From positions 1 through 64,000 of the forward strand of contig SCQH01000059.1 of NCBI GenBank assembly GCA_004321925.1: a stretch of 64,000 bases of DNA. The letters run 5' to 3'. Within the stretch, counting starts at the first letter, position 1. The number at the start of each line of letters is the position of its first letter. Below, in pieces: positions 1 through 64,000 of the stretch. Both the position numbers and the translations under genes were made by a program. Below the pieces are notes generated by a model. The model saw nothing but the letters and a program-made list of their open reading frames with translations. It made no database searches and was not told the DNA's origin. This DNA comes from Nitrospirota bacterium. GTDB lineage: Bacteria; Nitrospirota; Thermodesulfovibrionia; Thermodesulfovibrionales; UBA6898.

Positions 1-2
1 TC

Positions 3-1520
3 AGGCATATGCTGCTTGCGCTTCCGGTCATAGCAATGATGATCCTGCCGACCTACCTGAACTACCGGGAGATCACGCAGGACAATTACCAGATAGGCCG
101 CTTCAAGGGACCGGAGCAGGAAACAGACTACAGGGACCGCCTTGAGGGAGGCATCAGCGTATCAAAAGGAGAATCAAAGAACATACTCCCCTACCTTATG
201 ACCGTGAAGGATGGCTATCGTGAGGGTGTACCCATGATCGGTCTGCTGGCATTTGTTCTTATGCTCTACGGAATAAGTGCGGGCCATCGGCAGAGTCTTT
301 TCTGGCTCAGTATCCTGTTATTCATGTGTCTGAATTTTATCGCCTATGAAACCCCGTATCATTATGTCGGCTTCTACCTGGTGCCGCTCTACAAGATGAT
401 ACGCTCGTACAGTTTTTTTTCCGGGTTCATTGCCCTTTCGGCCACAGTGCTTGCTGCCCTGGGCCTGGCTGAGGTGCTTCGGGATATCTCCGGCAAAAAA
501 GCAGATGGTGGTACGGTTCTGTGGAAACGGGCAGCTGCATTTTCCCTCTGTTGTATAGGTGTCCTGCTGTTCCTTGGGACGGGTGACCGCATCCTCCTTG
601 CCGAGGCAGGCCTGTCCATTATCCTGCTGCTTTTTGTCATGAACAGGTATCTCAACAGCGAAAAATGGATCGGCAGATATAAGCATCTGCTGCTTGTCCT
701 GTTGCTTGTTGCCGGCGGATCTAACCTTTCAACGGTCAGCGGGCTCGATTATCATAATGCAGCAGGAAAGCTGTTCAGCTACGGCAGCAAATTCAGCTTT
801 TCCTTTGAAAGGCCGGACGGATATATTGAGGCGCATATACCGGTGCTGCCTGAAACGGATTTTCTCAGCGCTCCCTTCCAGTGCTGCATCACGTTTTATA
901 ATTTGGCAGAAAAGATCGACGGGCCATGGTATTTTGATACCTGGGGGTCGACGCATACGTTATTCGTGGACCGGGGGTATTATCACCTGTCAGGGACAAA
1001 AGGCTTTGAGCACTTGATGAAGAGGAAGCTGCATTTTTTCAGGAGCTATACGACCGGGGGGAGGATCGAGGACTTTGGTCCTTACCTGCAGAGATCGGTC
1101 CTGGTTCTGGAGGACGACAGAGGTGTGAAAGCCAAACAGTCCCGTGTTGATCTGGACATGGCAGGGACTTCAGGAGCCGAACCTCAGGAAGTCACCCTGC
1201 TTCAGAAGAGCGCCAATACGGCGGGCTTCGAGATATCCACGAAGGAGAGTGCCTTCATGCTCTATACGGACCTTTATCATAAAGGCTTTAAGGCATACCT
1301 GGACGGCAGTGAGGTGCCTATTCTTAAAGGGATGGGTGTGTTCAAGGCAATAGAACTGCCGGCAGGCAGGCATACGGTGGAGTTCCGGTTCAACCCGCTT
1401 TATGGATATGTGCTCCTCCTTTATCTGATCGTCTCTGTAGGTTTCTCGGGACTTATGATCCTCTGCGCGCTTCGGGAGATGTTAAGAAGGGTTTGGATGG
1501 TTGATGGAACGATTAGTTGA
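3..1520 (+). CDS. YfhO-like polytopic membrane protein, 5' truncated by window edge
   Basis: The reading frame is open to the left edge of the window, so the first ATG (base 9) is probably internal and only the C-terminal part is seen. The visible part has about six hydrophobic segments, a soluble stretch near residues 240-430, then a short beta-rich segment (residues about 405-465, with YHKGFKAYLDG and LPAGRHTVEFRF) followed by one last membrane helix. That beta segment plus helix is the typical end of YfhO-family membrane proteins, which are linked to glycosylation of surface polymers in Gram-positives. It sits upstream of a radical SAM gene and two other large membrane proteins, which fits a surface-glycan locus. 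The exact reaction is unknown. Confidence 0.7.
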   Translation, partial: RHMLLALPVIAMMILPTYLNYREITQDNYQIGRFKGPEQETDYRDRLEGGISVSKGESKNILPYLMTVKDGYREGVPMIGLLAFVLMLYGISAGHRQSLFWLSILLFMCLNFIAYETPYHYVGFYLVPLYKMIRSYSFFSGFIALSATVLAALGLAEVLRDISGKKADGGTVLWKRAAAFSLCCIGVLLFLGTGDRILLAEAGLSIILLLFVMNRYLNSEKWIGRYKHLLLVLLLVAGGSNLSTVSGLDYHNAAGKLFSYGSKFSFSFERPDGYIEAHIPVLPETDFLSAPFQCCITFYNLAEKIDGPWYFDTWGSTHTLFVDRGYYHLSGTKGFEHLMKRKLHFFRSYTTGGRIEDFGPYLQRSVLVLEDDRGVKAKQSRVDLDMAGTSGAEPQEVTLLQKSANTAGFEISTKESAFMLYTDLYHKGFKAYLDGSEVPILKGMGVFKAIELPAGRHTVEFRFNPLYGYVLLLYLIVSVGFSGLMILCALREMLRRVWMVDGTIS

Positions 1521-1564
1521 CGTTCGAAGGAACGCCGTTACAGAATGTAGGGGTTGATGATTTT

Positions 1565-1594
1565 TTGACATATAGACATAATACCTTTTATTAT
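1565..1594 (+). promoter_or_regulatory. Predicted sigma-70 promoter for the first radical SAM gene
   Basis: TTGACA at 1565-1570 and TATTAT at 1589-1594 are 18 bases apart. Transcription would begin near 1601, about 20 bases before the ATG at 1620. The 100-base gap after the previous gene and the AT-rich context support it. Confidence 0.55.
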
Positions 1595-1619
1595 ATCAGC
1601 GTTAAGTGACTCTATTGCG

Positions 1620-3167
1620 ATGATACAGAACGGACAGAAACCACATATACTTCTTCTCTACCCTAAGACCGGGTTTGATTTCGGTTCCACGGTTGCTCCT
1701 CCTCATTCGGTGCTGAGCATCGCAGCTCCGGTGCTGAAGGTAGGATACAAGGTTCAGATCCTCGATCAAAGGACCCAGTCCATCACCGAGGACATCCTGA
1801 GCGACCTTATATCGTCAGATCTCATTTGCGTCGGGATCTCTACCATGACCGGCACCCAGATACTGAATGCCCTCAGGCTAGCACGCATGGTCAGAAAGAT
1901 TACCGGCGGTAACGTCCCGATCGTCTGGGGCGGCCCGCACCCTTCGGTAATGCCCGAGCAGACCCTGAGGGATGAAAATGTCGACATCGTTGTTATCGGC
2001 GAGGGTGATGAAACCTTTCTCGAACTCGTGCAGGCCCTCGAAAAGAAGCAGGGTCTCGACAACATTAAGGGGTTGATGTATCTCAATGGGGACGAGGCTG
2101 TCAGGACCGAGGACCGGCCCCTGCTGGATATAGAGACGCTTCTGCCGGTGCCGTGGGAACTTATCGACGTCGAAAAATATGTTCACCGGGACATGTATCT
2201 CAGGGAAAGCACCAGGGTGCTTGATATCGGTCAGACCAGCCGGGGATGTCCCTTTAACTGCGGTTTTTGCAGCAGCGCGACGATCAGAAAACGTAAATGG
2301 CGTCCGATGTCGGTCGACAAGAGCCTCAGCATGATAACCGAGACCGTGAAGCGATTTAAGCTTGACGGGATATGGCTCAGGGATGATGAATTCTATATAG
2401 ACAGGAAGAGGGCGCATCAGGTATGCCTCGGGATCATCGAGGAGAAGCTCAATATCAGCTTCTATACCTCCGGAACCCGCGTCGATGTCTTTATGCAGGC
2501 AACGGATGACGAGGTTGCCGTGCTGAAGCGTGCCGGTGCGCATACGCTGAAGTTTGGGGCGGAGTCCGGCTCCCAGCGCGTTCTGGACATGATGAAAAAA
2601 GGCATCAAGGTGGAACAGACAATCGCATCGAACCTCAGATGCAAGAAGCATGACATTAACCCGGTCTTTGCCCTTATCATCGGGTACCCCACCGAGACTT
2701 TTGAAGATATGAATATGTCGATCGATCTTATGTTTCGCATGAAAAAGGATAATCCTAAGGCTGAATTTGAGACCATGGCGACCTATACTGCGGTCCCCGG
2801 GACCCCTGATTTCAAGGTTGCCCTTGAGCATGGCCTGAAGCCGCCGGTCTCTCTTGAGGGTTGGGGCCTTTGGGTCTTTGATGATTTTGATTTTGACGGA
2901 CGTCAGATCCCCTGGTTCAACAAGCATGACAGGATATGCATTGGCAATCTCTCGTATATGAGCATTCTGGCAAATGCCCTCGGCAATGTCATGAGCAGCC
3001 TGAATAACGATACCCTGAGGTTCATGGCGACGATGGCGGCCAAGCCGATAAGCTATTATTACCAGCAGAAGCTGAAGAACAAGATGTATGATTTTGCACC
3101 TGAACTGCCGTTGATCCGCCATATACGGCATGAACTATTCTATAAAAGCGATATGACGATCTCATAA
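1620..3167 (+). CDS. B12-binding-domain radical SAM protein
   Basis: A 515-residue radical SAM enzyme with an N-terminal cobalamin-type Rossmann domain (about residues 8-160, with [10 protein letters not shown] near 104-113) and a radical SAM core. The [4Fe-4S] cysteines are C210, C214 and C217 (CPFNCGFC, CxxxCxxC), preceded by the usual TSRG. The family cleaves S-adenosylmethionine; members with this domain order often methylate unactivated carbons or rearrange lipid or sugar substrates. No substrate can be read from the sequence. The start ATG has no clear Shine-Dalgarno but follows a good promoter. The next small gene starts two bases after its stop, so the two are probably cotranscribed. 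A second enzyme of the same type lies at 11612, inside the sugar operon. Confidence 0.85.
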
Positions 3168-3169
3168 CT

Positions 3170-3361
3170 ATGAAGGATATTATTTTGAAAACATTGCTCT
3201 GGCTGGGCTCCTTTGTCATCATGTTCCTGGCAGCCGTCTTTCTGATGTTCATCTTTATTGGGAAATTCATCAACGGGACCTTCTTTAAGACAAGAGGAAG
3301 AGACCCGTTTCACGATTCGCGGCAGCATCCCCTGAATGACCCCAACGCCCCCCGCGGTTAA
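3170..3361 (+). CDS. Small single-pass membrane protein, unknown function
   Basis: A 63-residue protein with one strongly hydrophobic segment (about residues 5-33) and a polar, proline- and aspartate-containing tail. It begins two bases after the stop of the radical SAM gene, which favours real cotranslation. I do not recognise the family. It could be a membrane anchor or accessory for a neighbouring glycan enzyme, or a short spurious reading frame; the good spacing and clear membrane segment make the first more likely. Confidence 0.5.
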   Translation: MKDIILKTLLWLGSFVIMFLAAVFLMFIFIGKFINGTFFKTRGRDPFHDSRQHPLNDPNAPRG

Positions 3362-3411
3362 CAGCCGTCGCCCCCTGCTGTATCAATACTAAAGATATCC
3401 GTGCCCCTGAA

Positions 3412-5547
3412 ATGAGCATGAAGCGACTATTTAACGACGGGGGATATTCCGGATTACTGATCCTTTCGATTACACTATTCATTCTCCTTAACGATGCGGT
3501 CAGCGTCGAACACGGCTGGATACATCCCGAAGGATTGATCTATTCGGCACATTACCTGAGCAACGCATCCTTTGACCATGTTGGTCTTGACCTTAATCTT
3601 GCTGAAGCGGGGAAGATATTCTGGTGGGAGCAGCATGTTGACATGGGGCAGGGTCGTTTACTCACTGCATTATTTCAGCTGATCGACATTAAATTCAGGG
3701 CCTGGCTTTTCAGATATATCCCCCCGGGCCCGGCAGTTTCCGCCGGCTGGATAATAGGGCTCCTCTGCATCCCCGCTCTGCTCTACAACTTTGCACGAAA
3801 GTACCTCATTCTCGGGGCCCCTGCTGCGGCTTCTATCACTGCGCTTTTCCTGTTGTCTTCTGCCTCGGTGGGCTACACCTTCCAGTACCTGCATCCCGGG
3901 AAGATGCTTGCGGTCTTCTTTCTCCTGGTGGTACTGAATCTTATGCTGTTTTTGCGTGGGATAGAGAGCGGGGGCGCGGGGGAGGGCAGGAAGGGACTCA
4001 TGCTCTGGATAATGCTGGGGACGACGCTTTTTCTCTCACTGTTTACTGACCCTCTCGCATTCATAACCTTTCTGCTTGTCCCCGTCCTCTTCCCCGAGAT
4101 GTTCAGGGTAAGATTCAGTGGCGGCAACCGTTCCGGCGGACAGGTATATGCGGTTTATCTGGCGGTCATCGCCTGCTATGCTGCATCTGTATTATTGATC
4201 ATCCCCTATCTTTCGAAACTCTCCGGATACGAATACGGATTTCTTTATGCTGTTGAGGAGGCAAGGGGGAACAATCCCTTTATGAATATCGTGAATCCCC
4301 AGTTTTATTACGGGATCATGATGAATACCTATTGGTTCGTGACCGGGAATCTTGGACTGAGGGGATATCTGCCGCTCTATATCAGCGAGGACCGCTTATA
4401 TAGTTTCGAGCCGTCGCTTTACGTGACGGAGGTAAGTCTGGAGACAGTTGCTCCGTTGGTCATCGTGCACCTTGTGCTGATAGCTCTGTGTATAGCTGAC
4501 TATAGGTATTCTGACCGGAGATATGTCATAAAGGCCATTGCTGCGTTGTACCTGACAACCGGATGGATAACGCTGATACATTCATTTCAGAACGTCCTGC
4601 TGCCGTGGTCGAACTACTACTACGGTTCGGTGTTTTCCGTCGTCTTTGCGCTGCTGACCGGTTCCCTGCTCAGGACATTAAGGGGAAGGAGAGGGTTGTC
4701 TTATGCCGCGGTCGCGGTCGTGCTGATCGCCTCGTTCTCCACGTACGGGGATGCAAAGGAGATAAACCGAGCATGGAAATATTCGAGGTACCCGGATGTG
4801 GACATCGACGGGTTCTACCGGGGCTTTAAGGATTACTGGCATGAGATAAAAAGAGATCCTGAGCTGTTCGATAAAAAGATATGTATGGTCGATAAGGGGG
4901 TTTCGCTCCTGTTCAACTCTAAGAACCTTTACCCGGTGAAGGTCTGCTATAACACGGCGCTTCTGAAACGCATATCGTTTCGCTACCAAAGTGCGCTTAC
5001 TCTGAACTTCGCGGGATTCTGCCCTGACGAGGTTCCGCCCGCCGAGGGGGCTGCCGAGGATGTCGGTCCCCTCTGCAGTACGCTCGATACCGTTCCTGAA
5101 GTGATGAGTGAGGTTTCAGCCGATCCTGACATCGTTGCGGTGAGGGCAAGTTCGCAGTGGAAGCATTACGGGCCGCACCTGGTCTTTGACGGCATATCGT
5201 CCGATGAGAGTTCCTGGCATTCGGATCCGAACTCTCTTATACCCCAATGGCTGGAGTGGGAGCATGCAGTGCCCAGGATGATAACCGTCATTGCCATTCA
5301 GTCGCAGATGAACCCTCCGCACTTGAGCGGCAATGAATTGAGAGCTCCCCGCATTTTTGTGTTGTCCGGCAGCAATGATCGCCAGCAGTATACCGAACTG
5401 CTGAGAATAAAGAATGCAAGCATCGATCCCGGCACCTGGGGACAATGGCAGTTCGTTAATAAACAGGCATATAAATATTACCGTTTATGCATTCGGGAGA
5501 CTCAGGGCGAGTGCTTCGCTGCTGTTCAGGAGATACGGGTCCGGTGA
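3412..5547 (+). CDS. Polytopic membrane protein with C-terminal discoidin-like domain (paralog A)
   Basis: A 711-residue protein with about ten to twelve membrane helices over residues 10-450, a soluble region (about 450-560), and a C-terminal domain (about 565-711) that resembles an F5/8 type C (discoidin) carbohydrate-binding fold: ASSQW..., a DG dipeptide, SSWHS, SGSND and YKYYRLCI. The first outside loop carries conserved acidic and histidine residues (EHGW, WWEQHVDMGQGR) as in GT-C-like glycosyltransferases, but no family assignment is certain. A close paralog lies at 6342-8474, with a family 2 glycosyltransferase between them. I infer a membrane enzyme that moves or modifies lipid-linked sugars. 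ATG 3412 or 3418 could be the start; no clear ribosome site is visible. Confidence 0.75.
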   Translation: MSMKRLFNDGGYSGLLILSITLFILLNDAVSVEHGWIHPEGLIYSAHYLSNASFDHVGLDLNLAEAGKIFWWEQHVDMGQGRLLTALFQLIDIKFRAWLFRYIPPGPAVSAGWIIGLLCIPALLYNFARKYLILGAPAAASITALFLLSSASVGYTFQYLHPGKMLAVFFLLVVLNLMLFLRGIESGGAGEGRKGLMLWIMLGTTLFLSLFTDPLAFITFLLVPVLFPEMFRVRFSGGNRSGGQVYAVYLAVIACYAASVLLIIPYLSKLSGYEYGFLYAVEEARGNNPFMNIVNPQFYYGIMMNTYWFVTGNLGLRGYLPLYISEDRLYSFEPSLYVTEVSLETVAPLVIVHLVLIALCIADYRYSDRRYVIKAIAALYLTTGWITLIHSFQNVLLPWSNYYYGSVFSVVFALLTGSLLRTLRGRRGLSYAAVAVVLIASFSTYGDAKEINRAWKYSRYPDVDIDGFYRGFKDYWHEIKRDPELFDKKICMVDKGVSLLFNSKNLYPVKVCYNTALLKRISFRYQSALTLNFAGFCPDEVPPAEGAAEDVGPLCSTLDTVPEVMSEVSADPDIVAVRASSQWKHYGPHLVFDGISSDESSWHSDPNSLIPQWLEWEHAVPRMITVIAIQSQMNPPHLSGNELRAPRIFVLSGSNDRQQYTELLRIKNASIDPGTWGQWQFVNKQAYKYYRLCIRETQGECFAAVQEIRVR

Positions 5548-5638
5548 TTATTGCTGCCTGCCTGTGTGATTCCTTAATGCGGCAGCGTAATGTTACTATA
5601 TTCAACTACTGTAGCAGCAAGGAGTCACCTGACAAACG

Positions 5639-6340
5639 ATGAAAACAACTCTTTTTATTCTCACCTATAACGAGATAGATGGCATGAAGGCCATCATGCC
5701 GCAGATAAACAGGGATTGGGTAGACCAGATCATTGTTGCTGACGGCGGCTCGACCGACGGGACCGTCGAGTATGCCCGGGAACACGGATATGAGACCTTT
5801 GTTCAGACCAAAAAAGGCATAAGGTATGCCTATTTCGAGGGCTTTCCCTTGATCACCGGAGATATCGTCATCACCTTCAGTCCGGACGGCAACTCTCCAC
5901 CTGAGGCAATACCGCTCCTCATCCAAAAGATGAAAGAGGATTACGATATGGTCATTGCCTCGAGGTATCTTGAACATGCAGTAAGTTATGACGATGATCC
6001 GGTAACAAAGTTCGGTAACTGGCTGTTCACCAAGTCAATAAATCTATTTCATGGCGGCAACTATACGGATGCTATGGTGATTTATCGTGCGTACAAAAGA
6101 TCTCTTTTCTATGAGCTGGACCTTGATAAGGAAGAATCGTATCAGACCGAAAAACTTCTGTTCACAAAGATCAGTATCGAACCGCTTCTTTCGATACGGT
6201 GTGCAAAGAGGAAAAAGAAGGTCGGCGAGATCCCTGTTGACGAACCGCACAGAATAGGCGGGGAGAGAAAACTTCAGATCATACGTTGGGGCGGAGCCTA
6301 TTATCTGCAGATATTGAAGGAAGTATTTTTCTGGAGATAA
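5639..6340 (+). CDS. Family 2 glycosyltransferase (polyprenyl-phosphate sugar synthase type)
   Basis: A 233-residue GT-A fold enzyme. Near the N terminus it has FILTYNE, then ADGGSTDGT (nucleotide-sugar binding) and SPDGN in the place of the usual DxD-type metal motif. It lacks the C-terminal membrane helices of GtrB or ArnC and looks like a soluble or peripheral Dpm1-type enzyme, which transfers a sugar from a nucleotide donor to polyprenyl phosphate. It lies between two paralogous membrane proteins and could supply their lipid-linked donor (inference). An AAGGAG lies about 14 bases before the ATG. Its TAA stop (6338-6340) is followed one base later by the probable start of the next gene. 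Confidence 0.85.
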   Translation: MKTTLFILTYNEIDGMKAIMPQINRDWVDQIIVADGGSTDGTVEYAREHGYETFVQTKKGIRYAYFEGFPLITGDIVITFSPDGNSPPEAIPLLIQKMKEDYDMVIASRYLEHAVSYDDDPVTKFGNWLFTKSINLFHGGNYTDAMVIYRAYKRSLFYELDLDKEESYQTEKLLFTKISIEPLLSIRCAKRKKKVGEIPVDEPHRIGGERKLQIIRWGGAYYLQILKEVFFWR

Positions 6341-6341
6341 G

Positions 6342-8474
6342 ATCGTCGAAAAATCATCACGGTTCAACAGTGCTGTAGCACTTCTGTTCATCGGGGCAGC
6401 GCTCTCCATTTTATTGGCCGATGCCGGCAGCATCGAGCACGGCTGGATACATCCCGAAGGACTGATCTACTCTGCACAGTATCTGAGCGACACATCATTT
6501 GACCACTTTGGCCTTGATTTTCATCTCACGGAAGCGGGGAAGATATTCTGGTGGGAGCAGCATGTTGACATGGGGCAAGGCCGAATTCTCACCGCGTTAT
6601 TTCAGCTGATCGATATCAAGTTCAGAGCCTGGCTCTTCAGGCATATGCCCCCGCATCCGGCGGTCTCAATGGGCTGGTTCGTGGGGATGATATGCAGCAC
6701 GGCGCTGCTCTATAACTTTACAAAGAAGTACCTCATTCTCGGGGCACCTGCGGCGGCGGCAATAACCTCACTATTTCTGCTGTCCCCTGCCTCAGCGGGC
6801 TATACCTTTCAGTATCTGCATCCCGGGAAGATGCTTGCGGTATTTTTTCTTCTGGTGGTATTGAATCTTGTGCTGCTATTGCGTGGGATAGGGAGCGGGA
6901 GCGCGGGGGAAGGCAGGAAGGGACTCCTGCTGTGGATAGTGTTGGGCCTGACGCTGTTCTTCTCGCTGTTTACGGATCCGCTTGTCTTTATAACATTTCT
7001 GCTTATCCCGGTCTTTTTTCCTGAGATGTTCAGGGTCTGTTTCAAAGGCGGCAATCGTTCCGGCGGCCAGGTATATGCGGTTTATCTGGCGGTCATCGTC
7101 TGCTATGCGGCAGCGGTGTTCCTGCTCATCCCCTATCTTTCGAGGCTTGCCGGATACGAATACGGATTCCTTGCCGCCGTTAAGGAGGCAAAAGGGAACA
7201 ATCCCTTCATGAATATCGTGAATCCCTGGTTCTACTACGGGGTCATGATGAATACCTACTGGTTCGTGACCGGGAACATAGGGCTGAGGGGATATCTGCC
7301 GCTCTATATCAGCGAGGACCGCCTCTATAGTTTCGATCCGTCGCACTACGCGGTGGAGGCAAGCCTGGGTACTCTTGCTCCTCTTGTTATCGTGCACCTT
7401 GTCCTCATAGCTCTCAGTGTTGCTGACTTCAAGTATTCTGATAAGAGATATATTTTGAAGTCAGTGCTTGCGCTGTATATAACGACAGGATGGATAACGC
7501 TGATACACTCGTTTCAGAATGTCCTGCTGCCATGGTCGACCTATTACTACGGTTCAGTGTTTTCGGTTGTCTTTGTGATGCTGATCGGAGCCCTGCTCAG
7601 GACACTGAGGGGAAGGAGAGGGTTGTCCTATGCCGCGGTCGCGGTCGTGCTGATCGCCTCGTTCTCCGCGTATGGGGATGCAAAGGAGATAAACCGTGCA
7701 TGGAAGTATTCGAGGTATCCGGAGGTGGACATTGACGGGTTCTACCGGAGTTTCAGAGATCACTGGCACGAGATAAAGAAGAATCCTGAACGGTTTGACA
7801 AGACGATATGTATGGTCGACAAAGGGGTGTCATTTGCATTTCAGCGGCAAAGGATTACCCCCCTTACGGAGTGCTACAAAATAAGCCTTTGGCACCAACT
7901 CTCCAGGGATTACAAAAATGTGCGAGCGCTGAATTTCGCCGGATTCTGTCCGGATCGCATTCCCTCCGCGGTTAAGCGTGTTGATGAACTCAGGCCCCTC
8001 TGCAGCACTGTCGATGCCGGTTCTGAGGTGATGAGCAGCGGCACGGCCAATCCTGACATCGTTGCAGTGAGGGCAAGTTCGCAGTGGCAGGATTACGGGC
8101 CGCAACTGGTGTTTGATGGCGTGTCGTCAGATGCGAGTTCCTGGCACTCATCTTTTCTCGCACCTCTTCCCCAATGGATAGAACCTGAATACGCCCACCC
8201 GAGGATTATGATAAGTATCTCAATACAGGCTCAAAACGACCATCGGTACGCAGGCATTAATGCCGGGAGGGCGCCCCAAGCATTTATGGTGCAGGGAAGT
8301 AACGACCGGAAGCACTATGCAGAACTGTTGAAAGTCAACGATGCGCATCTTCGGCCCGGCGAGTGGGGTGAATGGCGTTTTGAAAATAGCCGGGCGTATA
8401 AATATTACCGGGTCTGCATTCGTGAGAATTATGGGGACTGCACCGTAGCAATTCAGGAGATGCTGCTGAAATAG
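6342..8474 (+). CDS. Polytopic membrane protein with C-terminal discoidin-like domain (paralog B, unusual start)
   Basis: A paralog of the protein at 3412-5547: same helices, same EHGWIHPEGL and WWEQHVDMGQGR motifs, same discoidin-like tail. Stretches are nearly identical at the DNA level (compare 4680-4760 with 7608-7688), while the tails differ more. The only ordinary start codon near the N terminus is TTG 6414, which would remove the first membrane helix found in the paralog. The frame is open upstream to 6318, and homology to the paralog runs back to about 6342, where an ATC codon sits five bases after GGAG (6333-6336). I therefore extended the gene to 6342; an ATG-to-ATC change, a rare start or a sequence error are all possible. 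If TTG 6414 is used, the protein is 686 residues. Confidence 0.7.
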   Translation: MVEKSSRFNSAVALLFIGAALSILLADAGSIEHGWIHPEGLIYSAQYLSDTSFDHFGLDFHLTEAGKIFWWEQHVDMGQGRILTALFQLIDIKFRAWLFRHMPPHPAVSMGWFVGMICSTALLYNFTKKYLILGAPAAAAITSLFLLSPASAGYTFQYLHPGKMLAVFFLLVVLNLVLLLRGIGSGSAGEGRKGLLLWIVLGLTLFFSLFTDPLVFITFLLIPVFFPEMFRVCFKGGNRSGGQVYAVYLAVIVCYAAAVFLLIPYLSRLAGYEYGFLAAVKEAKGNNPFMNIVNPWFYYGVMMNTYWFVTGNIGLRGYLPLYISEDRLYSFDPSHYAVEASLGTLAPLVIVHLVLIALSVADFKYSDKRYILKSVLALYITTGWITLIHSFQNVLLPWSTYYYGSVFSVVFVMLIGALLRTLRGRRGLSYAAVAVVLIASFSAYGDAKEINRAWKYSRYPEVDIDGFYRSFRDHWHEIKKNPERFDKTICMVDKGVSFAFQRQRITPLTECYKISLWHQLSRDYKNVRALNFAGFCPDRIPSAVKRVDELRPLCSTVDAGSEVMSSGTANPDIVAVRASSQWQDYGPQLVFDGVSSDASSWHSSFLAPLPQWIEPEYAHPRIMISISIQAQNDHRYAGINAGRAPQAFMVQGSNDRKHYAELLKVNDAHLRPGEWGEWRFENSRAYKYYRVCIRENYGDCTVAIQEMLLK

Positions 8475-8517
8475 AAAACAGGACGATATTATCAAGAAAA
8501 TGCGTGCCTCAGAATGT

Positions 8518-8546
8518 TTGATAATGTTAAAATACAGAGATATATA
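8518..8546 (+). promoter_or_regulatory. Predicted sigma-70 promoter of the sugar operon
   Basis: TTGATA (8518-8523) and TATATA (8541-8546) are 17 bases apart, in the 113-base gap before the E1-alpha-like gene. A GGGG at 8577-8580 precedes the ATG by seven bases. This would make 8588-16814 a separate transcription unit from the tandem membrane proteins. Confidence 0.5.
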
Positions 8547-8587
8547 AAGGTGATCCCCCGCGGACTACGTACGGACGGGGAATAATT

Positions 8588-9544
8588 ATGGAAAAAGAGA
8601 GCCGACTCATAGAAATATTCTATCGCTCACTCTATAGAATCCGGAGAGTGGAAGAGGAGATCGTTGCCGTTTATCCCACGGACAAGATCAAGAGTCCGGT
8701 GCATCTGTCCATCGGTCAGGAGTTTGTATCTGTCGGTGTTTGTGAGGCACTCAGGCCGTCTGATGCGGTCTTCGGCACTTATCGGGGGCATGCCCTGTAT
8801 CTGGCAAAGGGAGGTGATCTCAGAAAGATGATCGCCGAACTCTATGGCAAACAGACGGGTTGCGCCAAGGGCAAGGGCGGCTCGATGCACCTGGCCGATG
8901 CTGCGCACGGAGTGATGGGGACATCTGCCATTGTCGGCACCACGATCCCCGTTTCGGTCGGATACGCGTATGCGCTCAAACTGAAAAGGGCTGATTCCGT
9001 TGCCGTATGCTTTTTCGGGGACGGAGCGGTCGATGAAGGAAACTTTCACGAGAGCCTTAATTTTGCTGCGCTGAAAAACACGCCGGTCCTCTTCGTATGC
9101 GAAAACAACTTTTATGCCATCCATTCGCATCATCTGACAAGGCACCATTCTGACAATCTCTGTGAGAGGGCGCGTGCGTACGGTATGCCTGCAGTCCGGA
9201 TCGAGGGTGGTGATGTCTTCAAGGTCTATGATGTTGCACGTGATCATATTGAGAGGATGAGAAGAGGCGAGTCCGGGCCGGTCTTCCTCGAGGTTATAAC
9301 CTGCCGCTGGAAAGAGCATGTCGGGCCCGGGGAGGACTTCCATCTCGGCTACCGCGAGGAGCAGGAGGTTGCCTGCTGGATCAAGGGGGATCAGGTTCCC
9401 CGGGTACGGGGTATGCTGGACGAGCAGATATGCAGGATAATTGAAAACGAGGTGGAGCAGGAGATCAGCAAGGCCTTCAGGTTTGCCGAGGAAAGTCGGT
9501 TCCCTGAAGCGGCCGAGCTCTATAAGGACCTGTACAAGGAGTAA
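8588..9544 (+). CDS. TPP-dependent dehydrogenase E1 component, alpha subunit
   Basis: A 318-residue alpha subunit of the pyruvate/branched-chain 2-oxoacid dehydrogenase E1 family. The thiamine diphosphate motif runs from GDGAVDEGN to CENN, about 30 residues apart, and KGKGGSMH is conserved. The usual second histidine in the YR-x-HGH loop is missing (YRGHALYL), so the active-site channel may differ from classical PDH. It overlaps the beta-subunit gene by one base, but no E2 or E3 gene is nearby. All neighbours are nucleotide-sugar genes, so a role in a PDH complex is unlikely. E1 alpha/beta-like enzymes are known to add two-carbon units to sugars (AviB1/AviB2 in avilamycin biosynthesis), and a similar role is inferred here. 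Confidence 0.85.
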   Translation: MEKESRLIEIFYRSLYRIRRVEEEIVAVYPTDKIKSPVHLSIGQEFVSVGVCEALRPSDAVFGTYRGHALYLAKGGDLRKMIAELYGKQTGCAKGKGGSMHLADAAHGVMGTSAIVGTTIPVSVGYAYALKLKRADSVAVCFFGDGAVDEGNFHESLNFAALKNTPVLFVCENNFYAIHSHHLTRHHSDNLCERARAYGMPAVRIEGGDVFKVYDVARDHIERMRRGESGPVFLEVITCRWKEHVGPGEDFHLGYREEQEVACWIKGDQVPRVRGMLDEQICRIIENEVEQEISKAFRFAEESRFPEAAELYKDLYKE

Positions 9545-10587
9545 TGGTGGAAAGGACACTGAGCTATTCCGAAGCGCTGCGTGAGGCCCTGGAGCAGGAA
9601 ATGGCGGCAGACCCGACGGTCGTTCTTTTTGGACTGGGCGTGGATGATCCCAAAGCCATCCTTGGTACCACAAAAGGGCTGCTTGAACGATTCGGTCAGG
9701 AGAGGGTCTTTGACACCCCCCTGGCAGAGGACGGCATGACCGGCGCTGCCATTGGTATGGCCCTTGCGGGCCTGAGGCCGGTGCATGTTCATATCAGGAT
9801 GGATTTTCTGCTCCTTGCCATGAACCAGATCATCAATATGGCGGCAAAGATGCATTATATGTTCGGGGGAGACCTTTATGCTCCCCTTGTCATCCGTTCG
9901 ATGATAGGGAAGAGCTGGGGGCAGGGACCGCAGCATTCCCAAAGCATCTATCCGCTTTTTATGAATGTCCCCGGTCTGAAGATCGTCGCGCCGACAACTC
10001 CGTATGATGCAAAGGGCTGCATGGTGCAGGCCATTCGCGACAATAACCCGGTTCTGTATATTGAGCACCGGCATCTGTACTATCAGAAGGGTTATGTCCC
10101 CGACCATCTGTATACCGTTCCCTTCGGCAAGGCCCGGGTCCTGAATCCGGGTGATGATATCACGTTGGTCGGTGTATCCCAGATGGCAGTTGAATGCCTG
10201 AGGGCGGCCAGACATCTTGAGGAGATCGGCATAAAAGCAGAGGTCATCGATCCGGTATCGCTGTATCCTCTTGACATCGAAACGATCAGCGCCTCGGCTG
10301 TCAGGACAGGACACCTGATCATCGTGGATAACTCCTGGATGACATGCGGCGCCGGCTCCGAGATCCTTGCCGTGCTTGCTGAGCGGGGGCTGCTGAAGAA
10401 GATCGATGTCCGGCGCATGGGTTTTGCTCATACGGCTTGTCCGACCACTCCGACGCTCGAAGCGCATTTTTATCCAGATGCCGGGAAGATAGCGGTCAGC
10501 GCTCATGACATGCTGAGCCCGGGGAAGAGATGGTCTCCGGCCGGTGAACTGCATCGGGAAGAAGTGGAATTTAAAGGTCCGTTCTAG
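9544..10587 (+). CDS. TPP-dependent dehydrogenase E1 component, beta subunit (transketolase-like)
   Basis: A 347-residue E1 beta subunit: N-terminal transketolase pyrimidine-binding domain (about residues 4-175; DTPLAEDGMTGAAIG carries the glutamate that activates TPP; QHSQS and PGLKIVAPTTPYDAKG are typical) and a C-terminal transketolase domain (about 195-320). Its ATG overlaps the TAA of the alpha subunit, so the two are made together and should form the usual alpha2-beta2 enzyme. There is no lipoyl-bearing partner in the window. Decarboxylation of pyruvate or another 2-oxoacid and transfer of the acyl unit to a keto sugar is the inferred role. A stand-alone oxidoreductase such as an acetoin dehydrogenase part is the alternative. 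Confidence 0.85.
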   Translation: MVERTLSYSEALREALEQEMAADPTVVLFGLGVDDPKAILGTTKGLLERFGQERVFDTPLAEDGMTGAAIGMALAGLRPVHVHIRMDFLLLAMNQIINMAAKMHYMFGGDLYAPLVIRSMIGKSWGQGPQHSQSIYPLFMNVPGLKIVAPTTPYDAKGCMVQAIRDNNPVLYIEHRHLYYQKGYVPDHLYTVPFGKARVLNPGDDITLVGVSQMAVECLRAARHLEEIGIKAEVIDPVSLYPLDIETISASAVRTGHLIIVDNSWMTCGAGSEILAVLAERGLLKKIDVRRMGFAHTACPTTPTLEAHFYPDAGKIAVSAHDMLSPGKRWSPAGELHREEVEFKGPF

Positions 10588-10617
10588 GAAAAATCTGAGC
10601 AGGGGGAATGATCATAT

Positions 10618-11610
10618 ATGAAAGTACTCATAACAGGTGTCACAGGGTTCGTCGGGAGTCATCTTGCAGAATATATACTTAATCTGAACGAAGGCCATGA
10701 TATATATGGCCTCTGCAGGTGGAGAAGTCCGAAAGACAACCTGATCAATGTCTATAACAAAATTAAACTGCTTGAGGCTGACCTCTGCGATCTCAGCGCC
10801 CTGACGAGACATTTCAGGGCTGTCAGGCCGGATATCATCTTTCACCTTGCAGCGCAGAGCTATGTTCTCACGAGCTTCAACTCACCCATTCAGACCCTCA
10901 CCGCGAATGTCATCGGGACGACAAACCTCCTTGAGGCAGTCAGGCTGTCCGACATTGATCCGGTGATCCATATTTGCTCATCGTCAGAGGTCTATGGCCA
11001 GGTGACCGAGGCCGACCTTCCGATAACTGAGGCCTGCCCGTTCAGGCCTGCCTCGCCGTATGCCGTCAGCAAGGTAGGAGAGGATATGGTCGGACTTCAG
11101 TACTGGCTTTCCTACAAGATCAAAACTATCCGCACGAGGATGTTCACCCATACGGGCCCCCGAAGGGGGGATGTCTTTGCCTTTTCAGCATTTGCCAAGC
11201 AGATCGCTGCCGCAGAACTTGGCCTGAAAGAGCCTGTTGTGCGTGTCGGAAATCTGAACTCTGTCCGGACGATATGCGATGTAAGAGATGCGGTGAAGGC
11301 TTACTGGATCATGGTCAATACCTGCAAACCGGGCGAGGTCTATAATATCGGGGGAAACCAGACGGTCACCATCGGGGACGGACTCCAGAAACTCCTGGGT
11401 TTTGCAAGAACGAAGCTTGAAGTCAGGGTCGACCCTGAACTTCTGAGACCTTCTGATGTGACACTCCAGATCCCGAGCACCGAGAAGTTTCAGAAGGAAA
11501 CCGGATGGAAGCCCGAGATCCCGCTCGAAAAGACCCTGCTTGACATCCTCGATTATTGGAGAGAAGAGCTCTCGAGAAACCCCTGGAAGGCCCTCACCGT
11601 AGAGAAGTAG
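10618..11610 (+). CDS. GDP-mannose 4,6-dehydratase family SDR (likely GDP-heptose or GDP-mannose 4,6-dehydratase)
   Basis: A 330-residue extended short-chain dehydrogenase. The NAD(P) motif is GVTGFVG (residues 7-13), the catalytic Tyr/Lys are Y148 and K152 (PYAVSK), with SSSEVYG before them and TGPRRGD after, the last typical of GDP-mannose 4,6-dehydratases (Gmd). The enzyme oxidises C4 and removes water across C5-C6 to give a 4-keto-6-deoxy sugar. Because the operon also encodes a GDP-heptose-forming kinase and guanylyltransferase, the substrate may be GDP-D-glycero-alpha-D-manno-heptose, as for DmhA of Yersinia and Campylobacter. GDP-mannose is the other choice. ATG 10618 is used; GGGGGAATG lies upstream. 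Confidence 0.8.
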   Translation: MKVLITGVTGFVGSHLAEYILNLNEGHDIYGLCRWRSPKDNLINVYNKIKLLEADLCDLSALTRHFRAVRPDIIFHLAAQSYVLTSFNSPIQTLTANVIGTTNLLEAVRLSDIDPVIHICSSSEVYGQVTEADLPITEACPFRPASPYAVSKVGEDMVGLQYWLSYKIKTIRTRMFTHTGPRRGDVFAFSAFAKQIAAAELGLKEPVVRVGNLNSVRTICDVRDAVKAYWIMVNTCKPGEVYNIGGNQTVTIGDGLQKLLGFARTKLEVRVDPELLRPSDVTLQIPSTEKFQKETGWKPEIPLEKTLLDILDYWREELSRNPWKALTVEK

Positions 11611-11611
11611 C

Positions 11612-13087
11612 ATGGCGAAAAAACTTGATGTCGTTCTTATTAATCCGGGCGACCGGAAACAGGTCTATCAGGGGCTTGCCGCTGATCTGTCGGCAGTTGA
11701 GCCTCCTTTCTGGGTTGCGGTAATCGCTGCGTACCTGAGGAACATTGGTTTGGGCGTTGAGATCATCGATGCCAATGCCGAAAATATAACGCCGGACGAG
11801 ACAGCTGCCCGTGTTAATGCGCTCAACCCGTCTCTTGCCGCAGTCATCGTCTACGGCTCCCAGCCATCCGGGTCTACCCAGAACATGACCATTGCCGGCA
11901 GGATCTGCCGGAGCCTTAAAGAGAACTCTTCAGCAAAAGTTGCCCTGGGAGGGCTGCATCCCTCGGCACTGCCCAAGCGCACACTTGAAGAGGAGTCTGT
12001 CGATTTTGTGATCGAAGGGGAGGGGCCGTTCACCCTGCAGGCGCTGCTTGAAGCACTCCGGTCCCCCGTGGCGGATCTCAGCCGGGTGCCCGGACTCTGG
12101 TACTATGACAAGGGTGTTGTCAGAAGCAATCCGCGGGCTGAACTCATCCGCGACCTTGACAAAGCGCTGCCGGTGGCTGCCTGGGACCTGCTGCCGATGA
12201 ATAAATACCGGGCGCACAACTGGCACTGCTTCGACGATATTGATCACCGCATGCCCTATGGCGCCATCTATACGAGTCTCGGATGTCCCTATAACTGTGT
12301 CTTCTGCTGCATCAATGCTCCCTTTGGAGGCCCCGGGATACGCTACCGGAGCCCTGAGCTGGTGGTCAGCGAGATCAGCCTGCTGGTTGAACAATACGGC
12401 ATAAAGAATATCAAGGTAGTGGATGAACTGTTTGTGCTGAACGAAAGGCATTATATGACTATCGTCGATATGCTCCTGCCGAAGGGGTATGACCTGAATT
12501 TCTGGGTCTATGCACGTGTTGATACGGTAAAACCCGAAAACCTCGATAAGATGAAAAAGGCCGGCATGAACTGGTTTGCTCTGGGGATTGAATCGGCCAA
12601 CCCGGACATCAGGGACCAGGCATCAAAGAGGATGAAGGTGCAGGATATCAAGCAGGTCGTCCGGAATGTCCAGGATGCCGGGATACGGGTCATCGGCAAC
12701 TACATCTTCGGACTCCCTGAGGATACCCGTGAGACCATGCAGGAGACACTCGACATGGCCATTGACCTGAACTGCGAGTTTGCAAACTTTTATTCTGCAA
12801 TGGCGTATCCCGGATCGAAGCTCTATGAGATCGCTCTCAAGGAAGGCTGGGACCTTCCCACGACATGGCACGGTTATTCACAGCACGCATACGAAACCTT
12901 GCCTCTTCCGACGAAGCATATCACTGCCCGGGAGGTCCTGAGGTTCAGGGACAATGCCTTTCATGCCTATTTTTCCAACCCCGGATACCTTGAAATGGTG
13001 GGAAGGAAGTTCGGCGACCATATCACGTCGCATATTCAGACGATGAGCTCGGTCAAACTGCCGAGAAAAATCTTGGAAGGAGAATGA
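11612..13087 (+). CDS. B12-binding-domain radical SAM protein (sugar-operon member)
   Basis: A 491-residue enzyme with an N-terminal cobalamin-type Rossmann domain (about residues 5-155, GGLHPSALPKRT near 113-124) and a radical SAM core with C225, C229 and C232 (CPYNCVFC) after TSLG. It starts two bases after the stop of the 4,6-dehydratase gene and precedes the heptose kinase, so it is very likely part of the same pathway. Possible jobs are C-methylation of a sugar ring or another radical step; no substrate can be read from sequence. It shares domain order with the enzyme at 1620 but is clearly a different protein. Confidence 0.85.
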   Translation: MAKKLDVVLINPGDRKQVYQGLAADLSAVEPPFWVAVIAAYLRNIGLGVEIIDANAENITPDETAARVNALNPSLAAVIVYGSQPSGSTQNMTIAGRICRSLKENSSAKVALGGLHPSALPKRTLEEESVDFVIEGEGPFTLQALLEALRSPVADLSRVPGLWYYDKGVVRSNPRAELIRDLDKALPVAAWDLLPMNKYRAHNWHCFDDIDHRMPYGAIYTSLGCPYNCVFCCINAPFGGPGIRYRSPELVVSEISLLVEQYGIKNIKVVDELFVLNERHYMTIVDMLLPKGYDLNFWVYARVDTVKPENLDKMKKAGMNWFALGIESANPDIRDQASKRMKVQDIKQVVRNVQDAGIRVIGNYIFGLPEDTRETMQETLDMAIDLNCEFANFYSAMAYPGSKLYEIALKEGWDLPTTWHGYSQHAYETLPLPTKHITAREVLRFRDNAFHAYFSNPGYLEMVGRKFGDHITSHIQTMSSVKLPRKILEGE

Positions 13088-13128
13088 ATACGCATGACGA
13101 AATACAGACCGTGTTCTGAAAGGCTGCC

Positions 13129-14127
13129 ATGATCATCAGCAGAACACCTTTCCGCATCTCGTTTTTTGGTGGCGGCACTGACTATCCTGTCTGGTACCGG
13201 GAGAACAGCGGCGTTGTCCTGTCGACGACGATCAATAAATACTGTTACCTGAGCTGCAGGCGGCTTCCGCCGTTCTTCGAATATAAACACCGGATCGTTT
13301 ATTCAAAGACCGAACTTTCTTCGACGATCGATTCCATTGTTCACCCTGCAGTGAGGGAGACCTTCCGGTTCATGCATATCGACGAGGGGCTCGAGATCCA
13401 TCATGATGGTGATCTGCCAGCACGCTCCGGGCTCGGGTCGAGTTCATCGTTCACGGTCGGGCTGCTGAACGCCCTTCACGCTTTAAAGGGCAAGATGATA
13501 TCCAAAGAGCAGCTTGCCAAACATGCGATCTTTATCGAACAGCAGATGATAAAGGAGGACGTTGGTTCTCAGGACCAGATAGCAGCTGCATTCGGCGGTT
13601 TTAACCTTATCAAGTTCACTCGGGATGATCTTTTCAGTGTCAATACCGTTGTACTGAACCGGGAAAAACTCCAGGCCCTGGAAGACCATATGCTGCTGAT
13701 GTTCACCGGGTTTTCCCGGACCGCCGCTGAAATAGCGAAGGAGCAGATCAAGGAGACACCCAAAAAAGGGAAGGAATTGATCGCGATGGCACAGATGGTC
13801 GATGAGGCGCTCCTCATCCTGAACCGGGAAAGTGATGATGTCACTGACTTCGGGAAACTGCTTCACGAGGCCTGGCTCCTGAAACGGAGCCTGACGAACA
13901 AGATATCGAATCCCCAGATCGATGAGATCTATAGCGCCGCACGTGAGGCGGGGGCTTTGGGCGGGAAGCTTCTCGGAGCGGGTGGTGGGGGCTTCATGCT
14001 GCTCTTTGCCAGACCTGAAGACCATGCCGTGATCAGGGAGCGGTTGCAGGCATTTCTTTTTGTGCCCTTCCAGTTTGAGAATTCCGGCAGTCAGATCGTT
14101 GTGTATCAGCCTGACGGGCTTTACTGA
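13129..14127 (+). CDS. hddA: GHMP kinase, D-glycero-alpha-D-manno-heptose 7-phosphate kinase type
   Basis: A 332-residue GHMP-superfamily kinase. It opens with RTPFRISFFGGGTDYP, typical of HddA-type sugar kinases, has the ATP-binding loop LPARSGLGSSSS (residues 96-107), and ends with the GGKLLGAGGGGF loop. HddA phosphorylates C1 of D-glycero-D-manno-heptose 7-phosphate on the way to GDP-heptose. The gene directly after it is an HddC-like guanylyltransferase, three bases downstream, which strongly supports the heptose assignment. GmhA and GmhB, needed for the earlier steps, are not in the window. A fucose/galactose-type kinase is a weaker alternative. Confidence 0.82.
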   Translation: MIISRTPFRISFFGGGTDYPVWYRENSGVVLSTTINKYCYLSCRRLPPFFEYKHRIVYSKTELSSTIDSIVHPAVRETFRFMHIDEGLEIHHDGDLPARSGLGSSSSFTVGLLNALHALKGKMISKEQLAKHAIFIEQQMIKEDVGSQDQIAAAFGGFNLIKFTRDDLFSVNTVVLNREKLQALEDHMLLMFTGFSRTAAEIAKEQIKETPKKGKELIAMAQMVDEALLILNRESDDVTDFGKLLHEAWLLKRSLTNKISNPQIDEIYSAAREAGALGGKLLGAGGGGFMLLFARPEDHAVIRERLQAFLFVPFQFENSGSQIVVYQPDGLY

Positions 14128-14130
14128 TGG

Positions 14131-14862
14131 ATGTCTGACCTTCCTGCTCTTGCTGAAATCGATGTCCTTATCCTCTGCGGGGGGATCGGCAGCCGGCTGA
14201 AGCCGGCGGTCTCGGACAGGCCAAAGCCGATGGCAGAAATCAGCGACCGGCCCTTCCTGGATATCCTCATCGACCATGTATCAGGTTTCGGGTTCAGTCG
14301 TTTTATTCTCTGCACCGGGTATATGAAGGACAGCATAAGCGGGTATTACCGGAATAAGACCGCCCCCGTCGAAATCGTATTCTCTGAAGAAGAGATGGCG
14401 CTGGGCACCGGCGGTGCTCTCCGGAATGCAGAAGGTCATATAAAGAGCAGGAGCTTTATCGTCATGAATGGCGACTCGTTTTGCCCCATGAATTACAGAG
14501 AATTCACTGAGTTTCATTTTGCAAGGAAGTCCGTGATATCCCTGGCCCTGTCATATGTCAGCGATGCATCAGAGTATGGGATCGTCGAATGTGATTCCTC
14601 CTTCCGGGTAACATCATTTTCCGAGAAGGGTAAAAAAAAGGAAGGCCTGGTCAACACGGGCATTTACCTGATGGAACGTCAGGTCTTGTCCCGGATCCCC
14701 GCAGGCAGGGCCTATTCTCTTGAATATGATCTTTTTCCCTCGTATATAGGACAGGGTTTTTACGGCTATACTACCGGAGAAGGATTTATTGATATAGGAA
14801 CACCTGAGCGCTACGATAAGGCGCGTACACTATTATCACAACGATACAGGAAGGAGACATAG
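14131..14862 (+). CDS. hddC: Nucleotidyltransferase, D-glycero-alpha-D-manno-heptose 1-phosphate guanylyltransferase type
   Basis: A 243-residue sugar nucleotidyltransferase with the signature LCGGIGSRLKP...DRPKPM (residues 15-34) and MNGDSF for metal and sugar phosphate binding. It is short, as HddC and other single-domain enzymes are. It follows the HddA-type kinase with a three-base gap, so its likely product is GDP-D-glycero-alpha-D-manno-heptose. Its stop codon is directly followed by the ATG of the DegT-fold gene, and its last codons (AAG GAG ACA) provide that gene's ribosome site. The nucleotide (GTP rather than CTP or dTTP) is inferred from context. Confidence 0.8.
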   Translation: MSDLPALAEIDVLILCGGIGSRLKPAVSDRPKPMAEISDRPFLDILIDHVSGFGFSRFILCTGYMKDSISGYYRNKTAPVEIVFSEEEMALGTGGALRNAEGHIKSRSFIVMNGDSFCPMNYREFTEFHFARKSVISLALSYVSDASEYGIVECDSSFRVTSFSEKGKKKEGLVNTGIYLMERQVLSRIPAGRAYSLEYDLFPSYIGQGFYGYTTGEGFIDIGTPERYDKARTLLSQRYRKET

Positions 14863-16092
14863 ATGGGTGGCGGAATAATACGAATACCTTTTGGGACCAT
14901 GACCATAACCGAGAGGTCGAAACAACTGGTGATCGAGGCGCTTGATCGCGGCCGGGTTTCAAGCGGCAGGTATGTCAGGGAATTTGAGAAGAAGTTTGCA
15001 GAGCTGGTTGGAGCCCGGGAGGCGGTGGCCGTGAGTACGGGCACGGACGCCGATGCGCTGGCACTGGCGGTCCTGTATGATTTGGGGGCGAGTCGGGGGG
15101 ATGAGGTCATCATACCGGCACTTTCCTTTGTCGCGACGGGCAATGCGGTCCTCCAGGCAGGTTTTACTCCGGTATTTGTCGATGTCGAGCGTGAGACCCT
15201 CAATATCGATCCCTCAAAAATTGAGGCGGCGATCACCCCGAAGACGCGCGCGATCATGCCGGTACATCTCATGGGCAAACCTGCTGAAATGGATTCGATC
15301 AAGGCCATTGCTGTTCGTCATAAACTCCTTGTTATTGAAGACGCTGCCGAGGCCCATGGAGCTGTCTATAAGGGCAAAAATGCCGGAACCCTGTGCGACA
15401 TGGGTGCCTTCAGCCTCTATGTTGCCCACATTATCAGCACCGTCGAGGGGGGGATCATTACAACGGACAATGAGTCCTATGCCGGGGTACTGAGGTCGCT
15501 CCGCAGCCATGGAAGGGCCTGCAAGTGCGAGAGTTGCGTGCTTAATACTGCCAGTGCCTTTTGCGCAAAGAGATTCCAGTTCGGTGAGAACGCTGATATC
15601 AGGTTTGTCTTTGAACGAGTCGGTTTTTCGTCTAAAATGAACGAACTTGAGGCAGCTGTCGGCCTGGGCAATCTGGACATCTATAATGAGATCCTGAATA
15701 AGCGGAGGGAGAACCTGTATTATCTGCTCGATAAGTTCAAGGCCTTCAGTCAGTATTTCATGACATTATCAAAGGAACCATACGAGGAGATCGGGCCGCA
15801 TGCCCTCCCCATGATCATCCGGGAGGGCTCGGGATTTACACGGTCTGACCTGACCGCTTATCTCGAGAAGAACGGGATCGATACAAGGACTCTCTTCAAT
15901 TCCATTCCGACGCAATGTCAGGGATTCGCCTACCTTGGCCATAAGATGGGTGATTTCCCGAATGCCGAGTATATCGGTGAACAGGGCATCCATATCGGTG
16001 TCCATCAGGACATCGGCCGGAGGGAATGCGATTATATCCTTGACGTGATTGAAAAGTTTATTTCGGGACATACTCTATCCAAAAAACAATGA
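14863..16092 (+). CDS. DegT/DnrJ/EryC1-fold sugar 3-dehydratase-like protein with His in place of the PLP lysine
   Basis: A 409-residue aspartate-aminotransferase-fold protein of the DegT family. The cofactor aspartate is D160 (VIEDAAEAHG). Where aminotransferases have the PLP-binding lysine, this protein has H189 (SLYVAHIISTVEGG). That change marks the 3-dehydratase branch: ColD (GDP-4-keto-6-deoxymannose 3-dehydratase) and RfbH/E1 (CDP-4-keto-6-deoxyglucose 3-dehydratase). Cysteines C178, C220, C222, C225 and C234 lie in the region where RfbH/E1 binds a [2Fe-2S] cluster, though spacing differs from E1. It probably removes the C3 hydroxyl from the 4-keto-6-deoxy product of the upstream SDR, with PMP. 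No E3-type reductase gene is nearby. It starts at base 0 after hddC and overlaps the PilZ gene by four bases. Confidence 0.8.
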   Translation: MGGGIIRIPFGTMTITERSKQLVIEALDRGRVSSGRYVREFEKKFAELVGAREAVAVSTGTDADALALAVLYDLGASRGDEVIIPALSFVATGNAVLQAGFTPVFVDVERETLNIDPSKIEAAITPKTRAIMPVHLMGKPAEMDSIKAIAVRHKLLVIEDAAEAHGAVYKGKNAGTLCDMGAFSLYVAHIISTVEGGIITTDNESYAGVLRSLRSHGRACKCESCVLNTASAFCAKRFQFGENADIRFVFERVGFSSKMNELEAAVGLGNLDIYNEILNKRRENLYYLLDKFKAFSQYFMTLSKEPYEEIGPHALPMIIREGSGFTRSDLTAYLEKNGIDTRTLFNSIPTQCQGFAYLGHKMGDFPNAEYIGEQGIHIGVHQDIGRRECDYILDVIEKFISGHTLSKKQ

Positions 16093-16814
16093 ATCAGCCG
16101 TCCGGCAACAAGCGCAAGCACAGGAGATTTACCGTTGATGTCACCGCGGTCCAGGGGAATGCCTTCTTTGACAGCGAGGTGATCATCAATGATGTCAGCG
16201 TTACCGGGGTCTCCTTCCAGACGGACAAGCGGCCTGAGCAGGGTCAGGAGTATTATCTCCGGATCGTTGATGACCAGGCAGATATGGGCCTGCGGGGAAG
16301 GGTCATATGGGTTCTTGAAACCAGGGCTGATGCAGTTCATGAGGGAGAGCAGCAGCTCAGTTACACTGCAGGCATGCAGTTCATCGATCTCCAGCAGGAG
16401 TCTCTGGCGCATCTCATCAGCTTTATCGAGACCCATCTTATCGAACGTCATACGCTGATGAAGTTCCATGCGATGAGCGGCTGCAGGTGCAATATCAGGT
16501 TCCATGTTGACAGGAATGAAAAAGCATCGCTGAACCTGCCTGAGTCATACCGGGTGCGGGAGATAAGTCTGGGCGGCATGCTGATGGAGAGCCATCACCG
16601 GGTTGAACCCGGCAGCGTGCTCCACCTGGACATGACCATCCCCCCGGACCTCCATCTTAACTTTTCCGGCAGGGCAGTGTCCTGTGTTCCATCCGGCGAT
16701 CAGGTCGATCCGCGGTTCGATGTCGGGATCAGTTTTACTGACTTGCCTGAGCCTGACAGGGCTGGCCTCAAGGATTTCATACGCAGACGTTATCTTGAGG
16801 ATGCCGGCTTTTGA
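16089..16814 (+). CDS. Double PilZ-domain protein
   Basis: A 241-residue protein with two PilZ-like parts. The first (about residues 8-118) begins with KRKHRRFTVDV, matching the RxxxR c-di-GMP motif, and has NDVSVTGVSF for the D/NxSxxG motif. The second (about 125-237) has REISLGGML in the same role but a weaker arginine motif. It overlaps the stop of the DegT-fold gene (ATGA), so it is translationally coupled to the sugar operon. It may tie glycan production or export to c-di-GMP. A protein with the same two-part layout is encoded at 39490-40185. Confidence 0.8.
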   Translation: MNQPSGNKRKHRRFTVDVTAVQGNAFFDSEVIINDVSVTGVSFQTDKRPEQGQEYYLRIVDDQADMGLRGRVIWVLETRADAVHEGEQQLSYTAGMQFIDLQQESLAHLISFIETHLIERHTLMKFHAMSGCRCNIRFHVDRNEKASLNLPESYRVREISLGGMLMESHHRVEPGSVLHLDMTIPPDLHLNFSGRAVSCVPSGDQVDPRFDVGISFTDLPEPDRAGLKDFIRRRYLEDAGF

Positions 16815-17058
16815 TATACCCTGACCGGCCGGAACGCCTGACGGGCACATAAACCCAAAGCTCATTCCGCTGATCTCCGGCAGATGCTCATTCTTCCGCG
16901 TGGATCGTTTCGTCATTTCTCACGGTGTTCCCCCCTCCCTCACACTATTCCCCAAAGCCCTCTATTCAACATATATATATTATGCTACCATGGAAGAGAA
17001 GGAGCATTGCCGGGTGCGGTTGACGCTGACCGGTCGGCGCATATTTTCGAGGTGAAGC

Positions 17059-18039
17059 ATGAGAAACATGGTGACGTTATGGAAGCAGTACGCAGAGGGG
17101 TTTATGGTCGTCTGTTTTATTTCGGCGCTCATCCTGCCCCTGTGTATGGTGCTGCTGGGCTGCAGTGATCGAGATAAGCCGGTCAAAGTCGACTTCGCAA
17201 AGAAAGAAGAGGCAGCCCCGGTCCCTGCGGTGAATAGTGTTCAGCCGCTTCGGATTGCCGTCGGCGGCATGATCACCCCAAAAGAGGGCTTCGGCTATTA
17301 CCGCGCGTTCCTTGACTACCTGGCTGAAAAGCTTGGCCGGCCGGTCAAATTTGTGGACCGGCAGAATTATGCCGAGATAAATAAACTCCTGAGGACCGGG
17401 GAGGTGGATGTGGCCTTTGTCTGCGGCGGACCGTATGTGTCCGGAAAACGCGAGTTTGGGATGGAACTCCTGGTTGCTCCTGTGGCCTACGGCAAGTCTG
17501 TCTATTATTCCTACATTATTGTGCATAAGGACAGTCCCCTGGAACGGTTTGAGGATCTCCGGGGGAAGAGCTTCGGGTTTAGCGACCCCCTGTCGAACAC
17601 CGGGAAACTGGTCCCGACCGCGATGCTGGCGCGGATGGGTGAGACCCCGGAATCTTATTTCAGTAAGGTGGTTTATACAAAGACCCATGATAGATCCATC
17701 AGTGCCGTAGCAGAGCGAATTATCGACGGTGCTGCGGTAGACAGTCTCATCTGGGAGTATGCGAATCGCAGGAATCCTGTATTTACCTCAAAGACGAGGG
17801 TGATTCTCAAGTCTCCGCCCTACGGTATCCCCCCCGTTGTCGTGCGTCCCGGACTTTCTCCTGAACTCAAGAGCCGTATCCGCGGAGCTTTTCTCAATGC
17901 CCATCATGATCCCAAAGGGGAGGAGATCCTGAAGGAGATGATGATCGACCGGTTCGTTCCGATTGAGGATTCTGCCTATGATTCGATCCGGGAACTGGAG
18001 GGCTGGGTTGCACAGCAGCAAGGGAAAAAGCAGCCCTGA
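17059..18039 (+). CDS. PhnD-like phosphate/phosphonate-type substrate-binding lipoprotein
   Basis: A 326-residue periplasmic binding protein. A long signal segment ends in a lipobox (LLGC, C35), so it is a lipoprotein. The body fits the PhnD/phosphite-binding type: PLRIAVGGM...GFGYYRAFLDYL, CGGPYVSG, YYSYIIVHKDSPL and FGFSDPLSNTGKL. No ABC permease or ATPase follows; the next gene, four bases on, is a membrane histidine kinase. I infer a sensory role: the ligand-loaded protein signals to the kinase. A GAGG lies a few bases before the ATG. Confidence 0.85.
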   Translation: MRNMVTLWKQYAEGFMVVCFISALILPLCMVLLGCSDRDKPVKVDFAKKEEAAPVPAVNSVQPLRIAVGGMITPKEGFGYYRAFLDYLAEKLGRPVKFVDRQNYAEINKLLRTGEVDVAFVCGGPYVSGKREFGMELLVAPVAYGKSVYYSYIIVHKDSPLERFEDLRGKSFGFSDPLSNTGKLVPTAMLARMGETPESYFSKVVYTKTHDRSISAVAERIIDGAAVDSLIWEYANRRNPVFTSKTRVILKSPPYGIPPVVVRPGLSPELKSRIRGAFLNAHHDPKGEEILKEMMIDRFVPIEDSAYDSIRELEGWVAQQQGKKQP

Positions 18040-18043
18040 CCGG

Positions 18044-19891
18044 ATGAACCGAAAAAGTATCCAGATGTCAGTGCTGCTCGGGACGGTTGCGGTCATTGTC
18101 GTAACTGGCCTTATGATGATCCTGCTGGTCAAGTTCATGCTCCCCGGGAAACTCCTGGGCATACTGGAGGAAAAGACCATTGCCCAGGCCAGACTCGTTG
18201 CTTCCGAGATCGCCAATCCTCTGCTTACGGAGCAGTTCTTCGATCTCCGAATCAGGCTGAACGATCTGAAACGGAGTGACGACAGCATTGCGTATGTGTT
18301 TGTCATCGATGCCCATGATAAGGTGGTGGCTCATACCTTTGAGTCCGGCTTTCCCTCAGAGCTCAGGACGGCCAACAAAATGGCTTCCGGGGCGAAGCAA
18401 TCAGTGAAGCAGCTGACAACCGGCAGCGAGCATTATCTGGATGTTGCCCTCCCGGTACTGAACGGTGGCATTGGGGACCTGCATATTGGGACGTTTCTGG
18501 CTCCCGTTAAGCTGGGCGTCAACAGGATCGTTGCCGTGATCGTATGGATCATTATCGTGACATCGGCTGCCGGCGGGATCATCGCCGTTATCCTTGCCCG
18601 GAGAGAACTTCGACCGCTGAGAGAACTGGGGCAGGCTATAGAATCTTTTGGCAGGGGAGATGTGGTTCAGCAGGTATTGCCCGCCGACGACAACAACGAG
18701 ATCGGGCAGCTCATAACCGTGTTCAATAAGATGGCCGAGGACATCAGAAGGTCCCATGAGGAACGCGAGCATACCAAGAACTTTCTCGTCTCACTCATCA
18801 ACGGAGTGAACGAGCGGATCATGGTGGTTCGGCCTGATTACACGGTCCTGATGAGCAACAAGGCCATGGCACAGGGAGATACAAGTGATTTCTGCTACGC
18901 CCTGTCACACCAGCGCAGCTCGCCCTGCGATGAGGAGGGCCTGGTCTGCCCGCTTCGGGAGATATTGAGGACGAGGCAGTCCCTGACCGTGACCCATACC
19001 CATACCAGGGCCGACGGTAGTCAGTACGTTGAGGAGATTGCCGCCTCTCCGTTCATGGATGAACGGGGAGAATTGCTGTATGTCATTGAGGTATGCCGGG
19101 ACATTACCGAGAAGCAGCGACTGCATGAGATGCAGGCCGCCCTGGATAAACGTATTGCCCAGCAGCAGAAGGAGGAATCCATCAGTACCCTTGCCGGAGG
19201 TATTGCCCATGATTTCAATAATATCCTCATGGGTATTTTGGGGAATGCCGAAATTCTGGGGATGACGCTTGAGTCCCGCGAAAATGAAAAGATGCTGGTC
19301 AATAACATTGTCAGCTCCTCTGAGCGCATGGCAGACCTGACGAATCAGTTGCTTGCCTATGCAAAAGGCGGTATGTATCAGCCCGGGAAACTCTCCATGA
19401 ACGATGCTGTAAAAATGGCGCTGACGATGACTCAGACCGACAAATACCGGCATATCGAAACGAGCCTTCTGCTGGAAGAAGACCTTTGGCCGGTCCATGC
19501 CGACAGGGAGCAGATCAAACAGGTCATGATCAATCTCCTTACCAATGCCTTTGAGGCAATGGAGCATTCGGGCGGATGTCTTACCGTGCAGACTTTGAAC
19601 GAGCCTGACCGGCCTTCATGGGAGTGTGTCTCTTTCAAACATCGGCATCCGGCGGGTGATTATGTCCATGTTATCGTCTCTGACACGGGGCCGGGGATTC
19701 CACAGGAGGCACTTCAAAGGATCTTTGAGCCATTCTTTACAACGAAATTCATCGGCAGGGGGCTTGGATTGGCGGCCGCTGCCGGAATAATCCAGAATCA
19801 TCAGGGCTGCATCTCGGTCAGGGCTGGGGCAGAATGCGGGGCATTTTTTGACTTATACTTGCCTAAATACGTCAATAAAAATGGCGTATAA
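18044..19891 (+). CDS. Membrane histidine kinase paired with the PhnD-like lipoprotein
   Basis: A 615-residue sensor kinase: TM1 (about residues 8-32), periplasmic sensor (33-170), TM2 (about 178-202), HAMP (about 203-255), PAS domain (about 268-385), HisKA with H-box AHDFNN, and a GHKL ATPase (N-box NLLTNAFEAM, DTGPGIP, GRGLGLA). The PAS part has three or more cysteines (CYALSHQ..PCDEEGLVCPL), a pattern seen in redox or metal PAS domains. I chose ATG 18044, four bases after the lipoprotein stop; a longer frame extends upstream but would overlap that gene. No response regulator is next to it. A small terminator-like hairpin follows at 19992. Confidence 0.85.
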   Translation: MNRKSIQMSVLLGTVAVIVVTGLMMILLVKFMLPGKLLGILEEKTIAQARLVASEIANPLLTEQFFDLRIRLNDLKRSDDSIAYVFVIDAHDKVVAHTFESGFPSELRTANKMASGAKQSVKQLTTGSEHYLDVALPVLNGGIGDLHIGTFLAPVKLGVNRIVAVIVWIIIVTSAAGGIIAVILARRELRPLRELGQAIESFGRGDVVQQVLPADDNNEIGQLITVFNKMAEDIRRSHEEREHTKNFLVSLINGVNERIMVVRPDYTVLMSNKAMAQGDTSDFCYALSHQRSSPCDEEGLVCPLREILRTRQSLTVTHTHTRADGSQYVEEIAASPFMDERGELLYVIEVCRDITEKQRLHEMQAALDKRIAQQQKEESISTLAGGIAHDFNNILMGILGNAEILGMTLESRENEKMLVNNIVSSSERMADLTNQLLAYAKGGMYQPGKLSMNDAVKMALTMTQTDKYRHIETSLLLEEDLWPVHADREQIKQVMINLLTNAFEAMEHSGGCLTVQTLNEPDRPSWECVSFKHRHPAGDYVHVIVSDTGPGIPQEALQRIFEPFFTTKFIGRGLGLAAAAGIIQNHQGCISVRAGAECGAFFDLYLPKYVNKNGV

Positions 19892-19991
19892 AATGCTGTA
19901 TGTTTAAGAAGGATAATTCATATGACAAATAAGGTCGCTTATCTTAAATTGTAGCAAGATGTTTTACCTTCTTTTAGCGTGAACATATAGA

Positions 19992-20028
19992 CCAGGACCC
20001 AAGTGGGGTGTCCGGGTTTCTTTTTTTT
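19992..20028 (+). terminator. Intrinsic terminator after the PhnD-kinase pair
   Basis: GGACCC (19995-20000) pairs with GGGTGTCC (20006-20013) with one bulged T, plus outer C-G pairs, and is followed by TTTC and eight T (20021-20028). It separates the kinase from the next PilZ gene. Confidence 0.7.
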
Positions 20029-20050
20029 GAGGGGTTCGGCAGGAGGTTGT

Positions 20051-20335
20051 GTGGAGTTTCAGTGCAGACGAATGTTCGATAGAGAACCCTATGAGGACTC
20101 GATCAGCTTTACCGTCCTCTATATGCAGGAGGCTGATTTCAGGCGGGAGGATTCCTCGGGAAAAGTCATTGACAAAAGCAGCGCCGGCCTCGGCATGCTC
20201 ACGGGGTTTCCACTAGAACCGGGACATATCCTTGAATGGGACGACAAGCACCAGGAGGGGAAGCTGCATATTGCCATGGTCCGCTGGGCCATACAGATGG
20301 ACGACTGCTTCAGGGTCGGGCTTATGTTCATCTGA
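20051..20335 (+). CDS. Single PilZ-like domain protein
   Basis: A 94-residue protein from GTG 20051, chosen because AGGAGG (20041-20046) lies just before it; ATG 20072 is a second option and a frame opening at GTG 20003 lies inside the terminator. It has FDREPYEDSISF and IDKSSAGLGML, which match the second PilZ motif (DxSxxG), then a beta-rich tail ending in RVGLMFI. The first arginine motif is weak (CRRMFDREP). It may bind c-di-GMP or be a PilZ-like adaptor. No partner gene is obvious, as the neighbours are a sensor kinase and a membrane protein. Confidence 0.65.
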   Translation: MEFQCRRMFDREPYEDSISFTVLYMQEADFRREDSSGKVIDKSSAGLGMLTGFPLEPGHILEWDDKHQEGKLHIAMVRWAIQMDDCFRVGLMFI

Positions 20336-20397
20336 TATCATCATCCCCGCCTCTCTTTTTACTACAGCCCGCCGTCCGCTGTATGATACAATTTAGG

Positions 20398-20790
20398 ATG
20401 AGTGCTTTGCGCGATGCAGTTATCATGACCATAAATTATTCTCACGATATGGCCACGGCCCTGCTGGCAGTCAGCGGTTTGATCATGTGGGCCATTTATC
20501 AACGTTTCCCTGATCCGGCAGCTGCCGAACTGGAACTCTACTTCATCACGATCTATAAAACGGTGACGAGGCTCGCGAAAATCTCATTCAGTTGGATGGT
20601 GATCGCAGGTGTCCCGAGGTTTTATTACTTTATGGAATACGATTGGTCGCCCATGGCCGGTGATCTGCAGGTGCCGACGGTCATTATCATGCATATCGTC
20701 ATGATCTTTCTTGTCGTCATGGGAATTTTATTCTGGTTAAGGCTTGGAAAGAGGATCAGGGCCTTAAAGCTTAAACATAATCTGGGATAG
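20398..20790 (+). CDS. Small integral membrane protein upstream of the metal-efflux genes
   Basis: A 130-residue protein with about three hydrophobic stretches (MATALLAVSGLIMWAIY, ISFSWMVIAGV and VPTVIIMHIVMIFLVVMGILF). I do not recognise a named family with certainty; the shape resembles small CopD/DUF2269-like membrane proteins. It lies 127 bases before a YtkA/FixH-like gene and the CusCBA genes, so a link with metal or redox handling is possible. ATG 20398 was chosen; ATG 20383 is in frame but lies within a sequence resembling a -10 box (TATGATACAAT). Confidence 0.6.
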   Translation: MSALRDAVIMTINYSHDMATALLAVSGLIMWAIYQRFPDPAAAELELYFITIYKTVTRLAKISFSWMVIAGVPRFYYFMEYDWSPMAGDLQVPTVIIMHIVMIFLVVMGILFWLRLGKRIRALKLKHNLG

Positions 20791-20917
20791 CAATACCTGC
20801 GGTACCGTTAATAATCTCTGCGGCCGTGGTGACCGGTGGTATAGGGACGTTCAAAATTTCTTCATATTAATAGCGTATCATAACACCAGTAACTATTTAT
20901 ATATCTAAGGAGAATAA

Positions 20918-21307
20918 ATGAAAAAATTGGCTGTGATCGGGATGGCGCTGGTTTTGATGACCGGGCTTGCGTTTGCGAAGGATTATGAGGTCAGGAAGAA
21001 GGCCGGCGGACTTGATGTCATCGTTAAGATCGACAAAAACCCGCCTGTTGTGGGTGATAACAACGTTGACGTGGAGCTGAAGGATGCTTCGGGCAAACAG
21101 GTGACGGATGCGAAGGTCAAGATCGATTACGGTATGTCAGCAATGCCCGGAATGCCTGCAATGGATTACAAGGCAGATACTGCACTAAAAGGGACTGTTT
21201 ATAAGGCAACCATGAATCTCTCCATGTCGGGCCCCTGGAATATTGTCCTGAAGATCACGAAGGACGGCAAAACCTCGTCCATGAAATTTACGGTTGATGC
21301 CAAATAG
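20918..21307 (+). CDS. Secreted YtkA/FixH-like protein with Met-rich motif
   Basis: A 129-residue exported protein: signal peptide (residues 1-20, ending LAFA), then a small beta-sandwich of the YtkA/FixH type with GPWNIVLKITKDGK near the end. The loop YGMSAMPGMPAMDY is rich in methionine and could bind Cu(I). Proteins of this kind are often found beside CusA/CusB efflux genes. AAGGAG stands six to seven bases before the ATG. A perfect hairpin follows the stop codon and overlaps the next start. Confidence 0.78.
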   Translation: MKKLAVIGMALVLMTGLAFAKDYEVRKKAGGLDVIVKIDKNPPVVGDNNVDVELKDASGKQVTDAKVKIDYGMSAMPGMPAMDYKADTALKGTVYKATMNLSMSGPWNIVLKITKDGKTSSMKFTVDAK

Positions 21308-21330
21308 ACAGCCATTCAATCAAAATGGCA

Positions 21331-21359
21331 AAAGGGCATGGTATCGCACCATGCCCTTT
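21331..21359 (+). promoter_or_regulatory. 12-bp perfect hairpin covering the start of the TolC-like gene
   Basis: AAAGGGCATGGT (21331-21342) and ACCATGCCCTTT (21348-21359) form a perfect stem with a five-base loop. The right arm contains the ATG at 21351. It lies 24 bases after the stop of the YtkA-like gene. It may lower translation or transcription of the efflux genes relative to the small secreted protein, or act as a weak terminator (only three T follow the stem). Confidence 0.5.
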
Positions 21360-22610
21360 GCTGTTCCTGTGTTCCTGATTATTTTCCTGCTGTCATCGTT
21401 TGCAGAGCCGGTAAAAGCGGCTGAAGAGCTGCGCCTGGATCCTCTGATCAGTGAGGCGCTGAAGAACAACCATGAGATCATTACCGCAGAAGCGCGTCTT
21501 GCTGCGGCAGGTTTCAGGATACCGCAGGCCCGGAGCCTGCCTGATCCTATGGTCATGTTCGGATACCAGAATGAAGGCTGGAAGAAATATACGTATGGAG
21601 AGATGCAGGGCGCCCAGTGGATGTTCTCAGCATCTCAGATGTTCCCTTATCCTGGCAAGCTTGCACTAAAGGAGCAGATGGCCTCGAAGGAGGCGGAGGG
21701 ACTTGAGTCAGCCTATCAGGGGCTTAAGCTCAGGACGGTCGAAAAGGTCAAAGAGCTCTATTTCGATCTTTACTTGATTTACAAGAACCTCGATCTCATA
21801 CAGGACAGAAAAATGCTTTTTTCACGCATCGAGGATGCGGCCATTGCCAGGTACTCTTCGGGCATGGGGCTTCAGCAGGAAGTTCTGATGGCCCAGACCG
21901 AAAAGTACATGCTCCTTGAAAAGGAGGAGATGCTCAGGCAGAAGATCCAGTCATCGGAGACGATGCTCAATGTCGTGCTCGGCAGGGAGGTCACAGCGGC
22001 CTTAGGCAGACCTGCGGACCAGTCAGGGACTGAACTGCACCGTTCCCTGGAGGACCTCCTGAATGTCCATGTTAACGAGTCGCCTTTTCTGCAAGGCAGG
22101 GAAAAGATGGTTGCCGCTTCAGCGGTGAAGGTAAAGATGGCCCAGAAGGAATTCTATCCCGACTTCACTGTCAATGCCGGCTACTTCAGGCGGGCGGGTG
22201 AGTTTGAGGATATGTGGAGCCTGACAACCACGATCAACATTCCCCTCTTTTACAGGACGAAGCAGCAGCAGGCTGTTTTAGAGGCCAGGGCCCTTGTGTC
22301 AGAGGCAGAACATGAAGTCCTGGCAATGAGGTCGATGCTCTCGTCCACCATCCGGGACAACTATTCGATGATGAAGACGGCAGAAAGACTGATGGCCCTT
22401 TACAAGGATGGCCTGATTCCAAAGATCCGTCAGGATTTTGACGCGGCCCTTGCCGGATATATGTCAGGGAAGACCGAGGCAATGACCGTTATCAGCAGAC
22501 TGAAGTCACTTCTCGACGTTGAAGCTCTCTACTGGGGTCAGTTCGTTGAACGCGAAAAAGCGATTGCACGGCTTGAGACTATGACAGGAGCCAAAGGGGT
22601 GATACCGTGA
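21351..22610 (+). CDS. TolC-family outer-membrane channel of a heavy-metal efflux system (CusC-like)
   Basis: A 419-residue outer-membrane efflux protein. It begins with a signal peptide (FAVPVFLIIFLLSS...VKA) and has two OEP repeats rich in long alpha-helices (about residues 35-200 and 230-410), with PQARSLPDPMV near the start, typical of TolC-like members of Cus/Czc systems. ATG 21351 is given as start because the signal peptide follows at once; ATG 21297, in frame and overlapping the previous gene, would add 18 residues. The next gene's GTG overlaps its stop, so cusC-B-A form one operon that exports metal from periplasm or cytoplasm to the outside. Confidence 0.85.
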   Translation: MPFAVPVFLIIFLLSSFAEPVKAAEELRLDPLISEALKNNHEIITAEARLAAAGFRIPQARSLPDPMVMFGYQNEGWKKYTYGEMQGAQWMFSASQMFPYPGKLALKEQMASKEAEGLESAYQGLKLRTVEKVKELYFDLYLIYKNLDLIQDRKMLFSRIEDAAIARYSSGMGLQQEVLMAQTEKYMLLEKEEMLRQKIQSSETMLNVVLGREVTAALGRPADQSGTELHRSLEDLLNVHVNESPFLQGREKMVAASAVKVKMAQKEFYPDFTVNAGYFRRAGEFEDMWSLTTTINIPLFYRTKQQQAVLEARALVSEAEHEVLAMRSMLSSTIRDNYSMMKTAERLMALYKDGLIPKIRQDFDAALAGYMSGKTEAMTVISRLKSLLDVEALYWGQFVEREKAIARLETMTGAKGVIP

Positions 22611-23863
22611 ATAAAAAATATCTGATCGGAGCTGTGGTGATCATTCTGGCCGGGGTCTGTTTTTATCTGATAAAGACCGGGTTTGGGCAGAAGGCCACGG
22701 GGTCTGCAGTGACAGCCGTGCGGCAGGAACAGCCTGCTGCCGGACATCAGGGCCATGCAGCGCAGGGTGAAGAGACAGCGCCGAAGGCAGCGGTCCCGGA
22801 AAAGCCTCAGGAGGAGGCCCCGACCGTTGAGATCTCGACCGACAGCCAAAAGATGATCGGGGTCAGGACCATAGAGGTTTCGGTGAAGCCCGTCATAAAG
22901 ACCATCAGGACCGTTGGCCGCATTGAATATGACGAACGCAGGATCTCTACGGTCAATACGAAATACGAGGGCTGGATAGAGAAGCTGCATGTCAACTATA
23001 CGGGAAGACCGGTAAAAAAGGGAGAACCCCTTGCCGATATCTATAGCCCTGAACTTTTTGCCACGCAGCAGGAGCTCATCAATGCCGTGAAATGGAAGTC
23101 CCGCAGCAGCCAGGCCTCATCAGAGCGGGGAGGAGGCCTGCGGAATGATCTGGGAGGGATGCTGGCAGGGGACGCTGAATCCATTATTGAGGCCGCACGG
23201 CAGAGATTGAGATTGTGGGACCTTACCGAAGCCCAGGTCAAAAACATTGAGGATACGGGCAAGCCGGTACGGACCATGGTTATCTACAGTCCTGCAAACG
23301 GGTACATCCTTCAGAAAACAGCCCAGCAGGGCATGAGGGTCATGCCGGGTGAAAAGCTTTTTGACATAGCTGATCTTTCTTCTGTATGGGTAATCTCCGA
23401 GGTGTATGAGTATGATCTGCCGTTCGTGAAGGAAGGCCAGACCGCGCACATAACGCTCAGCTACCTCCCCGGGAAAAATTACACAGCCCGGGTTGATTAT
23501 GTCTATCCGTCCCTGAGTGCCGAGACAAAGACCGTGCGGGTACGCTTTACTCTTCCGAATCCTGACGGAAAGCTCAAACCGCAGATGTTCACCAACGTCG
23601 AACTCAGGTCCGACCTGGGGAAGAGACTCATGGTGCCTGAGGAGGCGGTCATAGATACCGGGGTCAGGCAGGTGGTCTATGTCGACAAAGGGGAGGGTAA
23701 TTTCGAACCGCGTGAAGTCCTGACCGGCATAAAGGCGGATGGTATGGCAGAGATCACGCGCGGGCTTAAGGCCGGTGAAAAAGTGGCTTCGGCAGCAAAC
23801 TTCCTCATCGATTCCGAGGCGCAGCTTAAGGGCATCAAGCCCCTTCCCGGCAGCAAGCACTGA
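22607..23863 (+). CDS. cusB: RND efflux periplasmic adaptor (CusB-like)
   Basis: A 418-residue membrane-fusion protein: N-terminal membrane anchor (residues 5-22), a His-containing low-complexity linker (HQGHAAQGEE), then the barrel-sandwich, alpha-hairpin and beta-barrel parts seen in CusB (GWIEKLHVNYTGRPVKKGEPL, VYSPANGYI-like VIYSPANGYILQK, LSSVWVISEVYEYDL). It joins the inner-membrane pump to the TolC-like channel. Start is GTG 22607, which overlaps the previous stop. Copper or silver is the likely metal, from the similarity to CusB and the Met-rich neighbour. Confidence 0.88.
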   Translation: MNKKYLIGAVVIILAGVCFYLIKTGFGQKATGSAVTAVRQEQPAAGHQGHAAQGEETAPKAAVPEKPQEEAPTVEISTDSQKMIGVRTIEVSVKPVIKTIRTVGRIEYDERRISTVNTKYEGWIEKLHVNYTGRPVKKGEPLADIYSPELFATQQELINAVKWKSRSSQASSERGGGLRNDLGGMLAGDAESIIEAARQRLRLWDLTEAQVKNIEDTGKPVRTMVIYSPANGYILQKTAQQGMRVMPGEKLFDIADLSSVWVISEVYEYDLPFVKEGQTAHITLSYLPGKNYTARVDYVYPSLSAETKTVRVRFTLPNPDGKLKPQMFTNVELRSDLGKRLMVPEEAVIDTGVRQVVYVDKGEGNFEPREVLTGIKADGMAEITRGLKAGEKVASAANFLIDSEAQLKGIKPLPGSKH

Positions 23864-23869
23864 GCTGTC

Positions 23870-26800
23870 ATGATCGGAAGAATCATTGAATACAGCGCCA
23901 GGAACAGGTTCATCATCTTCCTGTTCGTTGCGTCACTCTCTATCTGGGGTTACTGGTCCCTAAGGCATACTCCCCTTGACGCCATACCCGACCTGAGCGA
24001 TACCCAGGTCATCATCTATACTGAATGGGCCGGCAAAAGTCCGGACCTTGTCGAAGACCAGATAACCTACCCGATCACCTCGACGCTCCTCGCTGCGCCG
24101 AAGGTCCAGGCGGTCAGAGGTTTTTCCTTTCTTGGAAGTTCCTTTATCTATGTCATCTTTGAAGAAGGCACTAATATATACTGGGCACGGTCAAGGGTGC
24201 TTGAATACCTGCAGTCGGTCAGGAACAAGATCCCCGCTGATGTTAACCCGACACTCGGCCCGGACGCGACGAGCGTCGGATGGGGCTTTTCATACGCGCT
24301 GATCGATCAGACCGGCAAACTGAACCTTGCCGAACTTCGCTCGCTGCAGGATTTCAATCTGAAGCTTGCCCTGGAGAGCGTGCCGGGCGTTTCACAGGTC
24401 GCCAGCATTGGCGGCTTTGTCAAACAGTATCAGATCACCGTTGATCCAAACAAACTCCTTGCCTATAACATACCGCTGCCGACTGTCATGGATGCTATAC
24501 GAAAAAGTAATAAGGACGTTGAGGGCAGGGTCCTCGAGTTCTCCGGCATCGAGTATATGGTCAGGGGACGCGGCTATATAAAAGGCATAGACGATATTAA
24601 GAACATATCCGTCGGCACCAACGGTGCCGGCACCCCGGTCCTGTTGAAGGACATTGGCGAGGTCAGGATCGGCCCTGAGATACGCAGGGGGCTGGCCGAC
24701 CTTGACGGCAAGGGTGAGGTTGCCGGTGGCATTGTTGTTGTGAGGTTCGGAGAGAATGTCCTGAACGTCATCGACAGGGTCAAGGAGAAGATCAAGACCA
24801 TCGAACCGAGCCTGCCGGACGGGGTGAAGGTCGTGGTCACCTATGACCGCTCCGATCTGATACATCACGCGATCAATACGCTCAAGGAGGAGATCATAAA
24901 GCTGACGGTTGCCGTGAGCGTTGTCTGCCTCGTCTTCCTTTTCCACCTTCCTTCTGCCCTGGTGGTCATCCTTACTCTTCCGATCGCGATCATCATATCC
25001 TTCATCTGCATGTATTACATCGGGGTCACCTCAAATGTCATGAGCCTCAGCGGCATTGCGATAGCGATCGGTGCTATGGTGGACGCCTCGATCATCATGG
25101 TCGAAAATGCTCATAAAAAGCTCGAGGAATGGGATCATGCCGGACAGCCCGGCAGCAGGACCGATGTGATCATCGAGGCCGCCAAAGAGGTCGGTCCCTC
25201 ACTCTTCTTTTCTCTCCTCGTCATCTCCGTCGCTTTCCTGCCTGTGTTTACGCTGCAGGCTCAGGCAGGGAGACTGTTCAAGCCTCTTGCCTATACAAAG
25301 ACCTTTGCGATGCTCTTTGCGTCGTTCCTTGCCATAACCCTGACCCCGGTCCTCATGACCATGTTTATCCGCGGGAAGATCCAGTCTGAGGATAAGAACC
25401 CGATGATCGTTTTCCTGGGAAGGCTCTACAGGCCGCGGGTGGCTTTTTCACTGAGACACCCGTGGACCGTAGTGATCGTTGCGGTGATCATCATGGTCTG
25501 CACGGTCTACCCCATAACAAAGCTCGGGAATGAATTCATGCCGCCGCTGTATGAGGGGACGCTCTTTTATATGCCGGTCACGGTTCCGGGGGCTTCGGTC
25601 ACCGAGGCGTCCAAGCTCCTCCAGCTGCAGGACAGGCTCCTGAAAACCATACCCGAGGTTGCCCAGGTCTTTGGCAAGGCAGGCCGCGCCGAAACCGCCA
25701 CTGACCCGGCCCCTATGGAGATGTTCGAGACGGTCATCAATCTCAAGCCTGAATCAGAGTGGCGGCCCGGCATGGACCCTGAGAAACTCAAGAACGAGAT
25801 GAACGACGTCCTGAGCATCCCCGGAGTCGCAAATTCTTTTACCATGCCTATCAAGGCCAGGACCGATATGCTCTCGACCGGTATACGGACGCCTGTCGGC
25901 ATAAAGATCATGGGGCCGAAGCTCGATGAGATCGACCGGATCGGCATGGAGCTCGAGGGCCTGATAAAGGGCATCAAAGGCACCCGGAGCGTCTATGCCG
26001 AACGGGTGACCACCGGATATTTTCTTGATATTTCGGTTAAACGTGAGGAAGCGGCGCGGTATGGCCTCTCTGTCGGCGACGTTCAGGAGATCCTAGAAAC
26101 GGCAGTGGGCGGCATGAACCTGACGACAACGATCGAGGGCAGGGAGCGCTACCCGGTGAACCTCCGGTATGCCCGGGAACTCAGGAGCAGTCCTGAGACG
26201 CTGAAAAGGATAATAGTCCCGGTCATGCTGAATGCGGCTTCCTCGGGGTCGGGGTCCGGGATGTCCGGGTCAGCATCCTCCCCGTCTTCCACTTTTCCTG
26301 CAATACTGCAGATACCCCTCGGTCAGCTTACTGAGATCAGAACCGTGCGAGGCCCATCGATGATCAAGAGCGAAGAGGGGCTTTTGGCTGCCTATGTCTA
26401 TATTGATTTTTCGGGCAGGGATATCGGCGGCTATGTTGATGAGGCGAAAAAGAAGGTCGCCTCCCTGAAGATCCCTGATGGCTACCGGCTTCAGTGGAGC
26501 GGCGAATATGAATATATGGTAAAAACCGAAGAGCGGCTGAAATTGGTCATCCCCTTGACGCTGCTGATCATCTTTGTCCTGATATTCATGAACACAAAAT
26601 CAACGGTCAAGACCATGATCGTCCTGCTTGCGGTACCGTTCTCTCTTGTCGGTTCCTTCTGGTTCCTCTATTTCCTGAATTACAATCTGAGCATCGCTGT
26701 CTGGGTCGGCATGATAGCCCTTGCCGGGCTTGATGCAGAGACCGGGGTGGTCATGCTGCTCTATCTTGATCTGTCCTATGAGCAATGGAAAAAAGAGGGC

Positions 26801-27070
26801 AGGATGAACAGCGTCGAAGACCTGAAGGATGCGATCATGCATGGTGCGGTAAAAAGGATCAGGCCGAAGCTCATGACCGTCGGTGTTATCCTCGCCGGAC
26901 TGATCCCGATCATGTTCAGCCACGGAGCCGGCTCGGACGTGATGAAGCGCATTGCAGCCCCCATGATCGGCGGTGTTATAACTTCCGAGATACTCGAGCT
27001 GACCATCTATCCCGCGATTTACCTTATCTGGAAGCGCAGGAAGTTCGCAAAGAAGAACATAGAGGCTTAA
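23870..27070 (+). CDS. cusA: Heavy-metal RND efflux pump (CusA/CzcA family)
   Basis: A 1066-residue RND transporter of the heavy-metal (HME) type, usual length about 1040. It has twelve membrane helices in two halves; helix 4 carries GAMVDASIIMVENAHK with the proton-relay aspartate and glutamate, and the periplasmic part has DPAPMEMFET and FTMPIKARTDMLSTGIRTP, as in CusA, where methionines lead Cu(I)/Ag(I) through the pump. A Gly/Ser stretch near residue 790 is a flexible insert. It is six bases after cusB. The metal is inferred as copper or silver rather than zinc or cobalt. Confidence 0.92.
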   Translation: MIGRIIEYSARNRFIIFLFVASLSIWGYWSLRHTPLDAIPDLSDTQVIIYTEWAGKSPDLVEDQITYPITSTLLAAPKVQAVRGFSFLGSSFIYVIFEEGTNIYWARSRVLEYLQSVRNKIPADVNPTLGPDATSVGWGFSYALIDQTGKLNLAELRSLQDFNLKLALESVPGVSQVASIGGFVKQYQITVDPNKLLAYNIPLPTVMDAIRKSNKDVEGRVLEFSGIEYMVRGRGYIKGIDDIKNISVGTNGAGTPVLLKDIGEVRIGPEIRRGLADLDGKGEVAGGIVVVRFGENVLNVIDRVKEKIKTIEPSLPDGVKVVVTYDRSDLIHHAINTLKEEIIKLTVAVSVVCLVFLFHLPSALVVILTLPIAIIISFICMYYIGVTSNVMSLSGIAIAIGAMVDASIIMVENAHKKLEEWDHAGQPGSRTDVIIEAAKEVGPSLFFSLLVISVAFLPVFTLQAQAGRLFKPLAYTKTFAMLFASFLAITLTPVLMTMFIRGKIQSEDKNPMIVFLGRLYRPRVAFSLRHPWTVVIVAVIIMVCTVYPITKLGNEFMPPLYEGTLFYMPVTVPGASVTEASKLLQLQDRLLKTIPEVAQVFGKAGRAETATDPAPMEMFETVINLKPESEWRPGMDPEKLKNEMNDVLSIPGVANSFTMPIKARTDMLSTGIRTPVGIKIMGPKLDEIDRIGMELEGLIKGIKGTRSVYAERVTTGYFLDISVKREEAARYGLSVGDVQEILETAVGGMNLTTTIEGRERYPVNLRYARELRSSPETLKRIIVPVMLNAASSGSGSGMSGSASSPSSTFPAILQIPLGQLTEIRTVRGPSMIKSEEGLLAAYVYIDFSGRDIGGYVDEAKKKVASLKIPDGYRLQWSGEYEYMVKTEERLKLVIPLTLLIIFVLIFMNTKSTVKTMIVLLAVPFSLVGSFWFLYFLNYNLSIAVWVGMIALAGLDAETGVVMLLYLDLSYEQWKKEGRMNSVEDLKDAIMHGAVKRIRPKLMTVGVILAGLIPIMFSHGAGSDVMKRIAAPMIGGVITSEILELTIYPAIYLIWKRRKFAKKNIEA

Positions 27071-27130
27071 GCCGGTTTCATTCTCATTTCCTTTTCCTGC
27101 AGCTGACAGACATCCCTGTGCATATTTTCC

Positions 27131-27161
27131 TTGTAATATTAATCCGGAAATCTGGTATAAT
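27131..27161 (+). promoter_or_regulatory. Possible promoter of the Cys-rich secreted protein gene
   Basis: TATAAT (27156-27161) is preceded by TGG, giving an extended -10. TTGTAA (27131-27136) is a weak -35 at 19 bases. The gap between cusA and the next gene (27071-27348) shows nothing else I can name. Confidence 0.4.
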
Positions 27162-27348
27162 CCCTCAACCACAGCGGCGGGCGCTAAAAAATAGATTAAA
27201 TGGGGTGGGGTTTTTGTTCATGGGGTTCTGTGCAGCATAAGCATTTCAATCTTTCCGTACAATCTTGTCCATACGTTCAGTTATTGAATAAGCACACCAA
27301 TAATCTCTCCATAATGATCAATACGATGGGAAATCCAGGGAGGTGGTG

Positions 27349-28575
27349 ATGAGAAGAATGAGCTGGATAGTGCTGATAGTGATTGGAATTTTCTGTTCAG
27401 GATTGCCTCTTCAATCTGCTTCTGCAGATCCGAGGAGGATCGAAGACAGTTCGCTTCGTAATCGCAACATGAAGGTGCTGGACCAGAAGACATATCAGCG
27501 ACCGTCCTTTTACCTCACCCTTGGTGTTGACCCGTCAGCCGGCGCCACGGAATCCTCAACCATTCTCCTGCGCGCCCTGCGCGGAGGCACATATGCCCCG
27601 GTCCGTATGCAGTGCAAATGGGAGGCGATCTCTACTTCAGGCGGTTCCAGCCGTACGATAGACAACGATGCTGCGTGTGAGACCCAGCGTCTTGAGCTGA
27701 CGCCCGGCACGTATCGGCTGCGTCTGAGCTATCGATACCCCAACGAGGCTGGGGTAATGACCGAGGGCACATCCGAGGCTGCCAACTACGTTGTCGGGCC
27801 GGGCTTTCGCCTGGAGGTGACGACCCTTGAGCTTGATGCGCCCCAGCCAGTGGCCGGATATCTGCTCAATGCAAAAATGGTTGTAAGAAATACCGGTCTT
27901 GGGGCAGCCCCGGCGTTTCCCTATCGCTTCACTGCTGATCCTCAGACGACGTTCAACGGCTCCTCCGGAAATATTGCACGTCTTGATCCCGGACGCGAGG
28001 TTGAGATCTTTGCAAATTTGAGGCCGACTGCTACAGGCCGCCTGCTGATAACCGGGGCTGTTGACCCCCAGAACACGCTTAATGTCCTGCCGAATTTCCG
28101 CAATCACAGCAGCCGGTCTGTCACTGCTGATGTCAGACCGGACCCGGGGGCACGCCCCGCACCACCGGCATTGCCGGTCATTGTAATGGGGCGGACCGGC
28201 ATCAACCCCTTAGGGTATAAGGCCTTTTATACCATCTGTAATGCTGAGGATGGGACCACCTATCAATTAGAATGCGATGGGGCCGGATGCGTTCCCGGCT
28301 GGAGCGGAAAGACGCCGGATGATTTTTCCTCGAGCGTTTATGTGCGCAATGGCGGCAGTGTCACGCCCGCATGTGGCGGTGCGTATGCTTCGAAGCCGGC
28401 CCTTCGTCAGTCCGCAGAAGGCCCCAGGCCGGTCCGCAGGGACTGTTCCCCTGTTACCTACAGGCTCACGGTGAAGGCCACGAAGAACGGCATCACACTG
28501 ACCTCTTCCCCCGCGACATTTACGACCCTCCCGTTAGGTTGTGTCTGCCTGGAGAATTGTCCCTACGATCAATAG
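27349..28575 (+). CDS. Secreted protein with CARDB-like middle domain and Cys-rich C terminus
   Basis: A 408-residue exported protein of unknown function. A signal peptide (about residues 1-26, ending SASA) is followed by a beta-rich region, a CARDB-like segment (about 150-265, with NAKMVVRNTGLG) and a C-terminal part with about ten cysteines (CNAED, CDGAGC, CGG, RRDCSP, GCVCLENC), likely disulphide bonded outside the cell. There is no membrane anchor or sorting signal at the end. ATG 27349 is placed five bases after AGGGAGG. It stands alone between cusA and a minus-strand gene. Confidence 0.72.
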   Translation: MRRMSWIVLIVIGIFCSGLPLQSASADPRRIEDSSLRNRNMKVLDQKTYQRPSFYLTLGVDPSAGATESSTILLRALRGGTYAPVRMQCKWEAISTSGGSSRTIDNDAACETQRLELTPGTYRLRLSYRYPNEAGVMTEGTSEAANYVVGPGFRLEVTTLELDAPQPVAGYLLNAKMVVRNTGLGAAPAFPYRFTADPQTTFNGSSGNIARLDPGREVEIFANLRPTATGRLLITGAVDPQNTLNVLPNFRNHSSRSVTADVRPDPGARPAPPALPVIVMGRTGINPLGYKAFYTICNAEDGTTYQLECDGAGCVPGWSGKTPDDFSSSVYVRNGGSVTPACGGAYASKPALRQSAEGPRPVRRDCSPVTYRLTVKATKNGITLTSSPATFTTLPLGCVCLENCPYDQ

Positions 28576-28583
28576 AACACTTA

Positions 28584-28623
28584 CCGGAGGCATGCTGCTT
28601 CGTGCACCGGAGCATGCCTCCGG
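28584..28623. terminator. 13-bp perfect hairpin between convergent genes
   Basis: CCGGAGGCATGCT (28584-28596) and AGCATGCCTCCGG (28611-28623) pair perfectly around a 14-base loop. It lies between the stops of the plus-strand secreted protein and the minus-strand SemiSWEET gene. There is no T-run, so it may be a bidirectional rho-independent-like or RNA 3' end stabilising element. Confidence 0.5.
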
Positions 28624-28640
28624 CTGAGCCGACCTGGTCT

Positions 28641-28904
28641 CTATTTATACCTGAGTTTCAGTACCAGGATTATCGATGCCAGGATGAACGTCGTTACATT
28701 GGTGATGATGACCGGCAGGGATCGTATCAGGAAGCCATAGACGGTCCATAGGGCGATGCCGCTGCAGAACATGATGAACATCCCGGTCGAGATATCCTTT
28801 GCCGATCGTGTCTTCCAGGTCCTGATGACCTGGGGCAGAAAGGCAGTCGTCGTGAGTGTCCCTGCGCAGAGTCCTACAAGGGTAATGTAATCTTGTGGTG
28901 TCAT
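28641..28904 (-). CDS. SemiSWEET-type small sugar transporter (PQ-loop)
   Basis: An 87-residue protein with three membrane helices and the PQ motif (TAFLPQVIRTWKTRSAKDIS), followed by MFIMFCSGIALWTVYG, the standard half-SWEET (MtN3) layout. SemiSWEETs work as dimers and pass sugars across the inner membrane along their gradient. Length is usual for the family. It is divergent from trmFO, with a 45-base gap. The substrate cannot be told. Confidence 0.88.
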   Translation of the reverse strand: MTPQDYITLVGLCAGTLTTTAFLPQVIRTWKTRSAKDISTGMFIMFCSGIALWTVYGFLIRSLPVIITNVTTFILASIILVLKLRYK

Positions 28905-28949
28905 CGCTGGTATTTTAGCATTTGAACTCCAATTAAGTTAAAATCAATC

Positions 28950-30263
28950 ATGACACAAAGATTGATCGTTATCGGAGGAGGGCTTGCAGGCTCCGAGGCC
29001 GCATGGCAGGCTGCGCAGAGAGGCATAAGGGTCCGTCTGTATGAGATGCGGCCGCAGAAGCTGACCGAGGCCCATACCACAGGGCTGCTTGGCGAGCTGG
29101 TCTGCTCAAACTCATTGAGGTCCAATGATCCGTATACTGCCCCGGGACTCCTGAAGAAGGAGCTGGCCATGGCCGGGTCCCTGATCATGGAGGCGGCTGA
29201 AAGCTCGTCGGTCCCTGCAGGTTCCGCCCTGGCCGTTGACCGGACCATCTTCGCCGAATTTATTACCCGGAAACTTTCCGGCCACCCGAATATCGAGATC
29301 GTCAGCGAGGAGGTCACGAGGCTGCCTGATACCCCGGCCATACTTGCGACCGGTCCTCTGTCGTCCGAGGCAATGACCAGGGCCCTGGCCGATTGCATCG
29401 GCGGTGATTACCTTTATTTTTACGATGCGATTGCCCCGATCATCGACGCAGAATCCATCGACTACACGAAGGTCTACCGTTTGTCGCGCTACGGTAAAGG
29501 CAGCGATGATTACCTTAACTGTCCGATGGAAAAGGATGAGTATGAGCGGTTCCATCAGGCTATTCTGGAGGCAGATAAGGTCACCCCGCGGGGGTTTGAG
29601 GAGAACAGGGTATTTGAGGGGTGCATGCCGATAGAGGCGATGGCGTCACGAGGCATAGACACACCGCGGTTCGGACCCATGAAACCGGTCGGACTGCCCG
29701 ACCCCAAGACAGGCCGGGAGCCCTATGCAGTTGTCCAGTTGCGCGCAGAGAACAGAGAGATGACGGCCTATAACATGGTAGGGTTCCAGACAAGGCTGAA
29801 GTGGCCGGAACAGAAGAAGGTATTCAGCATGATCCCGGGACTCGAACATGCCGAGTTCCTGCGGTATGGCAGCCTGCACCGTAATACCTTTATCAACGCG
29901 CCCCTTCTGCTGAACAAGGACCTGACACTAAAGGGGAGGGATACCCTTTACATCGCGGGACAGATATCGGGCGTCGAAGGATATATCGAGTCGACAGCCA
30001 TGGGGCTTCTGGCAGGCATACAGGCCGCTGCTGTCCTGACCGGAAAGCAGGTCCCCGGGGTCCCCCATACAACAGCCCATGGTGCACTTGTCAGACATAT
30101 AACCGAAACTGAGAGCAGGCATTTTCAACCCAGCAATATTAATTTCGGACTGCTGCCCGTTCCCCCTGAGGCCCTGAAGATGCGTGACAAAAAACAACGA
30201 CGAAAACTGGTTGTGGACAAGGCCGTGCTGGAGTGGGCAGCATTTCTGAGTCAGGTGTCATAG
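28950..30263 (+). CDS. trmFO: TrmFO, folate-dependent tRNA uracil-54 C5-methyltransferase
   Basis: A 437-residue FAD protein of the TrmFO (Gid) family. It has the FAD motif GGGLAGSEAAW near the N terminus, TGLLGELVCSNSLRSND around residue 45-60, and the C-terminal FAD segment LYIAGQISGVEGYIES. It makes m5U54 in the T-loop of tRNAs with methylenetetrahydrofolate as carbon donor and NAD(P)H. The following genes xerC-hslV-hslU give the same order as in Bacillus (trmFO-codV-clpQ-clpY). Its stop is five bases before the XerC ATG. Confidence 0.95.
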   Translation: MTQRLIVIGGGLAGSEAAWQAAQRGIRVRLYEMRPQKLTEAHTTGLLGELVCSNSLRSNDPYTAPGLLKKELAMAGSLIMEAAESSSVPAGSALAVDRTIFAEFITRKLSGHPNIEIVSEEVTRLPDTPAILATGPLSSEAMTRALADCIGGDYLYFYDAIAPIIDAESIDYTKVYRLSRYGKGSDDYLNCPMEKDEYERFHQAILEADKVTPRGFEENRVFEGCMPIEAMASRGIDTPRFGPMKPVGLPDPKTGREPYAVVQLRAENREMTAYNMVGFQTRLKWPEQKKVFSMIPGLEHAEFLRYGSLHRNTFINAPLLLNKDLTLKGRDTLYIAGQISGVEGYIESTAMGLLAGIQAAAVLTGKQVPGVPHTTAHGALVRHITETESRHFQPSNINFGLLPVPPEALKMRDKKQRRKLVVDKAVLEWAAFLSQVS

Positions 30264-30268
30264 CGGGT

Positions 30269-31150
30269 ATGCAGGAATGTATAGACAGATTCATCCGCTA
30301 CCTTGAGGTTCAGCGGGCTGCTTCTGAACATACGGTCCGGGCATACAAAAAAGACCTTGCGGAATTCAACTCCTTTGTAAAGAAGGCCCCTGCCGAGATC
30401 GAAATGATCGACGTCAGGGGGTTTATCGCGCAACAGATCAGGACCGGCCTCAGCAAAACGACGGCAGGCAGGCGGTTGGGAGCTGTCCGCTCGTTCCTGA
30501 AATATCTCTACCGGGAAGGGGTCATCAGCGTCAATCCGGCAAAGCTTGTTTCGACCCCGAAGACACAACGGCTCCTGCCCCAATTTCTGACAGTGGATGA
30601 TGCCTTTGAACTGATCGAAAAACCTGAGGGCATCGGATTTATGATGGCCAGGGACAGGGCGATCCTTGAACTGCTTTACTCAAGCGGTCTGAGGGTGAGC
30701 GAGGTTTCAGGTCTGAATATGGAGGACCTCAATACCAGGGAAGGTCTGGTCAAGGTCCGGGGCAAGGGGAAAAAGGAGCGGATCGTTCCCGTCGGTGCCA
30801 AGGCAATAGAGGCGCTCAAGACCTATCTGGTCGAAAAGATACTGCTGAAGAAAAAGAGCAGGGTGCTCTTCCTCAACAGAAGCGGCACAAAGCTGACCGA
30901 CAGGGGGATCCGGAGGATCGTCGTCAAATATGCGCGTCAGGCAGGGATCGACGGCAGGATCGGACCGCATACGCTCAGGCATACCTTTGCCACTCACCTG
31001 CTTCAGGGCGGTGCAGACCTCAGGGTGATCCAGGAGCTCCTGGGGCATTCCTCGCTCTCGACGACACAGAAGTATACGCACCTTGACCTGACCCATCTCA
31101 TGGATGTCTATGACAAGGCCCACCCCATGTCGGATAAGGACGGAAAATAG
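30269..31150 (+). CDS. xerC: Tyrosine recombinase XerC
   Basis: A 293-residue site-specific recombinase. An N-terminal SAM-like DNA-binding domain (about residues 1-90) precedes the catalytic domain with R142, K166, H234, R237, H260 and nucleophile Y269. XerC resolves chromosome dimers at dif with XerD. ATG 30269 is chosen because it opens directly on the typical helix (MQECIDRFIRYL); an upstream start at 30233 would overlap trmFO. Operon position between trmFO and hslV supports XerC over a phage integrase. Confidence 0.93.
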   Translation: MQECIDRFIRYLEVQRAASEHTVRAYKKDLAEFNSFVKKAPAEIEMIDVRGFIAQQIRTGLSKTTAGRRLGAVRSFLKYLYREGVISVNPAKLVSTPKTQRLLPQFLTVDDAFELIEKPEGIGFMMARDRAILELLYSSGLRVSEVSGLNMEDLNTREGLVKVRGKGKKERIVPVGAKAIEALKTYLVEKILLKKKSRVLFLNRSGTKLTDRGIRRIVVKYARQAGIDGRIGPHTLRHTFATHLLQGGADLRVIQELLGHSSLSTTQKYTHLDLTHLMDVYDKAHPMSDKDGK

Positions 31151-31220
31151 GCAGTTGATTGATGACAGCACACGCGGTTATTGTGTAAACTAACAGTCAA
31201 AATCAAACCATGAGGTGATG

Positions 31221-31751
31221 ATGTTCCACGCAACGACAATATTGTGTGTCAGCAGGGGGGGAAGGGTCGCGATCGGCGGTGACGGCCAGGTTACGCTCGG
31301 CAATACCGTGCTCAAGCATAACGCCAAAAAGATACGCAAGATGTACGGGGACAAGGTCCTTGCAGGGTTTGCGGGCGCAACGGCAGACGCCTTTACCCTG
31401 TTCGAAAAATTCGAAGGTAAGCTTGAGGCCTACCGGGGCAACCTCACGAGGGCTGCGGTGGAGCTTGCTAAGGACTGGCGGACCGACAAGGTCCTGCGGA
31501 GACTTGAGGCCCTGCTGATCATTGCCGACAAGGAGCATACCTTTATCATATCCGGGACCGGAGATGTGATCGAACCCGAGGAGGGTTATGCGGCGATCGG
31601 GTCAGGGGGTGCCTATGCACTGGCCGCTGCAAAGGCCCTTTATGACAACACCGACCTTAACGCCCGGGAGATCATCGAACGGTCGATGAAGATCGCCTCA
31701 GGCATCTGCATCTATACCAATGAAAATATCAGCATCGAGGAGCTTTCATAG
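31221..31751 (+). CDS. hslV: HslV, proteolytic subunit of the HslUV protease
   Basis: A 176-residue N-terminal threonine protease. After MFHA come TT, the likely mature end and nucleophile, then GGDGQVTLG and [14 protein letters not shown] as in all HslV. It forms a double hexamer that degrades proteins unfolded by HslU. ATG 31221 is placed five bases after GAGG (31212-31215); two other start codons lie just before (31215, 31218). The three residues before TT must be removed to free the threonine. Confidence 0.93.
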
Positions 31752-33092
31752 ATGGAGACGTTGACACCGCGAAAGATCGTCGAGGAGCTCGACAGGTTCA
31801 TAATCGGGCAGCATAAGGCTAAAAGGGCTGTTGCCATCGCCTTAAGGAACAGGTGGAGAAGGCAGCAACTGGCCCCTGACCTGAAGGACGAGGTGCTTCC
31901 CAAAAACATTATCATGATCGGTCCGACCGGGGTCGGAAAGACCGAGATCGCCCGGAGACTCTCAAGGCTCGCCAATGCGCCGTTCCTGAAGATCGAGGCC
32001 TCAAAGTTCACGGAGGTCGGCTATGTCGGGCGCGATGTCGAGTCCATGATCAGGGACCTGGCCGAGATCGCCATCAATATGGTCAAGACCGAACACCTCG
32101 AGAAGATCAGGGAAAAGGCAAAGGTGTTTGCTGAAGAGCGGTTGCTCGATCTCCTGCTCCCCCTTCCCCGGCAGCTGAAGGCTATGGAGGTTGACGACCA
32201 GGAAAGAGAGAAGAACAGGGAGACGCGCGACAGGCTGAGAGAGCAGTTGCGGGCCGGCAAGCTTGATGCGCGATACGTGGACGTAGAGGTGAAGGAAAAA
32301 TCCCTGCCCTTCGGGATCATCTCGAACGTCGGGCTCGAGGATATTGAGATGAACTTGAAGTCAATGCTCGGAAACATCCTCCCGGACAAGTCCAAGAGGA
32401 AGAAGGTCCGGATACCCGAGGCGCTTGTTCTGCTTGAGCAGGAGGAGTCGAACAAACTGATCGACATGGACAAGATCGTCCAGGAGGCTGTGGAAAGGAC
32501 CGAGCAGACCGGTATGGTCTTTATTGACGAAATTGACAAGATAGCGAGCAAGGGGAGCGGGCAGGGCCCGGATGTCTCCCGAGAGGGCGTGCAGAGGGAT
32601 CTGCTGCCTATTGTGGAAGGTTCGACGGTCACGACAAAGTACGGACCGGTCAGGACCGAGCATATACTGTTCATCGCCTCCGGAGCGTTTCATATGTCAA
32701 AACCCTCTGACCTTATACCGGAGCTTCAGGGAAGGTTCCCTATCAGGGTTGAACTGGAGGCCCTCGGGAAGGAGGATTTTGTCCGTATACTGACTGAGCC
32801 GCATAATGCGCTGGTAAAACAGTACATTGCCCTCCTTGAGACAGAGACCGTGGCCCTGACCTTTCTGGATGAATCGATCGACGAGATCGCCGATATTGCC
32901 GCAGTCGTCAATGACAAGATGGAAAATATCGGTGCGCGGAGGCTTCATACCATCCTTGAAAAACTTCTTGAGGATATCTCGTTTGATGCCCCTGAGAGGC
33001 AGGGGACAGCGCTCACGATCGATCGTGCTTACGTAAAGGATAAAATGAGCGATATTGTGAAGGATGAGGACCTCAGCAGGTATATTCTGTAG
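31752..33092 (+). CDS. hslU: HslU, ATPase subunit of the HslUV protease
   Basis: A 446-residue AAA+ ATPase. Walker A is GPTGVGKTE (residues 57-65), Walker B is VFIDEID near residue 257, the intermediate domain lies about residues 110-230, and the sensor 2 and C-terminal end (DLSRYIL) that activates HslV is present. The ATG follows the hslV stop with no gap. The last 29 bases overlap the start of the next gene. Confidence 0.95.
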
Positions 33093-33753
33093 AGCAGTAC
33101 TCTTCGTCGCAGCAGTATCCTTGCTTTCCTCCTGCGCGATCCTGAGCAGAGAGGTGCAGCCCGGGGTCTCTCATGGAAGGGCCTATGCGGTTGCCTCATG
33201 GTACGGCTCTGATTTTCACGGCAGGCCGACAGCCTCGGGAGAGATCTTCAATATGCATGCGCCTACCTGCGCCCATAGGGAATTCCCCTTCGGAACCAAG
33301 GTCAGGGTAACGAACCTGACGAACAACAGATCAATGGAGTGCACGGTCAATGACCGGGGGCCCTTTATCCCCGGGCGTGACATCGACCTGTCCTATGCGG
33401 TTGCGAAAGAGATCGGGGTGATAGGGCCGGGTACATCCAGAGTCCTTCTCGAACTGAATGGACGGGACGATTCGTATGTCAGGAGGGTCAGGGTCCAGGC
33501 AGCTGAAAGAAAGGGTACGTTTGCGATCCAGGCAGGTGCGTTTACCGAGGCTGCGAATGCGTTGCGGCTCAGGAGCGCGCTTGCTCTTAAATATGACAAT
33601 GTCTATATCCAGGAGACCGAGGTCAATGGCACATTGTTTCACCGGGTCCGGATAGGTAATTTCAATAATTTCAAGAGTGCTTATTCACTTGCAGAGCAGC
33701 TTGGGGCGGAAGGATATCAGCCGGTCATTGTAAAGGCCGACCTCAGGATTTAG
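33064..33753 (+). CDS. rlpA: RlpA-family septal lytic transglycosylase with SPOR domain (lipoprotein)
   Basis: A 229-residue lipoprotein: signal peptide with lipobox LSSC (C24), a double-psi beta-barrel domain (about residues 45-135: [35 protein letters not shown]) and a C-terminal SPOR domain (about 150-228) that binds denuded peptidoglycan at division sites. RlpA cleaves glycan strands lacking stem peptides. The start overlaps hslU by 29 bases; this is needed to include the signal peptide, and GAAGG stands just before the ATG. Confidence 0.88.
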
Positions 33754-33789
33754 CTATTTGTATCCCGGTCTCCCGATGGTGTAAAATTT

Positions 33790-34380
33790 ATGATGCAAGC
33801 ATTTGACGACGCAGTAGAATTTCATGGTCATTCCTGTCCGGGTCTCGCGATAGGATACCGCGTTTCGCTTCGCGCTCTGAAGGAACTTGGCGGCCGGTCG
33901 GCGGATGAGGAGATCGTGGCCATCGTCGAAAACAGTTCCTGCGCGGTCGATGCGGTCCAGGTCATGACCGGCTGCACCTTCGGCAAGGGCAATCTTATCT
34001 TCAGGGACTATGGCAAGCAGGTCTATACCTTTATCAGCCGCCAGTCGGAAAAGAGCATCAGGATCGCTGTCCATCTCACGAAGCAGCCCGAGACCGCTGA
34101 AGAACACATGGCCTGGGCAAAATATATGAAGGGTGACAGGTCAAAGAGTGTTCTAAAACAGGTCCATGACAGGAAGGCCGCTAAGCTGAACTATATCCTG
34201 AAGGCCGGCGATAAAGAGCTCCTGGAGGTAAGAAAAGGAAGAACACCCCTTCCGGCCGAGGCCCACATATACCGCAGCCTGACGTGTGAGACATGCTCAG
34301 AGCAGATGATGGAGCCGCGGGCCCGGATCAGGGAAGGAAAAACGGTCTGCATACCATGTTTTGAGGCAAGGTCACTATGA
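33790..34380 (+). CDS. FmdE-family protein with C-terminal zinc ribbon
   Basis: A 196-residue protein of the FmdE (formylmethanofuran dehydrogenase subunit E) family. The N-terminal domain has FHGHSCPGLAIGYR and the second cysteine group SSCAVDAVQ..TGCTFGKGNL. The C-terminal end has CETC...CIPC, a DksA/TraR-like zinc ribbon (about residues 165-190). In bacteria without methanogenesis the job of these proteins is not settled; metal handling and molybdenum-enzyme maturation are suggestions. It overlaps argB by four bases (ATGA), so the two are translated together. Confidence 0.85.
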   Translation: MMQAFDDAVEFHGHSCPGLAIGYRVSLRALKELGGRSADEEIVAIVENSSCAVDAVQVMTGCTFGKGNLIFRDYGKQVYTFISRQSEKSIRIAVHLTKQPETAEEHMAWAKYMKGDRSKSVLKQVHDRKAAKLNYILKAGDKELLEVRKGRTPLPAEAHIYRSLTCETCSEQMMEPRARIREGKTVCIPCFEARSL

Positions 34381-35258
34381 AAGAGATCATTCGCAAGGCG
34401 GAGATACTGGTTGACGCCCTGCCGTATATCAGGAGCTTCTACGGCAAGACGTTCGTCATAAAATACGGAGGCGCTGCACAGACAAAGGACGACCTGAAAG
34501 AGTCCTTTGCCAAGGACGTAGTGATGCTGAACTATATCGGTATCCGGACGGTGATCGTACACGGCGGCGGACCGAAGATCTCGGCAACCATGGAGAAGAT
34601 GGGGAAAAAACCGCAGTTCCTCAACGGGCAGCGGGTGACCGACCAGGAGACGATGGACATCGTCGAGATGGTGCTGGGAGGTCTCATCAATAAAGAGATT
34701 GTATCGCTGATCAACAGGCATGGCGGCAAGGCGGTCGGTCTCAGCGGCAAGGACGGCGGACTGATCATGGCGCGGAAGAAGACGACGAAGAAGCTGACCC
34801 CGGAGACCGGCGTCAGCGAGATCATTGACCTCGGCCTTGTCGGAGAAGTGACCGTGATCGATCCCGTGCTTATCGACAACCTGGATAAGGCCGGGTTCAT
34901 ACCGGTCATCGCTCCGATCGGCGTCGGACCTCACGGTGAGACCCTGAATATCAATGCTGATTTCGTTGCCGCCGCTGTCGCAGCAGCGGTGAAGGCCGAA
35001 AAGCTCATACTGCTGACCGATGTCCCCGGCCTGCTCGATAAAAAGGGTGAGACGATCACGACCCTCAAAAGGTCCCAGATCCAGAAGCTTATCAAGGACG
35101 GAACGATCAGCGGGGGAATGCTGCCGAAGGTGCAGTCCTGCATCAATGTGCTCGAAAGCGGGGTCGGCAAGACCCATATCGTGGACGGCAGGATCCCTCA
35201 CTGCCTCCTGCTGGAGATCTTTACCCGGGAAGGCATCGGGACCGAGATAGTTTTGTAG
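34377..35258 (+). CDS. argB: Acetylglutamate kinase
   Basis: A 293-residue amino-acid kinase. It has FVIKYGGAA near the start, VHGGGPKIS, LNGQRVTDQETMDIVEMVL and KLILLTDVPGLL, all typical of ArgB. It phosphorylates N-acetylglutamate in arginine synthesis. The N-terminal helix before the core (residues 1-20) is present, as in arginine-inhibited hexameric enzymes, so feedback control by arginine is likely. It overlaps the FmdE-like gene. No other arg genes are in the window. Confidence 0.95.
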   Translation: MKEIIRKAEILVDALPYIRSFYGKTFVIKYGGAAQTKDDLKESFAKDVVMLNYIGIRTVIVHGGGPKISATMEKMGKKPQFLNGQRVTDQETMDIVEMVLGGLINKEIVSLINRHGGKAVGLSGKDGGLIMARKKTTKKLTPETGVSEIIDLGLVGEVTVIDPVLIDNLDKAGFIPVIAPIGVGPHGETLNINADFVAAAVAAAVKAEKLILLTDVPGLLDKKGETITTLKRSQIQKLIKDGTISGGMLPKVQSCINVLESGVGKTHIVDGRIPHCLLLEIFTREGIGTEIVL

Positions 35259-35273
35259 CAGCCCTCCGGAGCT

Positions 35274-35302
35274 TGCAGTTGCCCTTATAAAATGATATAT
35301 GT
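35274..35302 (+). promoter_or_regulatory. Possible promoter of the PilT/PilU-like gene
   Basis: TTGCAG (35274-35279) and TATATG (35297-35302), 17 bases apart, lie in the 67-base gap after argB. Confidence 0.35.
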
Positions 35303-35325
35303 GTTACGAAAGGATGTAAGCGTTC

Positions 35326-36429
35326 ATGGATAATATTATTGCTGTTTTTCAAAAGGTTCTGAAATATGCAAAAGAGAATGGGGTTTCTGACCTGCATCTG
35401 AGTGTCGGCTCGCCCTGGAAATTCAGGCACCAGGGGCAGATCACTGCGGTGAAACAGCTGCAGCCGCTGAAAATGGCCGAATGTGACGAGATCGTCAAAC
35501 ATATAGTCCTCAATTCACACAGCGTCTCTGAAGATGATATCGACAAAACGCTCGGAGCTATGCAGGATTTTGACTGCTCTTATTCCCTCCCGGGGATAGC
35601 GCGTTTCCGCGTCAATATCTGCAGACAGCGCGGCTCTTTTTCTATTGTCCTCAGGGTTATTGCCTTTGAGATCCCTACGGTGGAGTCTTTGGAACTTCCC
35701 CCGGTCATCAGGGATATCGCCCTCGAAGAACGCGGTCTGATCCTGGTGACCGGAATTACCGGCAGCGGTAAATCAACAACCCTGGCCGCCATGATCAACC
35801 TGATCAACAATACCAAGCCATGCAAGATCGTGACCATTGAAGATCCTCTCGAATTCCTCCATAAGGAGATCAAGGCCTCGGTCATCCAGAGGGAGGTGGG
35901 GTCTGATACAGAGAGTTTTGCAAAGGCATTGCGGGCTGCCCTGAGGCAGGACCCTGATATCATTCTCGTCGGCGAGATGAGGGACAGGACCACGATCGAT
36001 ATTGCGATGAAGGCTGCCGAAACCGGCCATCTCGTCCTCTCCACCCTGCATACGGTCGATGCGCCCAGGACCATCCAGAGGATCATCAGTGTCTTCGATC
36101 TGAACGAGCAGTTGGTCATCCGTAAACGTCTGGCCGAATCCCTTACCGCAGTTGTCTCACAGCGTCTGCTGAGGAAAAAGGACAATTCCGGCCGGATCGC
36201 TGTCCTGGAGATCATGAGGAATACCCTCACCATCAAGGACTGCCTCGAAAATGTCGAAAAGACCGGGTTCCTCAGTGACTATATAGCAGCCGGCAAGGAC
36301 CAGTACGGCATGCAGACGTTCGATCAGCACCTCCAGGATCTGTTTGAAAGAGGCGTTGTCGACTTTGAAACAGCCCGTGCCGCAGCCACAAGGCCTGCCG
36401 ACTTCGAGCTGAAAGTAAGAGTCCACTAG
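35326..36429 (+). CDS. PilT/PilU-type type IV pilus retraction ATPase
   Basis: A 367-residue secretion ATPase: N-terminal PAS-like domain (about residues 1-105, SDLHLSVG), Walker A GITGSGKST (about 140-150), Asp box and Walker B (RQDPDIILVGEMRD), and His box (STLHTVDAPRTIQR). It powers disassembly of type IV pili. The PilT C-terminal AIRNLIRE motif is replaced by LTIKDCLE, which suggests a PilU-like or divergent retraction ATPase. No other pilus genes are nearby. The pairing with PilZ proteins in the same genome region is only suggestive. Confidence 0.88.
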   Translation: MDNIIAVFQKVLKYAKENGVSDLHLSVGSPWKFRHQGQITAVKQLQPLKMAECDEIVKHIVLNSHSVSEDDIDKTLGAMQDFDCSYSLPGIARFRVNICRQRGSFSIVLRVIAFEIPTVESLELPPVIRDIALEERGLILVTGITGSGKSTTLAAMINLINNTKPCKIVTIEDPLEFLHKEIKASVIQREVGSDTESFAKALRAALRQDPDIILVGEMRDRTTIDIAMKAAETGHLVLSTLHTVDAPRTIQRIISVFDLNEQLVIRKRLAESLTAVVSQRLLRKKDNSGRIAVLEIMRNTLTIKDCLENVEKTGFLSDYIAAGKDQYGMQTFDQHLQDLFERGVVDFETARAAATRPADFELKVRVH

Positions 36430-36501
36430 GCGTTCACGGCACTGTCACGCACTGTCCTGCTTCGCTATCAGCCTAATAGACGATAGCCGTACATTGTTTC
36501 T

Positions 36502-37002
36502 TTAGTCAATGACCGGCCGTTCGGCCGGCGGCTCTTTGTCTTCGAGGGTATAGGTGACGTTCACCTCCATATCTTTCCTGAGGGAATTATAGACCGAGCA
36601 GTATTTTTCCTGAGAGAGAGAGACAGCGCGGTCGACCTTTTTTTTGTCGATGTTCCTGCCCGCAATATGCAGGACGCAGTCGATCTTTTTGAAATACTGC
36701 GGGGGGGTAGGGTTCCTCTCTGCGATCAGGTTTATCCTGAAGTCGGCGAGTTCGACCTTCATCTTCTGCAGGAACATCACCACATCGATGCCCATGCAGC
36801 CAGCCAGGCTCAGGAGCAGCGAATCGGTCGGCTTGCATCCCCACTGGACATGCGCATCGTACTCGATCTCATAGCCTTCCTGGGTCCTGCCGGTAAAGAT
36901 CAGTTCGCGCTCCCATTTCAGGGTCGCCTTGACGTGGGGGCTGATCTTCTCCTTGTATCCCTTTAGAGACCCTTCAAGCTGTTCCTTGTCATTACTGCTC
37001 AT
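36502..37002 (-). CDS. OsmC/Ohr-family protein
   Basis: A 166-residue OsmC-like protein. The two redox cysteines are in LLSLAGCMGIDVVMFLQ and SQEKYCSVYNSL, and PTDSLL precedes the first. These proteins reduce peroxides or bind small hydrophobic ligands; the spacing resembles the YhfA group. ATG at 37002 (complement) is chosen because GGAGG stands seven bases before it; an earlier ATG in the frame (37020) would place this ribosome site inside the gene. A GC-rich hairpin (CCGGCCG/CGGCCGG) lies in the last codons. Confidence 0.88.
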   Translation of the reverse strand: MSSNDKEQLEGSLKGYKEKISPHVKATLKWERELIFTGRTQEGYEIEYDAHVQWGCKPTDSLLLSLAGCMGIDVVMFLQKMKVELADFRINLIAERNPTPPQYFKKIDCVLHIAGRNIDKKKVDRAVSLSQEKYCSVYNSLRKDMEVNVTYTLEDKEPPAERPVID

Positions 37003-37154
37003 ATATGAAACCTCCGGCAATACTTTAATAACGCATTACTAGATTATAGCGAATCAAGTCTGTTTTTTGGGGGAGCGATAGGGTAGAATACAAAAATAAA
37101 ATCCGGGTACCTCCCTTACCAGGGGATCAGATCCGGATCCGGAGGTAGCAGCGT

Positions 37155-38558
37155 ATGACGATCATATATATCTGTGCGGCCTTTATAGCCGGTTCCCTGA
37201 TAGCCTGGTTCGCTGCGAAGTCGGTTGCGCAAACAGCGTCCGAGAGGCAGAAATCGGATATTCAGACCCAAAACGCAAGGATGGCTGCAGAACTTGAGGG
37301 GAGGGCGAAGAGCGCAGAGGCCATTACCCATGAACTCAGAGAACAGATCAGGCAGCGAGAGGAAGAGTCCGGCATCATACGAAGTGAGCTTGATACGGAG
37401 AGACAGGCGAAGGCGAGACTGGAGGAGTCCCAGAGACATCTCAGGGAGGAGGTAGAGCGGTTCGAGGCGATGGAGGTCAAGATCAGCGAGACGTTCAAAT
37501 CGCTTTCCCTTGATGCCCTTTCAAAGAATTCCGAAGAGTTCAGGAAGTATGCTGAGGGGTATGCCGAGGGATACCTTAAACTGGCCGAAGAGAAGCTTAA
37601 GTCGCAGTCGACCGAGGGAAACAGAGAGCTTGAGACGAAGAAGGTCCTGATCGACCAGAATATCGAGCTGATCGGCAAGACGCTGGCCGACGTCCAGCGT
37701 AAGATCGAAGAGGTTGGTAAGACAAGCGCTGACAAACTGACCCATGTTTCGACCCTCATACAGAAGCATGAAGAGGTGACCAGCAAGCTTAACAGCACGA
37801 CCGATCACCTGAAGCAGGCGCTTGCAAGTTCTAAAAAGAGGGGCGAGTGGGGCGAGCGCATGGCAGAGGACATAATCAGGCTCATCGGCCTGGTCGAAGG
37901 CATGAATTATATCAAGCAAAAGACTCTGGAACATGCGGCCGGAAGGCCTGACTACACCTTTCTCCTGCCGAATAAACTGAAGATCAATATGGACGTCAAG
38001 TTCCCGATGGATAACTACCAGCATTATCTGGATGCCCAGTCAGATCACGACAGGAAGCGTTTCAGGGACGAGCTCCTGAAAAACATGCGGCTGATGATCA
38101 GGCAGGTGACGACCAGGGAATACATAAATACGGCAGAAAATACGGTTGACTATGTCCTCGTCTTTATCCCCAATGAACAGGTCTACGGCTTTATCAACGA
38201 ATCAGACCCTGCGATCATGGATGAGGCCCTGAAGCTGAAGGTCATCCTCTGTTCCCCCTTTACGCTCTATGCCGTTCTGGCAGTGATACGGCAGGCTGTT
38301 GAGAACTTCAATCTTGAGCGGACCGCCTCGGAGATACTGAAGCTCCTCGGCGACTTTTCAAAACAGTGGTCGGCGTACAAGGAAAAGTTCAGGCTTATGG
38401 GCGACCGGCTCGATGCGGCAAAGAAAGAGTATGATGCCATCACAACAACCCGGACAAATATGCTTGAACGACCGCTGAGAAAGATCGATGAATTAAGGCA
38501 GCAGAAAGCTATCGGACTGGATGAGGACATTTCACTGACCGATCAGCACTTGCTGTAG
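37155..38558 (+). CDS. rmuC: RmuC-family DNA recombination protein
   Basis: A 467-residue protein: N-terminal membrane anchor (residues 3-22), a long coiled coil (about 30-215), and the RmuC nuclease-like domain (about 220-420) with KRGEWGERMAEDIIR, GRPDYTFLLPN, DVKFPMDNY and FIPNEQVYGFI. RmuC limits recombination at short inverted repeats; its enzymatic role is inferred from the PD-(D/E)XK-like fold. GGAGG at about 37139-37143 precedes the ATG. The next gene begins ten bases after its stop. Confidence 0.92.
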   Translation: MTIIYICAAFIAGSLIAWFAAKSVAQTASERQKSDIQTQNARMAAELEGRAKSAEAITHELREQIRQREEESGIIRSELDTERQAKARLEESQRHLREEVERFEAMEVKISETFKSLSLDALSKNSEEFRKYAEGYAEGYLKLAEEKLKSQSTEGNRELETKKVLIDQNIELIGKTLADVQRKIEEVGKTSADKLTHVSTLIQKHEEVTSKLNSTTDHLKQALASSKKRGEWGERMAEDIIRLIGLVEGMNYIKQKTLEHAAGRPDYTFLLPNKLKINMDVKFPMDNYQHYLDAQSDHDRKRFRDELLKNMRLMIRQVTTREYINTAENTVDYVLVFIPNEQVYGFINESDPAIMDEALKLKVILCSPFTLYAVLAVIRQAVENFNLERTASEILKLLGDFSKQWSAYKEKFRLMGDRLDAAKKEYDAITTTRTNMLERPLRKIDELRQQKAIGLDEDISLTDQHLL

Positions 38559-38568
38559 CCGGGGCCTC

Positions 38569-39375
38569 ATGCCGAGAAAGCGAAAGAGGTCCTTCGTCGG
38601 GCGACTTCTTGTTATTCTTCTTCTCGCCCTGGCTGCAGGTATCGGGTTCAATTTTATTTACCCCGATGTATCGACCCTCAAGAAAGAGAATCCCAAGAAG
38701 ACCGCCTTTATGAAGTATCGGGAACGGGAGTGGGAAAAGAGCGGGAAGCCTTACAAGGTCAACCAGAAATGGGTTCCGCTCGGCGCTATCTCACCCTTTC
38801 TCATCAAGGCGGTCCTGATCGGTGAGGATGACAAGTTCTGGCAGCATGAGGGCTTTGATTATGAGGCGATGCAGAAGGCGATCGAAAAGGACATCAAGGC
38901 GAAGAAGTTCAAGCTCGGCGGGAGCACCATCAGCCAGCAGCTGGTGAAGAACCTCTACCTGTCACCGTCGAAGAACCCCATTCGGAAGCTCAGGGAGGCT
39001 GTCATTACGTACAGGATGGAAAAGACCATTGCCAAAAAGCGGATACTTGAGCTCTACCTGAACGTGGCAGAGTGGGGTGACCGCGGCATCTTCGGCATCG
39101 AGGCTGCAGCCCGTCATTACTACGGAAAGTCCGCCGCAATGCTGGGCCCTGAGGAGGCCTCACGCCTGGCCTCGGTGCTGCCGAACCCGAGAAAATTCGA
39201 CCCTCTGGGTTCCTCAAAATATGTCGTTAACCGATCAGGGCTCATTTATAATATCATGGTCAGGCGAGGGATCGTTGTGCCTGAATATGAGCAGATAAAC
39301 GAAGGCGCTCAGGAGGCCGGGGAAAAGGAAGCAGGTCCGCCTCCGGTTGAAGAGACGAAACCGGCTAGCCAGTAG
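38569..39375 (+). CDS. mtgA: Monofunctional peptidoglycan glycosyltransferase
   Basis: A 268-residue GT51 enzyme with one N-terminal membrane helix (residues 8-28). It has the catalytic EDDKFWQHEGFD motif, GGSTISQQLVKNLYLS, and RKLREAVITYRMEKTIAKKRILELYLN. It polymerises lipid II into glycan strands in the periplasm and lacks a transpeptidase domain. A short proline/glutamate tail follows residue 250. It lies ten bases after rmuC. Confidence 0.92.
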   Translation: MPRKRKRSFVGRLLVILLLALAAGIGFNFIYPDVSTLKKENPKKTAFMKYREREWEKSGKPYKVNQKWVPLGAISPFLIKAVLIGEDDKFWQHEGFDYEAMQKAIEKDIKAKKFKLGGSTISQQLVKNLYLSPSKNPIRKLREAVITYRMEKTIAKKRILELYLNVAEWGDRGIFGIEAAARHYYGKSAAMLGPEEASRLASVLPNPRKFDPLGSSKYVVNRSGLIYNIMVRRGIVVPEYEQINEGAQEAGEKEAGPPPVEETKPASQ

Positions 39376-39405
39376 CCATATATCACTGGCGCTGGCAGTA
39401 TCCGA

Positions 39406-39435
39406 TTGAATTCGCACCGTTATTTTTGTTAATAT
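39406..39435 (+). promoter_or_regulatory. Possible promoter of the second double-PilZ gene
   Basis: TTGAAT (39406-39411) and TAATAT (39430-39435) are 18 bases apart, in the 114-base gap after mtgA. Confidence 0.4.
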
Positions 39436-39489
39436 CAGGTGGGATCGCATGAACTTTCGCCGGCATAGGAGCAGAAGGAGCAATAGTCT

Positions 39490-40185
39490 GTGGGACAAGA
39501 AAGCAGAAAACATAAACGCTTTTCGATTGATTTTCTGAATATCAAGGGCAAGATGATGTTTGCAAGCAAGGTGGATATCCTTGATATCAGTCTGGGGGGA
39601 ATTTCCCTGCAGATCGATAAAGGGGTGAGAATAGGCAGCAGCTATAAGCTGAATATCGAGTCAAAGAACCGCTCCATACAGATAAAGGGAACCGTTGTCT
39701 GGGCAAGCCTGAAGGGGAGCAGAAAGACCGATGTCGGTGATGTTGCGCCGGTATACGCGGTCGGCATTAAGTTTGACGAGCTTGACAGTGCAAAAATAAA
39801 CGAGCTCGTGGCCTTTATCGAATCGCATAAGGAGGAACAGGATTCGGTCACGCTCCATAGTGTCAGCGGCAACCGGTTCAATATGAGATTTCATCTCAGC
39901 GAGGATGGGAGGTCGATACTGACCTGCCCGGAGGATTACCGGGTCAAAAAGATCAGTCTTGGCGGCATGCTGATCGTTACAGAGAATGTCATGAAGGTAG
40001 AGCAGCAAATGCCTATGGAGATCTTTCTGCCGGGCGACAGCAACATAAAGTTTACCGGGAGGGTGGCCTCCTGCCTGCCGATCGAGGAAACCGACCCCAA
40101 ACAGCATGAGATCGGTATTGAATTCCTGAACATGCCTGAAGGGAACAGCCAGAAGCTGAATGAATTTATCAGCATGCTCTCTTAA
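39490..40185 (+). CDS. Double PilZ-domain protein (second copy type)
   Basis: A 231-residue protein starting at GTG 39490; an in-frame stop six bases upstream rules out a longer form, and AAGGAG lies before it. The first PilZ part has RKHKRFSIDF (RxxxR) and LDISLGGISL (DxSxxG); the second has KKISLGGML. Layout and several motifs match the protein at 16089-16814 (for example the shared YRV-(R/K)-(E/K)-ISLGGML), so they are paralogs. It is transcribed alone and could be a c-di-GMP effector for surface properties. Confidence 0.8.
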   Translation: MGQESRKHKRFSIDFLNIKGKMMFASKVDILDISLGGISLQIDKGVRIGSSYKLNIESKNRSIQIKGTVVWASLKGSRKTDVGDVAPVYAVGIKFDELDSAKINELVAFIESHKEEQDSVTLHSVSGNRFNMRFHLSEDGRSILTCPEDYRVKKISLGGMLIVTENVMKVEQQMPMEIFLPGDSNIKFTGRVASCLPIEETDPKQHEIGIEFLNMPEGNSQKLNEFISMLS

Positions 40186-40261
40186 GGCGGCAGGCTGATC
40201 CCCGGGGCAGTACGCACGCTCCAGCGCCTGCAGGCCGTCGTACCTGCCTCACAGCCCTTCA

Positions 40262-41431
40262 TTAGAGGGTCAGACTCCCCCTGCCAAACGGAGAAAGTTG
40301 GCGCAGTTCCCTGATTATTCCGGGCATTACCTGCAACACCCTGTCTATCTCCTCCCCTGTCGTAAAGCGGCTGAGAGAAAAACGTATCGACCCGTGAACA
40401 GCGGTATAGGGGACGCCCATTGCCCTCAGCACATGGGATGGTTCCAGAGACCCGGAGGTGCAGGCCGAACCGGAGGAGGCGCAGATCTGATATTCATTCA
40501 GCCGCAGCAAAATGGCCTCACCCTCAACATATTCAAAACTTATGTTCGTCGTGTTGGGCAGCCTGTTTTTTGTGTCACCATTGATCCTGACATCAGGACA
40601 GCTTCCCAGGAGACCGGCCTCGAGTCTGTCCCTCAGCCGTGATACTGCGGCCGCTTCTTCAGTCAGGAAGCCGCGCGCCAGAGCAGCTGCTTTGCCAAGG
40701 CCGATGATGGAGGCAACATTTTCGGTTCCGGCCCTTCTGCTCATCTCCTGATGTCCGCCGATGATATAGGGATAAAACCTGCCGCCTCTTCTTACATAGA
40801 GCGCCCCGATGCCCTTGGGTGCGTGGAGCTTATGTCCTGACAGGGACAGCATATCGACCTTCAGCGTATTCAGATCGATGGGAAGCTTGCCGACAGCCTG
40901 GACCGCGTCAGTATGAAAAAGTATCCCGCGGCCTTCGAGGAGGCCGGCGATCTCATCGATCGGAAAAACGACGCCGGTCTCATTATTGGCGAACATGATC
41001 GTTACCAGGGCAGTGTCATCATCAAGCGATCTTGTGAGCATCTCCATGTCCAGCCGGCCCGCGTCATTCACCGGCAGGTACGTTATCCGGTAGCCCTTCC
41101 TGCCGAGATGCTGGCTGAAGTTTAATACAGCCGGATGTTCCACCCGGGTCGTAATGATATGTCTTTTCCGTGGGTGGGTCTCCAGTGCGTTCATGATGGC
41201 CGTGTTATCGCTCTCGGTGCCGCAGCTGGTGAAGATGATCTCGGAGGGGTCAGCTTTCAGAAGGTCCGCAAGCTTTGCGCGGGCCTCCTCGATCTTTTTA
41301 TGGAGCTGACCGCCGAAGGTATGCATGCTTGAGGGGTTGCCGTACAGATCCGCAAGGTAGGGGAGCATTTCAGCGAGGACATCAGGATCGGTCCTGGTCG
41401 TGGCGTTATTGTCGAGATAGATAGTCTGCAT
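40262..41431 (-). CDS. nifS: Cysteine desulfurase, NifS/IscS type
   Basis: A 389-residue PLP enzyme. It has YLDNNATT near the start, the PLP lysine in LSGHKLHAPKG, and the active-site cysteine in SSGSACTSG. It takes sulphur from cysteine for Fe-S cluster assembly. The ATG overlaps the stop of nifU (TGATG), so they form one unit with nifU first. No nitrogenase genes are present here, so the pair more likely serves general Fe-S assembly, which this gene-rich redox chromosome would need. Confidence 0.93.
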   Translation of the reverse strand: MQTIYLDNNATTRTDPDVLAEMLPYLADLYGNPSSMHTFGGQLHKKIEEARAKLADLLKADPSEIIFTSCGTESDNTAIMNALETHPRKRHIITTRVEHPAVLNFSQHLGRKGYRITYLPVNDAGRLDMEMLTRSLDDDTALVTIMFANNETGVVFPIDEIAGLLEGRGILFHTDAVQAVGKLPIDLNTLKVDMLSLSGHKLHAPKGIGALYVRRGGRFYPYIIGGHQEMSRRAGTENVASIIGLGKAAALARGFLTEEAAAVSRLRDRLEAGLLGSCPDVRINGDTKNRLPNTTNISFEYVEGEAILLRLNEYQICASSGSACTSGSLEPSHVLRAMGVPYTAVHGSIRFSLSRFTTGEEIDRVLQVMPGIIRELRQLSPFGRGSLTL

Positions 41432-42264
41432 CACCGGGTCTCAACGGTGATGGCTGCGCTGACCAGCTCCCTGAGCTTTGCCTGTATGCCTTTGATCGTC
41501 ACATCCGACATCAGGCATCCGGTGCACATTCCCCGTAAGGCGACGATGACCTTGTCGCCCTCAATGTCGATCAGCTCAATGTCCCCGTTGTCTGCCTGGA
41601 GACTTGGCCTGACCTGGGTTTCAATGATCTCCTGGATCAGAGCGATCTTTTGCAGGTTTGTCAGTTTCCTGGGGCCCGCCGGTGTTTCATGAACCCTGCT
41701 GACGGACCAAAGATCCGACAATATGGCCTCGATGTCCGGCCTGCATTCACCGCAGCCACCGCCTGCCTTGGTAAAATTGGTGATCTCGTCAACGGTCGTC
41801 AGGTGATTTTCGACTGCGACCTTCCGGATCTTCTCCCCGGTCACGTCAAAGCATTTGCAGACAAGCCTGCCTTCCTCCTTCTGCCTGACCGGCTGACCCC
41901 GGTATTGCGCAATTGCGGCCTCAAGCGCCTCTCTCCCCATGACCGAGCAATGCATCTTCTGGTCCGGGAGTCCTCCCAGATAATCAGCGATATCGATGTT
42001 GGAGATCTCCAGCGCCTCGTCAAGGGTCTTGTCCTTGACGAGTTCAGTGAGCGCAGAGGAGCTGGCAATTGCGCTGGCACAGCCAAAGGTCTGAAACTTT
42101 GCGTCAGTGATCTTTCCGGAGGCCTTGTCGATTTTCAGAAAAAGTTTAAGTGCGTCGCCGCAGACAATGCTGCCGACCTCACCGACGGCATCGGCGTCCG
42201 GGATCTCCCCGACATTCTGCGGTTTCAGAAATGCCTCTTTGACCTTGTCCGTATATTCCCACAT
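41431..42264 (-). CDS. nifU: NifU, three-domain Fe-S cluster scaffold
   Basis: A 277-residue scaffold with all three NifU parts: IscU-like domain (about residues 1-125; cysteines in SIVCGD, TFGCAS and KMHCSV), a BFD-like [2Fe-2S] domain (about 130-180; CKCFDV and CGECRP) and a C-terminal NFU domain (about 200-275; MCTGCLMSD). ATG 42264 (complement) gives MWEYTDKVKEAF, the standard NifU start; GTG 42270 is upstream. It is divergent from the GYD-domain gene. The full-length form is typical of bacteria that use NIF-type machinery for all Fe-S proteins. Confidence 0.93.
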   Translation of the reverse strand: MWEYTDKVKEAFLKPQNVGEIPDADAVGEVGSIVCGDALKLFLKIDKASGKITDAKFQTFGCASAIASSSALTELVKDKTLDEALEISNIDIADYLGGLPDQKMHCSVMGREALEAAIAQYRGQPVRQKEEGRLVCKCFDVTGEKIRKVAVENHLTTVDEITNFTKAGGGCGECRPDIEAILSDLWSVSRVHETPAGPRKLTNLQKIALIQEIIETQVRPSLQADNGDIELIDIEGDKVIVALRGMCTGCLMSDVTIKGIQAKLRELVSAAITVETR

Positions 42265-42321
42265 GTTCACATTTTTGCACAGAGAAACGGTGAAGTCAAA
42301 TCGGGTAAGGATATTAATGTA

Positions 42322-42350
42322 TTGACACCTGACGGTAAAGAGAGTATAAG
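42322..42350 (+). promoter_or_regulatory. Strong sigma-70 promoter for the GYD-domain gene
   Basis: TTGACA (42322-42327) and TATAAG (42345-42350) are 17 bases apart. Transcription would begin about 28 bases before the ATG at 42385. It is the best promoter match in the window. Confidence 0.7.
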
Positions 42351-42384
42351 GGATATATAAATATTTTCCTGAAAGGAGAACAGC

Positions 42385-42669
42385 ATGGCAACCTATGTGA
42401 TCTTGAGTACACTGACCGACGAGGGCAGAAAGACCATCAAGGAAAACCCCAGGAGGATCCTTGAGGTGAACAAGGAACTTGCAAAGATGGGTGTCAAGGT
42501 GAAGGAGCAGTATGCGGTCCTCGGCCCCTACGACTTCGTCAACATTGTCGAAGCAAAGGACAACGAGACAGTGATGAATATGTCATTGGAACTCGGTGCC
42601 CGGGGCTCGGTCCATCTGCTGACCCTTGCCGCGATACCGATGTCAGACATGCTCAAGAAAATGAAGTGA
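42385..42669 (+). CDS. GYD-domain protein
   Basis: A 94-residue small alpha/beta protein of the GYD family, with YVILSTLTDEGRKTIKENP at the start and VLGPYDFVNIVEA in the middle, which carries the family's Gly-x-Tyr-Asp (GPYD). The biochemical role of GYD proteins is not known. AAAGGAG stands close before the ATG and the promoter upstream is strong, so expression may be high. Confidence 0.8.
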   Translation: MATYVILSTLTDEGRKTIKENPRRILEVNKELAKMGVKVKEQYAVLGPYDFVNIVEAKDNETVMNMSLELGARGSVHLLTLAAIPMSDMLKKMK

Positions 42670-42782
42670 TCAGTGGAGTCATCCAGGACCACCTGTATTG
42701 ATCCTGCGTCGGCAATGAAAAGAAGACTATGCTTTGGTGCTGCACGGCTGGCTGGATCGCTTGCCGTTACCGTGAGGCCGAT

Positions 42783-43019
42783 GTGACGGATATGAAGCCT
42801 GATATGGTGCTGGATGCTACGGGGATGAACTGCCCTCTGCCGGTCCTCAAGACCAAAAAGGCCCTGGAGGGTCTGAAACCCGGGCAGTTTCTTTTGGTCA
42901 GAGCTACTGACAGGGGCTCAATGACCGATATACCTGCGTTGCTGACGAGGCTGGGACACGGACTGCTTGAGGTGAGGGATCAGGGAGATCTGATCCTGTT
43001 TTACATCGTGAAGAAGTAG
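42783..43019 (+). CDS. tusA: TusA-family sulfurtransferase
   Basis: A 78-residue TusA/SirA-like protein with the CPxP motif (NCPLPVLKTKKAL; C17 from GTG 42783). The fold is typical, with DGSMTDIP-like GSMTDIPALL. It relays persulfide sulphur from cysteine desulfurase for thiolation or sulphur metabolism, which fits the nifS/nifU genes nearby. GTG 42783 is chosen as start because GAGG lies five bases upstream; ATG 42792 is an alternative. A very strong terminator follows. Confidence 0.82.
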   Translation: MTDMKPDMVLDATGMNCPLPVLKTKKALEGLKPGQFLLVRATDRGSMTDIPALLTRLGHGLLEVRDQGDLILFYIVKK

Positions 43020-43031
43020 CCAGGTCAGTGG

Positions 43032-43071
43032 GAGTATAAAAGAAGCCGGGGAACCGGCTTCTTTTATACTC
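43032..43071 (+). terminator. 18-bp perfect terminator hairpin after tusA
   Basis: Arms 43032-43049 and 43054-43071 pair perfectly with a GGAA tetraloop. The arms read GAGTATAAAAGAAGCCGG and its reverse complement; the T-rich right arm (CTTCTTTTATACTC) can serve as the T-tract. It could act in both directions. Confidence 0.85.
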
Positions 43072-43083
43072 AGGATCGTTCAA

Positions 43084-43113
43084 TTGTCTTTTCCTGTCTG
43101 TTTCCTGTATCTT
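43084..43113 (+). promoter_or_regulatory. Possible promoter of tRNA-Leu
   Basis: TTGTCT (43084-43089) and TATCTT (43108-43113), 18 bases apart, end eight bases before the tRNA. Confidence 0.4.
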
Positions 43114-43121
43114 AAATAACT

Positions 43122-43208
43122 GCCGGAGTGGCGGAATTGGTAGACGCAAGGGACTTAAAATCCCTCGTCGGCAACGATGTACCGGTTCAAGTCCGGTCTC
43201 CGGTACCA
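43122..43208 (+). tRNA. tRNA-Leu (anticodon UAA)
   Basis: The 87-base sequence folds as a class II tRNA: acceptor GCCGGAG with CTCCGGT, anticodon stem AGGGA/TCCCT around the loop CTTAAAA (anticodon TAA), a long variable arm (CGTCGGCAACGATG), T-loop GTTCAAGTC and encoded CCA. The first pair is G-U. Confidence 0.96.
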
Positions 43209-43544
43209 GTAAAATCAAGGGCTTGCTGGGTTTCAGGTCTGTATGTGCCGCTGACCATACATACGCGATCCCCTAATGGCCCTTTTTTAATGCCTTAAGC
43301 ATACCTGAAGTATGGGTTGAGCCTTCCTTTCCCTTGTCCCCTACGTAGTTCTATCTTATATGAGCGTTGTGTAAGACAAAATCCTACGTGCTTGTCTGGT
43401 GAGTCTTACGTCAAAAAAAGCCATGCGCCGATAGCTATTACTACCAGATAACATTATATTTACAATTAGCAGAGCAGTCTGATAGACCAATAGTCAATTT
43501 AGACCGATGATAAATCCAAATTTACGGAAGGAAAGGGAGATATA
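43209..43544 (+). other. Gene-free leader of rpoD, with possible tRNA terminator and repeats
   Basis: No reading frame is convincing in these 336 bases. AAGGGC (43217-43222) can pair with GCCCTT (43279-43284) across an inner TGTATG/CATACA hairpin, followed by six T (43283-43288), a possible terminator for tRNA-Leu. Three TACGT copies (43342, 43385, 43407) and an inverted GTAAGAC/GTCTTAC (43371-43377 and 43403-43409) lie further on. No clear -35/-10 pair for rpoD stood out. Confidence 0.4.
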
Positions 43545-45176
43545 ATGGCTAAACTTCTGGAGACTTTTGAATTTTCTGATGGATTTGATGAGAAGAGCGA
43601 GCTGGATTTCTCAGGCAATCAACTCGCAGGGGATGATCTGCTCCTGGCTGAGGTTGAAGAAGATAATGAGAGCGCAGAACATCGTGAGCCTCTTACCGAA
43701 AGCAATTATGAACCGTTGAAGATGTATCTCAGGGAAATGGGAACGATTCCCCTGCTTACAAGGGAAGGTGAGGTCGACATCGCTAAACTGATCGAATCAG
43801 GCAGGGGGAGGATAGTACGTGACATCTTTTGCATCCCCTGTATGGTTGAGAAGTTCATAGCGCTTGAAGATATGGTCAAATCCGGCGAGACAAAGATCGA
43901 AAGCATGGTCCAGTGCAATCTGGATTCGGATGAGGCTGAAATGGAAGAAAGCAGAAGGTTCCTGAGTACCATCGAAAAGATCAGGAAGATCCATAAAAGC
44001 AGAACAGCGGGGAAGCTTTCCTCGACCCCAAAAGGGTCCAAAAACGGGAAATCGGTTGCGAGCAGACAAAAGGCCGGGACCCGCAGGGACCTGACTGATC
44101 AGATCATTGAACTCATCTGCGGCCTGCGGCTCAAGGAGAGTTTCATATGCACCTTCTTTGATGCACTTAAATGCAGGATTCAAATCATGGAAGCGGCAGA
44201 AAGCGAGCTGCTGGGCCTGCGCAAGCGACTGAAGGCATCCGGTCTTGACCCTGAAGACAAAAAAGACAGGACAGTTCAGGGCCTCCTGAAAGATCTGCAG
44301 AAGAAAGAAAAGTTGTCACGCAGGGAAGAGCTCCTGAAGAGATATCAGGTATGCAGTGCGTCCCTCAGGAAGGCTGAAAAGGAGCTCGGGGTGTCACTCC
44401 TGGACCTTAAAAGGACCATGCAGGATTTTGAAAATAACAGGGACAGGATCTTTGAAGCCAAGAACGTGATGGTGGAGGCGAATCTCAGGCTCGTCATCAG
44501 TATCGCAAAACGCTATATGGGCAAAGGCCTAAGTTTTCCCGATCTTATTCAGGAAGGCAATATCGGGCTTATGAGGGCGGTCGAGAAATATGAGTACCAG
44601 CGCGGGTACAAGTTCAGCACCTATGCCACCTGGTGGGTCAGGCAGACCATTACGCGGGCCCTTACGGACCAGTCGCGGACCATCAGGATCCCGGTCCATA
44701 TGGGAGAGGTGATAGCGCGTGTTGCCAAGGTGACACGGGAGTATGTTCAGGAAAAGGGGTATGAGCCGATACCTGAGGAGATTTCAAAGAGGATCAATCT
44801 GCCCGTTGCCAAGGTGCGGACGATCATGCGGATATCCAAGGAGCCGATATCGCTTGAGACCCCGATCGGGGAAGAAGAAGACAGTCATCTTGGCGATCTG
44901 ATCGAGGACAAGAACTCTTTGTCCCCCCTTGAGAACACCATAAATATCGACCTCAAGAAACATGTTGATATGATCCTCAGCAGCCTCAACCCCAAAGAGG
45001 CCCTGATCATCAAGCAGAGGTTCGGCATCGGGGAAGAGCCGACAAGGACCCTTGAAGAATTAGGCCGCGATTTTGACGTGACCCGGGAGAGGATCCGGCA
45101 GATCGAGGTGAAGGCGATCCGTAAACTGAAACACCCCTCCAGAAACCACTTCCTGAGGACCTTTCTCCAGAGTTAG
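43545..45176 (+). CDS. rpoD: RNA polymerase primary sigma factor (RpoD)
   Basis: A 543-residue sigma-70. Region 1.2 is at about residues 55-85 (LKMYLREMG), a non-conserved, charged section follows (about 90-290), region 2 has [19 protein letters not shown] and [19 protein letters not shown], region 3 follows, and region 4 ends with [19 protein letters not shown]. There is almost no region 1.1, only a short acidic N-terminal tail. The near-exact consensus promoters in this window fit a standard sigma-70. GGGAG lies seven bases before the ATG. A second sigma-70-like gene cannot be excluded elsewhere, but this one has all primary features. Confidence 0.93.
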
Positions 45177-45182
45177 ACCAGG

Positions 45183-45210
45183 ACAGCCCGGTGGATAGCC
45201 GCCGGGCTGT
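45183..45210. terminator. Bidirectional terminator between rpoD and the DUF4139 gene
   Basis: ACAGCCCGG (45183-45191) and CCGGGCTGT (45202-45210) form a 9-bp stem. It lies six bases after the rpoD stop and just beyond the stop of the minus-strand gene. Confidence 0.65.
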
Positions 45211-45211
45211 T

Positions 45212-46663
45212 TCAGTAGCGCGTCCTGACCTTGTAGGTCAGCTTGGACTCACCGTCTTTCGGCACCGGGACCTCGAACTCGGCAGAAAACGCCGAAGACT
45301 TCCTGTAAGGGTGGGAAGAGCTCAGCATGGTCCAGTCTCCGGGGACTGGCTCAATGATCTTTACGACAATGTCCTCTTTCTTATGGTTCCTGAGGGTTAT
45401 CTCATAGCCGGACTCATAGGTATCTGAGGCAAGTTTTTTCCAGTCGAGCTGACGGGTGGTTCCGGCAACGTCAAAGGCATTGCCGAGTTTCACGCGGATC
45501 TTTTCATCTTTTGCCGTATGGTCTATTGTGTCCTCACCGGTGAACTGCAGGCTTCCCTCGTTGTCATGCTTATAGACACGGACCGTGCCTTTCGGCAGGG
45601 GGATGCCCAGGTTATGGTCCTTCTTGTTCCATATCTCGATGAAGACCCCGACCTTCAGGTTCGATATAGGGTCGCTATACCGGCTATGATAATAATAGCC
45701 GGTGCCTTTATAGACCAGCTCTTTTCTGACCGGAACCGCACTGGCGGTAATCAGGCTGATCTGTTTAATCTGGCTGTCCTTTATCGTAGACGGTCGCTGA
45801 AGGGTGTAGATGTGATATTCGAAGAACTCCTCTTCTTTGAACTGGGGGGCAGCAGGAACCGCCGCGGCCTTTGCCAGCCTGACCGTTCCCTGGTAATCCC
45901 TTTCTTCCCTGACCCGGTTCACATCACCGGCCACGAGCTTGAGGCGGGCGTTTTTGTAGGTCGCTCCGCTCTTATTATCGATCGTCACCCATCCGGACAG
46001 GTCGATCATATCATCCGTGCTGTTAAGGGTCACGACATAGTCGGACCTCCAGTTTATGCCGTTGGTGAGGTAGGATGACTCAATATTCTGGGGAACTGTC
46101 AGGCTATTTTCGAGCAGCCAGACGAGTGTCGGCTTCGAGATGAGGTTTTCCGGAACTTCGGGGAAGATGACCCTCCCGGGGTGTCCGAAGGTTATTTCGT
46201 CGCCGATCCTGTAGATGGGTCCACCATTATTGGAGAGCAGTCTTGCCGTGACGATATCTTCCCGCTCGGTATACAGATTCTTGTTATAGAGACGGACGTC
46301 CCTGCCGACATACTTGTCAAGGAGTTTCTGGGGGTTCATCAGGTCATATTCGTAATTCTGCTCGATGACCTGAAGGCTCCGGTCGTCCAGCAGGGATTTT
46401 ATATGGACGCTTGCCGGAATGATCTGCGCGGCAACATCCATGAACCGGAGCTCACTGCTTCCCCGAGGGAGCTTTACGGTCCTTTGGTCCTTTACCAGGC
46501 CAAGATTCACATTGTAGATCGTCAGCGACAGCCCTGACTGGTCATCCAGTCCGGAGGATAGCGTCGCCTCAGCTGCCCAGGCCTTTTCATGGACCGCTGA
46601 GCCTGCAAGGAGAAGTACAAGGAAAGCCAACGGACCGGCATATCGGGTAATCTGTCTGAACAT
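45212..46663 (-). CDS. DUF4139-domain exported protein
   Basis: A 483-residue protein with an N-terminal signal peptide (about residues 5-31, ending KAWA) and one long DUF4139-type domain: LTIYNVNLGLVKDQRTVKLP at the start, INWRSDYVVTLN in the middle and PVPKDGESKLTYKVRTRY at the end. Proteins of this family are beta-rich, exported and of unknown function; some are linked to mucoid growth (MuiA-like). ATG 46663 (complement) is chosen for the GGAGG six bases upstream. It is divergent from the exosortase gene. Confidence 0.82.
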   Translation of the reverse strand: MFRQITRYAGPLAFLVLLLAGSAVHEKAWAAEATLSSGLDDQSGLSLTIYNVNLGLVKDQRTVKLPRGSSELRFMDVAAQIIPASVHIKSLLDDRSLQVIEQNYEYDLMNPQKLLDKYVGRDVRLYNKNLYTEREDIVTARLLSNNGGPIYRIGDEITFGHPGRVIFPEVPENLISKPTLVWLLENSLTVPQNIESSYLTNGINWRSDYVVTLNSTDDMIDLSGWVTIDNKSGATYKNARLKLVAGDVNRVREERDYQGTVRLAKAAAVPAAPQFKEEEFFEYHIYTLQRPSTIKDSQIKQISLITASAVPVRKELVYKGTGYYYHSRYSDPISNLKVGVFIEIWNKKDHNLGIPLPKGTVRVYKHDNEGSLQFTGEDTIDHTAKDEKIRVKLGNAFDVAGTTRQLDWKKLASDTYESGYEITLRNHKKEDIVVKIIEPVPGDWTMLSSSHPYRKSSAFSAEFEVPVPKDGESKLTYKVRTRY

Positions 46664-46776
46664 AGTGACCTCCGTGTTTATACCTGGATTCAATAACGAA
46701 CCCGGCTGCATTCCGGCATTTGTCCTACCATATCACAAAATACAGGGACTGTCCATGTAGGCCTCGCATGCACCGG

Positions 46777-46806
46777 TGGACAATTGAATCAGCAGAACGA
46801 TACAAT
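46777..46806 (+). promoter_or_regulatory. Possible promoter of the exosortase genes
   Basis: TGGACA (46777-46782) and TACAAT (46801-46806) are 18 bases apart, 30 bases before the ATG. Confidence 0.45.
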
Positions 46807-46835
46807 AAAACCATGCACGCTATGGAAAGAAGAGT

Positions 46836-47390
46836 ATGAAAAAGGTTCCACCGCCGGCTAAACCGAAGGAGACCGCAGATCCCCTGAGCATCAAGCGGTT
46901 TGCCGTAACGTATCTTCTCCTGATGGGGGCATTGTTCGTGGTGATCGGTTTCACGCCCTTTCAGAAATACGTCGATGTCAACGGGCTGTATACGCAGGGC
47001 GTTGTATTTTTCACGACGAAGGTGCTGGGTGTCATGAATATCCCCTGCACGCATTCGGGTTCTATCATTCAGCTGCCTTCGATCTCCCTGGATATAAAAT
47101 TCGGCTGCAACGGCCTTGAGGCGGTGATGATATACTCGGTTGCCGTGATCGCATTCCCTGCCTCATGGAAGAAGAAACTTATAGGGATAGTTGCCGGGTT
47201 CCTGCTCATACAGACCATTAATATCATCAGGATCGCCGGCCTTGCCTATTCCGGGATCCATTTTCAGCAGTATTTTGAGTATATCCATGTCTATATCGCA
47301 CAGGGGATGATGATCGCGGTTTCCCTGGCCATTTTTTTTCTTTACCTGAACTATGTCCATGACCGGTCTACTGCAGCAGCCCCGAGGTAA
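46836..47390 (+). CDS. xrtH: Exosortase, XrtH type
   Basis: A 184-residue integral membrane cysteine protease/transpeptidase of the exosortase family, with about five helices. The catalytic triad is visible: C91 in KFGCNGLEA, R132 in NIIRIAGL and H151 in EYIHVYIAQG. It is the short form, and the linked downstream protein matches the exosortase H arrangement. Exosortases cut C-terminal sorting signals of exported proteins and are tied to extracellular polysaccharide. No target with an IPTL-CTERM or PEP-CTERM end is found in this window. GAAGAG precedes the ATG. Confidence 0.85.
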   Translation: MKKVPPPAKPKETADPLSIKRFAVTYLLLMGALFVVIGFTPFQKYVDVNGLYTQGVVFFTTKVLGVMNIPCTHSGSIIQLPSISLDIKFGCNGLEAVMIYSVAVIAFPASWKKKLIGIVAGFLLIQTINIIRIAGLAYSGIHFQQYFEYIHVYIAQGMMIAVSLAIFFLYLNYVHDRSTAAAPR

Positions 47391-47946
47391 GGCCCTCAGG
47401 GCAGTCCTGATCTTCCTTGCGGCCTATGTCGTTTTCCTGCTCCTGTGGATACCGGTGAAAGGCCTCTACGGTCAGGGCATGGTCTTTATTGCTTCAAAAA
47501 TAGCTGCAGGGATCAAGGATGCCCGGCTTGAAGGCCTGTCCGAGGAGAAGGGCATTGTCCAGGTTACCTTCAGCCATCTGAAGATGAGCAGCATGCTCAT
47601 CGACCTGCCGGTGAAGACCTCTTCCTACACGTTCAATGTCCCGCTGACCCTCGGGATAATGGCCGCGATGTTTCTCTTTATCCGCCGGCGGAGCCGGGCA
47701 TATGGTGAGGCGCTGTTGATGCTGATCGCGGTCCATTTCCTCTGGGTGATCTCCCTTGAGCTCAAGGAACTGACGGGCATTTTTGTCGCCAAAAACCTGG
47801 AGCCGATGCAGGGCCTCCGGATAGCCTTCTATCAGTTCCTCTGGAGCTTTACGGACAACATGGTCATACGTTTTGAGCCCTTCCTCATTGGCTTTTATCT
47901 CTTCATCCGGTTTGGGGCCGGGACACGTCCTTCAGAGCCTGTTTGA
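47353..47946 (+). CDS. Exosortase H-associated membrane protein
   Basis: A 197-residue protein with four or so hydrophobic segments (about residues 13-33, 97-110, 118-135 and 165-190). It overlaps the exosortase gene by 38 bases, so the two are translationally linked. Its shape and place match the small membrane protein that goes with XrtH systems. Role unknown; probably part of the sorting complex. ATG 47359 is another possible start. Confidence 0.75.
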   Translation: MSMTGLLQQPRGKALRAVLIFLAAYVVFLLLWIPVKGLYGQGMVFIASKIAAGIKDARLEGLSEEKGIVQVTFSHLKMSSMLIDLPVKTSSYTFNVPLTLGIMAAMFLFIRRRSRAYGEALLMLIAVHFLWVISLELKELTGIFVAKNLEPMQGLRIAFYQFLWSFTDNMVIRFEPFLIGFYLFIRFGAGTRPSEPV

Positions 47947-47972
47947 CAAAATAAAGTGACATGGTGTATAAA
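47943..47972 (+). promoter_or_regulatory. Sigma-70 promoter of tRNA-Val
   Basis: TTGACA (47943-47948) and TATAAA (47967-47972), 18 bases apart, end ten bases before the tRNA. The -35 box overlaps the stop of the previous gene. Confidence 0.65.
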
Positions 47973-47982
47973 AACAGACTGC

Positions 47983-48058
47983 GGGCGGATAGCTCAGCTG
48001 GGAGAGCGCAGCCCTTACAAGGCTGATGTCACAGGTTCGATCCCTGTTCCGCCTACCA
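47983..48058 (+). tRNA. tRNA-Val (anticodon UAC)
   Basis: A 76-base cloverleaf: acceptor GGGCGGA/TCCGCCT, D-arm TAGCTCAGCTGGGAGAGC, anticodon stem CAGCC/GGCTG around CTTACAA (anticodon TAC), T-arm ACAGG-TTCGATC-CCTGT and encoded CCA. Confidence 0.97.
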
Positions 48059-48068
48059 TGCACGCATC

Positions 48069-48104
48069 AGGAGGTTGTCAGGAGATGACAACCTCCTTTT
48101 TTTT
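48069..48104 (+). terminator. Intrinsic terminator after tRNA-Val
   Basis: AGGAGGTTGTCA (48069-48080) and TGACAACCTCCT (48086-48097) form a perfect 12-bp stem with a five-base loop, followed by a run of T. Confidence 0.9.
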
Positions 48105-48132
48105 ATCTCGTTCCCTCATCTTTATATATATC

Positions 48133-48161
48133 TTGCAATTGTCCTTATTATTTTGTAGATT
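48133..48161 (+). promoter_or_regulatory. Possible promoter of the CheY/CheC/kinase operon
   Basis: TTGCAA (48133-48138) and TAGATT (48156-48161) are 17 bases apart. TTGTCC/TATAGC (48139 and 48163) is a second choice. Confidence 0.4.
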
Positions 48162-48220
48162 CTATAGCAGACCCAAGGGACGGGGCCGGCTGAAATATTC
48201 AACTGAAAGGAATACTGTTG

Positions 48221-48598
48221 ATGGCATCTGTATTGATTATTGATGATTCCATGTTTATGCGCAACAAGCTGTCCGCTGTTCTGAAAACGCGCGGCCATGA
48301 GATCGTGGAGGCAGAAGACGGCATAAAAGGCCTCCAGGCGGCCAGGACACGGCATTTTGATGTTGTCCTGCTCGATATCATCATGCCGGGAACTGACGGC
48401 CTGAAGATACTCGGGCTCATGAGGGAGCAACTCCCTCAGACGCCAGTCATCATTGTTACCGCTGATATACAGGAAAGCGTATACCGCCAGTGCATGGAAC
48501 TCGGCGCAACTGCGGTGATCCACAAACTGCCTAAAGGGGAAGAACTTCTGCTGGCGGTCGACAATGCACTGGACCCGGAGAAAGGGGCTGCCCGGTGA
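48221..48598 (+). CDS. CheY-like single-domain response regulator
   Basis: A 125-residue receiver domain without output domain. The acidic pair is D8/D9, the phosphorylated aspartate is D52 (VVLLDIIMPG), with IIVTADI (Thr) and IHKLPK (Lys) completing the site. AAAGGAA precedes ATG 48221; a TTG three bases before is less likely. The gene is the first of three overlapping genes, followed by a CheC-like phosphatase and a hybrid kinase, so phosphate flow kinase-to-CheY with removal by CheC is the likely scheme. Confidence 0.9.
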   Translation: MASVLIIDDSMFMRNKLSAVLKTRGHEIVEAEDGIKGLQAARTRHFDVVLLDIIMPGTDGLKILGLMREQLPQTPVIIVTADIQESVYRQCMELGATAVIHKLPKGEELLLAVDNALDPEKGAAR

Positions 48599-49194
48599 AA
48601 TTGACGCCTGAAACGACTGATGCACTGCGGGAACTGATCAATATCGGTGTCGGGAGGGCTGCCGGCGTCCTCAGCGAGATGCTGAACTGCCGTATCATTC
48701 TGCAGGTACCGTTCATCAAGGTGCTGCAGCAGCATGAGCTCCTCAACGAGATGGACGGCCAGCTCGGCAGGAACCGGGTTTCGGCTGTCCGACTGGGTTT
48801 CAAGGGTTCGTTCGCGGGTATGGCGGCGCTTGTCTTCCCGCCGGACAGTGCGGTGAAGCTGGTCAACGTCCTGACGAGCGAAGGGCCTGATACCGACGAT
48901 CTTGATGCGGTCAGGGTCGGGACCCTGAGCGAGGTCGGCAATATTGTCATCAATGGTGTAATGGGGTCCATCTCCAACGTCCTCAGCCAGCATATTAACT
49001 ATTCCCTCCCGGCCTACATGGAAGATGTTATCGAAAACCTTCTCCTTGCTGATGCCAAAGACCGGGATTCGACCGTCCTTGTCGCCCATACGCGCTTCAT
49101 CGTCGAAGACATGCAGATCGAGGGGGATATCATCCTTATTTTTGAAACAGCTTCTTTTGATGCCCTGATACACGCTATTGACAAGCATTCATGA
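48595..49194 (+). CDS. CheC-like phosphatase
   Basis: A 199-residue CheC/CheX/FliY-family protein. Two copies of the phosphatase motif are seen: near residue 10 (LRELINIGVGRAA) and near 105-120 (LSEVGNIVINGVMG), both with Glu and Asn in the active pattern. It dephosphorylates CheY-P. It overlaps the CheY gene (GTGA) and the next kinase gene (ATGA), so all three are coexpressed. CheD, the usual partner of CheC, is not nearby. Confidence 0.85.
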   Translation: MKLTPETTDALRELINIGVGRAAGVLSEMLNCRIILQVPFIKVLQQHELLNEMDGQLGRNRVSAVRLGFKGSFAGMAALVFPPDSAVKLVNVLTSEGPDTDDLDAVRVGTLSEVGNIVINGVMGSISNVLSQHINYSLPAYMEDVIENLLLADAKDRDSTVLVAHTRFIVEDMQIEGDIILIFETASFDALIHAIDKHS

Positions 49195-51275
49195 CGACCC
49201 TCGCCGAAGAGATCGGGGCTGCCGAAATAAAATTCAGCATGTTCGACCATGTCCCGGTCGGTGTCTGTATCCTGAAAATGGACCTGACCGTTCTTTTCTG
49301 GAATACCTGCATTGAGGACTGGACAGGCATACAGAGAAAAACGATCATCGGATCCGATATCAGCCTTTATTTCCCGCATCTGAAGACCCCTAAATATTCA
49401 AGCCGGCTCCAGAACATATTTGAGGGAGGCCCTCCCACCATATTCTCGTCCCAGCTTCATCATAATATAATTCCGGCACGTTTATGGGATGGCAGGCTGC
49501 GGGTGCAGCACACGATCGTCACGGCGATACAGGCCCTTGCCGGCACCGGTTATTATGCCCTGTGTGCGATCCAGGATGTCACTGACCTTTCACAGCGTAT
49601 CTCTGACTACCGGGATATGCGGGACAAGGCCCTGGAGGAGGTACGGGAGCGGAAGCGGGCCGAGGAAGAGCTCCATGAAATAAAGAATGCCCTTGAATAT
49701 CGGGTGAAAGAACGGACGGCTGAACTGGTCTCGACCAATGAAGCGCTTGAACATGAAATTGCGGAAAGGCTACGTGCTGAGGCTGAGCTCAGGAGCCTGA
49801 TATCCATGCTGCATACAACGGTCAGTCATATGCCGGAGGGGGTGGTCCTGCTGGATGCCGATGACCGGGTTGTCCTCACCAACGAGTGGAGTGATCAGTA
49901 TCTGGCCATCCTGTCCTCTGTGAAAAAAGGGGAGGTGCTGGAGTTGATCGCCGGCCGGCCCCTGCATGAATGTTTCCCCGAGTCGAAGCAGAAGCTCTGG
50001 CAGGAGATAGTAACTGACGCGCCCCAGAAGTACATCTTTGAAATTGCCGGCAGTCCCATACGGGACGGCAGTCAGGTCAAGGGTATGGTGCTGGTCCTAA
50101 AGGATGTGACAGAGGCGAGGACCATCCACGGGCGGATGCAGGCACAGGAACGGCTTGCCGCGGTCGGTCAACTGGCGGCGGGTATTGCCCATGACTTTAA
50201 CAATATTCTGACCGGCATCATCGGGTTTGCCGAGATCATGTCTGATGAAAGCTCGCTCTCTGACGAGGGCAGGCAGATCGTTGAGGCAATCCTCCAGAAC
50301 GGTCTCCGGGCGGCCCACCTGATCAAACAGATCCTTGATTTCAGCAGAAAATCGATAAGCGAGATGAAGTCGCTCGAACTCAGATCGTTCCTCAATGAAT
50401 TCACGAAATTCATCAGGCGGACGATACCTGAAAACATCCAGATATCCCTTGTCTGCGGTGAAGACGCTTATTATGTCCGCGCCGACCCGACGAAGATCCA
50501 GCAGGTCCTGGCAAACCTTGCCCTGAATGCACGGGATGCGATGCCGGAAGGCGGAGCATTGACCTTTGATCTCAAGGTGATGCCTTTGACCCATAAGGAC
50601 ATGCCGCCGCTTCCGGGCATGCCGGAAGGCGACTGGGTCGTTCTGGCGGTTACCGATACCGGTTCCGGGATGTCAGCTGAGGTTCTTTCCCATGTCTTTG
50701 AACCCTTCTATACGACAAAAGAGGTCGGCAAGGGAACCGGCCTCGGGCTGTCGCAGGTCTATGGTATTGTGAAGCAGCATAATGGCTTCATTGATGTACG
50801 GTCAGGCGTCGGCAAGGGGAGCCTGTTCACCCTGTATTTCCCGGCGGCATCGCCGCGTCAGCAGGCCCCGGTGGCGATAAACATGCCGCAGCGGATACGG
50901 GGCGAGGCCGAAACGATCCTCGTGGTCGAAGACAGTGAATCAATATGCAACCTGATCGCGAGAAAACTTACCAGCATGAATTTCAATGTTCTCATCGCAT
51001 CAAACGGCAAGGATGCTCTGAGGAAGTTTGAGGGACAGCTGGATGAGATAAAACTGGTGATCACCGACCTCGTCATGCCGGAAATGGGAGGGCTTGAGAT
51101 CAGCAGACTGCTCATCTCCCGCAAACCTTCTCTGAAGGTGATAGCCCTGAGCGGGTATCCTCTGGGTTCTGATCAGGCGGATATCAAAGAGGCCGGGATC
51201 ACGGAATTCATTGAGAAACCGTTTCAGGTCCAGACGCTGGCAGACGCGGTCTACAGGGCGCTGGGCAAAAAATAG
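49191..51275 (+). CDS. Hybrid PAS histidine kinase with C-terminal receiver
   Basis: A 694-residue soluble kinase: PAS (about residues 15-130), coiled coil (140-205), PAS (about 205-310), HisKA with AHDFNNIL, GHKL ATPase (NLALNARDAM, DTGSGMS, GTGLGLSQVYG) and a C-terminal receiver domain (about 572-690, ILVVEDSES, ITDLVMPEMGG). No membrane segment is present, so the signal is internal. It overlaps CheC by four bases. It should feed phosphate to its own receiver and perhaps to the CheY-like protein of the operon. Confidence 0.9.
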   Translation: MTTLAEEIGAAEIKFSMFDHVPVGVCILKMDLTVLFWNTCIEDWTGIQRKTIIGSDISLYFPHLKTPKYSSRLQNIFEGGPPTIFSSQLHHNIIPARLWDGRLRVQHTIVTAIQALAGTGYYALCAIQDVTDLSQRISDYRDMRDKALEEVRERKRAEEELHEIKNALEYRVKERTAELVSTNEALEHEIAERLRAEAELRSLISMLHTTVSHMPEGVVLLDADDRVVLTNEWSDQYLAILSSVKKGEVLELIAGRPLHECFPESKQKLWQEIVTDAPQKYIFEIAGSPIRDGSQVKGMVLVLKDVTEARTIHGRMQAQERLAAVGQLAAGIAHDFNNILTGIIGFAEIMSDESSLSDEGRQIVEAILQNGLRAAHLIKQILDFSRKSISEMKSLELRSFLNEFTKFIRRTIPENIQISLVCGEDAYYVRADPTKIQQVLANLALNARDAMPEGGALTFDLKVMPLTHKDMPPLPGMPEGDWVVLAVTDTGSGMSAEVLSHVFEPFYTTKEVGKGTGLGLSQVYGIVKQHNGFIDVRSGVGKGSLFTLYFPAASPRQQAPVAINMPQRIRGEAETILVVEDSESICNLIARKLTSMNFNVLIASNGKDALRKFEGQLDEIKLVITDLVMPEMGGLEISRLLISRKPSLKVIALSGYPLGSDQADIKEAGITEFIEKPFQVQTLADAVYRALGKK

Positions 51276-51322
51276 TACTGCGTTTATTATCTCCCCAGTC
51301 CCCCGTCCATGCATATGCCGGG

Positions 51323-51478
51323 TCACTGCTCTTCACTCTCGTCATAGAGGGCCATCCGGATACATTCATGCAGGGCGTCCTGAAGGGTATTCTCTTTTTT
51401 CTGCAGAGCGGAAAGCTCGGAAGCGATCCTTGTCAGGAAATGCATCTCTTTGTCGGTCAAGGTAACCGTAATTTCCAT
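51323..51478 (-). CDS. Small helical protein, possible ribbon-helix-helix type
   Basis: A 51-residue protein starting at 51478 (complement), chosen for GGGAGG a few bases upstream. It begins MEITVTLTDKEM, a short beta strand and helix as in ribbon-helix-helix proteins, then has a helix with many leucines and an acidic end. Too short for a sure family call. It stands alone between the kinase operon and tRNA-Asp, on the other strand. Confidence 0.5.
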   Translation of the reverse strand: MEITVTLTDKEMHFLTRIASELSALQKKENTLQDALHECIRMALYDESEEQ

Positions 51479-51541
51479 ATCTTCCTCCCTGTACCTCAGT
51501 AATGAGCAGCCGTATACACCATGAAGATCTTCCCATAAAAC

Positions 51542-51570
51542 TTGCAAGAAAAACCAGGTTATGGTATTCT
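51542..51570 (+). promoter_or_regulatory. Promoter of tRNA-Asp
   Basis: TTGCAA (51542-51547) and TATTCT (51565-51570) are 17 bases apart, 27 bases before the tRNA. Confidence 0.5.
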
Positions 51571-51597
51571 TCTTAACCGTCGTTGGTTTCTCAAGCG

Positions 51598-51674
51598 GGG
51601 GCGGTAGTTCAGTTGGTTAGAACGCCTGCCTGTCACGCAGGAGGTCGCGGGTTCGAGTCCCGTCCGCCCCGCCA
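51598..51674 (+). tRNA. tRNA-Asp (anticodon GUC)
   Basis: A 77-base cloverleaf: acceptor GGGGCGG/CCGCCCC, discriminator G, D-arm TAGTTCAGTTGGTTAGAA, anticodon stem CCTGC/GCAGG around CTGTCAC (anticodon GTC), T-arm CGGG-TTCGAGT-CCCG and encoded CCA. A run of eight T follows. Confidence 0.97.
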
Positions 51675-51714
51675 TTTTTTTTACGCCCGCCGGTTAACGG
51701 TGCTACAATAGTTT

Positions 51715-51951
51715 ATGAGAAATAATATCATATTTATAGCCTTCATTCTGATCGTCGTTGGATTCCTTCTGAGTATTTCGGGCAAGAAATATCCCCAGAT
51801 ACCTGCCAATGAGGCCCATCGCGGGATCACTGAGGCAGCGGCCTGCCTGACCTGCCATGGTCCTGATGGGGAGCGGCCTCGAAAACCTGCACATCCTCCT
51901 AAAGACGACTGTCTCAAGTGCCATAAGAAAAAAAGGGTTAAACCGTCTTAA
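51715..51951 (+). CDS. Small membrane-anchored diheme cytochrome c
   Basis: A 78-residue protein: one N-terminal membrane helix (residues 4-21), then two heme c motifs, CLTCH (44-48) and CLKCH (66-70), in a Pro- and Lys-rich domain. It would hold two hemes on the periplasmic face and could pass electrons from the membrane to a periplasmic cytochrome. There is no ribosome site before the ATG; an extended -10 (TGCTACAAT, ends 51709) lies only five bases upstream, so the mRNA may be leaderless. Confidence 0.8.
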   Translation: MRNNIIFIAFILIVVGFLLSISGKKYPQIPANEAHRGITEAAACLTCHGPDGERPRKPAHPPKDDCLKCHKKKRVKPS

Positions 51952-52002
51952 CATTTTTTCGGGGTGACGTAAGGCCATATTGAGGAATTGGCTTGGCCAG
52001 GG

Positions 52003-54150
52003 TCATCTTTGAACGCCCATGGCCTCTCCCCTTACGCTAAAGCTGATCGAGTCAATGACCTGCTCTTCTTTGTCGATCAGGGTGAGAACATATGACCCCG
52101 TTGCAGGCCTCCAGAGCACGGGACCGCCGGACGGTCCGAGATCTTTATTGTTGAGCAGCCATTGCCGGTCAGCTCCGTCAGTGTCAGCCTCAAAAAAAAG
52201 GGCCTGATTTTCCACCGGAATGTCCGGGTCTAACGCAATGATGGCCCCCTCCGAAGGATAGATGATACGAGCTCTCCTGCCTGCTTTTTCAGCCTCAATG
52301 CCGGCCTGACCTGCAACCGGGGGTTCAGTGCCTGTGCGGAACCACTCGGTCCTTGCAGGGCCGTCTCCCGATCCAGCCTGAACCTCCTGCATACTTACAC
52401 CTGATGGCGGCTTTGGGGGCATGCTCCGGACGTTCTTATGGAGGTAGTTCATGATCTCGAGCCATACCGGGGCAGCACCGGTAATGCCGGAGACATGCCA
52501 CATGGGGTTGCCGCGATAATTCCCGACCCATACGCCGACCGTGTACCGTGAGGAATACCCGATACACCAGTTGTCCCGCATGTCCTTGCTTGTCCCTGTT
52601 TTGACTGCGGTCCAGAAGCGGGTTGCCAGGGGGCTCTCGAGACTGAAGGTCAGGTTCCGCGCCTCTCTGTCCGAGAGTATGCTCGAAACAAGAAAAGCGG
52701 ATGATTCGGACAGGACCCGCGTCCTTTTGCTCTTTGGCGCATTGAACGTAAACCTCATTTCTGAGAGAATTCCGGCATTGGCCAGGCTGCGATAGGCGTT
52801 GACGAGCTCCCAGAGGCTGATGTCAGCAGAGCCGAGGGCCAGAGAAGGGCCGTAATAATCTCCTGATTCCAGGTGGCTCAGTCCAAACCGGCTTAAGCTC
52901 TGAACAAAATCGTCCGGCCCGATCAGCATGAGCGTTCTCACTGCAGGGACATTCAGTGACGAGGCGAGGGCGGTCCGGGCCGATACGAACCCCTTATAAT
53001 CATTTTCGTAGTTGGCAGGCCGGTACATGCCGGTTGCGGTCGGCACTTCGAGGGGACTGTCATTGATGATCGAAGCAGGGGTCAGGATCATTCTTTCGAA
53101 GGCCAGTGCATACAGAAATGGCTTCAGGGTGGAGCCTGCCTGCCTTCTGGCCCGGACCCCGTCAACGTGGCGTGCGCTTGACCCGCTGCCAATGCCGCCG
53201 ACATAGGCAAGAATATCCCCGGTCCGGTTGTCTGCTACGACGACAGCGCCATCATGCACGTTCTGGGACCTCACCGTTGTCAGGTGCTGCTGCAGCACGC
53301 CTGAGGCAAAGGCCTGCAGGGAACTGTCCAGCGTCGAGGAGCGGGACCTGTCTGCATCCTTCATGATGATCGCTGCAGCGTGCGGTGCCAGGGCAACATC
53401 CATCCTGACCGCATAGGGGGCGGTCAATATTTTTTGTGAGAGGTCCTGTATGTCACGGCATCTGTCACCGGCCTGCAACGAAAGCGCAAGCAGACAGGCC
53501 CTTCTGCCGACCGTCCCGGCAGGCGCATTGGGGGAGCGTATCAGGGAGGCAAGGATCGCAGACTCATCTGCATCCAACCCATGGGGAGCCTTTCCGAAGA
53601 GCCCGCGTGATCCGGCGGCGATGCCCTGCAGTTCACCCCTGAAGGTCACGAGATTCAGATAAGCCTCTAAAACAGCATCTTTTGACCAGCTGCGTTCGAG
53701 TTCGCGGGCTGCCGTCATCTGATCCCATTTCTGCATCAGTGTCTTTCTGGCCCTGAGCGGTCTGTACTCGCTGTTGAGGATTGTGGCAAGCTGCATGGTT
53801 ATGGTGCTTGCGCCTCTTTTGGTCTTCGTAAAGAGCCTGCTGATGACAGCAGATGCGGCGGCCCTCCAATCCACGCCGGCATGGGCATAATATCCCCTGT
53901 CCTCAGATTGAATGACCGCCCGGATAACGGATGGGGAGATGTCCCTGAGGGAGACCCATTCGAGCCTCCTGCCGTTGGGGTCGATCCTCAGGTCATGGAG
54001 GACAGCCCCGTGCCTGTCCAGAAGAACGGCCTCTGATTTCCTGTAGGAGGCTTTAACCTGCTCATAAGAGGGGAGGGCGGCGGCCTCCGGGGGAAAAAAG
54101 GCTGTCATGACTGCGATCATGAGAATAATGCTGTATGATCCGGTTCTCAT
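52003..54150 (-). CDS. pbpC: Penicillin-binding protein 1C
   Basis: A 715-residue bifunctional PBP. Signal or anchor helix (about residues 6-26), GT51 domain (about 50-230; SEDRGYYAHAGVD, RGASTITMQLA), transpeptidase domain (about 290-560; SxxK in AGSTLKPF, SxN in ASSLN, KTG in AVKTGTSKD) and the C-terminal BiPBP_C domain typical of PbpC. ATG 54150 (complement) is chosen for GGAGAG upstream; the frame extends 31 residues further but into weak sequence. It follows the alpha-2-macroglobulin gene by 37 bases, the known pairing that links repair of peptidoglycan with protease trapping. Confidence 0.92.
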   Translation of the reverse strand: MRTGSYSIILMIAVMTAFFPPEAAALPSYEQVKASYRKSEAVLLDRHGAVLHDLRIDPNGRRLEWVSLRDISPSVIRAVIQSEDRGYYAHAGVDWRAAASAVISRLFTKTKRGASTITMQLATILNSEYRPLRARKTLMQKWDQMTAARELERSWSKDAVLEAYLNLVTFRGELQGIAAGSRGLFGKAPHGLDADESAILASLIRSPNAPAGTVGRRACLLALSLQAGDRCRDIQDLSQKILTAPYAVRMDVALAPHAAAIIMKDADRSRSSTLDSSLQAFASGVLQQHLTTVRSQNVHDGAVVVADNRTGDILAYVGGIGSGSSARHVDGVRARRQAGSTLKPFLYALAFERMILTPASIINDSPLEVPTATGMYRPANYENDYKGFVSARTALASSLNVPAVRTLMLIGPDDFVQSLSRFGLSHLESGDYYGPSLALGSADISLWELVNAYRSLANAGILSEMRFTFNAPKSKRTRVLSESSAFLVSSILSDREARNLTFSLESPLATRFWTAVKTGTSKDMRDNWCIGYSSRYTVGVWVGNYRGNPMWHVSGITGAAPVWLEIMNYLHKNVRSMPPKPPSGVSMQEVQAGSGDGPARTEWFRTGTEPPVAGQAGIEAEKAGRRARIIYPSEGAIIALDPDIPVENQALFFEADTDGADRQWLLNNKDLGPSGGPVLWRPATGSYVLTLIDKEEQVIDSISFSVRGEAMGVQR

Positions 54151-54187
54151 CGTGATGCGCTCTCCTGCCAATCCCCCTCCTGATCCG

Positions 54188-57100
54188 TTATTGAACGACG
54201 AGCATGCCGCTATTCGGGAGCTCCCCGAACATCTCAGGGGCATACAATGCCTCTACCCGTGTTGGCGGAAGCTGAAAATGTCCGGAGTTGTTCAGTCTGA
54301 CGGTATACTCGATCGTCCAGCGGCCCTTTGGGACATAGTCATAATAGGCCCTGAATGACTCTGACGTGCGTTCTTCGAAGGCGGGCCAGACCCACCCCTT
54401 ACGTTCCTCATCATGGGTCATCAGCTCTGAATCCCTTCCGAGACCTGAGCCAAGGATATGAGATCCGGCCGGTATCGGATCGTTCAGCACGACCCACGTC
54501 ATGTCAGCCTGCGCCTCAAGATCAAGGCGCACCCTGACGACATCCCCCCGGCTCCAGGGCCCCGCTGTGCTCCGCCCGACTGGTGTCAGCGTTTTCCTGA
54601 TCGTGTACCCTGACGACAGTGGTCCTTTCAGAGGAATTGCTGCGAGGCTCTGTATTGTTATCCAGGGTCTGCCGGTGCCATGATGTGCAATGGTCAGGTC
54701 TGCTTTGCTCTTCGGAAAACCGAGAGTGATGCTCTTTCCGCCGGCTGCATCCTTCCAGTCAACCGGCCTTTCTCTGGCCTCAAGAACCATTGAGGTGGTG
54801 CCGCTGACGACGGTCGATTCATACTTCTTCGAGAAGGCCTCAAAGGCAAGGACCCCCCAGGCATTTGCGGTCGTTGTTTCCCACCTGCCGCGTTGCTGCC
54901 GGTTGAGCGTCCCCCGGATGAGCCGGGGGATCTCCTCCTTCCACAGATTGAAGTTCATCAGGAGAAGCGGAACCCTGACGGCATTAAGGTCCCCTGAGAC
55001 CATCAGCCACCAGAGATTGTCAGTTCTTTCGGTTGACAGGGTCAGGGTTGTGCCCTGGAGATTCAGGCGGGACCTGAGTATCTGCTCAGTCTCCCTTAAT
55101 TTCCGGTCGCGTTCAGGGATCTCCCTGACCCGAAGAAGGATGCTCATCCAGTCTATCAGCGCAGATGAAGGCCAGAGGTTCGGCTCTATGCTGAGCGATC
55201 TGATCTGCTTCAGGTCTGCCTTTTTGCTGCGTGAAAGGGCCTCAAGGGCAGCCAGTTTCCTCAGCGGAAGGTCAGCCGTTGAGACCGCCGAATAGCGCCC
55301 GAGCTTTCCCGAGACAAAATTCAGAAGGGCCTCGGTCATCCGGTCTTTGAGTCCTGAGGGGATCTCCCACCCTGCCTCATCAGAGATAGAAAGGACATAG
55401 GCGGTCAGCACATCGCTCCCCTGTCTCATTGAGGGAAAATATTTCAGGAGACCCTCCGTATCCATATATGCGGGCAATTCACCCAGAAGGCTCTTCCAGA
55501 GGTTCTGATCGCGCAGCGCTATTGCCTTTGATACCTTCTGCTCCATGCAGGTATACGGATACTGCTTCATGAACCGGCTGACCCCGCTGAGGCCGTCGGC
55601 AAGTCTCGGCCTGAATGAAATAGCCAGACCTCCTTTCCCTGCAACAGCATCAGAAGGTCTTTCAACAGAAAGCCGCAGCTGATTGTCAAGCTGGAGCATG
55701 GTCGCCTGGAACGTCTGGACAGGCAGGGCGTCCCTGACCTGCTGTTTTATCTTCAGGTGATCAGAGGCCTTTCCGCTCTTCTCCTGAGCTGCTACCTCGA
55801 AAAGAAGCGAATCCTCTCCATGAGGGACCTGTATATCCCATCCAAACTCGCTGGCCTGTCCGGCCTGAAGGGAAATTGAGAGGGGATCGAGTTCAGCGCC
55901 CGCTGTTGAGACCTTCCCCCTGATCTCAAGATCCATGGAGCGGACAGAGGCGTTTCGCGCAGTAAATCCTGCCCTGAACCGGTCGCCTTCCCGCACAATT
56001 CTTGGCAGTCCGGAGAAAAGGATGAGGTCCTGTGAAGTTCTTATCGAGGTCTCCCCGGTGCCGAAGAGGCCGGAACTGCCCTGTGCCACCACCGCGATCC
56101 TGAAGCCGGTCAGGGAATCGTTCAGCGGGACCTCCACGAATGCTTCTCCTTTATCGTCAAGTGTAACGCGGCCTTTCCAGTAGAGGAGGGTGTCAAACAG
56201 CTCCCTGGTGGTCTGTTTCCCGCCGCCGCCGCCATGAGGCTGCGATTTTAGACCGTAATGTCTCTTGCCCACGACCTGCATCTGTGCGGTCGAGGTCTTC
56301 AGTTCATATCCTCTCCTGCCCATCATGGCGTCCAGAAGCCCCCAGCTTTTATTGGGCATAAGTTCCAGGAGCCCCTCATCGACCGCGGATATGGCAGCTT
56401 CGCTGCCTTCCGGAGGGACTCCCCCGGAGGCTGTTCTCACCGCTATCTTCACCTGTGCCTTCTCTCGTGTTCGATAGACGGCCTTATCTGTCGAAACCTG
56501 GATCTTAAGTTCATGGTTCCGCCAGCCGACATTGATCTCGGAAATACCGAGTTTGAATGCCGGCTTTCCAAGATCGATGAGCGCCGTTGTCTTTTCGCCT
56601 GCCATCCTTCCCCTGACGCAGAGGACGGAGACAAAGACATTCGGCGCATAACTGCCCTTGACCGGTATCTGTATGACCGGGTCCTTGCCTGATATTTTCC
56701 TGACGAAGGTGTCGATGATGCCCTCTCGCTCGACCGTTATCAGGGCTGTTGCATCTCTGAAGGGCATCCTCACCTGGAAATGAGCAGTATCACCCGGTTC
56801 GTAGCGCTTCTTCTCCGGCAGGAGATCGATCCGGTCGTTGTCTGATACATCAAACCACCACTCACCCTTGCCGGCGATCCAGATCTCCTGATGGACCGTT
56901 GACGGATTCCTGTCCTTATCTTCCGACCGGGCCTGAATGATGACACTTCCGGAAACCGGGGATCGCGTCTCACAGATCAGAAGTCCCTGTGAGTCTGTCC
57001 GGCCTTCGCAGAGATGTCCGGCGAGTTTTATTTCGGTTGCATGCTCATATGCATAGAAGCCCCCGACGAGCCTCTTGCGGTGTGAATAATATTTTTTCTG

Positions 57101-60037
57101 GAAGAGGTCGGCACTGACCATCACCCCGGCAGCCGGCCTGCCGTCAAGGTCCAGCGCTGCGACGCTGAATTTAAAAGATTCCTTTGATGATGTCCAGGAA
57201 TCAGGTCTGATGCCGAGTATCAGGGCAGAGGGGTAGAGCGGGATCCGTGAGGAGACCGTCTGGACCTCACCGTTGGGGTCCCTGAACTCGAGCTCGGCAA
57301 AAAGATTATGCGGCCGGGTGATCCCGGGCAGTCCCTTTATGGTCGTCCTTGCGCTCCCTGCGCTGTCGAGCTTAATGTTCATGGTCTGCATTTTGAACGA
57401 GCGTGTTTCGCCTCCGGGACCGCCGGGATCTCCTTCATGATCGGATGCAGTGCGGGTTAGGCCCGCTTCCACGATACCGTTTGCGAAGGTGTACCCGTCG
57501 TAATCATCAAAATGTATCTGTCGCGGCTGCACCTGGCTTCTCAGGGTAGCGGTCATTTCAGAGGCGCCCCCTCCTGAGAGGTAAGAAACGAGCAGGTCCA
57601 GGTCAGTTTCAGATGCCTGTATCAGCGGGCCCCTGCTCTGTTGAATGATGCCCTTCATGAGCGGTACCCTGAATTCTTCGACCCTGAAATTGGCCGAATT
57701 CCAGCCCTCCGGAGGATAATATTCATCTCCGTCCACTTCGGCGGTTCCCGCTGCCCTGTTCTTATCGGGGGAATTCTTCACCAGCAGGACCATATAATTA
57801 CCGAGCCTGGACTCCTGAGGTATTTTCCAGGTCGTTTCAGCAGTCCCCTTTTTGTCCCACTTCAGCGGAAATTCATAATGCTGGTTGCTCCCCTGGTGAT
57901 AGATAACAGCTTTCTGAGGCAGGTCAGAAGTGGCGGGAAAAGCAAAGCCTGAGGAGGTCTGCCGCCTGATGATATGTTTCATATGCAGCGTATCGCCGGC
58001 CCTGAGCAGGCTGCGGTCAAGGACGGTATGTGCCCTGGCAGAAGCCTGGTCCGAGGCCCAGGGGAGGTTATAGCGCCAGGGTTCGATCCCGTTGTCCCAA
58101 CTTGAATGCAGAAATGTCATATCATCTTTGGTCCGCGCAAAGATGAACAGTCCGCGCTGTATCCCTGCAAGCGCAGGTGAGGCCTCCCGGTAGTTGGTCT
58201 CACCTGCACAGGAGGTCAGGTCCTCCTCGGCCGGCAATCCCGACTTGATCAATGCGATCCCGTTTTTTCCGGTCATGCCTTTCCATATCTGTTTCCCGGT
58301 GCAATCCCTGATCGAGACTGCAGCATCGCTGACCGGTTCAGCCTTGTCAAGCGTGGTGACCCATACCAAAGAGGACTCACGGCCCCATTTGAAATGGGCA
58401 GAAAGGTTCGTGACCAGTGCAGCTGTTGGGACATACAGGGAGCTCTTCCGGTCTTTGAGGAGAGATGCTCCCAGGATGCGGCTTTCCATCTCGACGATAT
58501 AGACCCCGGGCTTCTTCAGCGGGATGCCGACCACTTCAAAGGCCTTTGCACCGCCCGGCTTTGGCAGGCTGAAATCCCTGACAGCACCCGCGCCCTTGAG
58601 GATCGACGTGGTGCGTTCTGCGGAAGCAACCAGCTTCAGCCAGTCAATGATCTTCTCATCCTTTTCCTGTCCTACATTGCGAAGCCTTCCTTTGAGCTCT
58701 TCCTGATAGCGCTTCAGGTTCTCTTTTCCCGGATCTGACTGGACTGCAGGGGGCACCCTTCCGGCGCCGGCGGATTTGACGGACTGGCCGGCCTTATTGG
58801 CGTCGGTCGTCCTCTCGGTCTGTTCTGCGACCTCAAGGGAACGTGTCATGATCTCCGGTTCGAGATTCCTGAGCGTCACGGGAAGCGCAGCATGTTCCAT
58901 GAGCTCAATGATGCCAAAGCGTGCCGGAAACTTCGCAAGCGGCGGGAAGGAGTCTGTTTTGACACTCAGGGGAAAGCTCTTGCTGTTGCTGAGCTTCCTG
59001 CCTGCATCGTCCTGGAGGTCTTTTGGCATTTCAAGGACGAACGACGAACTTTCCGGGAATGGTCCCTTGAAGGTGAGGGTCTGCACAAAGGATTGCGTCC
59101 CCGGCAGAGCGCTTTCTTCTTCAGCCTCTTCAGGCGATTGATGACGGGGTGATATGGTTGGTCTGTAGACCTTATTGTCCCCCCTGATGACAATTTTCCG
59201 TGCGGTATCCCATGATACCGGAGCGGTGAACGCTATGCGCATCGGCAGGATCGGGATGCAGTTGGCCTTTGCATTCTCCCGTTCGCAGCTGAAGCTCGCG
59301 CGGAAGGCGCTACGGGCCCTGAAAGAGAGCTTTTGGTCCTCAGTGGTCTTCATGCCGCTCTGTGTCATGATGCCCTTACCCCAGATAAGGGTCACCCGGG
59401 ATCTGTTCGGAAAGTGCTGCCTGCACTGCAGGACAACGACCGGCAGTTCTTTGAGGTGACGGAAATTGGGCTGCCCCAGGATATCCTCTTTTTCCTTTCC
59501 GCTGAAAACTCTGACGCCGACGGTCTCATGCACGCCCTCGATGGAGCAGCGGGTGTGCGGCTCAATGCTGCCTATCAAGGGTTCTGCATCGAGAGCAAGG
59601 ACAAAGACCTGGTCCTCGTCGATCTCTTCACCTTTGCCGGGGAGATGCGTTATGATATTCGGTCCACCAGTCGAAAAAATGAAGGTCCTCCGGCCTGACA
59701 TGGGCTTGCCTGACAGGACCTTGAAATCCGGCTTAAGACTGAAGCTGCAGCTGACACCCGCAGGCAGGTCCCGGTCAAAATCATATACCCAGGTTCTGCT
59801 GTCGGCCCACCTGCCATGACCTTTTTCAGAACAGGTCATGGCAAATGGATCAGCGAGGCTGGGGTTCCCAAAGGCTACGGCCTGCTCGGAAAAACGTGCT
59901 GTTGCCTGTCGTATGCCTTTCACCATGCCCTCGGGCGAGAACATTTCGATCAAGGCATTGTCCGCGGCAGCAGCAGGCAGAAGCAGAGTTAACAGGTGCA
60001 GTCCAGTCATGAATACAAGCAATATCCGGTGTCTCAT
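54188..60037 (-). CDS. Bacterial alpha-2-macroglobulin with thioester motif
   Basis: A 1949-residue periplasmic protein, longer than the usual about 1650 of the E. coli YfhM type. It starts with a type I signal peptide (LLLPAAAA, no lipobox), has MG domains with many beta strands, the A2M central part (PLNDSLTGFRIAVVA-like VEVPLNDS...) and the thioester motif CMEQ with C1497 in PYTCMEQK. A thioester together with pbpC fits the YfhM class that traps proteases when the outer membrane is damaged. The bait region cannot be placed with confidence. Upstream (60038-60285) I see no other gene. Confidence 0.9.
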   Translation of the reverse strand: MRHRILLVFMTGLHLLTLLLPAAAADNALIEMFSPEGMVKGIRQATARFSEQAVAFGNPSLADPFAMTCSEKGHGRWADSRTWVYDFDRDLPAGVSCSFSLKPDFKVLSGKPMSGRRTFIFSTGGPNIITHLPGKGEEIDEDQVFVLALDAEPLIGSIEPHTRCSIEGVHETVGVRVFSGKEKEDILGQPNFRHLKELPVVVLQCRQHFPNRSRVTLIWGKGIMTQSGMKTTEDQKLSFRARSAFRASFSCERENAKANCIPILPMRIAFTAPVSWDTARKIVIRGDNKVYRPTISPRHQSPEEAEEESALPGTQSFVQTLTFKGPFPESSSFVLEMPKDLQDDAGRKLSNSKSFPLSVKTDSFPPLAKFPARFGIIELMEHAALPVTLRNLEPEIMTRSLEVAEQTERTTDANKAGQSVKSAGAGRVPPAVQSDPGKENLKRYQEELKGRLRNVGQEKDEKIIDWLKLVASAERTTSILKGAGAVRDFSLPKPGGAKAFEVVGIPLKKPGVYIVEMESRILGASLLKDRKSSLYVPTAALVTNLSAHFKWGRESSLVWVTTLDKAEPVSDAAVSIRDCTGKQIWKGMTGKNGIALIKSGLPAEEDLTSCAGETNYREASPALAGIQRGLFIFARTKDDMTFLHSSWDNGIEPWRYNLPWASDQASARAHTVLDRSLLRAGDTLHMKHIIRRQTSSGFAFPATSDLPQKAVIYHQGSNQHYEFPLKWDKKGTAETTWKIPQESRLGNYMVLLVKNSPDKNRAAGTAEVDGDEYYPPEGWNSANFRVEEFRVPLMKGIIQQSRGPLIQASETDLDLLVSYLSGGGASEMTATLRSQVQPRQIHFDDYDGYTFANGIVEAGLTRTASDHEGDPGGPGGETRSFKMQTMNIKLDSAGSARTTIKGLPGITRPHNLFAELEFRDPNGEVQTVSSRIPLYPSALILGIRPDSWTSSKESFKFSVAALDLDGRPAAGVMVSADLFQKKYYSHRKRLVGGFYAYEHATEIKLAGHLCEGRTDSQGLLICETRSPVSGSVIIQARSEDKDRNPSTVHQEIWIAGKGEWWFDVSDNDRIDLLPEKKRYEPGDTAHFQVRMPFRDATALITVEREGIIDTFVRKISGKDPVIQIPVKGSYAPNVFVSVLCVRGRMAGEKTTALIDLGKPAFKLGISEINVGWRNHELKIQVSTDKAVYRTREKAQVKIAVRTASGGVPPEGSEAAISAVDEGLLELMPNKSWGLLDAMMGRRGYELKTSTAQMQVVGKRHYGLKSQPHGGGGGKQTTRELFDTLLYWKGRVTLDDKGEAFVEVPLNDSLTGFRIAVVAQGSSGLFGTGETSIRTSQDLILFSGLPRIVREGDRFRAGFTARNASVRSMDLEIRGKVSTAGAELDPLSISLQAGQASEFGWDIQVPHGEDSLLFEVAAQEKSGKASDHLKIKQQVRDALPVQTFQATMLQLDNQLRLSVERPSDAVAGKGGLAISFRPRLADGLSGVSRFMKQYPYTCMEQKVSKAIALRDQNLWKSLLGELPAYMDTEGLLKYFPSMRQGSDVLTAYVLSISDEAGWEIPSGLKDRMTEALLNFVSGKLGRYSAVSTADLPLRKLAALEALSRSKKADLKQIRSLSIEPNLWPSSALIDWMSILLRVREIPERDRKLRETEQILRSRLNLQGTTLTLSTERTDNLWWLMVSGDLNAVRVPLLLMNFNLWKEEIPRLIRGTLNRQQRGRWETTTANAWGVLAFEAFSKKYESTVVSGTTSMVLEARERPVDWKDAAGGKSITLGFPKSKADLTIAHHGTGRPWITIQSLAAIPLKGPLSSGYTIRKTLTPVGRSTAGPWSRGDVVRVRLDLEAQADMTWVVLNDPIPAGSHILGSGLGRDSELMTHDEERKGWVWPAFEERTSESFRAYYDYVPKGRWTIEYTVRLNNSGHFQLPPTRVEALYAPEMFGELPNSGMLVVQ

Positions 60038-60285
60038 TGACCCTCCTCATTCAGTTCCAGGGATAGGGATGTTCAAAGCTACTGTACGTCGTGTTAATGA
60101 TTTATATACGCTATCCTTACGATTAAATCAATCCCTAATATGGGATATCCCTCTGCTGAGCTGCCGCCCTTCATGCTCGACGGGAGGAACAGACCCATGC
60201 ACTGCAGGGTGGACATGAGATATCACCGGTGCCCCGGATCAAAGAAGGGCAGAACGAAACTCTAAAATTATAATTTGACGTTGAC

Positions 60286-60606
60286 ATGCTAATGGCAAAT
60301 AGTCAAAATATGCCGACTATGAGAGTGATCGGCATCCTGATATTGATCTCAACGAGCCTTATGCTGTTCTCACCTTTCAGTATGACCATGGTCCTTTCCC
60401 CTGAATCTGACATTGCGTGCATCGTTACCCTTGATGTCTGCCATGCCACGGATGCCACAGGGTCGGTATATTCTGATCTGCCTGCATTTTGTGAAAAGAC
60501 CTTCAGTCTGGCCCCGCTGCAATCTTTGCAGTTCATTGAGATACAGAACCCCCTGGTGCTTTCCCGCAATATCCCTTTTCTGGAAGAACGTCCCCCAAGA
60601 GTCTGA
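60286..60606 (+). CDS. Small exported Cys-containing protein, unknown function
   Basis: A protein of up to 106 residues with one hydrophobic signal-like segment (VIGILILISTSLMLFSPF) and then a short mature part with three cysteines (SDIACIVTLDVCHA..., FCEK). I do not recognise it. Start is uncertain: ATGs at 60286, 60292, 60310 and 60319 are all in frame, none with a ribosome site; 60319 starts directly on the signal peptide. It is upstream of the Tat-exported cytochrome and could share its function. Confidence 0.5.
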   Translation: MLMANSQNMPTMRVIGILILISTSLMLFSPFSMTMVLSPESDIACIVTLDVCHATDATGSVYSDLPAFCEKTFSLAPLQSLQFIEIQNPLVLSRNIPFLEERPPRV

Positions 60607-60650
60607 CCCGCAGTTCCGAAGTTCAGTGAGTTGAGTTAGGTTTTCCCCGA

Positions 60651-60743
60651 GGAGAGTCCGTACGGACTTTACTCCCCTTACTGCTCGGCTCCACTTCGGA
60701 GATCTTTGTCATGAAATATTTCTGTTGTGGAGCCACTTTTTTT
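60651..60743 (+). promoter_or_regulatory. Structured leader with mutually exclusive hairpins before the cytochrome gene
   Basis: First hairpin: GGAGAGTCC (60651-60659) with GGACT and CTCC (60664-60675), loop GTAC. Second: CTCC (60689-60692) with GGAG (60698-60701). Third: GGCTCCAC (60687-60694) with GTGGAGCC (60727-60734), followed by seven T (60737-60743). The second and third share the CTCC, so only one can form. The third is a plausible terminator stem. The gene starts 24 bases later. It may be only the 3' end of the previous gene. Confidence 0.4.
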
Positions 60744-60766
60744 ACTAAATCATTCAAGGAGATAAG

Positions 60767-61546
60767 ATGAAAGAACAGATATCCAGAAGGAACGTTATTA
60801 AAGGTGCAGGAATGGTAGCAGTCGGTGCGGCATTGGCCGGTATGGGCGGGCTGATCACAAAGGCTGAGGCCAAGGGCGGATCCACCGAGAAATGGCCGTG
60901 GCCGTATGAAAAGCTCGACCCCGAAAAGACCGCAGAGCTGGCTTATAATGAGTGGTACCGGGTATTCTGCGGAGCGGCGGTCATCAGCAGCGTTTTCAGT
61001 CAGCTGCGCGACAGGATCGGCGAACCGTATAAATCGTTTCCTATTGACGCCTATGTTTTTCTCGAGGGTGGAATGGTCGGCTGGGGCACGGTCTGCGGTT
61101 CCAATGCCGGCGCAAACATCGTCTCAAATATGATCGTCGGGCCGCGGATCGCGGGGCCTGAGTGTGAGAACGGAGCAGCGATCGGGGCGGATGCGCTGGA
61201 GTGGTACTCAGAGACCAAGCTGCCGACATTCATTCCCCGTGAACCCCGGCAGAAATCAAAGATCATCCAGACGGTGAGTAATTCACCTCTGTGCCATGTC
61301 TCGGTCGGCAAATGGATGAAGGAATCCGGCTATGCCCTTGGCAGTCCGGAGAGAAAGGATCGCTGCGCCAGGGTCGCCGCAAGTGTTGCCTTTAATCTCG
61401 TCAAGGATCTCAATGCCTGGAAGGACGGGACCTACAAGCAAAAATCCAGCTGGAAGCCCGCAAGCAACTTTGGGATCACGGGCCAGCAAAACTGCACTGA
61501 ATGCCACGGTGCGAAGATCCCGACCCCGCCTTTGGCAAAAAAGTAG
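60767..61546 (+). CDS. Tat-exported split-Soret-type cytochrome c
   Basis: A 259-residue periplasmic protein. It has a Tat signal (SRRNVIK, residues 6-12, then a mild hydrophobic stretch), conserved cysteines C68, C110, C133, C176 and C200 in the pattern of the C_GCAxxG_C_C / split-Soret family (FCGAAVISSVF, VCGSNAGA, LCHVS), and one heme c motif CTECH (243-247) near the end. Split-Soret cytochromes of sulfate reducers hold stacked hemes at a dimer interface; their electron partners are not settled. AAGGAG lies six bases before the ATG. Next gene encodes the NosL-barrel protein. Confidence 0.82.
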   Translation: MKEQISRRNVIKGAGMVAVGAALAGMGGLITKAEAKGGSTEKWPWPYEKLDPEKTAELAYNEWYRVFCGAAVISSVFSQLRDRIGEPYKSFPIDAYVFLEGGMVGWGTVCGSNAGANIVSNMIVGPRIAGPECENGAAIGADALEWYSETKLPTFIPREPRQKSKIIQTVSNSPLCHVSVGKWMKESGYALGSPERKDRCARVAASVAFNLVKDLNAWKDGTYKQKSSWKPASNFGITGQQNCTECHGAKIPTPPLAKK

Positions 61547-61551
61547 ATCTT

Positions 61552-61592
61552 CCTGTTGCGATGGGTGGGACTGTCCCGCCCATCGCAACAGG
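61552..61592 (+). promoter_or_regulatory. 19-bp intergenic hairpin between the cytochrome and the NosL-barrel gene
   Basis: Arms 61552-61570 and 61574-61592 pair over 19 positions with one T-G wobble and a CTG loop. There is no T-run after it, so it is more likely an mRNA processing or stability element than a terminator. Confidence 0.55.
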
Positions 61593-61625
61593 ACAACTAA
61601 ATCTTTCTGTCAGGAGAAGAAGAAT

Positions 61626-63137
61626 ATGACCTCATCCTTCGGGAAAAGACCTTTCGGGCATCATGGTATGAGTCGGACAATTGTTGCATTCCTTTTGATG
61701 ATTCTGGGCAGCTTGGTCGCTGCTGCATCCTTTGCCGCTGCGGGAGCGGTCGAGGGCCCTCAGGCCTGCGGGCAGTGCGGGATGGACAGGACCGTCTTTG
61801 CACAAAGCCGCATGCTGATAAGCTATACTGACGGGACAACGGTCGGGGTCTGCAGCCTCCATTGTGCTGCTGCCGAACTGAAGCAGAACAGGGGCAAGCA
61901 CGTGAAAGCGCTCATGGTTGCCGATTACCCGACCAAGGAGCTGACCGATGCAAAGAGTGCAGTATGGGTGGTCGGAGGTTCGAAGCAGGGTGTTATGACT
62001 TCTGTTGCCAAATGGGCCTTTGCAAAGGAAGAGGATGCCGGGAAGTTCGTGCAGGAATATGGCGGAAAGCTCACCTCCTTTGAGCATGCGATGAAGACTG
62101 CCGAGGGTGAAGCCAGCGGCGCCAGCGGGACGAAACATGGGGGGCACTCCCACACAGGACACGGCATGGGTCCGGGATCTCAAATGCTCTTCAATCCGGG
62201 TTTCGGTGACGATATCTATCATACCCACCCGGCCGGTATGTGGATGGTCACTTACAAGTTCATGCATATGAACATGGACGGTCTGCGTGACGGCACAACA
62301 AACGTAGACCAGGACAGTGTCGGCTTCAAAAGGCCCACCCCCTACACGTATATGATGATCCCAACCTCCATGACGATGGACATGCATATGCTGATGCTGA
62401 TGTATGGGGTCACCGACCGGTTTACGCTGATGACCATGGCAAACTACCAGTCCAACAAGATGGAAATGCTGATGGACATGGGCCCGAAGAAGCCCATCAC
62501 CCGTGAAGACCCCATGAGGACCGAGGGCCTCGGCGACATTGAGCTCAGAGGTATATATAAGATCAATGAACATCTGGCCGGCAGCCTCGGCCTCAGCCTG
62601 CCTGCTGGCAGTATCAGTGAGACGGTGATCATGATGAAGAAGGAATACCGGGCTCCGTATGATATGCAGCTCGGATCGGGCTCATATGACCTTAAACCGG
62701 CGATAACGTACAATGGCCTCAGCGACGATGCCTTGTGGAACTGGGGAGCGCAGGCTATGTATACCTGGCATACGGCAAAGAACAGGAACGACTGGAGCTT
62801 CGGCGACAGCCTCAAGGTGAGCGGCTGGCTTCAGCGCGCCCTTGGTCCCGCAACCACCTGGCTGCGCCTTGCCTATAACAATACGGAACGGATCACGGGA
62901 CAGGACGCTGAGATCGAAAAGCTCATCCATCCGGTAACAGGAATGGGGGCGCCGACACCTGATGCCGACCCCCGTAACTATGGTGGTCAGCGGCTTGACG
63001 GTGCGCTCGGCGCAAGCTATCAGAGGGGGCCCTTCAGCCTTGGCGTCGAAGGCGGTCTGCCGGTCTATCAAAAACTGAACGGGCTGCAGCTGAAGACCAC
63101 CTGGTTCCTCAATGTCGGATTGCAGATGATGTTCTAG
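61626..63137 (+). CDS. NosL-type copper-binding domain fused to an outer-membrane beta-barrel
   Basis: A 503-residue exported protein from ATG 61626 (GGAGAAG upstream); a longer open frame overlaps the previous gene and is rejected. Signal segment (about 17-42), then a NosL-like domain (about 45-160) with CGQCGM (C48, C51, M53) and CSLHC (C76, C80), a His/Gly linker (about 168-185, KHGGHSHTGHGMG), and a C-terminal region (about 186-503) of beta strands ending in WFLNVGLQMMF, a typical outer-membrane barrel end. The barrel part is very rich in methionine (MHMNMDG, MTMDMHMLMLM). I infer a copper-binding outer-membrane protein. NosL domains usually are stand-alone lipoproteins, so the fusion is unusual. 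Confidence 0.78.
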   Translation: MTSSFGKRPFGHHGMSRTIVAFLLMILGSLVAAASFAAAGAVEGPQACGQCGMDRTVFAQSRMLISYTDGTTVGVCSLHCAAAELKQNRGKHVKALMVADYPTKELTDAKSAVWVVGGSKQGVMTSVAKWAFAKEEDAGKFVQEYGGKLTSFEHAMKTAEGEASGASGTKHGGHSHTGHGMGPGSQMLFNPGFGDDIYHTHPAGMWMVTYKFMHMNMDGLRDGTTNVDQDSVGFKRPTPYTYMMIPTSMTMDMHMLMLMYGVTDRFTLMTMANYQSNKMEMLMDMGPKKPITREDPMRTEGLGDIELRGIYKINEHLAGSLGLSLPAGSISETVIMMKKEYRAPYDMQLGSGSYDLKPAITYNGLSDDALWNWGAQAMYTWHTAKNRNDWSFGDSLKVSGWLQRALGPATTWLRLAYNNTERITGQDAEIEKLIHPVTGMGAPTPDADPRNYGGQRLDGALGASYQRGPFSLGVEGGLPVYQKLNGLQLKTTWFLNVGLQMMF

Positions 63138-63145
63138 GTGAAACG

Positions 63146-63177
63146 ATCCTCTTCTGCGGCGTGGCGAAGAAGAGGAT
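63146..63177. terminator. Hairpin between convergent genes
   Basis: ATCCTCTTCT (63146-63155) and AGAAGAGGAT (63168-63177) form a perfect 10-bp stem between the NosL-barrel gene and the minus-strand DUF2318 gene. No clear T-run. Confidence 0.45.
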
Positions 63178-63210
63178 ACGGGAAGTGAAAGGAAAGGCGA
63201 CGGCCCTGCC

Positions 63211-63636
63211 TCAGAAATAGACGGTCCCTGCTGACAGGGCTTCCTTTCCGATCACATACCGGCCTTTTTCCAGCGTCCCCAGCAGTTTTATCGGGTAGCA
63301 CCCGCCAATGCCGCTGTCAAGCCTGTCAAGGGGGAACCGTACCCTGCAGGCCTTGCAGACCATATGCCCTTTTTCATAGTAATACCCCATTTTCTTCGAA
63401 TAGCATTCCTTGCAGGCATCAAAATAGGACTGGACCCGGCCATCCACAAGGACAATGAAAAAGTTGATCTTCTTTCCATCAATGATCACGGAGTAAAATG
63501 CCGGCACCTCTTCGGTGAGCGTCTGGACCGGCAGAGCCAGAAGGTCGCCGGCAAGGGCTACCCCCGTATAAGACGGTTTGTTCACGCACGAAACAAAGAA
63601 TGCTAAAAGACAGGCTGATGCCCACAGGACTCTCAT
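63211..63636 (-). CDS. DUF2318-type lipoprotein with five-cysteine metal motif
   Basis: A 141-residue lipoprotein (lipobox FVSC, C17). The body has FDACKECY (C75, C78), MVCKAC (C94, C97) and GGCYP (C113), the pattern of DUF2318 proteins, which often accompany iron or copper uptake and Fe-S membrane proteins. The domain is expected to bind a metal or Fe-S cluster outside the cell membrane. It lies convergent to the NosL-barrel gene; its ATG has no good ribosome site. Confidence 0.82.
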   Translation of the reverse strand: MRVLWASACLLAFFVSCVNKPSYTGVALAGDLLALPVQTLTEEVPAFYSVIIDGKKINFFIVLVDGRVQSYFDACKECYSKKMGYYYEKGHMVCKACRVRFPLDRLDSGIGGCYPIKLLGTLEKGRYVIGKEALSAGTVYF

Positions 63637-63701
63637 GGTTAATTTTAAACCGGCGGCAGCGACTTAGGCAATATAACGCGCAACCCTGTCATCGTGTGTT
63701 A

Positions 63702-63730
63702 TTGAAGTCTGGCGTTGGCTTTGGTATAGT
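63702..63730 (+). promoter_or_regulatory. Promoter of the family 25 glycosyltransferase gene
   Basis: TTGAAG (63702-63707) and TATAGT (63725-63730) are 17 bases apart, with TGG before the -10 giving an extended form. Confidence 0.55.
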
Positions 63731-63768
63731 ACTGCGACCATATTTTGAAAGCGCCGGATCATCTTAAC

Positions 63769-64000
63769 ATGAAAGCATTTCTCATAAATCTTGAACGTGC
63801 CAAAGAACGACTGGTGAGTGCGCAGCGTTCGCTGGAAGGGGCAGGATTCAGCGTGGTCCGGGTCGATGCCGTTGACGGCAGGGCTCCCGGGTTTGCTGCT
63901 GAGGACTTCTCTGAACGATCACTCCGACTTCTCCACGGCAAGAGGCCGAATCCTTCAGAAATAGGATGTTACTTCAGTCATATAAGGGCGATCAGCCTCT
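63769..64000 (+). CDS. Family 25 glycosyltransferase (LOS/LPS type), 3' cut by window edge
   Basis: Only the first 77 codons are in the window. The protein begins MKAFLINLERAKERL, the common start of GT25 enzymes, and reaches SEIGCYFSHIRAI, the conserved ExGCxxSH motif. GT25 enzymes add galactose or similar sugars to lipo-oligosaccharide. A good promoter precedes it. Nothing can be said of the C-terminal part. Confidence 0.8.
   Translation, partial: MKAFLINLERAKERLVSAQRSLEGAGFSVVRVDAVDGRAPGFAAEDFSERSLRLLHGKRPNPSEIGCYFSHIRAISL

Follow-up and report, generated by a model that had tools for sequence, protein, structure and literature searches.

The DegT-fold protein P0001, encoded in the analyzed window of 64,000 nucleotides from a Nitrospirota bacterium, is, judging from gene and protein sequences, most likely a vitamin B6 enzyme that removes one oxygen from a seven-carbon GDP-sugar ahead of a two-carbon branching. 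More precisely, we consider it fairly probable that P0001 is a PMP-dependent C3-dehydratase of GDP-6-deoxy-4-keto-heptose, probably Fe-S dependent, which feeds the branching step. The assignment draws on the sequence and its conservation, on phylogeny, on gene context and on the replacement by a ColD-type enzyme in Azospirillum. The features concerned are compiled in Table 1.

Table 1. Features of P0001 and its operon in the window
Feature	Position	Strand	Evidence
ThDP enzyme, E1 alpha-like subunit	8588..9544	+	PF00676, 214 bits; ThDP motif GDG...NN
ThDP enzyme, E1 beta-like subunit, predicted C2 carboligase	9544..10587	+	PF02779 and PF02780
GDP-heptose 4,6-dehydratase-like SDR, would supply the 4-keto substrate	10618..11610	+	PDB 7us5
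B12-binding radical SAM protein	11612..13087	+	PF02310 and PF04055
HddA-like GHMP heptose-phosphate kinase	13129..14127	+	PDB 3k85, 2.7e-42
HddC-like D-glycero-D-manno-heptose-1-phosphate guanylyltransferase	14131..14862	+	PDB 6jq8/5xhw, 148.9 bits
P0001, candidate DegT-fold His-type sugar 3-dehydratase, 409 aa	14863..16092	+	ORF, PF01041, PDB relatives
A161-A162, aligned to E1 C192-C193	15343..15348	+	fourth cluster cysteine of E1, C193, missing
C178, unconserved	15394..15396	+	G30, A12, C1
H189 codon, place of the PLP lysine, aligned with E1 H220	15427..15429	+	43/43 Cys-bearing; 14/14 and 3/3 of two related groups without the cysteines
Cys loop R218-F238 (C220, C222, C225, C234), candidate Fe-S site	15514..15576	+	43/43; E1 alignment
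C352 of the PTQC motif	15916..15918	+	invariant, 43/43

P0001 starts with an ATG behind a good ribosome-binding site (aggaaggag), and its coordinates, its reading frame and the positions of H189, C178, C220, C222, C225 and C234 had been given exactly in an earlier note on this DNA. The Pfam model DegT_DnrJ_EryC1 (PF01041) matched the protein with 322 bits. No NCBIfam equivalog cut-off was reached; the best model, RfbH, gave 270.1 bits against a cut-off of 423. The best full-length sequence relatives in the PDB were E1 (3bcx/3bb8) and ColD. With its DegT fold, the histidine and, by gene content, a location in an NDP-4-keto-6-deoxy-sugar pathway, P0001 has the features of the NDP-sugar C3-dehydratase class. 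A literature search on the cysteine-bearing DegT family and on DegT/heptose clusters of Omnitrophota and Nitrospirota found nothing on the family.

A scan of GTDB genomes and a scan of the phylum yielded more than 50 close homologues of P0001 with 47-77% identity, distributed over Nitrospirota, Planctomycetota, Omnitrophota, Elusimicrobiota, Thermodesulfobacteriota, Chloroflexota, Spirochaetota, archaea and others. The cysteine-bearing set comprised 43 sequences from many phyla (60-77% identical), P0001 and a few near-duplicates included. H189, which sits in FSLYVAHIISTVEGG, was invariant in this set and in both related groups without the cysteines. C220, C222, C225 and C234 were each conserved in the entire cysteine-bearing set, far above chance, with the spacing C-x-C-x2-C-x8-C in 36 sequences and x9 in place of x8 in 7. 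The earlier note had counted C178 as a fifth member of this cluster. Conservation upheld the four loop cysteines and removed C178, since 42 of the 43 sequences have Gly or Ala at this position; private to P0001, C178 does not belong to a conserved cluster. Outside the loop, C352, which had not been listed before, was present in all cysteine-bearing sequences and in 12/14 of the Cys-less sister group.

E1/RfbH of Yersinia (PDB 3bcx, 3bb8) shares with P0001 the DegT fold, the catalytic histidine, three cysteines of the [2Fe-2S] loop and the loop flanks GR...KRF. C220, C222 and C234 align with C251, C253 and C261 of E1 (PDB numbering), and K/R236, R237 and F238 after the last loop cysteine are common to the P0001 family and E1. 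The cluster ligands of E1 are residues which we take to be C193, C251, C253 and C261 (C-x57-C-x-C-x7-C), numbers consistent with the E1 sequence; their assignment reportedly goes back to work by Agnihotri in 2004, as cited in PMC8987622. Three of these four are conserved in P0001. Position 193 is Cys in 13/13 E1/RfbH sequences and Ala in 43/43 sequences of the P0001 family, whereas C225 is invariant in the P0001 family and absent from E1. From the alignment, C225 appears to take over from C193 as fourth ligand from within the loop, and the four conserved cysteines probably hold an iron-sulfur cluster that is arranged unlike that of its known relative E1. The earlier note described the spacing as different from that of E1, which is correct for the fourth ligand only; because the other three cysteines align, the departure from E1 is smaller than was stated there. 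P0001 also differs from E1 in its longer loop and in its GDP-heptose context, that of E1 being CDP-hexose. Filing P0001 under RfbH was rejected on the alanine at position 193, the score below the cut-off and the tree placement. In a motif scan, no E3-type reductase or ferredoxin gene was detected near P0001-type loci, a result that is uninformative because the RfbH loci that served as positive control gave none either. Fer2-domain proteins are present elsewhere in the genome of P0001.

The P0001 family is a clade of its own, sister to 14 Cys-less proteins from Omnitrophota. H189 is retained in the latter, which are ~59-63% identical to P0001, and the loop is missing altogether. The same applies to another group, formed by three archaeal sequences (~50% identical). 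In the tree calculated with the loop columns, each of four groups (cysteine-bearing, Cys-less sister, archaeal and RfbH/E1) lay on one side of a branch. After removal of the loop columns, all 77 His sequences were still split from the 5 Lys aminotransferases at one branch (100/98), and E1 joined ColD, away from the P0001 family. P0001 was placed outside the RfbH clade with or without these columns. ColD joined E1 on a long branch, so its exact position is unsure, as is that of the likewise long-branched homologue L094. The trees agree with the earlier reading of the histidine as the mark of NDP-sugar 3-dehydratases, and they set P0001 apart from ordinary Lys aminotransferases. The proposal of a separate subfamily was supported: P0001 groups with neither E1/RfbH nor ColD and is distinct from both by their defining features. 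A single clade of all CxC-bearing sequences was rejected on the loop-free columns (AU p 0.0006), and the cysteine loop was thus either acquired or lost on more than one occasion; an ancestral loop that then disappeared several times is compatible with this. Some His-type DegT proteins (L062, L064, L065) form a deep branch of their own; they have no cysteines, and VTGVGG replaces TxxEGG.

ColD, the GDP-4-keto-6-deoxy-D-mannose 3-dehydratase of E. coli O55, resembles P0001 in its catalytic histidine, its GDP-sugar context and its C-terminal NAEY...HQ motif. In Azospirillum, a ColD-type gene adjoins the same kind of ThDP alpha/beta genes as P0001 does. However, P0001 is just 32% identical to ColD and lies on a different branch of the tree, and ColD has none of the loop cysteines that are invariant in the P0001 family. 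The C-terminal motif is closer to ColD than to E1, a point in favor of a C3-dehydratase in which the four cysteines carry a structural zinc. Such an enzyme would use ColD-like catalysis, with glutamate regenerating PMP and no external electrons, as would the Cys-less sister; C-x-C-x2-C-x8-C could also bind zinc, and these sisters, ~60% identical, retain H189, the active-site motifs and the gene context. We nevertheless judge a zinc site unlikely, because three of the four cysteines occupy cluster positions of E1 between the same flanks, GR and KRF.

The genes between 8588 and 16092 run in one direction and encode E1-alpha, E1-beta, the SDR, the B12-radical SAM protein, the GHMP kinase, the nucleotidyltransferase and P0001. 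The best PDB match of the SDR was the GDP-D-glycero-D-manno-heptose 4,6-dehydratase 7us5 (283 bits, identical SSSEVYG), followed by the GDP-6-deoxy-4-hexulose reductase 2pk3 (226 bits). The kinase matched best the D-glycero-D-manno-heptose 1-phosphate kinase 3k85, and the nucleotidyltransferase a protein of the 6-deoxy-D-mannoheptose pathway (6jq8/5xhw), with 146.6 bits for NF049965, below its cut-off of 300. GmhA-like and GmhB-like genes were found elsewhere in the genome. The GDP-sugar context suggested for P0001 in the earlier note is therefore strong, and by the neighboring genes it is narrower than was said there, namely GDP-heptose. The genes at 8588-10587 lie in a deoxysugar cluster and encode an alpha/beta pair of the E1 type that binds ThDP, the features of the alpha-ketoacid-dehydrogenase-type (aKADH2) C2 carboligases of branched sugars (AviB1/AviB2, KbDH-alpha/beta), which are also ThDP alpha/beta pairs in sugar-modification clusters. 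Unlike these, P0001-type pairs belong to GDP-heptose polysaccharide clusters of anaerobic Gram-negatives and some archaea and stand beside a His-type dehydratase, and in other P0001-type genomes their place is filled by split transketolases. HpnJ was the nearest NCBIfam model for the radical SAM protein, which is conserved in P0001-type clusters and might C-methylate or rearrange the sugar. Upstream, two very similar ORFs of ~700 aa (3412-5547 and 6414-8474) form an apparent tandem duplicate, the second without a Pfam match.

The mechanism described for E1, ColD and SpnQ starts with a PMP ketimine at C4, followed by His-assisted loss of the C3 hydroxyl and then by either [2Fe-2S] electron transfer or hydrolysis and glutamate recycling (PMC8987622). 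SpnQ, the Fe-S-containing His-type 3-dehydratase of the spinosyn pathway, receives electrons from ferredoxin or flavodoxin systems; by its description, it differs from P0001 in its dTDP-sugar substrate and in a four-cysteine [2Fe-2S] motif like that of E1 (PMC8987622). For GDP-6-deoxy-4-keto-heptose, a glutamate-dependent C3-dehydratase is known from C. jejuni, which is 62-67% identical to ColD (PMC10440746). In the scheme proposed for P0001, we infer the cofactor, the cluster, the electron donor, the substrate, the product and the branching step. The neighboring kinase, guanylyltransferase and 4,6-dehydratase would convert D-glycero-D-manno-heptose phosphate to GDP-6-deoxy-4-keto-heptose, with which P0001 and its PMP would form a ketimine at C4. 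H189 would act as the base, and the C3 hydroxyl would be expelled. The resulting PMP-bound 3,4-ene intermediate would then be reduced via an Fe-S cluster on C220, C222, C225 and C234, as in E1, to give GDP-3,6-dideoxy-4-keto-heptose. General ferredoxin or flavodoxin systems might provide the electrons for the cysteine-bearing members, which would follow the electron-transfer route, and the Cys-less members would follow the hydrolysis/glutamate route. Both kinds of member were found in the same gene context, and an Fe-S cluster is thus not essential to the pathway chemistry in general. Finally, the ThDP alpha/beta enzyme would add a two-carbon unit at the C4 ketone, leading to a branched surface sugar, with the split transketolase standing in for this step in other genomes. 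In antibiotic pathways, keto sugars receive C2 units from ThDP E1-type pairs (PMC12247030, PMC4753412); for split transketolases, C2 transfer is a proposal so far untested, and the enzymes put forward to date are all from streptomycetes (PMC12247030).

The gene context in other genomes was surveyed at 45 loci, none shorter than 12 kb. A kinase was present at 35/45, a nucleotidyltransferase at 33/45 and a B12-radical SAM protein at 30/45 loci. E1-alpha/beta genes were found at 24/45 and split transketolase genes at 14/45; either occurred at 36/45 and both at only 2/45. The split transketolase (TKn/TKc) replaces E1-alpha/beta beside the dehydratase at the non-streptomycete loci L009, L010, L017, L018, L022, L026, L030, L031, L032, L043 and L066. 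In the complete genome of Solidesulfovibrio magneticus RS-1, the whole module lies on plasmid pDMC1 (L120), flanked by transposases and composed of radical SAM, kinase, E1-alpha/beta, Fcl-like, cysteine-bearing DegT (30419-31624), SDR, nucleotidyltransferase and SIS genes. A homologue of P0001 also occurs in Geomonas limicola. On a plasmid of Azospirillum ramasamyi, alpha/beta genes whose products are 56/60% identical to those of the window are directly followed by a ColD-type DegT gene. The encoded protein, analyzed for one of the two Azospirillum plasmids (L121 and L122), contains FSHHISTMEGG and is 49% identical to E. coli ColD; a HddC-like/HAD fusion is encoded close by. By annotation, the gene order is the same on a plasmid of A. 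lipoferum. A ColD-type dehydratase thus occupies the place of P0001, which argues for the same reaction.

The substrate could still be another 4-keto GDP-sugar, or the His/PMP chemistry could serve another step, such as 2- or 3-epimerization or removal of a different hydroxyl, in which case the assignment to C3 of a heptose would be wrong. The neighboring kinase, guanylyltransferase and dehydratase score far under the curated NCBIfam cut-offs, and in many related clusters the GDP-heptose dehydratase-like SDR is absent and another SDR takes its place. L094, moreover, adjoins a GDP-mannose dehydratase. Given that the characterized His-type relatives are C3-dehydratases (PMC8987622) and that ColD replaces the P0001-type gene in a related cluster, we regard such a different substrate or step as improbable, and the GDP-heptose C3-dehydratase remains the preferred assignment. 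Another Nitrospirota genome (L123, 9194-10435, minus strand) encodes a homologue with 34-36% identity to P0001 and a loop of the form C-x-C-x2-C-x6-C (GRACNCILC-x6-C). It adjoins a true GDP-mannose 4,6-dehydratase (530.7 bits, cut-off 415) and is possibly an Fe-S GDP-hexose 3-dehydratase.

An AF2 model of P0001 built with 52 homologues had a pLDDT of 93.9 and a pTM of 0.92, with residues 221-240 at ~67. Using the cysteine-bearing homologues alone, the pLDDT was 89.3 and that of the loop 66-68, and no confidence was gained in the loop. By E-value, Foldseek ranked sugar aminotransferases (7b0m, GDP-perosamine synthase) and E1 at the top; among the matches listed, the query-normalized TM-score was highest, at 0.89, for the E1 variant H220K (3bb8). 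Despite the DegT fold and the GDP-perosamine synthases among the best structure and sequence matches, P0001 is very unlikely to be a normal sugar aminotransferase, or a homologue without catalytic function whose lysine has been lost, since the histidine is invariant in 60 related sequences from many phyla, the active site is intact and conserved, and the tree position is apart from the Lys enzymes.

Only tentatively, and with less confidence than in the C3-dehydratase itself, we propose that the family constitutes a third kind of B6-dependent sugar 3-dehydratase. It would comprise a single-loop, four-ligand Fe-S enzyme for GDP-heptoses, the distant ligand of E1 having moved into the loop, beside a Cys-less clade in equivalent clusters, so that one family would hold both electron-driven and glutamate-driven members, and it would make the precursor of an undescribed C2-branched heptose, a nine-carbon sugar, in anaerobes. 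For the same deoxygenation, E1 uses iron and ColD does not, and the clades around P0001 bear on how this split arose. With one clade possessing the loop and a close sister from the same kind of gene cluster lacking it, the role of the putative Fe-S cluster becomes testable between two enzymes that are ~60% identical. The relocation of a ligand, if true, would open an evolutionary approach to the construction of such clusters. The P0001-type gene clusters predict C2-branched heptoses that would be made via pyruvate-type or transketolase-type ThDP enzymes.
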